DNA of 34,889 nt from Deltaproteobacteria bacterium (GTDB lineage: Bacteria; Bdellovibrionota_F; JAHFAK01), in contig JAHFAK010000010.1 in the NCBI GenBank assembly GCA_023250585.1, forward strand, positions 1 to 34,889, in the 5' to 3' direction. This document shows, in pieces, positions 1 through 34,889 of the stretch. Positions within the stretch are counted from its first letter, which is position 1. Every line of letters starts with the position of its first letter. The position numbers and the translations under genes were made by a program. The notes below the pieces were generated by a model that was given only the letters and a program-made list of their open reading frames with translations, had not been told where the DNA came from and searched no databases.

Positions 1-861
1 ATAATTTTCAATACCAGCCTTATGAGCAGTTTTACGATATAATATATCAAGCTCATAAAGAGTTTCAATGTGGTCAGAAACAAAACTAATAGGAATAATG
101 AGTAAATGTTTTTTGTTTTTTCTGCCTAAACTTTCTATCATTTTTTTTACTCCTGGGCCAAGCCATTCAATTGGTCCAATTTTGCTTTGATAGCATAGGT
201 GATATTCATGAGAGTAATTTCGATTTTTCATGACTGCTGTAAGCGTTTCATTAATATGTAATGAATAAGGATCACCTTTTTTAACAAGGCTTATCGGTGT
301 TCCATGAGCACTAAAAACTAATTGAACTTCATTACGAAGAACTTCGGGAAATTGTACTAACGTTTCATCTATATGCTCATTTAAGGCTTTGATATATGAT
401 GGGTTAGTTGCATATTCATGAATGACAATTATTTCTTCTGTATCCATTCGAAATTGTCTATTCCATTCATTAAATGATGAACCTGTTGTTGTTAAAGAAA
501 AATGAGGATAGAGCGGTAACAGAATAATCCTCTCATAATGTTTATTCTTAATTATTAATGCTGTTTCAGCAATACTTGGTTTCCAATATCTCATTGCGGT
601 ATGGACGTCAAAACCCGTTTGCTTTTCAAGCATTGCACGCTGAATTTCTGTCCATTCATTGATTGGAGATTTACCGCCAATCAGTTTATACGCATTCCGA
701 ATTTTTGATGCTCGTAACTTTGAAATTACACGGGCAAATATTTTTTGGCCAAAGGGAAGTTTAAAAATATCTCGATCGGAAAAAAGATTATATAAAAAAG
801 GCTCGACCGATTCCAAAGAATCTGGTCCTCCAAGGTTGAATAATACAACTGCAGTTCTCAT
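1..861 (-). CDS. hemH: Ferrochelatase (3' end outside window)
   Basis: My own minus-strand translation from the ATG at 861 (MRTAVVLFNLGGPDSLESVEPFLYNLFSD... SFVSDHIETLYELD) matches ferrochelatase; absent from the ORF track because it has no stop in the window. Last gene of a hemE-hemN-hemH operon. Confidence 0.93.
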   Translation of the reverse strand, partial: MRTAVVLFNLGGPDSLESVEPFLYNLFSDRDIFKLPFGQKIFARVISKLRASKIRNAYKLIGGKSPINEWTEIQRAMLEKQTGFDVHTAMRYWKPSIAETALIIKNKHYERIILLPLYPHFSLTTTGSSFNEWNRQFRMDTEEIIVIHEYATNPSYIKALNEHIDETLVQFPEVLRNEVQLVFSAHGTPISLVKKGDPYSLHINETLTAVMKNRNYSHEYHLCYQSKIGPIEWLGPGVKKMIESLGRKNKKHLLIIPISFVSDHIETLYELDILYRKTAHKAGIENY

Positions 862-863
862 CG

Positions 864-2237
864 TTAGATCGTTCGTGAATAACGTGCATGATCTTTTTGT
901 TTTTCAATAAATCCATCAAAGTTCATTGCAATATTTCTGATCAGTAACTTTCCCATGTCAGTAACTATGAGTTTTTTATTACTCATAGTTACTAAACCAT
1001 CATCAATACATTCTTTGAGGTTTTCAAGAGCTTGAGAAAAATACTTTTCAAAAATAATACTGAATTTATTTTCCACTTCATGAAAATCGAGTTCAAAGTT
1101 ACACATAATTTTCATGATAACATGTTGTCGAATTATATCATCGTTACTTAATGAATAACCTCTTTGAGTTGGTAGGTTTTGCGAATCAAGTGCCTGAAAA
1201 TACTCTTTTTCAGTTTTTATATTTTGCGCATACACCTTCCCTATTTGGCTAATACTTGTAATTCCAAGTGCATAGAGATCAGTCCCCGTGTGTGTGCTAT
1301 ACCCTTGAAAATTGCGATAAAGCTTTTTTTCTCGGAGAGCAATTGCAAGTTCATCGTGAGGCTTTGCAAAATGATCCATCCCGATAAAGACATACCCCTT
1401 ATGTATCAAACGATTGATTGTCATCTCAAGAATTCTTAATCTTTCTTCTGGGCTCGGAAGATCCTCTTCTTGAATCAATTGCATATGTTTCTTCATCCAT
1501 GGGACATGGGCATAATTAAAAACAGCGATTCGATCCGGAAAAATATCAATAATCTTATCAAGGGTTTCTGCAAAGCTCTTTTCTGTTTGAAAGGGAAGTC
1601 CATAAATGAGATCAAGATTTATACTACTAAATTCTAATTCTCGTACCCAATCAACTACCGTCCTTGTCATATCTTCCGGCTGAATGCGATTCACAGCTTT
1701 CTGGACTTTTTCATTGAAGTCTTGAACACCCATACTGATTCGATTAAAACCTCCACTTCGCAGTGCAGCCAGATGTTCTTTTGTTAATCCTCGAGGATCA
1801 ATCTCGCAAGATTTTTCGTACATTTCTTTAAATTCGAAACATTGATTAATCGAATCTACTAAATTTTTAATTTCATCCGGAGTTAAATGTGTTGGCGTAC
1901 CTCCACCCCAATGCAGTTGAATAGCTTTACGATTAGGATGAATATATTTTTTTAAAAGATTAATTTCATTTTTTATATACTCAATGTACTTTTTTACTCG
2001 ATCACGGTTACGGGTAATAATCATGCTACATCCGCAGAAATAACAGAGGGTATCGCAAAATGGAATATGAAAATAAAGCGACAAATCCGGAGCAGCAGGC
2101 TTGTCATTTGTCCTGATAATTTCATTTTGATAGTCAGTCGATGTAAATGATTCACTAAACTGAGGCGCCGTTGGATAACTTGTGTATCGCGGTCCAGGCT
2201 TATCGTATTTTTTTATTAATGTACTATCTATTTTCAT
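864..2237 (-). CDS. hemN: Oxygen-independent coproporphyrinogen III oxidase (radical SAM)
   Basis: GPRYTSYPTAPQF, YFHIPFCDTLCYFCGC (CxxxCxxC), LHWGGGTPTHL, INLDLIYGLPFQT motifs; overlaps hemE by 4 bp. Confidence 0.95.
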   Translation of the reverse strand: MKIDSTLIKKYDKPGPRYTSYPTAPQFSESFTSTDYQNEIIRTNDKPAAPDLSLYFHIPFCDTLCYFCGCSMIITRNRDRVKKYIEYIKNEINLLKKYIHPNRKAIQLHWGGGTPTHLTPDEIKNLVDSINQCFEFKEMYEKSCEIDPRGLTKEHLAALRSGGFNRISMGVQDFNEKVQKAVNRIQPEDMTRTVVDWVRELEFSSINLDLIYGLPFQTEKSFAETLDKIIDIFPDRIAVFNYAHVPWMKKHMQLIQEEDLPSPEERLRILEMTINRLIHKGYVFIGMDHFAKPHDELAIALREKKLYRNFQGYSTHTGTDLYALGITSISQIGKVYAQNIKTEKEYFQALDSQNLPTQRGYSLSNDDIIRQHVIMKIMCNFELDFHEVENKFSIIFEKYFSQALENLKECIDDGLVTMSNKKLIVTDMGKLLIRNIAMNFDGFIEKQKDHARYSRTI

Positions 2238-3292
2238 ACATGCATTGCCTTGCTTGCTTCTTTTACAAATTTCACGAAGGCCTTTGCATTTTCTACGGGA
2301 ACATCCGGCAAGATTCCATGTCCAAGATTAAAAATATGTCCATTCCCTTTTCCATATGAATGCAAAATTTTCATTACTGCTTCACGAATTTTTTCAGGAG
2401 CTGCATATAAAAGCGTTGGATCAAGATTTCCCTGCAGTGCGACTGAAGATCCAACTTCGTTACGTACTTCTCCAATGTCCATAGTCCAATCCATTCCTAA
2501 AACATTAGCACCGGATTTTGCTAATGTTGGTAAATCATAATGAACTCCTTTTGAGAATAGAACAATTGGTTCATCATGTCTTTTTATATTTGCAATTACT
2601 TGCTGTATGTAGCGCAATGAAAACTCTTCAAAATCAGCGGGTGATAAAATTCCACCCCAGGTGTCAAATATCTGTACTGCATCAGCTCCAGCTTCAATTT
2701 GAACGCTGAGATAATCACTCACTGCATGAGCAACTTTTGCAAGAATCGAATGCGCGAGTTTTGGATTTGTATAAAGTAATTTCTTAACTTCACTAAAATT
2801 TTTTGATGTCTTACCTTCAACCATGTATGTGAGCAATGTCCATGGAGAGCCGCTAAATCCAATTAATGGGACACGTCCGGCTAATTCATTTTTTGTAAGA
2901 GAAATTGTATCCAAGACAAATTTTAAATTTTTTGATGGGTCAATATTTTTTAATATTTTAGCATCATCTTCATTTCGTAATGGATTATGCAATCGAGGAC
3001 CTGTCTTGTCTTCTATTTCAAGGCGCATGCCCATTGCTTCAGGAATAACTAAAATATCAGAAAAAATAATCGCTGCATCGACACCGAGAATATCAACTGG
3101 TTGAAGTGTTACCTGTGCAGCAAGTTCAGGTGTTTTACATAAGGTCAAAAAATCAACGTGTTTTCGTATTGCTCGATATTCCGGTAAATAACGTCCTGCC
3201 TGCCTCATAATCCAAACGGGCGTTCGTGGAACAGGCAATCGCTTACATGCGCGTAAGAATAAGTCGTTCTGTAATTTCAAATAGTGCTCCAA
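2234..3292 (-). CDS. hemE: Uroporphyrinogen decarboxylase
   Basis: PVWIMRQAGRYLPEYR, GFSGSPWTLLTYMVEG, GNLDP, FNLGHGILPDVPVEN motifs. Confidence 0.96.
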   Translation of the reverse strand: MEHYLKLQNDLFLRACKRLPVPRTPVWIMRQAGRYLPEYRAIRKHVDFLTLCKTPELAAQVTLQPVDILGVDAAIIFSDILVIPEAMGMRLEIEDKTGPRLHNPLRNEDDAKILKNIDPSKNLKFVLDTISLTKNELAGRVPLIGFSGSPWTLLTYMVEGKTSKNFSEVKKLLYTNPKLAHSILAKVAHAVSDYLSVQIEAGADAVQIFDTWGGILSPADFEEFSLRYIQQVIANIKRHDEPIVLFSKGVHYDLPTLAKSGANVLGMDWTMDIGEVRNEVGSSVALQGNLDPTLLYAAPEKIREAVMKILHSYGKGNGHIFNLGHGILPDVPVENAKAFVKFVKEASKAMHV

Positions 3293-3372
3293 TGGTTATT
3301 ACAAGCGGATAGTATCAGAATACGTCAGATTTGCAATATAAAGAAATAGGACATTATTTCCATGGACATTTA

Positions 3373-4725
3373 TTATAACGAACGTATAATTCGTTTGATT
3401 TGATTTGTAAGATAAAAAGGTAGAGAAATTAATGTGTATGCATGGTCATCTGTCTTCACTGATTCAGTAATGGATGGGACATCATTATTAATTCTCACTG
3501 CAATCTTTTTCTTTTTTTCACCCATAAAAATATGTAATGACTTTAATCTCCCTGTTTTACCTGATTTAACTTCAATTGGTATGATTTCTGTACCCATGCT
3601 TATAACATAATCTACTTCAGCATTAGACGAGCTCTTTTCACGGACCCAGTAGAATAATTCTGGATTTTTATATTCTGGCTCCGCATATAAAAGATGCTGC
3701 CCTACAAATTGTTCGCTGATTTTCCCTTGATTGATCAATGTCAGATCTTTTGTTCGTTCCAGGTCTATGAGTGTTAACCCAGAGAGAGTTGTAAATAATC
3801 CAACATCAACAAAGAGAACTTTAAATATCGATTCATTAATTTGAGCGCGTAGAGGTATTCCGTTACTTGATGAATGATATATGTTATATGCAATTTTAGC
3901 ATTACAAAGCATGGATAAACTACCTGCAATATCTTTTGCTCGCACGCGAGGATCTATATTGGCATATTTGAATTTGTCGCCTACTACAAGCGGAATTTTC
4001 TTAAAAACAGTTCTCAATAAATCAACATTAACTTTCTTTGAATATTTTGAAAAATCATCTTCGTAGGTTAATAAGATATTATTTTTAATTTTATCACAGT
4101 CATTCAATGAATTTGTTTCCACATACCTTTTTATAACTGATGGCATTCCTCCTGTTATACAATAGAGTTTAACGAGTGAATTAAGCTTTTCGTGGATTGA
4201 TAACGGTATTGGTTCATCTAATGTATAACGTAAGAGATATTCATATACATTTTTCTCATGTACCGCTAAAAGAAATTCTTCAAAACTCATTGGCCCTAAA
4301 TGCAGATACTCTATTCTACCAACGGGCATCGAGAAGGTATGATCTTTTAAAATAAAATCTAAAAGCGATCCGGCTGCAATAATATGTAATAAAGGCATTT
4401 CTTCATAAAAATATCTCAGTTTTGCTAAAACTTCTCCCGCTGCTTGAATCTCATCTAAAAAAAGCAATGTTTCACCTGGTGTAATTTTTTGTCCATAGTG
4501 GATTTCGAGCAATTGAATTATTTTTTGAGGTGAGTTTGAAACAAAGAGTTCTTTTAGGTGAGAATCTTTCTCAAAATCAATGACGATCATATGTGAAAAA
4601 GATTGTTGCCCAAATTCTTTTACTAAATATGATTTCCCAATTTGTCGTGCCCCTCGAATGATCAGGGGCTTTCGGTCACTATTTATTTTCCAATTATTTA
4701 AATAAGTTAAACTTAATCTGTACAT
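3373..4725 (-). CDS. AAA family ATPase with C-terminal DUF4143 (restriction-endonuclease-like) domain
   Basis: RKPLIIRGARQIGKSYLVKEF (P-loop), LLFLDEIQAA (Walker B), AAGSLLDFIL, DYVISMGTEIIPIEVKSGKTGRLKSL. Likely start is the internal Met at 4725 (MYRLSLTYLNNW); the ORF extends to 4746. Confidence 0.88.
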   Translation of the reverse strand: MYRLSLTYLNNWKINSDRKPLIIRGARQIGKSYLVKEFGQQSFSHMIVIDFEKDSHLKELFVSNSPQKIIQLLEIHYGQKITPGETLLFLDEIQAAGEVLAKLRYFYEEMPLLHIIAAGSLLDFILKDHTFSMPVGRIEYLHLGPMSFEEFLLAVHEKNVYEYLLRYTLDEPIPLSIHEKLNSLVKLYCITGGMPSVIKRYVETNSLNDCDKIKNNILLTYEDDFSKYSKKVNVDLLRTVFKKIPLVVGDKFKYANIDPRVRAKDIAGSLSMLCNAKIAYNIYHSSSNGIPLRAQINESIFKVLFVDVGLFTTLSGLTLIDLERTKDLTLINQGKISEQFVGQHLLYAEPEYKNPELFYWVREKSSSNAEVDYVISMGTEIIPIEVKSGKTGRLKSLHIFMGEKKKKIAVRINNDVPSITESVKTDDHAYTLISLPFYLTNQIKRIIRSL

Positions 4726-4809
4726 AATAATACCTAATATTAGCATATTTTATGTTATTTTCAAGGGTTATTTTAATATATTTTATAATTTTTTATTGGG
4801 TAATAAATG

Positions 4810-4872
4810 CTAATCAATCTTCAAAATTTCGAGAAAAGCTTCTTGTGGAATTTCGACATTACACCGATATTT
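4810..4872 (-). pseudogene. Orphan, diverged duplicate of the lepA 3' end (about 20 codons plus stop, with a 2-bp frameshift)
   Basis: Reverse complement reads AAA AAT ATC GGT (gt) AAT GTC GAA ATT CCA CAA GAA GCT TTT CTC GAA ATT TTG AAG ATT GAT TAG = [20 protein letters not shown], the same peptide as the LepA C-terminus at 5632-5694. Confidence 0.95.
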
Positions 4873-4921
4873 TTTAGATATACAAACTCAACTTGATTTT
4901 GCTTGGAGAGACTATTACTCT

Positions 4922-5143
4922 ATGGTAACTCATATGGTAAAGAAATTTGAAAAAGAGTGGATTGATGATTTTGAAGCTGCACGAAGAAGAAGCTTAAAAG
5001 CAAGAATGGAGTATGCTTTTATTTATACATATAAACCGGTCTTAGATGATCAACCTTTTCGTTCTTTTACTACCATGAAAGAATACCGGAAATGGTGCGA
5101 AGAGAATCTACCATCGTGGCTTGGATATGGAAAAAGGCTTTAA
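4922..5143 (+). CDS. Small conserved-type protein, first gene of a two-gene cassette with a nucleotidyltransferase
   Basis: 73 aa (second Met at 4934: MVKKFEKEWIDDFEAARRRSLKARMEYAFIYTY...); overlaps the next ORF by 23 bp. Confidence 0.65.
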   Translation: MVTHMVKKFEKEWIDDFEAARRRSLKARMEYAFIYTYKPVLDDQPFRSFTTMKEYRKWCEENLPSWLGYGKRL

Positions 5144-5606
5144 TTATAAACAAGCGCAAGAAATTGCTCGTGTTTTCAAGAAATATCAGATTCATTATCT
5201 CTTTATTGGAAAATCGGGGGCAATCATTCTCGGTTTCCCAGATACAACACAAGATACAGACCTATTTGTTGAAAAATCTCTATCTAATTGCAAAGCTATT
5301 GTCAAAGCCTTGATTGAACTTGGCTTTCCATTAAAAGAAAAAGAACAACAAGAAATTACGAAAGGAAAGGACTTTATCCAAATTCGTGAAGGACCTTTTG
5401 ATTTAGATCTCATCTTTGCACCTGACGGAATCGAAACTTTTGAGGAGGCGTATCGTAGATCTTTAAATATCGAAGACCTACACGTTTGTCATATCGATGA
5501 TATAATCAAAAGCAAAGAGGCCACGGGAAGGATAAAAGATAAAGAATCTCTTCCGCGTATAAAAGCTTTTAGAGATTGGTGGATTAAGAATAAACAATCA
5601 TCTTAG
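5121..5606 (+). CDS. Nucleotidyltransferase-superfamily protein (MNT/AbiEii-like, putative TA component)
   Basis: HYLFIGKSGAIILGFPDTTQDTDLFVEKS and GPFDLDLIFAPDGIETFEEA resemble the G-S / DxD / third-Asp motifs of minimal nucleotidyltransferases. Confidence 0.75.
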   Translation: MDMEKGFNYKQAQEIARVFKKYQIHYLFIGKSGAIILGFPDTTQDTDLFVEKSLSNCKAIVKALIELGFPLKEKEQQEITKGKDFIQIREGPFDLDLIFAPDGIETFEEAYRRSLNIEDLHVCHIDDIIKSKEATGRIKDKESLPRIKAFRDWWIKNKQSS

Positions 5607-5631
5607 AAAAACAAAAAACAAGCGATTTTAT

Positions 5632-7419
5632 TTAATCAATCTTCAAGATTTCGAGAAAAGCCTCTTGCGGAATTTCGACGTTACCGATGTTTTTCATGCG
5701 CTTTTTGCCTTCTTTTTGTTTTTCAAGGAGTTTGCGTTTTCGGCTAATATCACCACCATAGCATTTTGCGGTGACGTTTTTTCGGAAGGGTTTAACGGTA
5801 TCACGTGATATGACTTTTGAACCTATTTTTGATTGAATAATTACTTCAAACATTTGACGTGGTATTACTTCACGCATGCGTTTGGTTAATTCGCGACCTT
5901 TATAGTAGGCCTTATCTTTATGAACAATTGCTGAAAGCGCATCGACGGGATTACCATTTATCATGATATCGAGTTTCACGAGTTTGTCTTCTTTGAATTC
6001 AAGAAATTCATAATCCATCGTCGCATATCCGCGAGAGATAGTTTTGAGTTTATCGTAAAATTCCATAATGATTTCATTCATGGGTAAATGATATTCGATA
6101 ATTACTCTGTTCGAAGAAAGATAATTCATCGCTTGTTGCGCGCCACGGCGTTCCTCGCAGAGTTTTAGAATCACTCCAACAAATTCTGCAGGTGTATGAA
6201 TAGTAACTTTATAGATGGGCTCTTCAATCTTTGCGATATGCTGTATATCGGGAAGTTTCGCTGGATTATCTATTTCCATAATTTTTCCGTTCAGGAGGAT
6301 AACCCGATAAATAACCGCAGGAGCAGTAATAATGAGATCAAGATTATATTCACGTTCAAGTCGTTCACGAACAATTTCCATATGAAGAATTCCTAAATAA
6401 CCTACGCGAAAACCAAAGCCTAAAGCTGTGGATGTTTCTTTTTCATAGGTAAAAGAGGAATCATTAATTGAAAGTTTTTCAATTGCCTCACAGAGATCTT
6501 CATATTTATTTGAATCAACGGGAAATATTGAGCTGAAAACCATTGGTTTCAATTCTTTAAATCCGGGCAATGCATGTGGTGTTTTTCTTTTAAAGTCAGT
6601 AACGGTATCGCCGATTTTTATATCACGGATATTTTTGATGCCTGCAACGAGATAACCTACCTCTCCTACTCCTAATTTAGTTGTTTCAATTGCTTCCGGT
6701 GAAAAATAGCCAATTTCTAAAGCTTCATATGTTTTTCCATGATGCATAAGATAGAGCTTTTGTCCTTTTTCAATTGAACCCTCAAAAATACGTATTAATG
6801 CGACTCCTCCACGATATGCATCAAACCAACTATCAAAAATAAGCGCTTTAAGCTCATTATCTGGAGAACCTTTGGGTGGAGGAATTACATCGATAATACG
6901 ATTGAATATTTCATCCATGCCCTGTCCTGTTTTTGCACTGACTTGTATAATTTCATCCGGCGAGCAACCCGTAACTTCAACAATTTCGCCTTTAACTTTT
7001 TCAGGATCTGAATTCGGGAGGTCTATTTTATTAATAACGGGAATAATCGCTAAATTATTTTCTACTGCCATGTAGAGATTGGCGAGTGTTTGTGCTTCAA
7101 CTCCTTGAGTTGCATCGACAACAAGTAAAACTCCCTCGCAGGCTTTTAAACTTCGTGAAACTTCATAACTAAAATCAACATGTCCGGGAGTATCAATTAA
7201 ATTGAGAATATAATCCTGGCCATCTTTCTTGTATGGTAGGCGAACGGTTTGTGCTTTGATTGTAATCCCTCGTTCGCGTTCAATATCCATTTTATCGAGG
7301 AATTGTGCCCTTTTTGTTCGGTCGTTCGTAAGCCCCGTGATCTCTAGAAAACGATCGGCAAGGGTAGATTTCCCATGGTCAATATGGGCAATAATAGAAA
7401 AATTACGTATGTTTTTCAT
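5632..7419 (-). CDS. lepA: Elongation factor 4 (LepA GTPase)
   Basis: [50 protein letters not shown], full length 595 aa. Confidence 0.98.
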
Positions 7420-8999
7420 AGAGAAGGTCGTATAAATTTTGATTTAATCATTGTTACGATTTCTTGTAATTCATGAGATTTCGTAAGGTAGGAAAAAATA
7501 ACATATGAGACACCTGCGCTTACGAGAATTCCACTCATATACAGCAAGCGCTGCAGTATAGATGAAAAATCTTCTAATGCAAGTGTTAGATGAGGAATCA
7601 TGCAGATTGCTCCCATTCCGAGGGAAGCGAGCATAATTTTTGCAAAAGGTATAATGAGAGATCTAAGCCCTAATAAGCCAATTTTTTTTCGCAGTGCAAA
7701 GAGTAACAAAATGCATTGTAATGCACAGGAGAGACTGCTTCCTAAAGCGATTCCGCCATTGGCCAAAAAATGAGAAAGAATAAAACAGAGTGTAACATTA
7801 GTTATCATAACAAAAAAAGAAATAATAACCGGTGTCTTTGTATCTTGTAATGAATAAAAGGGTTGAATAAGCATACGGGATGCTCCAATAAAAAAAAGCC
7901 CTATTCCATGAAATTGTAATGCAAAAGCCGTCAATTCAAGTGATCGGGTATCAAATTGTCCGTACATATAGACTGAGGCGACAATTTCTCGAGACAGAAC
8001 AAGTAATCCAACGGTTGCAGGAAAGCCTATAAAAGCAATAAGGCGTAAAGAAAAACGTAAGGTATCTTTCAATTCTTCGAATTGACCAGAGCTTGCTTGT
8101 CGGGAGAAGATGGGTAAAATTACCGTCGCAATAGATATGACCACAACACCGAGCGTTAATTCAACGAGTCGCATCGAGTATTGTAATGACGATACTGAGC
8201 CCTCTGGCAGAGTTGTTGCAATAATTTCCGAAAGAGCAATATCAATTTGATATACACTAATTCCAAAAAGACTGGGAATGAGAAGTCGCGTGGCTTTTTT
8301 TACTCCTTGGTGTTTCCATGAAATTCGTGGTCTTTTGAGAAGGCCTAGTTTCATTACCCACGGAATTTGTATTACGACTTGGAGTATTCCTCCCAACACA
8401 ACACCAATAGAAAATGCATAGCTTGGCTCGCTAAAATAGCGTGAGAAAAAATAGGCAAATGCAATTATGGTGAGATTTAAAAAAATTGGAGTCGATGCAG
8501 GAACACTAAATAGGTGATGTGCATTTAACAGCGCTTGAAAGAATGCAGAAATACTAATGAGTACAATGTATACGAACATAATTTGTGTAAGCACGACCGT
8601 AAGTTCCACTTTTCCTGGCACGCTCCTAAATCCATATGCAAAGAGATGTTTTACGTAGAATGGAGCAGCGGCAATGCCAACGATCGTTATGAGCGTGACA
8701 ACAAAGCATATAAATCCAAAAAAGTTACTTAAAAAATCATAGAGCTCTTTTCGTTTGTCCTTATGTAAATATTCCGAAAGAACAGGAATAAAAGCGGCGC
8801 TCATTGCGCCTTCAGCAACAAGGCGCCGTAAAAGATTGGGGATCATATAGGCGATGGTAAAAGCATCAGCGCCGATGCCTGTTCCTAGAAATATAGCCTT
8901 AGCTAATTCACGGACAACGCCTGTTATACGACTGATGATCGTCATAACGGCTACGACTGCAGTATTCTTTAAAATATCGCGTTTTATGTCAGTGGTCAT
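7416..8999 (-). CDS. murJ: Lipid II flippase MurJ (MviN family)
   Basis: [60 protein letters not shown]; polytopic membrane protein; overlaps lepA by 4 bp. Confidence 0.96.
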
Positions 9000-9015
9000 A
9001 TATGTGTTGTTTTAA

Positions 9016-9132
9016 AGGCAGGTGTAGATGTTCTTTTTTTTAATTTTCTATCGATGTCGCTTCATAAAACTATTAAAAACGAGGTAAGTGCGCTCGATAA
9101 AAAATTAAAAAAAAGAACATCTACACCTGCCT
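9016..9132. repeat. Long intergenic palindrome (32-bp perfect arms, extendable to 38/39)
   Basis: 9016-9047 aggcaggtgtagatgttcttttttttaatttt is the exact reverse complement of 9101-9132; extended arms 9016-9054 / 9094-9132 with one mismatch; 39-nt loop. Confidence 0.97.
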
Positions 9133-9139
9133 AATTCTC

Positions 9140-10456
9140 CTAAAGAATCTTTGCAGCTTTTTCAGCTAAGAGAGATCTCTCTCCTTTGATGAGATTAATA
9201 TGTGCAGCAATTTCTTCTTCTTTAAATCTTTCTACTACATAGCTTAATCCGTTACTTAATGAATCAACATAGGGATTATCAATTTGATAAGGATCACCGG
9301 TAAAAACGATTTTTGTACCTTCACCTACACGAGTAATAATTGTTTTAATTTCATGAGGCGTAAGATTTTGAGCTTCATCAATAATTAAAAATTGATTCGG
9401 AATACTTCTTCCACGAATATACGTAAGTGCTTCAATTTCTACCATTCCTAATTCAATCAGTTCATGGTAACCTTTTTTAATTCGCTTGGTACGATCTTCA
9501 GTTGTAGAAAGAAGAAGTTCCATGTTATCGAAAATGGGTTGCATCCATGGTTTGAGTTTTTCTTCAAGATCACCGGGAAGGTATCCGATATCTCTACCTA
9601 GCGGGAAAATTGGTCGGGAAATAAGAAGCTTTTTATATATTCCCAAATCAATCGATGAATAAAGACCACAGGCAATTGCCAGAAGTGTTTTCCCTGTGCC
9701 TGCCATTCCCGTCATAGTTACCAGTTTAATATCGTCATCAAGAAGCATTTCAAGTGCGAATGTTTGTTCTTTATTTCGGGGATTAATTCCCCATACATGT
9801 TGTTTGAGATGCGTCAATCCTACTATTTTATTTTTCTTTTTATCAAATTTTGCCAGAGCTGATTGAGATCCTTGTTCCCTATCTTTGAGTACTAAAAATT
9901 GATTCGGGAGAAATGAATCTTCAATGTCGAGTTCGCCGTGTTGATATAATTGGTCGATTTTATCTTTGGTAACATCAATGACTTTAATACCCTCATAAAT
10001 TTCACTAAAATCTGCAACTGCCGATTTATAGTCTTCAGTACGAAGACCAAATGAGTCCGCTTTGATACGTAAGTTTATATCTTTGGTAACAAAGACGATA
10101 GTCATATTTTCGTGCTTCTCTTTAAGATATAAAGCAGTCGCGAGCATTTTGTTGTCAGGAGTTCCATTCTCGAGAGAAGCAGGAATACGTGAAATACTTT
10201 TGACTCCCAGTTCAACTTTAATCATTCCTCCATTTTCAAGAGTCACGCCTTTGGTAAGCTTTCCATTTTGACGAAATTTATCAAGTATACGCGCAAATTC
10301 CCGGGCGTTTCTTCCGATTTCATTGAGATCTTTTTTAAACTTATCGAGCTCTTCCACAACTACAATAGGAATTACCACAATATTGTCGTCGAATTTAAAA
10401 ATAGCATTGGGATCGTAGAGAATTACATTGGTATCAAGGACAAATATTTTTTTCAT
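9140..10456 (-). CDS. phoH: PIN domain-PhoH family ATPase fusion
   Basis: N-terminal PIN (MKKIFVLDTNVILYDPNAIFKF...VVVEELDKFK); PhoH core TMTGMAGTGKTLLAIACGL, LPGDLEEKLKPWMQPIFDN, FLIIDEAQNLTPHEIKTIITRVGEGTKIVFTGDPYQID. Confidence 0.95.
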   Translation of the reverse strand: MKKIFVLDTNVILYDPNAIFKFDDNIVVIPIVVVEELDKFKKDLNEIGRNAREFARILDKFRQNGKLTKGVTLENGGMIKVELGVKSISRIPASLENGTPDNKMLATALYLKEKHENMTIVFVTKDINLRIKADSFGLRTEDYKSAVADFSEIYEGIKVIDVTKDKIDQLYQHGELDIEDSFLPNQFLVLKDREQGSQSALAKFDKKKNKIVGLTHLKQHVWGINPRNKEQTFALEMLLDDDIKLVTMTGMAGTGKTLLAIACGLYSSIDLGIYKKLLISRPIFPLGRDIGYLPGDLEEKLKPWMQPIFDNMELLLSTTEDRTKRIKKGYHELIELGMVEIEALTYIRGRSIPNQFLIIDEAQNLTPHEIKTIITRVGEGTKIVFTGDPYQIDNPYVDSLSNGLSYVVERFKEEEIAAHINLIKGERSLLAEKAAKIL

Positions 10457-10522
10457 AGAAATATAACTCCTTTCTCATCTCATTATAGTATAGAACATTT
10501 TATGCAAGGAATAAAGAGAGAT

Positions 10523-11293
10523 CTAATAGATACAAAATTTAATAAAGAGAAAACCCAAAATTATTCGATAGTATCCAAAAATCGCAAAGCCATGATTTTC
10601 AAGCAATCTGAGAAACAATTTTACTGCAATCCATGCTGATATAAAGGCAATCAGAGATCCAAACGAGAGAAGCATGATTTCATGTTGCGCTACAATAACC
10701 GGTGTTTTTAATAAGTCGTATCCTGAAGCCGCAAACATAGTAGGAATAGCCAAAAGAAAAGAAAATTCAGTAGCTTGTTTTTTATCAAATCCATTAAATA
10801 TTCCGCCAATAATACTGGCCGCGGCCCTTGATACTCCGGGAATTACCGCAATACTTTGAAAAAGACCTATACAAAAGGCATTTTTGTAGGAAATGTCTTC
10901 AAGATTTGTATTTTTCTTTGCAGTATGAGCAATCTTTTTATCGAGTAGTATGAGTAGTATCCCTCCAACGATAAGAGCTACAGAAACCACGAGAGGATTA
11001 AATAAATAGGCTTTAATCGTTTTGTATGCGACAAAACCAATAACTGCAGCAGGAATAAATGCTACCAGTAATTTTTTATACAGTGTAATATTACGGAGAA
11101 ATTTACGTGCATATAAAAACACAATCGCAGAAATCGCTCCTTGTTGAATTGCAATTTCAAATGTTTTTAAAAATTCATCATTATGGAGTTTTAGAAGGGA
11201 TGAGGTTAAAATCATATGACCTGTCGAAGAAATCGGCAAAAACTCAGTTAACCCTTCTACTACGCTGATAATTGTTGCTTCAAAAAAATTCAT
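10523..11293 (-). CDS. uppP: Undecaprenyl-diphosphatase
   Basis: SVVEGLTEFLPISSTGHMIL and IPGVSRAAASIIGGIFNGFDKKQATEFSFLLAIPTMFAASGYDL motifs. Confidence 0.97.
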   Translation of the reverse strand: MNFFEATIISVVEGLTEFLPISSTGHMILTSSLLKLHNDEFLKTFEIAIQQGAISAIVFLYARKFLRNITLYKKLLVAFIPAAVIGFVAYKTIKAYLFNPLVVSVALIVGGILLILLDKKIAHTAKKNTNLEDISYKNAFCIGLFQSIAVIPGVSRAAASIIGGIFNGFDKKQATEFSFLLAIPTMFAASGYDLLKTPVIVAQHEIMLLSFGSLIAFISAWIAVKLFLRLLENHGFAIFGYYRIILGFLFIKFCIY

Positions 11294-11308
11294 ATAATTT
11301 TTTATTTA

Positions 11309-11414
11309 ATGGCGAGAGATGTATTCGAAAAGAATATATTTAAATTTTGCTCAGTGAAGTTTTATAAGAGGAAGCAAATTTTAATATATTTTTTTTGAAT
11401 ACATCTCTCGCCAT
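11309..11414. repeat. Long intergenic palindrome between tRNA-Ser and uppP
   Basis: Outer 18-bp perfect arms atggcgagagatgtattc (11309-11326) / gaatacatctctcgccat (11397-11414), continuing as an imperfect stem to about 11350/11374. Confidence 0.95.
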
Positions 11415-11427
11415 ACTTCTCAAACTT

Positions 11428-11517
11428 CGGAGAGAGCGGGATTCGAACCCGCGGTGCGCTTTTACACGCACACACGATTTCCAATCGTGCACCTTCAGCC
11501 ATCTCGGTCATCTCTCC
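11428..11517 (-). tRNA. tRNA-Ser(GGA)
   Basis: Reverse complement GGAGAGATGACCGAGATGGCTGAAGGTGCACGATTGGAAATCGTGTGTGCGTGTAAAAGCGCACCGCGGGTTCGAATCCCGCTCTCTCCG: acceptor stem pairs, long variable arm, anticodon GGA, T-loop GGTTCGAATCC. Confidence 0.96.
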
Positions 11518-11654
11518 ATGAAAAAAAGAATTGTATAGAAAAAGTGGAGAAAGTAAAGGACCTCAATAGTTGGATAAAAATCGATTTTCTTTATTCGTTT
11601 TCTGGTTATAATTCCTTGAATAGAGGAAGTTTAAAGTATCCTAAAACTTCAAGT

Positions 11655-12983
11655 TTAATGAATGGTCTGTTGGGTGAGCGGGTTAGTGATAACTTGAACA
11701 GAATAAACATCAGTATCAGATTTCCCATATGTCTTCCTATCAAAAATCAATTCGATTGCTTGCGTATTGTCAGTATTTGGGATATGCAAAGATAGTTTGT
11801 TTCCTTCTATTGATTCTGGCTTAATAGATTGCCACCCTTTTAGCGTATGAAAATTGTCAGAATTGCGTAATTTGTTAAGAACCTTTACTTTGGTTGATCT
11901 GTCGTCATTTTGTGGAGGTTTAATGAAAATTAGACTTCTCTCAGTATAAAATCTTATATAGGGATACATATAAACTGTGTCTCCTGTCACAAACATTAAA
12001 AATAACTGATTCTTTCTCTTTTTAATAAGTTCTTTTAATGTTATGAAACTCAAAGCAAGTATATATTCTTTCGGATATGTCTGTGGAACAAATCCTCCTT
12101 TATTCTCGAAATCTTCAAAGGTAAGAAGCTCTTGAGTACTCAATGCTCTCTTCAAAAGATTTTGTAAGCCTGAAGCATCTTTAATATCTTCAAAGTATCT
12201 ACAGCTTCTACCCTGTTCCAATTTTACTGCTAGTTCACCTCGTTCCGATTTTATTGCTAATTCACCTTTGTTATTTTCAAAAAAACAAGCAAGATTAAGT
12301 GACATCCAGTTACCGAAATAATCTTTATGATCTTTCTGACAGTACTTTTCCGTTTCTCGTACTTTATCAAAACACACATTAATTACATAATTAGTTGGAT
12401 CAGCCTGAGCAGTATGAGACATAAGAAATTCAATAGTATCGGTTGCTGGAGGTGGTTTTTGTGTTATGGTTATTAGAGTAATTGTTCCTATTATAGCTTT
12501 CTTTTTATCCCACGCTCCTACAAAATTTTTAATCCCAGTTTTAGCTGTATCTGAAGGAGTTATGGTAACTTTAGCAGCAGTATCTTCGTAGATAACCATT
12601 GCAAGACTTTTTTCTTTTCCTGTAACCTTGAGCGTACTTCCCTCAAACGCTTTTCTAGGATCATCGGTTTTTTTATAGGCAATAGTTATTATAATCGCAT
12701 CGTCTCTGGCACATTTTCCTTCAGTTGAGAGTTTCAGAGTGCATTCATTTGTTAAGGCGTTCCCACACCACGTTCCGTTAAGTTTTGTTTTCTCATCTTC
12801 TTCCTGAAGTTGTGGTTTGGGAGGCGGTGGTGTGCTCTCTTTCTTCTTTTCCTTTGGAGAAGCTGCTGGCGGCTTAGAAGCATTTTTTTTTGAACTACCA
12901 CTATCCTCCTGTGCATAAGCTATACTATGTAACGATATAAGTACTATACAGAAAATAATATACTTTCTCGTAAAACTTTTCAT
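11655..12983 (-). CDS. Secreted protein, orphan 4-Cys C-terminal domain plus N-terminal beta-rich domain (paralog of the next gene)
   Basis: Sec signal MKSFTRKYIIFCIVLISLHSIAYA; C-terminal ADPTNYVINVC...SLNLACF...TYPKEYILALSF...FIKPPQND...GWQSIKPESI...LSLHIPNTDNT shared with 13033-14274. Confidence 0.85.
   Translation of the reverse strand: MKSFTRKYIIFCIVLISLHSIAYAQEDSGSSKKNASKPPAASPKEKKKESTPPPPKPQLQEEDEKTKLNGTWCGNALTNECTLKLSTEGKCARDDAIIITIAYKKTDDPRKAFEGSTLKVTGKEKSLAMVIYEDTAAKVTITPSDTAKTGIKNFVGAWDKKKAIIGTITLITITQKPPPATDTIEFLMSHTAQADPTNYVINVCFDKVRETEKYCQKDHKDYFGNWMSLNLACFFENNKGELAIKSERGELAVKLEQGRSCRYFEDIKDASGLQNLLKRALSTQELLTFEDFENKGGFVPQTYPKEYILALSFITLKELIKKRKNQLFLMFVTGDTVYMYPYIRFYTERSLIFIKPPQNDDRSTKVKVLNKLRNSDNFHTLKGWQSIKPESIEGNKLSLHIPNTDNTQAIELIFDRKTYGKSDTDVYSVQVITNPLTQQTIH
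12215..12268. repeat. 27-bp imperfect tandem duplication inside the secreted-protein gene
   Basis: gttccaattttactgctagttcacctc followed directly by gttccgattttattgctaattcacctt; encodes GELAIKSER / GELAVKLEQ. Confidence 0.85.
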
Positions 12984-13032
12984 TGGTAACTCCTCGTGAT
13001 GATGTATTTTATTATAAAATAATTAGTCATTT

Positions 13033-14262
13033 TTACTTCTTAACCACTGGTAAATCAATGACTTGAAAGGAATAAACATTGGTATTTGATTTCTCAAATG
13101 TATTTTTATCAATAGTCAATACGAGTGCTTTGGTATTCTCAGTATTAGGGATACTCAGAGATAGCTCATTATCGCTGATTGATTCTGGTTTGATAGATTG
13201 CCACTGTTTTGGTGTGTTAAAATTGGTTAGTCTGTTGAACAGTTTTATTTTTGTTATTAGATCATTTTTTTGAGGAGGTTTAATGAGAAGAACACTACTT
13301 GTATCATAAATTTTTATAGCGGAATTGAATATCAAGTGATCCCATGCTTCATGAAGCATCAATTGATATCGAGATCTCCCTGCAGTAGTCAGTTGATCTA
13401 AAGTTTGGAATGCTAATGAAAGCTTATATTCTTTAGGATATGATAAAGGAATGAAACCTGTTGTATCAACAAAATCTTTAAATGTTCTAAGATCTTTTTG
13501 GGCGTTTGCAGTTGCTAATAGATCAGTCAAGGAAGCTTTATTTGGAAGATCGGTAAATCGCTGACATTTTTTTTCATTCCATTTTTTTTCTATTAATGCC
13601 TTACCTTTTTTTTCTTGAAAACAAGCGAGATTAAGTGAGATCCAATAGTTGTCATAGTTCTTTTTACAATCTTTCTTATTTTTATCGTCCACACACCTGT
13701 TAATCACATAATCAGTGGGATCTGCCTTATCTAGATTGTTGAGAAGATAATCTACTGTTATTTGAGGTTCTGGAGGAGGAGCAGGAGGTCTAGCGGGTGC
13801 TGGGTTCACTATTCCTGGAGGAGAATCCGGGTTACTAGTTATTATTGTTACTGTAGGTCCTTTAGATCCTCCTAAAGGAGGAGGAGCAGGAGGAGTTGTT
13901 GCCTCTGGCGTAATTTCCACTACTACAGGAGGATTTCCAGATCCAGCTGTGCCTTCTGATGATACGGGTACTACAGGAGCAGTAGCAGGTTCTCCTTGTG
14001 GAGGAGGAGAACTTGGTTGCGGAGGTGGAACAGCAGGTGGCGGTGGTGTCTTTCCTTCTTCTTTTTGTTCTTTCGGCTTTTCTTTTTCAGAACTTACTGG
14101 AGGCGTTTTTGGAGGTGCTTTCTTATCAGGTGCTTTATTGTCTACAACCTGTGTTTTTTCTTTTTTTTTGTTTGTATCTTGTTGCGATGATTTACAGGTT
14201 ACTAACAGAAGAGCAAAAGAAACAACAAAAATGATGATACTTATTTTTCTTATGGTACTCAT
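13033..14262 (-). CDS. Lipoprotein with Pro-rich linker and orphan 4-Cys domain (paralog of the downstream gene)
   Basis: MSTIRKISIIIFVVSFALLLVTC lipobox-like N-terminus; ~130-aa Pro/Glu/Gly-rich linker; C-terminal domain shared with 11655-12983. ORF extends to 14274; the Met at 14262 is the likelier start. Confidence 0.85.
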   Translation of the reverse strand: MSTIRKISIIIFVVSFALLLVTCKSSQQDTNKKKEKTQVVDNKAPDKKAPPKTPPVSSEKEKPKEQKEEGKTPPPPAVPPPQPSSPPPQGEPATAPVVPVSSEGTAGSGNPPVVVEITPEATTPPAPPPLGGSKGPTVTIITSNPDSPPGIVNPAPARPPAPPPEPQITVDYLLNNLDKADPTDYVINRCVDDKNKKDCKKNYDNYWISLNLACFQEKKGKALIEKKWNEKKCQRFTDLPNKASLTDLLATANAQKDLRTFKDFVDTTGFIPLSYPKEYKLSLAFQTLDQLTTAGRSRYQLMLHEAWDHLIFNSAIKIYDTSSVLLIKPPQKNDLITKIKLFNRLTNFNTPKQWQSIKPESISDNELSLSIPNTENTKALVLTIDKNTFEKSNTNVYSFQVIDLPVVKK

Positions 14263-14393
14263 TGCACCCTCCACAAACTATAAGTATGCAATTTCTATGC
14301 CAATATAAGAGATTGAAAATGGGTAAACATATTAATCAGTTAGGTTCTATATAATTCTATATAAATAGAACGTTGGGTCAACTATGTCTCACC

Positions 14394-15161
14394 TTAAGTA
14401 CATTTTGTTTGTACATAGATTAATACTTCTTCGTTTTTTCTTGTATTCTGGCGAGGAGATTCGGTCCATCCTTTAATAAAAAAGAATTGCTTCAGAAATG
14501 TCATAAATTCTTCTAAACATGAGAGAAGTATGTTTTTATCTCGTACAATTCCACCTTTACCTACGTTATTTTTGCCTACTTCAAATTGTGGTTTAAAAAG
14601 CATAATAATGTGGGCATTGTCTTTTAAAAAGGGAATAACAGCTGGAATAACTAAACGAAGAGATATGAATGATACATCAATAACTATTAAATCACAGGGA
14701 TGAGTGATTAGATTTTGTTCAAAATTTCGAATATTGGTCTTTTCAAATACGTGTACTCGTGAATCATTGCGAAGTTTAGGATCAAGTTGGCCATATCCGA
14801 CATCAATTGCATAAACGAATATTGCTCCATTTTGTAAAAGGCAATCGGTAAAGCCTCCGGTGGAAACTCCAACATCCATACAGATGAAATTGGTAACATC
14901 TATTTTGAATGTAGTAAGAGCATGAAACAACTTAACTCCACCAAAGCTTACATACGGTATTGGTCTTTTGATATAAATTTTATCATCACTTTTTACTGCA
15001 CACCCTGCTTTGGTAATTTTTTTTTCATTAACAAAAACACTACCGCTCAAGATAAGGGCCTGGGCCTTTGATTTAGTTAATTGAGTATTAGTTTGAATAA
15101 GAAAGTCATCAAGTCGAATTTTTTGAATACGCTTTTTATGCTCTTTCAATATATTTTCCAT
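14394..15161 (-). CDS. tlyA: TlyA family rRNA methyltransferase (S4 + FtsJ-like)
   Basis: RLDDFLIQTNTQLTKSKAQALILSGSVFVNEKKITKAG (S4), CMDVGVSTGGFTDCLLQNGA, VYAIDVGYGQLDPKLRNDSRV, FKPQFEVGKNNVGKGGIV. Confidence 0.95.
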   Translation of the reverse strand: MENILKEHKKRIQKIRLDDFLIQTNTQLTKSKAQALILSGSVFVNEKKITKAGCAVKSDDKIYIKRPIPYVSFGGVKLFHALTTFKIDVTNFICMDVGVSTGGFTDCLLQNGAIFVYAIDVGYGQLDPKLRNDSRVHVFEKTNIRNFEQNLITHPCDLIVIDVSFISLRLVIPAVIPFLKDNAHIIMLFKPQFEVGKNNVGKGGIVRDKNILLSCLEEFMTFLKQFFFIKGWTESPRQNTRKNEEVLIYVQTKCT

Positions 15162-15708
15162 TCTCAGTGTTAACTTTTATGAGCTCACCTTCTTTAACGA
15201 ATTGAGGAACCTGCACGACAAGTCCTGTTTCTAGAGTTGCAGGTTTAGTAGAACCTGATTGTGTTGCTCCTTTTAAAAAAGGTTCTGTTGCGACTACTTT
15301 TAACGTAACTGCCATTGGTAACTCAATCCCAACAGGATTACCTTCATGAAAAGTTACGCGAATTTTTTCATTGTGAACAAGATAGAGAACGCTTTCATCG
15401 AGAACTTCTTTGTGAATCGGTAACTGATCAAAGGTTTGAAGATCCATAAAGTAATAATCTTCCCCTTCGTTATAAATATATTCCATTTCTTTTTCGTTCA
15501 GTTGAGCTTTTTCTACTTTTTCGGTTGAGCCGAAACGTTGCTCAGTTTGGCTTCCATCGGACAATTTTCTTAATTTAGTCTGAACCATTCCTCGCCAGTT
15601 GCCGGGCGTAACATGAACGAGTTTCATTATTTTGTATAACTCATTGTTATGCATAATCACATGGCCTACACGTAGTTGTGTTGCAGCTAATAACATAAAA
15701 ACCTCCAA
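15136..15708 (-). CDS. efp: Translation elongation factor P (PGNWRG tip variant)
   Basis: TQLRVGHVIMHNNELYKIMKLVHVTPGNWRGMVQTKLRKL...YYFMDLQTFDQ...ETGLVVQVPQFVKEGELIKVNTENGKYIERA. Confidence 0.96.
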   Translation of the reverse strand: MEVFMLLAATQLRVGHVIMHNNELYKIMKLVHVTPGNWRGMVQTKLRKLSDGSQTEQRFGSTEKVEKAQLNEKEMEYIYNEGEDYYFMDLQTFDQLPIHKEVLDESVLYLVHNEKIRVTFHEGNPVGIELPMAVTLKVVATEPFLKGATQSGSTKPATLETGLVVQVPQFVKEGELIKVNTENGKYIERA

Positions 15709-15800
15709 ATTTTTAATTTTTTTACAGCAAAAATGTAGCTAAGTATTTAAAAATAATCAACTTTTTATTTATAAAAAAAATAATCGTTCAGTTTCGTTAA

Positions 15801-15830
15801 TTTTTTGCCTGTTTTTGCCTGTTTTTGCCT
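15801..15830. repeat. Three tandem 10-bp repeats (k)tttttgcct
   Basis: ttttttgcct-gtttttgcct-gtttttgcct in the efp/nifU-like divergent spacer. Confidence 0.9.
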
Positions 15831-15886
15831 AATATTTAAAATTAAGTTTAATAATTTCAATACGTTAAGTCGTAATTATTTATTAG

Positions 15887-15914
15887 TTGCCAAGAAGTAA
15901 AATAGTGTTACTAT
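15887..15914 (+). promoter_or_regulatory. Candidate sigma70-like promoter (TTGCCA-16-TACTAT)
   Basis: ttgcca at 15887-15892, 16-nt spacer, tactat at 15909-15914, about 45 nt upstream of a strong + strand terminator hairpin. Confidence 0.35.
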
Positions 15915-15957
15915 ATACTTCTCTACATAAAAGTAGTTTCATTTTTAACCCCCAGAG

Positions 15958-16004
15958 CCGATTTTGCTCTTACTCACCAAAATGAAGAGCAAAATCGGTT
16001 TTTT
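15958..16004 (+). terminator. Rho-independent terminator without an assigned upstream gene
   Basis: ccgattttgctctt (15958-15971) / aagagcaaaatcgg (15985-15998), perfect 14-bp stem, followed by TTTTTT. Confidence 0.85.
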
Positions 16005-16125
16005 AATTTCTACGCCTCAAAAAGCCTCATTTTCAAGAACTTTACTTTTAGAAAAAGATTATTATATATAATTTATATAATAATTGCTACAGTTTATTAT
16101 ATCATACCGTGAGAAGGGAGTTTTC

Positions 16126-16350
16126 ATGTTAGAAGAACGAGTACGAGAAGTCATTGATGAAGTTCGACCAATGCTTGAAGCTGATGGTGGAGGAATTAAT
16201 CTTGAAGAAGTAACAGCCGATGGAGTTGTTAAAGTTAAACTAATAGGAGCTTGTGGAAGTTGCCCGAGCTCATTGTATACATTAAAACTAGGTATTGAAC
16301 GTAAACTGAAAGAAGCAATCCCGGAGATTAAAGAAGTCATCGCTCTATAA
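16126..16350 (+). CDS. NifU C-terminal domain-like iron-sulfur scaffold protein
   Basis: MLEERVREVIDEVRPMLEADGGGINLEEVTADGVVKVKLIGACGSCPSSLYTLKLGIERKLKEAIPEIKEV; RBS-like gagaagggag before the ATG at 16126. Confidence 0.94.
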   Translation: MLEERVREVIDEVRPMLEADGGGINLEEVTADGVVKVKLIGACGSCPSSLYTLKLGIERKLKEAIPEIKEVIAL

Positions 16351-16370
16351 AAATCATCGAGAGATGTACC

Positions 16371-16997
16371 ATGCATATCCTTATAGTTGCACATGGAAAA
16401 GCGCCTACACTTCATCATATATATAAATCCCTCATAGCTGAAACAGACTATGTTATTGCGTGCGATGGTGGATATACGTATGCACATCTTCTTGGAATTA
16501 CTTCGATAAATGATGTAATGGGAGATTTTGATTCTCTTTCCCAAAAAGATATTCAGGCTCAAAAAATTATTCCCTTTCCAAAAGACAAAGAGAAAACAGA
16601 TTTAGAGTTAGCTGTTGAATATGCAATTTCTAAAAAACCAGATAAAATAACTATTATTGGAGCCACAGGAGATCGGCTAGATCATACCTTCCACAACATT
16701 TTTCTTCTCGCACGCTTTCCCCAAATCTCTATAAAAATAATTGATCAGTATAATGAAATTTTTGTTATAGAAAAAAATAAAAATATTTTGCATGGAGCAA
16801 TTGGGCAAAAAATTTCATTTATCCCTCTTAAGCTTCCTATAAAAACTATTCATTCAGAAGGTCTTCGTTATCAACTGAACGCTGAATGGTTTAATCATGG
16901 GAAGTTAAGCATTTCAAATGAATTTACTGATTTAGTAGCCATGATTTATTTAGATAATGATCGTTTTTTGGTAATAAAAGTTTTAGAGAATCGATGA
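16371..16997 (+). CDS. thiN: Thiamine pyrophosphokinase
   Basis: VIACDGGYTYAHLLGI, VMGDFDSL, FPKDKEKTDLELAVEYA, IIGATGDRLDHTFHNIFLL. Confidence 0.94.
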   Translation: MHILIVAHGKAPTLHHIYKSLIAETDYVIACDGGYTYAHLLGITSINDVMGDFDSLSQKDIQAQKIIPFPKDKEKTDLELAVEYAISKKPDKITIIGATGDRLDHTFHNIFLLARFPQISIKIIDQYNEIFVIEKNKNILHGAIGQKISFIPLKLPIKTIHSEGLRYQLNAEWFNHGKLSISNEFTDLVAMIYLDNDRFLVIKVLENR

Positions 16998-17037
16998 TTT
17001 TTGTAGAGCGCAGTTAGCGTTTGAATTACCGTTGGAT

Positions 17038-18210
17038 TTAGAATTTAAATTGTAGCTGCGCAGTAATTTGATGATCATTGATATCTGCTTGAGTAGATCG
17101 AGCGGTTAACAAATAAGCATACTCAAGTTGTGCTTTCACATGCTCTTTATAAAAATAATAATTAATAATAGGTGAAATTTCTGCCGTATAATCATCAGTT
17201 GAATCAATATCGGTAAAAACTTGGCTATATCGTGCGCCAACTTCAATCATTTTTTCAGGTAAGATAAAATAGCCAAATTGAGCGTAGTATCCCATAGCAT
17301 TCACTGTTGGTAAAGCTTGATTAATAGCCACATCAGGATCTTTTCGTCTATAATAAAATTCGCCTTGAAACATTAAGCGGTTGGTTTTTAACACAATATC
17401 AGAAGAGGCAAAAATAGTCTTAACTGGATCAATTGTTGTATCAGAATTAAAGAATTCCATTATTTCTGAATATCCTCCAGCAGCGCCAATAGCGAGTTTA
17501 AAGTCAGGATCATCAACAAGTCGCTCATCATAAGGAACATATCCAAACGGCATATATGAGATTCGTGCAATTCCTAATGGCCATTTGTTATTATCTTCGG
17601 TTTGATTAAGACCATTCCCATTAAACGCACTTAAAAAATATTCAAATGTTTCATGAGCTAACACTCCATGAAACATGAGACCGATATCGCGATTAAGATT
17701 GAATTCCTCATCAGCTATACTTCTATCAGTAAAAAGAAGATTCCCGATAGAGGCTAATCGTTGTCTACTATACGGAACTTTAAATTGCCCTACACGAAGT
17801 TTAAAAGAAGGCTTATAATCATATTCGGTAAAAAAATCTAAAAGTCGAGTATCCCCTCCTGCGAATTCTAGTTGAACTCCATATTTGTATTCTTCTTTAA
17901 ATGCATTTCCCGCAAAGCTCATTCGCGCAGCAGGAATTTGAAACGTACTTGTATCAGTTGTACCTGCTCGATCATTAAGAAGATAAAAATAGCGAAACTT
18001 AAGAAGTGAATTGAATCGAATTTTCGTTGTTCCATCACTCGTAGAAACATTTAAGCCTTTATCATAACTGATGGGTACAAACACCATTGGTTCAGCTGAT
18101 TTTACGATAGTTGTTTCTTCAGTGCTTGCTGTATTTTGAGACTCATCAGCAAAAATTATTTGAGAAAAAGAAAAGAGTGATACAAAAATGAAAAATAACA
18201 ACCTTTGCAT
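17038..18210 (-). CDS. Outer-membrane porin, phosphate-selective porin O/P-like
   Basis: Signal peptide; RFNSLLKFRYFYLL...EYKYGVQLEFAGGDTRLLDFFTEYDYKPSFKLRVGQFKVPYSRQRL; C-terminal aromatic QLQFKF. Confidence 0.85.
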   Translation of the reverse strand: MQRLLFFIFVSLFSFSQIIFADESQNTASTEETTIVKSAEPMVFVPISYDKGLNVSTSDGTTKIRFNSLLKFRYFYLLNDRAGTTDTSTFQIPAARMSFAGNAFKEEYKYGVQLEFAGGDTRLLDFFTEYDYKPSFKLRVGQFKVPYSRQRLASIGNLLFTDRSIADEEFNLNRDIGLMFHGVLAHETFEYFLSAFNGNGLNQTEDNNKWPLGIARISYMPFGYVPYDERLVDDPDFKLAIGAAGGYSEIMEFFNSDTTIDPVKTIFASSDIVLKTNRLMFQGEFYYRRKDPDVAINQALPTVNAMGYYAQFGYFILPEKMIEVGARYSQVFTDIDSTDDYTAEISPIINYYFYKEHVKAQLEYAYLLTARSTQADINDHQITAQLQFKF

Positions 18211-18272
18211 AATACCTCCTTGTTCATGTAAATTTTATGAATCTTAAGATCAGATATTAAAAAAATCAAATT

Positions 18273-18542
18273 TTATTTTCGTTTTTGTAATTCTTCTTGA
18301 TAGAATTTTTGATAGAGCACGTCCCATTCACTGCTTCCTTCAGGTAATGGACGGCTATATGAGGCAAGCTTTGCCCTGACTTTTTTATCAATAGCTTCAT
18401 CGTAGGATAAAGAGTTTGTGATTGACTGTTTAACGGTCCGTAATGTTATGGACATATCACTAACCGTAATAATTTTTTTCTTACATAAAGTATCAAGTAC
18501 GAGATGTGCGATATGACTTACACGGTCTTCTGAAAGAATCAT
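18273..18542 (-). CDS. DUF507 family protein
   Basis: MILSEDRVSHIAHLVLDTLCKKKIITVSD...VRAKLASYSRPLPEGSSEWDVLYQKFYQEELQKR. Confidence 0.85.
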   Translation of the reverse strand: MILSEDRVSHIAHLVLDTLCKKKIITVSDMSITLRTVKQSITNSLSYDEAIDKKVRAKLASYSRPLPEGSSEWDVLYQKFYQEELQKRK

Positions 18543-18820
18543 AAAATTATTCCCTTTTCTTTTGCCAATTGTTTTTTTGTAAGCTCAAACATTTTATGAT
18601 AATCGAGTTCTCCTGCTCTAAATTGTGGCTCATAAGGTTCAAGTACTTTTTTGACTGATTCCTCAAGTTTCATTTCTTCATCCATATTTTTTTGAATCGT
18701 TTCGCTTACTGCTGTAATAAAATTAGTTTGGCTTGCATGAATGTGTAGAAAACTTTTCCCTTGAAAATCTCGATATAATTTTTGCGCAATCTCTTCAATA
18801 TTGCTTTTTTTCAGTTTCAT
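18539..18820 (-). CDS. DUF507 family protein (tandem paralog)
   Basis: MKLKKSNIEEIAQKLYRDFQ...VKKVLEPYEPQFRAGELDYHKMFELTKKQLAKEKGIIL; 4-bp overlap with the next DUF507 gene. Confidence 0.85.
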   Translation of the reverse strand: MKLKKSNIEEIAQKLYRDFQGKSFLHIHASQTNFITAVSETIQKNMDEEMKLEESVKKVLEPYEPQFRAGELDYHKMFELTKKQLAKEKGIIL

Positions 18821-18970
18821 ATTTATCCGTTCATTACCGTAAGCGGTTTTAAGGGTAGTAATTGAGCTATTACTCAGGGTACGATATTTTTCTTCATTTT
18901 TTATATAATTTAAGGTATAATTAAAGCATATATAAGGTCAAGAGAGGATTACGCCTCTTCTGGAGCAGGA

Positions 18971-19237
18971 ATGCAAAAAAAAGGTCAATTATTACAGCCA
19001 CTTTTCGAAACTAAATCCATGGCAAAAATTTATGAAAATCAAGGAAAGTATAAAGAAGCATTTTTAATTTATAAAAAGCTTTATGAGAAAGAAAAATCGG
19101 TAGAATTCAAAGAAGCGCTGTTGCGCATACGAAAAGTACTTATGCAGGACTCTCAGCATGATTCCCGAATTGAGAAACTACAAAATATGGTACGACATAT
19201 CCAAGCGTATAAGAGGATGAACAAATCGCATGCGTAA
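18971..19237 (+). CDS. Small TPR-like hypothetical protein
   Basis: SMAKIYENQGKYKEAFLIYKKLYEKEKSVEFKEALLRIRK resembles a TPR unit; overlaps the next ORF by 8 bp. Confidence 0.75.
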   Translation: MQKKGQLLQPLFETKSMAKIYENQGKYKEAFLIYKKLYEKEKSVEFKEALLRIRKVLMQDSQHDSRIEKLQNMVRHIQAYKRMNKSHA

Positions 19238-19562
19238 TCAGCGGCATATAATTTTGTGTAGAAGTGAGAATTGCCAAAATGAGGCAACAACTGAAGACCT
19301 TTGCCGATACCATTATTTAAAGAATTGGCAGCAACTTCGAAAGATTAAAACTAAAGAATTAGAAGTAGCTCTCACACGTCATATTAAAAAGCTTGCAGTA
19401 ATACAACCAGACGATGTTTTCTCCCCCTATTCTCTTGAAGAAATTCTTGGAGCATATGATTTTGAGGAATTACTTCAAGAAATTGATAAGGCAAAAACGA
19501 GTAAAGAAGAAGATGATATTGATATAGACAGAATTATTCGGAATATTAAAGTCGATGAGTAA
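19230..19562 (+). CDS. Small putative zinc-binding protein
   Basis: CRSENCQNEATTEDLCRYHYLKNW: CX4C-X10-CXXH putative metal ligand set, followed by an acidic C-terminus. Confidence 0.75.
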   Translation: MRNQRHIILCRSENCQNEATTEDLCRYHYLKNWQQLRKIKTKELEVALTRHIKKLAVIQPDDVFSPYSLEEILGAYDFEELLQEIDKAKTSKEEDDIDIDRIIRNIKVDE

Positions 19563-19566
19563 ATAA

Positions 19567-20931
19567 TTACGACTCTTGTTTTGCTTCCTTTTCCAAATTT
19601 TCAAACCGAGTATATTCATGGACGAAACTCAATTTCACATGCCCAATTGGTCCATTACGTTGCTTACCAATAATAATTTCTGCGATACCTTTATCTTCTG
19701 ATTCTTCATTATACACTTCGTCGCGATATATAAAGGCAATAACGTCTGCATCTTGTTCAATTGCGCCTGATTCACGTAAGTCAGCCATCATGGGGCGTTT
19801 GTCATGACGTTGTTCAACAGCTCGATTAAGCTGTGAAAGCGCGATTACTGGAACATTTAATTCTTTAGCTAGGGCTTTAAGCGATCGAGAGATAAATGAT
19901 ATTTCTTGTTCTCGTGAATCTATTTTATTTATATAACCAACACGACCTCTAACATTGATCAGCTGCAAATAGTCAATAACAATAAGTCCGAGATTAAATT
20001 CTCGTTTGAGTCGTCGCGCACGTGCACGAATTTCAGTAATGGAAATACCTGGTGTATCATCTATGAAAAGTGGCGCTTCTGCAACACTCGATGCTGATTT
20101 CGCTAATTTATGCCAATCTGTTTCTTTTAAAAATCCGCTTCTAATACGTGTTGAATCTACTTTTCCTTCGCTGGACAACAATCTGACGCCGAGTTGTTCT
20201 TTAGACATTTCAAGACTGAAAAATAAACAGGGAATTTTACTTTTTATACTTGCATGTCCTATTGCATTTAAACAAAAAGCTGTTTTGCCCATTGAAGGCC
20301 GGCCTGCGATAATAATTAAATCAGAGTTTTGGAATCCGGAAGTCATTTTATCGAGATCACGAAACCCACTTGGTACACCAGTCACTGCTTCTTTTCGTTC
20401 ATAAAGTTTTTCAATTTTAGTAAAACTTTCTTTTATAATTTCTTTGATACTGGCGTATGTTTTGGTGTTATGCTTTTGTGCTATTTCAAAAATATTTTTT
20501 TCAGCGCGGTCAATGAAATCTAAGATATCAACATCGATATTGTAGGCTTCTGTAATAACTTCAGTTGATCGAGTAATTAATTGGCGAAGCAGAGATTTTT
20601 CTTTTACAATTGTTGCATAGTAATCGATATTTGCTGCGGTTGCTACAGTATCGGTGAGATATGCAATATATGCAGCGCCTCCAATTCCTTCGAGTTTACT
20701 TCCCTTTTTTAATTCTTCAGTGAGCGTGATAATATCAATTGGTTTATTTGCTTGCGCTAAAGTAGTAATGTTTTCAAAAATAATTTTATTATGTTCATCA
20801 TAAAAATCATCAGAATTGATAATTTCAAGGACATTATGAATAGCTTCATTTTCAATGAGTATTCCACCAAGGATTGATCGCTCAGCATCTATATTTTGGG
20901 GAGGAAGTTTTTTTGTATCAATCTGATTCAT
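19567..20931 (-). CDS. dnaB: Replicative DNA helicase
   Basis: PPQNIDAERSILGGILIENEAI, LIIIAGRPSMGKTAFCLNAIGHA, FFSLEMSKEQLGVRLLSSEG, LIVIDYLQLI, LSQLNRAVEQRHDKRPMMADLRESGAIEQDADVIAFIYRDEVY. Confidence 0.98.
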   Translation of the reverse strand: MNQIDTKKLPPQNIDAERSILGGILIENEAIHNVLEIINSDDFYDEHNKIIFENITTLAQANKPIDIITLTEELKKGSKLEGIGGAAYIAYLTDTVATAANIDYYATIVKEKSLLRQLITRSTEVITEAYNIDVDILDFIDRAEKNIFEIAQKHNTKTYASIKEIIKESFTKIEKLYERKEAVTGVPSGFRDLDKMTSGFQNSDLIIIAGRPSMGKTAFCLNAIGHASIKSKIPCLFFSLEMSKEQLGVRLLSSEGKVDSTRIRSGFLKETDWHKLAKSASSVAEAPLFIDDTPGISITEIRARARRLKREFNLGLIVIDYLQLINVRGRVGYINKIDSREQEISFISRSLKALAKELNVPVIALSQLNRAVEQRHDKRPMMADLRESGAIEQDADVIAFIYRDEVYNEESEDKGIAEIIIGKQRNGPIGHVKLSFVHEYTRFENLEKEAKQES

Positions 20932-21027
20932 TTAGTTTCTATCATTCCTGAGGAAAGAGGAATTCAGGAACAAAATTTAATAAGACTGGATCCCCGTCTT
21001 TGTGGGGGATGAGACCTGTGGTTTAAT

Positions 21028-21468
21028 TTATTTTTCTACAACCCAAACTTTAATATTTGCAATGGTGTTGTGAATTTTAACGGGTACTGTATAAATACCG
21101 AGTTCTTTAATCGGATCAGTTAATTGAATATTTTTTCTGTCGATATCAAATCCTTCAGCCTTAAGAGCTTTTTCAATATCAATTGAGGTGACAGAACCAA
21201 ACATCTTTTTTTCTTCACCAACTTGAACAGAAATTGTATACGATACAGCTTCCAATTTTTTTACAAATGCGTCAGCTTCTTGTTTTGCTTTTTCTTGTTT
21301 TTGTCGAATGTCCTTAAGCATCTGTTCTAATCTTTTTACGTTTTTTTGATCAGCAACGGTGGCTATCTTTTTTGGGAATAGAAAATTGCGAGCATAGCCG
21401 TCTTTTACATCAACTATATCTCCGGGTATGCCTAATGTTTCTAAATTTTCGAGTAGTATAACTTTCAT
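21028..21468 (-). CDS. rplI: Ribosomal protein bL9
   Basis: MKVILLENLETLGIPGDIVDVKDGYARNFLFPKKIA; start at the internal Met of the 21028-21483 ORF. Confidence 0.97.
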   Translation of the reverse strand: MKVILLENLETLGIPGDIVDVKDGYARNFLFPKKIATVADQKNVKRLEQMLKDIRQKQEKAKQEADAFVKKLEAVSYTISVQVGEEKKMFGSVTSIDIEKALKAEGFDIDRKNIQLTDPIKELGIYTVPVKIHNTIANIKVWVVEK

Positions 21469-21496
21469 ACGTCTTTCCTTCACAAAGTATAAGTTC

Positions 21497-21805
21497 TTAG
21501 TTGGGCCCTGCAGTTACAATTGTATAAGGTAAAACAGCTATATTTCGAGCTCTTTTAATAGCTGTCGTTAATTTTCTTTGATGTTTTGCACAGTTTCCCG
21601 AAATTCTGCTGGGGATAATTTTTCCTCGTTCAGTAATAAAAGTGCGGAGTTGGTTTTGATCTTTATAATCAATTGGTGTTGGTTCGTTACAGAATTTACA
21701 AAAGCGTTTTCTCATTACCTTTGGTTTTTTCTTCCCATTAGTTTTTTCATTACGATTTCGGGGAATTTTATTGAAATTATTTCGCATCATCGGTCTCCTT
21801 ATCAT
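21497..21805 (-). CDS. rpsR: Ribosomal protein bS18 (zinc-ribbon type)
   Basis: [61 protein letters not shown]; true start possibly an internal Met. Confidence 0.96.
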
Positions 21806-22142
21806 TTATGAAAATGTTTCCCGTATATTCAATTTTTAATGTTGTAAGGTCTACTTCACGATTTACAACATTAGTTTGATAACGCAGTATATTTTCCTCA
21901 AGATTCAAAAGATTTTCAATTTCTCGTACTGCTTCAGGAGCAGAAACAAAATTAAAGTTATAAAAGCTTCCCCGCGTTGTTTTCTTAATGGGATACGCTA
22001 ACTTTTTTTTGCCAAAACTTTGAAAATTAACAACTTTTCCCTCATCTTTTGTGATGATTTTTTCGAGCTTTTTCCACAAGGTTGTAAAAAGTTGGTTTTG
22101 ATAATCCTGTGTAGTAATAAATAACGTTTCGTATTGTCTCAT
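21777..22142 (-). CDS. rpsF: Ribosomal protein bS6
   Basis: [15 protein letters not shown]...[25 protein letters not shown]...[14 protein letters not shown]. Confidence 0.95.
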
Positions 22143-22153
22143 AGTAACTCCTT

Positions 22154-22230
22154 ATACTCAGTTGCATTCAAACGCTAACTGCGTTGGCTTCTCCTTGCCA
22201 ACGTTTATCATTTTGAATCCAACTGAGTAT
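22154..22230. repeat. Intergenic hairpin element between rpsF and pth
   Basis: atactcagtt...aactgagtat outer arms, attcaaa/ttttgaat middle pairing, gttggc/gccaac inner stem; contains an 18-mer repeated at 17009-17026 in inverse orientation. Confidence 0.85.
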
Positions 22231-22280
22231 TAATTCCGTTTCTCTTCTATCAAAATACCTAGAAAAGTCCAGCCGTATTA

Positions 22281-22841
22281 TTAATTTTCAAATCGATTAA
22301 ATGTATTCATGGTTTTTTCATATCCATTGACCATAATACTTTTCATTGCTTCAACCGATTTTTGTATAGTGAGAGATAGCCTTTCCTTTTCAATTTTAGA
22401 AAAGTTTGATAATACATGCTTTGTTACATCTCTCTCTCTACCAATACCTATCCTTATTCTTCCAAAATTATTACTTTTGAGTTCGGTTATAATAGATTTA
22501 ATTCCATTATGTCCACCATCTCCCCCTCCAAACTTAATTCTTATCCGTCCGAGGGAAAGGTCAATATCATCATGAACGACAATCATATCCTCAGGAACTA
22601 TTTTATAATAATCAGTCGTTTTCTGAACAGCTATTCCGCTTTCATTCATATACGTGAGTGGTTTTAAAACTGCTATTCGTTCTTTTTCAAAATTTCCTTG
22701 GGCGACCAATCCTGAAAATTTTTCTTTATAGGGCCCAAGTTTTAATTCATCCAAAAAAGAATCTACTATCATAAAGCCGATATTGTGGCGTGTTCCTTCG
22801 TATTGTGTTCCTGGATTTCCCAATCCAACAATCAGCTTCAC
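22281..22841 (-). CDS. pth: Peptidyl-tRNA hydrolase
   Basis: MKLIVGLGNPGTQYEGTRHNIGFMIVDSF, KPLTYMNESG, VVHDDIDLSLGRIRIKFGGGDGGHNGIKSI. Confidence 0.98.
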   Translation of the reverse strand: MKLIVGLGNPGTQYEGTRHNIGFMIVDSFLDELKLGPYKEKFSGLVAQGNFEKERIAVLKPLTYMNESGIAVQKTTDYYKIVPEDMIVVHDDIDLSLGRIRIKFGGGDGGHNGIKSIITELKSNNFGRIRIGIGRERDVTKHVLSNFSKIEKERLSLTIQKSVEAMKSIMVNGYEKTMNTFNRFEN

Positions 22842-22843
22842 TT

Positions 22844-23578
22844 TTATTTCTCTTTTTTATCCTTCTTTTCTTGAGCAGGTTTTTTAGTTTCTGCTTTCGT
22901 ATCTTTTTCTTTTTTACCTTCGTCGCCTTCTTTACCTTTAGCAGCTTCTCCAGCAGCAGCGGCTTCTCCTTCAGCTGGTGCAATTTCTTGTACAGGAGGT
23001 GCAATAACTTCTTCCTTAACGGTAACGACAGTTGCAATGGTATAGTCGGCATCATCAACTGCTGTAATATCTCCCACTAAATTGAGATCTCTAATATGCA
23101 GAGAATCTCCAACATCGAGTTTTTCTATATTATATTCAATTTTTTCAGGAATATTTTTAACGAGACAACGAACTTTAAGTTCATTCCGTACTTGTTGTAC
23201 GATGCCACCTTCTTTTTGTCCTAGTGCTTCGCCGATGAGCATAATGGGAATATTAACAGTAATTTCATCTTCTAAGGAAACTTCTAAGAAATCGACATGA
23301 ATAAGCGTATCTTTAATAGGGTCTTTTTGGTAATCTTTAAAAAGAGCCATTTTTCCATTCAGTTCTTTATGAGTATCACACGTAAAACGAAAAAGACTCG
23401 ATGAGCTTGTCATGCCAGAAAATGTTTTTTTGAAATCCGGGTAATTAATCATAATTGGCACAGGATTTTTCTTGTGGCCATATAGAATTCCTGGAATATT
23501 TCCTTCTTTTCTATCTTTTTTAACTGCTTCTTTACCGGTTGTTGTTCTTCCTTTTACGGCTAATTCTACTTGTATCAT
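22844..23578 (-). CDS. rplY: Ribosomal protein bL25 (CTC type with long charged C-terminal tail)
   Basis: MIQVELAVKGRTTTGKEAVKKDRKEGNIPGILYGHKKNPVPI...LIHVDFLEVSLEDEITVNIPIMLIGEALGQKEGGIV; Lys/Ala/Glu-rich tail. Confidence 0.95.
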   Translation of the reverse strand: MIQVELAVKGRTTTGKEAVKKDRKEGNIPGILYGHKKNPVPIMINYPDFKKTFSGMTSSSSLFRFTCDTHKELNGKMALFKDYQKDPIKDTLIHVDFLEVSLEDEITVNIPIMLIGEALGQKEGGIVQQVRNELKVRCLVKNIPEKIEYNIEKLDVGDSLHIRDLNLVGDITAVDDADYTIATVVTVKEEVIAPPVQEIAPAEGEAAAAGEAAKGKEGDEGKKEKDTKAETKKPAQEKKDKKEK

Positions 23579-23656
23579 ATAATTCTCCTCTTTTTAATAT
23601 TCAAAAACTAACGTTTTTCTCTTCCTGACCCCTGAAAACTAAAACCAAAAACTGTA

Positions 23657-23727
23657 CTGGGGTGGAAGGATTCGAACCTTCGATGCGGATTCCAAAGACC
23701 CGTGCCTTACCGCTTGGCTACACCCCA
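23657..23727 (-). tRNA. tRNA-Gln(TTG)
   Basis: Reverse complement TGGGGTGTAGCCAAGCGGTAAGGCACGGGTCTTTGGAATCCGCATCGAAGGTTCGAATCCTTCCACCCCAG; acceptor pairing, anticodon TTG. Confidence 0.95.
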
Positions 23728-24605
23728 AACCCTAATGTTTCTATTGATCGAATAAAATAATTATTATTCTTACAATTTTTTTGTAGCCACGTATAGGCTT
23801 TATTTTGCTCTTCCTTGGTTTTATAAATACCAAATACACTTGAACCTGATCCACTGACCATTGCGTGTGAAGCATGGCTTTTCATCAGCAAGTCTTTTAC
23901 CTTCGCTACTTCAGGATAGAGAGAAGTGCATAAGTTATCAAAATCGTTGTGAAAGAACTTTAAATATTCAGTAAATTCAAGCTCTTTTATCTGAGTAAAG
24001 AGCCTGAGGTTCTTATCATCATGTGGTTTTTTTGTCAACTCTAAATCGAATGCGTCATACATCTTTTTTGTAGAGATAGCTATATTTGGATATATAAGAT
24101 TGCAATAAAACTGGGGAAAATTTTCAAGAAGGGTCACTTTTTCTCCTCGTCCCCTTACCATTGCCGGTTTTTGGTAGATAAAAAAAGGCACATCTGAGCC
24201 AAGTTCTGCAGCTAATTCAGCCATGGTATTTTCGGTAAGATTTAGATTGAAGAGCTGATTGAGTGCAAGAATTGTTGTTGCGGCGTTGCCACTCCCTCCG
24301 CCAAGCCCTGCTCCAACTGGAATATTTTTTTCAAGAAAAATTTTAAATCCAGTATTGCCTAAAACTTTATATTTTGATTGTAGTAAGAGAACGGCTTTAT
24401 ACATGAGATTATTTTCTCCGCATAAATCCTTTCGGTTTGAATCGCATTCGATTTTTTTTGAATGAGTTATTTCAAAATGGATAACATCATACAGCGTAAT
24501 AGGAACCATAATCATACGCAATTCATGAAATCCGTCGGGGCGTTTTCCAAGAATATCGAGTCTGAGATTAATTTTTGCTGGAGAATTAAACGTTTGGGAC
24601 TTCAT
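23718..24605 (-). CDS. ispE: 4-diphosphocytidyl-2-C-methyl-D-erythritol kinase
   Basis: SPAKINLRLDILGKRPDGFHELRMIMVPI, NIPVGAGLGGGSGNAATTILALN, AELGSDVPFF, MVSGSGSSVFGIY. Confidence 0.96.
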   Translation of the reverse strand: MKSQTFNSPAKINLRLDILGKRPDGFHELRMIMVPITLYDVIHFEITHSKKIECDSNRKDLCGENNLMYKAVLLLQSKYKVLGNTGFKIFLEKNIPVGAGLGGGSGNAATTILALNQLFNLNLTENTMAELAAELGSDVPFFIYQKPAMVRGRGEKVTLLENFPQFYCNLIYPNIAISTKKMYDAFDLELTKKPHDDKNLRLFTQIKELEFTEYLKFFHNDFDNLCTSLYPEVAKVKDLLMKSHASHAMVSGSGSSVFGIYKTKEEQNKAYTWLQKNCKNNNYFIRSIETLGFGV

Positions 24606-25476
24606 AACTTACGAGGCTCAAAATATCTTCAGGACTAATTCTTTTATTAAATAATTTTGTGGCAAAATGTAAATGAGCTCCGGCTGCTCTTCCTGTTTGA
24701 CCTACTTCACCAATGATATCGCCTTTTTTTATTTTTTGTCCTTTGGTGACCGAAATTTTACTTAAATGAACATAGATAGAAAACAATCCTTGACCATGAT
24801 CAATAAGAATTATCTTTCCTTCAAAATAAAAATCTTCATCAGTAAAGGCAACGATACCGTCATTCGTTGCTTGTATCTTTGCCCCAACTGGAGCCGCAAA
24901 ATCTATGCCTGCGTGAGGACTTCGTTCTTCTCCTTGCACAAATGTTTTTTTGCCAAATTCTCCACTCATTGGTCCTTCGACTGGTTTTATAAATGATCCT
25001 TCCCATAATTTTTTTTGAGATACCTTTTCAAGTACGTGTGTAACTTTATCTTTTTCACTATTAATTCGATTCAGCGTTTTTTGGTCGTATGTTTTTTCGA
25101 ATTCGAGATCTCGCCTGCCATATTCTTTATCAACTACATCAAAATCAGCTGAGTAATGTAGTGTTCTTGTATCTTTGAGCGTTGTTGTAATTTTTACCGT
25201 TCGTCTACCAAGATGATCCTCTAAATCAATAGGCCAGAATGCTTGATACGTATTTGTTGTTTCAATTTTATTGAAATAAAGCGTATGACCTTCAACATCT
25301 CCTTGAATTTTTTCGAGTGAATACATTGTGCTCATTGTTATAATCACAAGTCGCCCAGGATAGATTTTTTCAGGTGTAATTGATAGTGAAATTTCCGCCG
25401 CAGATACGTGGTTTGACATCAAGAGAATGAATACAATATACAATAACGATAATTTAATTCTTTGATCGTACTTCAC
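24586..25476 (-). CDS. M23 family metallopeptidase, secreted
   Basis: Signal peptide; SPHAGIDFAAPVGAKIQATNDGIVAFTDEDFYFEGKIILIDHGQGLFSIYVHLSKISVTKGQKIKKGDIIGEVGQTGRAAGAHLHFATKL. Confidence 0.95.
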   Translation of the reverse strand: MKYDQRIKLSLLYIVFILLMSNHVSAAEISLSITPEKIYPGRLVIITMSTMYSLEKIQGDVEGHTLYFNKIETTNTYQAFWPIDLEDHLGRRTVKITTTLKDTRTLHYSADFDVVDKEYGRRDLEFEKTYDQKTLNRINSEKDKVTHVLEKVSQKKLWEGSFIKPVEGPMSGEFGKKTFVQGEERSPHAGIDFAAPVGAKIQATNDGIVAFTDEDFYFEGKIILIDHGQGLFSIYVHLSKISVTKGQKIKKGDIIGEVGQTGRAAGAHLHFATKLFNKRISPEDILSLVSYEVPNV

Positions 25477-26677
25477 AATTGAGCGCTCCTGTATAAAGTG
25501 TTACCGAAATAGAATCCCCTGTTTGTACATGTTCTGAAGATTTTATAATTTTTCCTGAAGCGTCATGCACAATGGAATAGCCACGATCGAGAATCGCAAG
25601 CGGATTAAGATTTCGTAGATTTTCACGGTGAACTTTCAGGGTCATTGTTTTATTTTCCAGCATACGTTTCATGAGGAAATTCAGTTTATTAGTAGTATCA
25701 TCAATTTTTAATCGCATATCTTCTAATCGTTTTTTAGGTGATATCAGTCTTTTTTTGATATGAAATAAAATTTGTCGCTTTTGTTTAACCATGGCAATGA
25801 TTTTATTCGAAAGACGAATATGCAGTGTTTGAAGCATGAGTCGCAAATCTTCTTTTTTTGGAACGACGAGTTCTGCAGCAACTGAAGGCGTTGGTGCACG
25901 AAGGTCAGCAACAAAATCAGCAATGGTAAAATCAATTTCATGGCCTACAGCGCTGATAATGGGTATTTCAGATGCAAATATTGCGCGTGCTACAATCTCT
26001 TCATTAAATGCCCACAGATCTTCTAAACTTCCTCCGCCTCGTCCTAAAATAATAACATCGATATCATTTCTTTGATTCGCACATTCAATTGCATTTTTAA
26101 TTTCTGCTTTTGCTTCATCGCCTTGAACCTTTACGGGAAATATAACAACTTCTGGGCTAAACCGAGAATAAATCACGCGAAGCATATCGCGCACAGCGGC
26201 TCCTGTAGGCGAAGTGATAATTCCAATTTTTCGAGGAATAAACGGGATCGGTTTTTTATATATCTCATCGAAGAGGCCTTCTTTAGCAAGCTTTTCTTTA
26301 AGCTTATTGAATTCGATAAAAAGAGATCCAAGGCCTCGTGGCTCCATAGTATCTATAACGATTTGATATGAGCCTCGTGGTTTATATAGTGAAATCCGTC
26401 CAAGTGCATTGACCTGCATTCCATCTGCCGGCTTCATAGGGAGTTTTCGTGAAGCTTCTCGAAACATAACCGCATCGATTGTTGCTTCAGCATCTTTTAA
26501 TACGAAATACGCATGACCCGATGTCGCGACTTTAAAATTGGAAATTTCACCAAAGATATAGACATGGCTAAAGTTTGATTCAATTAGATTTTTTATTTTT
26601 GTCGTAATTTCAGAAACTGATTGAAGTTTTATGCCTGTTTTTTCAGGAGCGATAATTTCCATATTATACACGGTCAT
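25454..26677 (-). CDS. xseA: Exodeoxyribonuclease VII large subunit
   Basis: VSEITTKIKNLIESNFSHVYIFGEISNFKVATSGHAYFVLKDAEATIDAVMFR, IGIITSPTGAAVRDMLRV, DVIILGRGGGSLEDLWAFNEE, PIISAVGHEIDFTIADFVADLRAPTPSVAAEL. Confidence 0.97.
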   Translation of the reverse strand: MTVYNMEIIAPEKTGIKLQSVSEITTKIKNLIESNFSHVYIFGEISNFKVATSGHAYFVLKDAEATIDAVMFREASRKLPMKPADGMQVNALGRISLYKPRGSYQIVIDTMEPRGLGSLFIEFNKLKEKLAKEGLFDEIYKKPIPFIPRKIGIITSPTGAAVRDMLRVIYSRFSPEVVIFPVKVQGDEAKAEIKNAIECANQRNDIDVIILGRGGGSLEDLWAFNEEIVARAIFASEIPIISAVGHEIDFTIADFVADLRAPTPSVAAELVVPKKEDLRLMLQTLHIRLSNKIIAMVKQKRQILFHIKKRLISPKKRLEDMRLKIDDTTNKLNFLMKRMLENKTMTLKVHRENLRNLNPLAILDRGYSIVHDASGKIIKSSEHVQTGDSISVTLYTGALNCEVRSKN

Positions 26678-26792
26678 CTCCGCGAGGATGAAAAACCTAC
26701 ATTATTTTGAACGAAAATACTATAGAAAGAAGCGTCTCCAGAGTCAAAGGTAATTTCTTGATTTTAATTGATAAAAACACGAACATATTTCT

Positions 26793-27515
26793 ATGGAATT
26801 ATTGTTATTTCTTTTTGGACTCATTTGGGGAAGTTTTTTGAATGTTTGTATTTTTCGTATTCCCGAAGAAAAATCAATTATCTGGCCACGATCACGATGT
26901 CGACACTGTAACAAAAATATTGTTTGGTATGATACTATTCCTTTGATCAGTTATCTGATTCTTTTGGGAAAATGCCGATTTTGTAAAAAAGGAATTTCTT
27001 CACAATACCCACTTGTAGAATTATTAACTGCAATTTTTATTATCATTACGTATCGTTCATTTGGTTTAACTTCACTATTTGGTGTCTATTATTTTTTTGT
27101 TTCTATCTTAATTGTTATTTCTTTTATTGATCTTCGTTTACGAATTATTCCCGATGTGCTTTCTTTAGGAGGCATTCCTCTTGGACTCATGTGCTCTTTA
27201 GTATTTAAAACCATTCCAATCAAAGATGCATTACTTGGGGCACTCATTGGTTTTGGTGTCCTATTTCTAATCTCAGTTATCTATGAAAAGATCACCAAAC
27301 GCGAAGGTATGGGTGGCGGCGATGTAAAACTCTTTTCTATGCTTGGTGCATTTTTGGGATATAAAGCACTTTTACCAGTCATGCTTATTGCGTCCCTCTC
27401 AGGTTTAATCGTTGGTGTTACGGTCATGATCATTAATAGATCAAATCTCAAACAAGCAATTCCTTTTGGGCCTTTTTTGGCGTTAGGTGCGATTGGGTAT
27501 TTGTTTTGGTTTTAA
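26793..27515 (+). CDS. pilD: Type IV prepilin peptidase / leader peptidase
   Basis: LIWGSFLNVCIFRIPEEKS, CRHC...CRFC zinc motif, FIDLRLRIIPD, REGMGGGDVKLFSMLGAFLGYKALL, IPFGPFLALGAIGYLFWF. Confidence 0.95.
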   Translation: MELLLFLFGLIWGSFLNVCIFRIPEEKSIIWPRSRCRHCNKNIVWYDTIPLISYLILLGKCRFCKKGISSQYPLVELLTAIFIIITYRSFGLTSLFGVYYFFVSILIVISFIDLRLRIIPDVLSLGGIPLGLMCSLVFKTIPIKDALLGALIGFGVLFLISVIYEKITKREGMGGGDVKLFSMLGAFLGYKALLPVMLIASLSGLIVGVTVMIINRSNLKQAIPFGPFLALGAIGYLFWF

Positions 27516-27547
27516 GTGACTCTTTTAAAAGGTTTTTTGGGATATCA

Positions 27548-27808
27548 TTAATTATTATTGCCATTTTTAGAAATTATTTTGTAATAGAGGGTCTCAGGAG
27601 CAATATCGGCACCGTTTGGCCAAGCTATTGTTCCTCCTTCAATGAGAGCTTTTTTAAAAAATTGTACGTCTTTGAGTGCTTCAAAGATTGGACCTTTTCC
27701 CAAATAATCTGAAAAATCTACATCTCCTTTGGAGCCATCATCAAATATAATATGGTATATATATTCTTTTTTATATTTAATTGTAGTTACTTCGTTCATA
27801 TTCCACAT
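27548..27808 (-). CDS. DUF2442 family protein (putative TA-like component)
   Basis: [75 protein letters not shown]. Confidence 0.88.
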
Positions 27809-27817
27809 ATTTTTACC

Positions 27818-28078
27818 TCATGATAAGGGTTCAATGTTCTGCATTTCTTTCCCTAATCGTGCCAAATTCCAATCATTTTTGAGTTCATTAACATGAAGAT
27901 CTATCCACTCGCGGACCAGTTTAATAGCAGTTCTTGATTTCAAATCTCCTTTCAATATATTACCTTGAAAATCAAAAACAGCTTTATTTCCTTGATACTC
28001 AGCATGAAAATGAGGAGGGTTATGCTCATCATAAAACATACGGATTATTACTCCAAAAAATCTTGATATTATTGGCAT
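27818..28078 (-). CDS. DUF4160 family protein (putative TA-like component)
   Basis: MPIISRFFGVIIRMFYDEHNPPHFHAEYQGNKAVFDFQGNILKGDLKSRTAIKLVREWIDLHVNELKNDWNLA; Met at 28078 is the likely start (ORF to 28108). Confidence 0.88.
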   Translation of the reverse strand: MPIISRFFGVIIRMFYDEHNPPHFHAEYQGNKAVFDFQGNILKGDLKSRTAIKLVREWIDLHVNELKNDWNLARLGKEMQNIEPLS

Positions 28079-28130
28079 ACTTTTCTCTCTTTTTTGATAA
28101 TAAACCATAAACTATTTTTTCCTTCAAGAT

Positions 28131-28194
28131 AATTTCCTTCGGTCCTTTTTTGGCATTAGGAGCAATTGGGTATTTGTTTTGGTTTTGGTTTTGA
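28131..28194 (+). pseudogene. Orphan, diverged duplicate of the pilD 3' end (19 codons plus stop)
   Basis: TCC TTC GGT CCT TTT TTG GCA TTA GGA GCA ATT GGG TAT TTG TTT TGG TTT TGG TTT TGA (preceded by ATT) = (I)SFGPFLALGAIGYLFWFWF* versus IPFGPFLALGAIGYLFWF* at the end of pilD (27459-27515). Confidence 0.95.
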
Positions 28195-28197
28195 TTC

Positions 28198-31100
28198 TTA
28201 CCACCATTTTCGTTCGGGTAGTTCGGGAAGTTCAAGGGAAATATTGAGTTTTTTAAAAAATTCTTTCATACGTTTTGTATTTTCAATAAACCGCGAATCT
28301 TGGGTTCCATTTTGATTCCATAAACCCCACTGTAGATAGGCTGTATGAAAATAATTCTTGAGTGCGTTCGCGAGTTCGGGATTGAGTAATTGCTTATAGA
28401 TTTCAACCAGCGAAAGAATGAGATCAAGAAACTTTTGTGCCATGCCTTGATCATAATCGACAACGAGAGCATTTCTAGCTGCTCCTAGAAGCGAAATAAG
28501 GGCAGTTCGATCGAGAGATCCATTGCTGGCACATCCTTCATAATAATCATAGAGCATACTATAGGCAGTAGTAGCAACAGGATCTTTAATGTTGCCTTTT
28601 GCTTCAGTCTGTATGTCTATCCGACTTAGGGTATGACTCAAAAACTTTTCAGCATTTTTAAGTGTTTCTTCATTACTTCCATAAATCGCTCCAAAGTCAT
28701 TGTAATATGCTGCAAGCCAAAAAAAGAAATTCAATCGCGTTTCAAATTTCATTGTATCGCTTAAAGCCGTGAAGATAGTAAGATAGTCCTCTTGATTTTT
28801 TGCCGTAGCATAGTGTGCAACCATTAAAATAAATCGTTTTCCTTCATCGAAAAGTTCTGATTGATTGAGATCCCCTGTAGTTATTATTTCTTTCAACTCT
28901 CGCGCTATTGTTAGCGCCATATCCGAATCATTGATTGCATAATAGGGTATCACTATAAGTATAAGATCCAAAAGCCTTGGAATAATCGAACGTTCATCGT
29001 TGGAAAAGCGTGCTACTCCTTTCGCTTCTTTAAGTAAGGTGAAAAGATAGTCACGGGATGGAATTTTTTTCTCATGCAAGAAATGCAATCCTAAAAGCGT
29101 CTTCACATGAATCCAATTAATAATCATCCGTCGACTCCGTGTTTTTTCAAGGGTTGTAATGAGCAGTGGGATACACTGCTTACTGTAGACAGCGAAACTT
29201 TCAGTATAGAATGTACGGAAAGTTTTTTCAAAAACATCATTAGGCATTTTCCTGATTTGGTCCTCAAATGGTTCGTCTCCACCAGGGATATGAAAGATGT
29301 CACTAATAATCGTTAAGTAAACATTACCGACGCTTTTAAGAATCTCTATAAGGTCATTTTTAATTTTATCAGGAGTCTTACTCCGCAATGCCTGATCAAT
29401 ATCGAGATAAAAATACGTAAACCGTTCACAGAGTTCATTCGTTGGAGTGAAATTACGTGCCTCCATGAGAGATTTAGATTTTTGTAAAAACTCTATCGCT
29501 CCTATGGGATCAAAGACTTGCCAATCAGCATAGCGAAGCACCTCACTCGAAACAACGTCAGCTTCTTTACCTACAAGCTTTTGAGCTTTATGCCGAGCTG
29601 CTGTATCGATGGGTTTCATCGTTGTATCTACCGTAGCTTCTTTTTTAATAAGACTTGTATCTATCTCAATATGGGAAGGTTTTATGAGATGCTCACCAAG
29701 GTCAGTATTCTGCTGGTCCTGAAGGTGATCGTATCGACTCTTTCTAAATTCAGATACCTTATCATTAATAAAATTATCAACTCGTGATTGATACTGGGGG
29801 TTAGGATTGAAATTCTTTAGTTCTTTAATTGCTGCTTCATATTCTGGGTATATTGTTGTTTTGAGATCACTCGTATCTGAATCAATTCGTAAGTAGTCAT
29901 GTGGTATCGGCATACGTACACTAATATTGGCCCAATATTTATCCAATAATTTGTCCATTACAGGGTACTCTTCAATATCAACAATTGTGAGTACATCGCT
30001 GAGCTCTTTTGTCGTCCAGCTACGTATACCAAAACAACGATCGAACATTGACAAAAATGCCTTACGAATAAATGAAGACAATTCTTTACCAAGATCATTC
30101 TTTGATAAAACAAAACCAATAGTAAAGAGAGTATCAAAATCATCTCCAAGACATTCAGAATTTTTGAAGAGTTTCTCTAAATCTTTCTTAAAAGTTTCAA
30201 CAAGAAGTATATCTAATTCACTCGCTGGTTTTGATTTGGTAATCGTATTTTTGAACAGTTGTTTAAAATCACTGACAGTAAGATCTTGAGGAAATCCCTG
30301 TCGACCATATTTCTTAATGTAGTAATTTGTCCATAGAGGATAACGATAAACCCCAACGAGATAATTATTCCACAATTTCTCTTCTGAGTTTTTCTTTTGA
30401 GCTTCTACAAGAAGCTTAAAAGTATTCTTACTTATAATATCTAAAAAGACTTCGCTAATGGCATATCCTTCTGTCTCAAATGTGCTAAGACCGTCTAATA
30501 GAAATGCAAGATGGGAAAGTTTGAATTGGTTATCAATCCATTTTTCTAAAATATTTCTGTACTCATTGGCATTTCCTAAAAAACTTCGTGGGGGTATTTT
30601 GTAGATACTATCTCCAATTTTTTCTTTCGTTGGGAAATAATGATCAATAGGTGAATCAGCTATAAGAATACTTCCATCTTTTTTTTGAATTTCTATATCA
30701 GAAGGAACGAGCATATGAAGGATAACTTGACGCACATCAGAACAACGAGTTATTTCTTTAATAACCCTTTGATACGTTAAAAAATCGATTGATGAATCAG
30801 CAAGTAATTCTTTTAAATTATTAAATAACTTTAATAGATTTATTTGGTCTGTTTCTTCGCACATTTGGCTTTTTATATTTCTCACTAATTCGCTTTCATC
30901 TGCTTCTTTATTGCGGGTGCGTTCTTCTTCGGTACCTTTATTAGTATTCCACTCTCGACCTTTTTTATTTGCCCAATTAAATAATTCGGGTAGTCCAAAA
31001 GTCCATGAATCTTTCCCAGAACCTGATTCATTTCCTGTGCCACTGCCATCCCCCTTCCCTTCTCCATTTCCATAATTCGGTGCAATGCCTTTTTCTTCAA

Positions 31101-34100
31101 GTTCTGCGTACGGAGTTGCATCAAAAGTAACCCAATGATCTCCAATAAGTACTTCACTCCATGCATGACCATCATTCGCAGGATCAATGACTTTATAGTT
31201 TTCGTCATATTTTTTTGAATATTTATACCCAGCATTTGTTTTTCGTGGATCTGATGCATACCCGGTTACCATACGCGCAGGTAATCCAAATTCGTGGCGG
31301 ACAATATATTGAAAGAGTGCGTTTCCTTCAGCGCAGTTTGCTAACCGATTATTGGCAATCTTTTCTAGCTTCTTTCCCCAATCAGGAATTTTCGTCGGAT
31401 CATCGAGTGTGATTTTATTGATCGGAGTTCCAACATGGTTATACGTCACATGCAATTGAATCCATGATTCAAGAGGTCGGAGGAGATATACCTCCTCAAT
31501 ACTCGAATGATCTCCTGGGAGCAACGGAAATTTACTAAAATTAGTATGATCAAATGCCTGTCGAATAAATTCATCCCATTTTTCTTGACCATATACAAAA
31601 GGTTCCTCTTTATTTACATATTCATTCCAAACACGAAAGAGTTCTTGTGTAAAACCTCTCACACTTGGCTCAATAAAAGTTTTATCCAGATGATCAGTAC
31701 GATAGTATTTCCGTAATTCCTCCCATTTTTCTTCTGTTTCATTCTGTATCTGAACCATTTTAGTGTTTATAATTGATGCTACTAGATATTCTTTATTCCG
31801 GTTTATAAGGAGAGATATAGGAGAATCATCTTGTCTTAAGATCCCACTAGCTGTATAAAAATAACCTTCAGAAGGAATAAGAGCTAAATCAACACCTGCT
31901 GGAGGAAAGATTCTGATGCCTTTCAAACCTCCCCCATCACGAACAAAAGTTTCGTTAATATTTTGAAGATTTTTAATCGGTACAAAATATTTTCCATCAC
32001 TTGAATGAAAACGTTCACGAATAAAACGCTTAGATTCTAATTGAGGTTGATAGAAGTAATAATCGCTCGATTCTTCTTCTTTATTTTTTCCTTTCGATCC
32101 ACCCTCTTTTCCACCAAAAAGTCCTGATAATGTATCGAAAATATTTGAATCTTCTTGTGCACTTTTTGGTTCGTAATTTTTTCTTTTGTTCTCAGGAAGA
32201 CTCATAAAAAGTTTTTCGATTTTTATGAGATCAGCAGGACTATCGGTGAGTTCATATTTAATAAATTCAGGGTCTTGTTGGATCTCCACAAAACCAAGAA
32301 TTATCAACTCACGTTTCAGGTACGAAATAAAACTTGGATCTTCAAAGAGATCTTTATGTTCAAGGATTAAAAGTTTCTCAAGCTCTTTACGATATTCATC
32401 TTTAGTTAAACTTTTGAGTTCATGAAGAATCTTAATCCATACAAAACGGGCATGATCATCGAGTTTTTCTTTGTGCCATTTCTTATCGGGATCGATCGTC
32501 GAAAGAAGTTTTACGAGGTCCACTTCTTTCGTTTCAAGAATCTTTTTTAGTTCTTGGAGCGTATCAATCGAAAACGAATCTAAGTGAGGAGTGATATGTT
32601 TTTCGTCGAGAAAAGAGAGAATTGTTTTTGTTTGCTTCGCTTCAAAAGTCTCGGCCTTGTATTCCTTTTCCCAGTAGGTGAAGCGTTCTTGTATTTTAGT
32701 AATGACATAGAGCCGTCGTAAAGATTCAAGCCGTGTTCCATTGACTTTTAGATGAGCCAATGCAAAATCTGCCGGCACATCTTCATAACCAAGAAGCTTA
32801 AAACTCTCAGTAATTTTTTCAATAAGAACAGAATCTTTTGCACATTGCTCGAGCGGTTTTTTGAGAACTTCTTTTTCTAAAATCGTTTGATATACTTCAT
32901 TGGATATTTTTTGATATCGATGCTGTAACTCCAAAAGGACATATCGTTCAAGAGGAGAAGCACTGTTCATGTTGAGTATTTGAGCATCGACTTTAGAAAA
33001 TATAACATCAAGATAATCACTAATATCCTTTTGAATCAGTTCATAGAGTTTTTCGAGAAGTTCTATGGGGAAATGTTTTCGCTCTTCAAAAATTCGTGTA
33101 AAAAGCTCTCGCAAGATTTGAGCCTCAGCTTGATAATATGAAGACTCAGAAGCTACTAACTCTTTCAAATGCTCTTCTTCAAAATGAGTAAGAAGATCTG
33201 AAAGCCATGATGTATAAATTTCATTGAGATCTTTAGAATTCTGTGCATGTTCAAGTACATACTCTGAAGGCATTGGATAGGTAAAAAATGATTGAAGTTT
33301 TACGCTTGCTTCTTTATGAAAAAAAACTAATTCATGTGAACTCACTTTCTTGTGTAATAATTCATGATAGACATAGCGATAGAAGAGTGTTTTTACGATT
33401 TCTTTTTTTGTATCAGTACCGAGAAGTTCTTCAATGACAAAAAGATCGCTCAACGGATGAGACGTGAGATGATCCTTTGCTTGTAATTCTTCTTCGGTAT
33501 AGAGAATTCGAATCGTTTGAATCTTTTCAAAATCAGTTGCCGTCAGGTACTGGGACAGTTTGGTTAATTCGTTATACGTTAATTTTTCAATATTGGGCAG
33601 TAGATGATCACTCAGTAATTCAATTTGTTTCTGGGCTCGATATTTTTTCACCCATGAATCATGGTCTTTTGGAGTATCAATTAAAAATTGATTATAATAT
33701 TCAATTGCTGCACGAATATGTTTTTCAATCTCCATAATACGTTGGGTGAGTTCATCGTAGTGGATATTTTCTTCGTTCTTATCTTTCGAGATTAATGCAG
33801 ATGACTCATGAGCAATTTCTAAAGTATCTAAATCTTTGAGTGCTTCTTCGGGAAGATCGGCAGCAATGTGAGCGAGTTCCATGACAAGCTCATCGAGTCG
33901 GTATTCCGTACCCACTAAATATGAGCGATAATCTTCAATATTCCCTCGATGGGCATCTTCGTGTTCATAAAGCTTTGCTAAACTTTTCGCTGAACGAGCC
34001 GTCGCATCGGTTGCTAGATCAAGATACGGGAGTCGATGAAAAACGAAATTATTAAAAATAGGAGTTTCATTCTTTTTTTTCTTCAGTTTCTCTTTTCTGA

Positions 34101-34889
34101 CTATTTCTGCCGCTTGATGAAATGATTCAAGAGCAAGCGACAAATAACCTGTAGATAATGATGGATGGTTCTGCGAAACATGAGCTAATCGATAAAATGT
34201 TCTGCCATAGACGATCCATCCATCATATTCGAGTGCCGGATCTTTATATGTATACATTTTTCTCAGATTATCGATATGATTATTAAGAATATCTCTTTTT
34301 TCTTTGGCTGTCTTTGATGATACGCTTGTACCAGCTACTCCTGCATCTGCGGTAAATAGAAAACTCTGCTCGAGCGCATATGAATACCAGGTGTCATTTC
34401 TATCATGATTATGGAGAATGTCGGCTAAGGAATGATAGGACTCGCATATTTCTTCTTGTTCATCATACGCTTGCCTAACAAAGGTGATATAACAACTCCA
34501 CTGCATGGCACGTAAAAGAATATCGCAATATTCCACATATGGCTGACTCAGCGAAAATTGCCAGAAGCGTTTATTCGTAATGATTTTTCTGTCTTTAACA
34601 TTACAAAGAGATGAAAAAGATTCGGTTACTGTGTGTACGTCGAGTGCAATAGGAATAAAATCATCATTTTTTATATTTTTCTTCAAAGCCTCAAATAAGG
34701 CATGAAAACTTTGGGCAACATTATGATCTGTACCTTGTAAGAGTTTTGTAATTACCCGTTCGCTTTCTTCGAGTGAAAGATAATCATCTATAGCAAAAAT
34801 TTCTTTAGGTAATGGATGAAAAGTTTCCTGAGATGCTATGGCTTCAGCGCTTATCAAAAGCTGTGCAAGCAAAATAATACGAGAGGATA
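28198..34889 (-). CDS. Giant secreted transglutaminase-core domain protein (5' end outside window)
   Basis: RLANCAEGNALFQYIVRHEFGLPARMVTGYASD...DGHAWSEVLIGDHWVTFDATPYAE carries the C/H/D triad context of the transglutaminase core; frame stays open past the TTG at 34872 to the window edge (SSRIILLAQLLISAEAIASQ, signal-peptide-like). Confidence 0.9.
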   Translation of the reverse strand, partial: SSRIILLAQLLISAEAIASQETFHPLPKEIFAIDDYLSLEESERVITKLLQGTDHNVAQSFHALFEALKKNIKNDDFIPIALDVHTVTESFSSLCNVKDRKIITNKRFWQFSLSQPYVEYCDILLRAMQWSCYITFVRQAYDEQEEICESYHSLADILHNHDRNDTWYSYALEQSFLFTADAGVAGTSVSSKTAKEKRDILNNHIDNLRKMYTYKDPALEYDGWIVYGRTFYRLAHVSQNHPSLSTGYLSLALESFHQAAEIVRKEKLKKKKNETPIFNNFVFHRLPYLDLATDATARSAKSLAKLYEHEDAHRGNIEDYRSYLVGTEYRLDELVMELAHIAADLPEEALKDLDTLEIAHESSALISKDKNEENIHYDELTQRIMEIEKHIRAAIEYYNQFLIDTPKDHDSWVKKYRAQKQIELLSDHLLPNIEKLTYNELTKLSQYLTATDFEKIQTIRILYTEEELQAKDHLTSHPLSDLFVIEELLGTDTKKEIVKTLFYRYVYHELLHKKVSSHELVFFHKEASVKLQSFFTYPMPSEYVLEHAQNSKDLNEIYTSWLSDLLTHFEEEHLKELVASESSYYQAEAQILRELFTRIFEERKHFPIELLEKLYELIQKDISDYLDVIFSKVDAQILNMNSASPLERYVLLELQHRYQKISNEVYQTILEKEVLKKPLEQCAKDSVLIEKITESFKLLGYEDVPADFALAHLKVNGTRLESLRRLYVITKIQERFTYWEKEYKAETFEAKQTKTILSFLDEKHITPHLDSFSIDTLQELKKILETKEVDLVKLLSTIDPDKKWHKEKLDDHARFVWIKILHELKSLTKDEYRKELEKLLILEHKDLFEDPSFISYLKRELIILGFVEIQQDPEFIKYELTDSPADLIKIEKLFMSLPENKRKNYEPKSAQEDSNIFDTLSGLFGGKEGGSKGKNKEEESSDYYFYQPQLESKRFIRERFHSSDGKYFVPIKNLQNINETFVRDGGGLKGIRIFPPAGVDLALIPSEGYFYTASGILRQDDSPISLLINRNKEYLVASIINTKMVQIQNETEEKWEELRKYYRTDHLDKTFIEPSVRGFTQELFRVWNEYVNKEEPFVYGQEKWDEFIRQAFDHTNFSKFPLLPGDHSSIEEVYLLRPLESWIQLHVTYNHVGTPINKITLDDPTKIPDWGKKLEKIANNRLANCAEGNALFQYIVRHEFGLPARMVTGYASDPRKTNAGYKYSKKYDENYKVIDPANDGHAWSEVLIGDHWVTFDATPYAELEEKGIAPNYGNGEGKGDGSGTGNESGSGKDSWTFGLPELFNWANKKGREWNTNKGTEEERTRNKEADESELVRNIKSQMCEETDQINLLKLFNNLKELLADSSIDFLTYQRVIKEITRCSDVRQVILHMLVPSDIEIQKKDGSILIADSPIDHYFPTKEKIGDSIYKIPPRSFLGNANEYRNILEKWIDNQFKLSHLAFLLDGLSTFETEGYAISEVFLDIISKNTFKLLVEAQKKNSEEKLWNNYLVGVYRYPLWTNYYIKKYGRQGFPQDLTVSDFKQLFKNTITKSKPASELDILLVETFKKDLEKLFKNSECLGDDFDTLFTIGFVLSKNDLGKELSSFIRKAFLSMFDRCFGIRSWTTKELSDVLTIVDIEEYPVMDKLLDKYWANISVRMPIPHDYLRIDSDTSDLKTTIYPEYEAAIKELKNFNPNPQYQSRVDNFINDKVSEFRKSRYDHLQDQQNTDLGEHLIKPSHIEIDTSLIKKEATVDTTMKPIDTAARHKAQKLVGKEADVVSSEVLRYADWQVFDPIGAIEFLQKSKSLMEARNFTPTNELCERFTYFYLDIDQALRSKTPDKIKNDLIEILKSVGNVYLTIISDIFHIPGGDEPFEDQIRKMPNDVFEKTFRTFYTESFAVYSKQCIPLLITTLEKTRSRRMIINWIHVKTLLGLHFLHEKKIPSRDYLFTLLKEAKGVARFSNDERSIIPRLLDLILIVIPYYAINDSDMALTIARELKEIITTGDLNQSELFDEGKRFILMVAHYATAKNQEDYLTIFTALSDTMKFETRLNFFFWLAAYYNDFGAIYGSNEETLKNAEKFLSHTLSRIDIQTEAKGNIKDPVATTAYSMLYDYYEGCASNGSLDRTALISLLGAARNALVVDYDQGMAQKFLDLILSLVEIYKQLLNPELANALKNYFHTAYLQWGLWNQNGTQDSRFIENTKRMKEFFKKLNISLELPELPERKWW

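Follow-up and report, generated by a model that had tools for sequence, protein, structure and literature searches.

Toxin–antitoxin and related genes between diverged copies of gene ends suggest homologous insertion in a Deltaproteobacteria genome

Results

In the sampled genome of a Deltaproteobacteria bacterium (assembly GCA_023250585.1), eight gene ends are present in two copies with cargo genes between them: the ends of pilD, lepA, nrdB, hppA, rpsG, dapA and an acetyltransferase gene, and the head of uvrA. The copies in the six clearest pairs differ mostly at synonymous sites. The best explanation, which we consider probable, is that DNA of a related lineage, with its own version of the gene end, was inserted by homologous recombination, probably through a single crossover.

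The window, the whole stretch of 34,889 nucleotides of contig JAHFAK010000010.1 that was analysed, contains an intact pilD gene encoding a prepilin peptidase of 240 aa (positions 26793-27515, forward strand; Pfam A24_N_bact, E = 1e-33, and Peptidase_A24, E = 4e-24). The tail of this gene (27458-27513) recurs as a direct repeat at 28131-28186, on the same strand and with a spacing of 673: the copies are 56 nt long and 88% identical, with a blastn E value of about 1e-12. The downstream copy is an orphan tail (28131-28194) that stays open to a TGA at 28192-28194. Positions 28123-28194 translate to FKIISFGPFLALGAIGYLFWFWF followed by a stop, while the intact pilD ends in AIPFGPFLALGAIGYLFWF followed by a stop. 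A search with the 60-aa pilD tail recovered the orphan at E = 5e-6, and the match is therefore not a chance one. A role of the orphan as a functional terminator or promoter was unsupported when checked.

Between the two copies there are only two small adjacent genes, both on the reverse strand and with the toxin gene first: a DUF4160 protein similar to the toxin DhiT (27818-28108; Pfam DUF4160, E = 6e-20) and a DUF2442 protein similar to the antitoxin DhiA (27548-27808; Pfam DUF2442, E = 2e-16). DUF4160 and DUF2442 proteins form an experimentally tested toxin–antitoxin pair, dhiTA (PMC8198452). The type II dhiTA system of Dickeya dadantii shares with the cassette both the pair of domains and the order of a DUF4160 toxin gene followed by a DUF2442 antitoxin gene (PMC8198452), although the matches of the cassette proteins to the corresponding NCBIfam models are under the equivalog cut-offs (DhiT, E = 4e-14 and 52.9 of 100 bits; DhiA, 29.9 of 200 bits). 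We predict from these domain matches that the cassette is a DhiTA-type toxin–antitoxin pair. Neither an integrase nor a transposase was found among the open reading frames and Pfam matches of the cassette.

On its far side the orphan faces a convergent gene on the reverse strand (28198-34887), a 2229-aa open frame with a Transglut_core domain according to the ORF list and Pfam, which reaches the window edge and has no relative among the other 20 genomes searched. The stops of the orphan and of this gene are 3 bp apart. The original prediction was right about the repeat, the stops and their coordinates, and it took the tight stop-to-stop junction as a sign that the downstream tail is the ancestral one. 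The junction is not diagnostic of polarity: among 94 convergent gene pairs in the genome the median spacing is 15.5 bp, and 16% of the pairs lie within 0-10 bp. As convergent genes here are usually close, both the 3-bp junction and the 32-bp spacing between pilD and the convergent DUF2442 gene are ordinary.

The same anatomy is found in the window at lepA (5632-7419, reverse strand). Self-comparison places the tail of the intact gene at 5633-5694, and an orphan tail of 64 bp, 89% identical to it, lies on the same strand at 4811-4874. The forward strand between them (4922-5606) carries a small open reading frame (4922-5143) and a second one (5121-5606) that looks nucleotidyltransferase-like by eye; neither has a Pfam match. 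All five coding differences between the lepA copies are synonymous, and the orphan carries a 3-bp insertion. An AAA_14/DUF4143-type ATPase gene (3373-4746) adjoins the lepA duplication (4811-5694). Elsewhere in the window, a DUF507 protein at 18273-18820 is encoded by two adjacent ORFs that each match one half of the family, by either a natural split or a frameshift.

We surveyed gene ends by self-comparison of the other DUF4160 loci of this genome and about 0.7 Mb of its sequence. The repeats cover the head (5' end) of uvrA (234 bp, 94% identical) and the ends of nrdB (94 bp, 95%), hppA (138 bp, 96%), rpsG (75 bp, 93%), dapA (56 bp, 80%) and the acetyltransferase-like gene (115 bp, 85%). At each of the eight sites the repeat is the end of the target gene itself, and length (56-234 bp), sequence and identity (80-96%) differ from site to site. 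The junctions compared have no evident motif in common. Whole-gene tandem duplication with later erosion is unlikely, as only short ends are repeated at eight unrelated genes. The nrdB gene itself (L048:7692-8726) encodes a protein about 80% identical to Patescibacteria homologues, which suggests that it may have been acquired horizontally.

The cargo consists of a DUF4160/DUF2442 pair at three sites, a nucleotidyltransferase/HEPN pair at one, a Fic protein at one, AAA_14/DUF4143 ATPases at two (one with a HicA gene) and an unclassified pair, nucleotidyltransferase-like by eye, at one, which is an apparent enrichment in addictive cargo. The scanned cargo proteins of the other sites had no transposase or integrase match. 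The genome (G000, 2.24 Mb) has an unusual load of 34 DUF4143 matches. Only 2 of 29 scored DUF4143 loci have a flanking repeat in their short flanks, so insertion at gene ends is not the sole route by which such genes arrive.

Four of the eight cases (hppA, rpsG, dapA and the acetyltransferase gene) come from stretches chosen without regard to toxin–antitoxin content. When these stretches (613 kb) were put through a stricter automatic screen, hppA, rpsG and dapA were found again, together with a tRNA pair (L082) and a pair of pilin paralogues (L055), the latter two being excluded as ordinary. The acetyltransferase gene was missed by the screen because a contig end cuts it and leaves it under the ORF length limit. 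High-copy direct repeats, present 4-36 times in the sample, were treated as interspersed families and not counted, except where they contained a gene end, as with nrdB. Such families, with units of about 50-130 bp and up to 36 copies in 0.7 Mb, occur in L046, L047, L065, L068, L107 and other stretches of this genome.

In other phyla, 15 of 62 DUF4160 loci sit between copies of a direct repeat with an identity of 78% or more and a distance of up to 1.5 kb. Other positions of these loci give an expectation of 3.3, and none of 5000 draws exceeded 9. The count does not reflect a single cause: many of the repeats do not code for protein, and at least one is a member of an interspersed family. Coding examples include an acyl-CoA dehydrogenase-like tail (L124) and a 252-bp tail (L161), in both of which the concentration of differences at third positions is weaker than in the genome of the window. 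One contig (L177:2726-5681, genome G021) holds three copies of a repeat that has no others in that genome, with DUF4160 separating the first copy from the second and other small genes separating the second from the third, an arrangement that serial insertion into a single site would produce. The sampled stretches of two other genomes yielded few gene-end cases; the single G063 case has a nucleotidyltransferase-like gene and its small partner between the copies.

The copies of the pilD tail differ at 7 of 56 aligned bases, six of them at third codon positions and one at a first, which amounts to five synonymous codon changes and one P to S. Summed over the six clearest pairs of this genome, 30 aligned coding differences fall on codon positions 1, 2 and 3 as 2, 1 and 27, with 26 synonymous and 3 nonsynonymous codon changes; the acetyltransferase pair was left out as more diverged (15 differences, 5/3/7). 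If third positions were to receive a share of 0.5 or 0.6 of the changes in one neutrally drifting copy, both shares being assumed values, the probability of 27 or more out of 30 would be 4e-6 or 3e-4, respectively. Judged by this pattern, both copies diverged mostly while coding and look like two alleles that each evolved as a working gene end. The bias also argues that the copies are not a decayed target-site duplication. The P to S change of the pilD orphan is at a family-conserved residue in a comparison of tails, and the uvrA orphan has a G to V change at a residue conserved in its family. These two of the three nonsynonymous changes, together with the insertion in lepA, fit a slight later decay of the orphans.

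Whatever the insertion model, the downstream copy should have a native outermost end, and the upstream copy should have received its cassette-side end from the insert. To this extent the geometry agrees with the original prediction that the downstream pilD tail is the native one and that the tail now fused to pilD is foreign. The prediction does not carry over to the variable sites, whose ownership depends on the crossover. These sites precede a block of 22 identical bp at the 3' end of the repeat, and a crossover inside this block would make the variable part native in the upstream copy and foreign in the orphan, contrary to the prediction. At L161, which serves as a proxy from another phylum, eight relatives could be aligned, which are distant and share ancestry; seven of them score higher with the orphan tail than with the intact one, and the eighth scores equally with both. 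This leans toward a native downstream copy. A cassette-free or close relative was not found with pilD over 59 genomes, in contig scans with pilD and NrdB (the latter returning mainly Patescibacteria) or in a search with the giant gene, so both the polarity and the donor are only what we infer.

Discussion

In the explanation that we favour, a piece of DNA from a related lineage would have carried a DhiTA-type cassette together with that lineage's own pilD tail. The tail common to donor and recipient would then be the site of RecA-type homologous recombination, in the simplest case a single crossover with the fragment in circular form. The product would consist of the native pilD body, the donor tail, the cassette and the native tail beside its native neighbour, so that pilD remains intact while its former tail becomes the orphan. 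Inserts flanked by repeats would be prone to loss, which addictive cargo would resist; this would account for the toxin–antitoxin or defence-like genes in the surviving ones. The layout, its recurrence in this genome and the synonymous divergence of the copies are what the sequence shows; the single crossover, circularisation, the part of RecA, a relative as donor and retention by addiction are steps that we infer, and the model assumes an uptake route for the organism, natural transformation or other.

Experiments in Escherichia coli provide a precedent. Linear DNA with homology on one side entered mostly by a RecA-dependent single crossover after circularisation, and sequenced clones had a duplication of 109-950 bp of the homologous end (PMC3240628). 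A single crossover of circularised DNA with one-sided homology would thus give the observed layout without any mobility gene. After Campbell-type integration in that system the insert is likewise flanked by direct repeats of the homologous end, but the homology there, in laboratory plasmids, was identical over about 1 kb (PMC3240628), whereas the repeats described here are shorter and diverged. At 56-234 bp they offer little length for RecA to recombine diverged DNA efficiently, which speaks against our explanation.

The nearest rival to a single crossover is transformation-driven merodiploidy, which we regard as possible though clearly less probable. A linear donor would pair by homology on the pilD side only, and its other end would be attached by an illegitimate join inside the native tail, through homology-facilitated illegitimate recombination or merodiploid formation in transformation; the end product would be the same, with the whole orphan native. 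This rival predicts the same structure and the same synonymous divergence and agrees with the junctions, which lack an evident common motif, and duplications are made by transformation in pneumococcus (PMC3784515). Against it, the illegitimate route usually deletes recipient DNA instead of duplicating it (PMC3240628). The excess of third-position differences is incompatible with one freely drifting copy, and it makes a transposon-like cassette with long, later decayed target-site duplications improbable, even though long variable target duplications (order of 100 bp) are described at restriction–modification genes that apparently move without linkage to a known mobile element (PMC3874152). Such a cassette would also have to move without a transposase and join without an evident motif.

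Still less credible is a site-specific integrase that acts in trans at gene ends, with the repeats as attachment sites and a replacement tail supplied by the element. Integrative elements at gene 3' ends do restore the target gene and leave the leftover tail at the far side, and the inserts described here share with them both the complete, reconstituted gene end and the far-side orphan. They differ in that the pilD cassette has no integrase, no common attachment core is found, and the repeats are diverged, locus-specific and unlike in sequence and length at eight unrelated genes, one of them at a 5' end (uvrA). An assembly artefact, in which cassette-bearing and cassette-free strains of a mixed bin were merged into a single contig that kept both tails, is also very improbable. 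The assembly is a draft of 164 contigs with an estimated contamination of 1.1%, and the tails do resemble strain alleles. On the other hand, both cassette genes look complete and lie well inside the 34.9-kb contig, other loci are alike, and a genome of only four contigs from elsewhere in the domain has, inside a contig of 2.2 Mb, a comparable repeat of a gene head (46 bp, 96%) on either side of two nucleotidyltransferase-like paired genes.

As far as the accounts in PMC1643837 and PMC3874152 describe it, insertion with long target duplication places restriction–modification genes between long variable repeats, and empty sites were seen in H. pylori (Nobusato et al. 2000; Furuta et al. 2010, as cited there). 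The gene-end insertions match this type in being small addictive units without a known mobility gene between long variable target repeats of the order of 100 bp (56 bp at pilD, 56-234 bp at the other seven sites). In contrast to those accounts, the cargo here comprises toxin–antitoxin and related (Fic, AAA_14) genes, not restriction–modification genes, and the copies are synonymously diverged alleles, with one target gene end intact.

The movement of stand-alone chromosomal toxin–antitoxin genes without mobility genes is poorly understood, and the gene-end alleles described here bear on that question. We know of no settled mechanism for the long target duplications of restriction–modification genes either; the synonymously diverged copies point to homologous entry of a relative's DNA, not to transposition. 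It is conceivable, and we propose it tentatively, that toxin–antitoxin pairs in general spread as mobile units that need no integrase: they would carry a neighbour's gene end, enter by host recombination and be retained by addiction. If this is true, conserved gene ends would be docking sites common to lineages.
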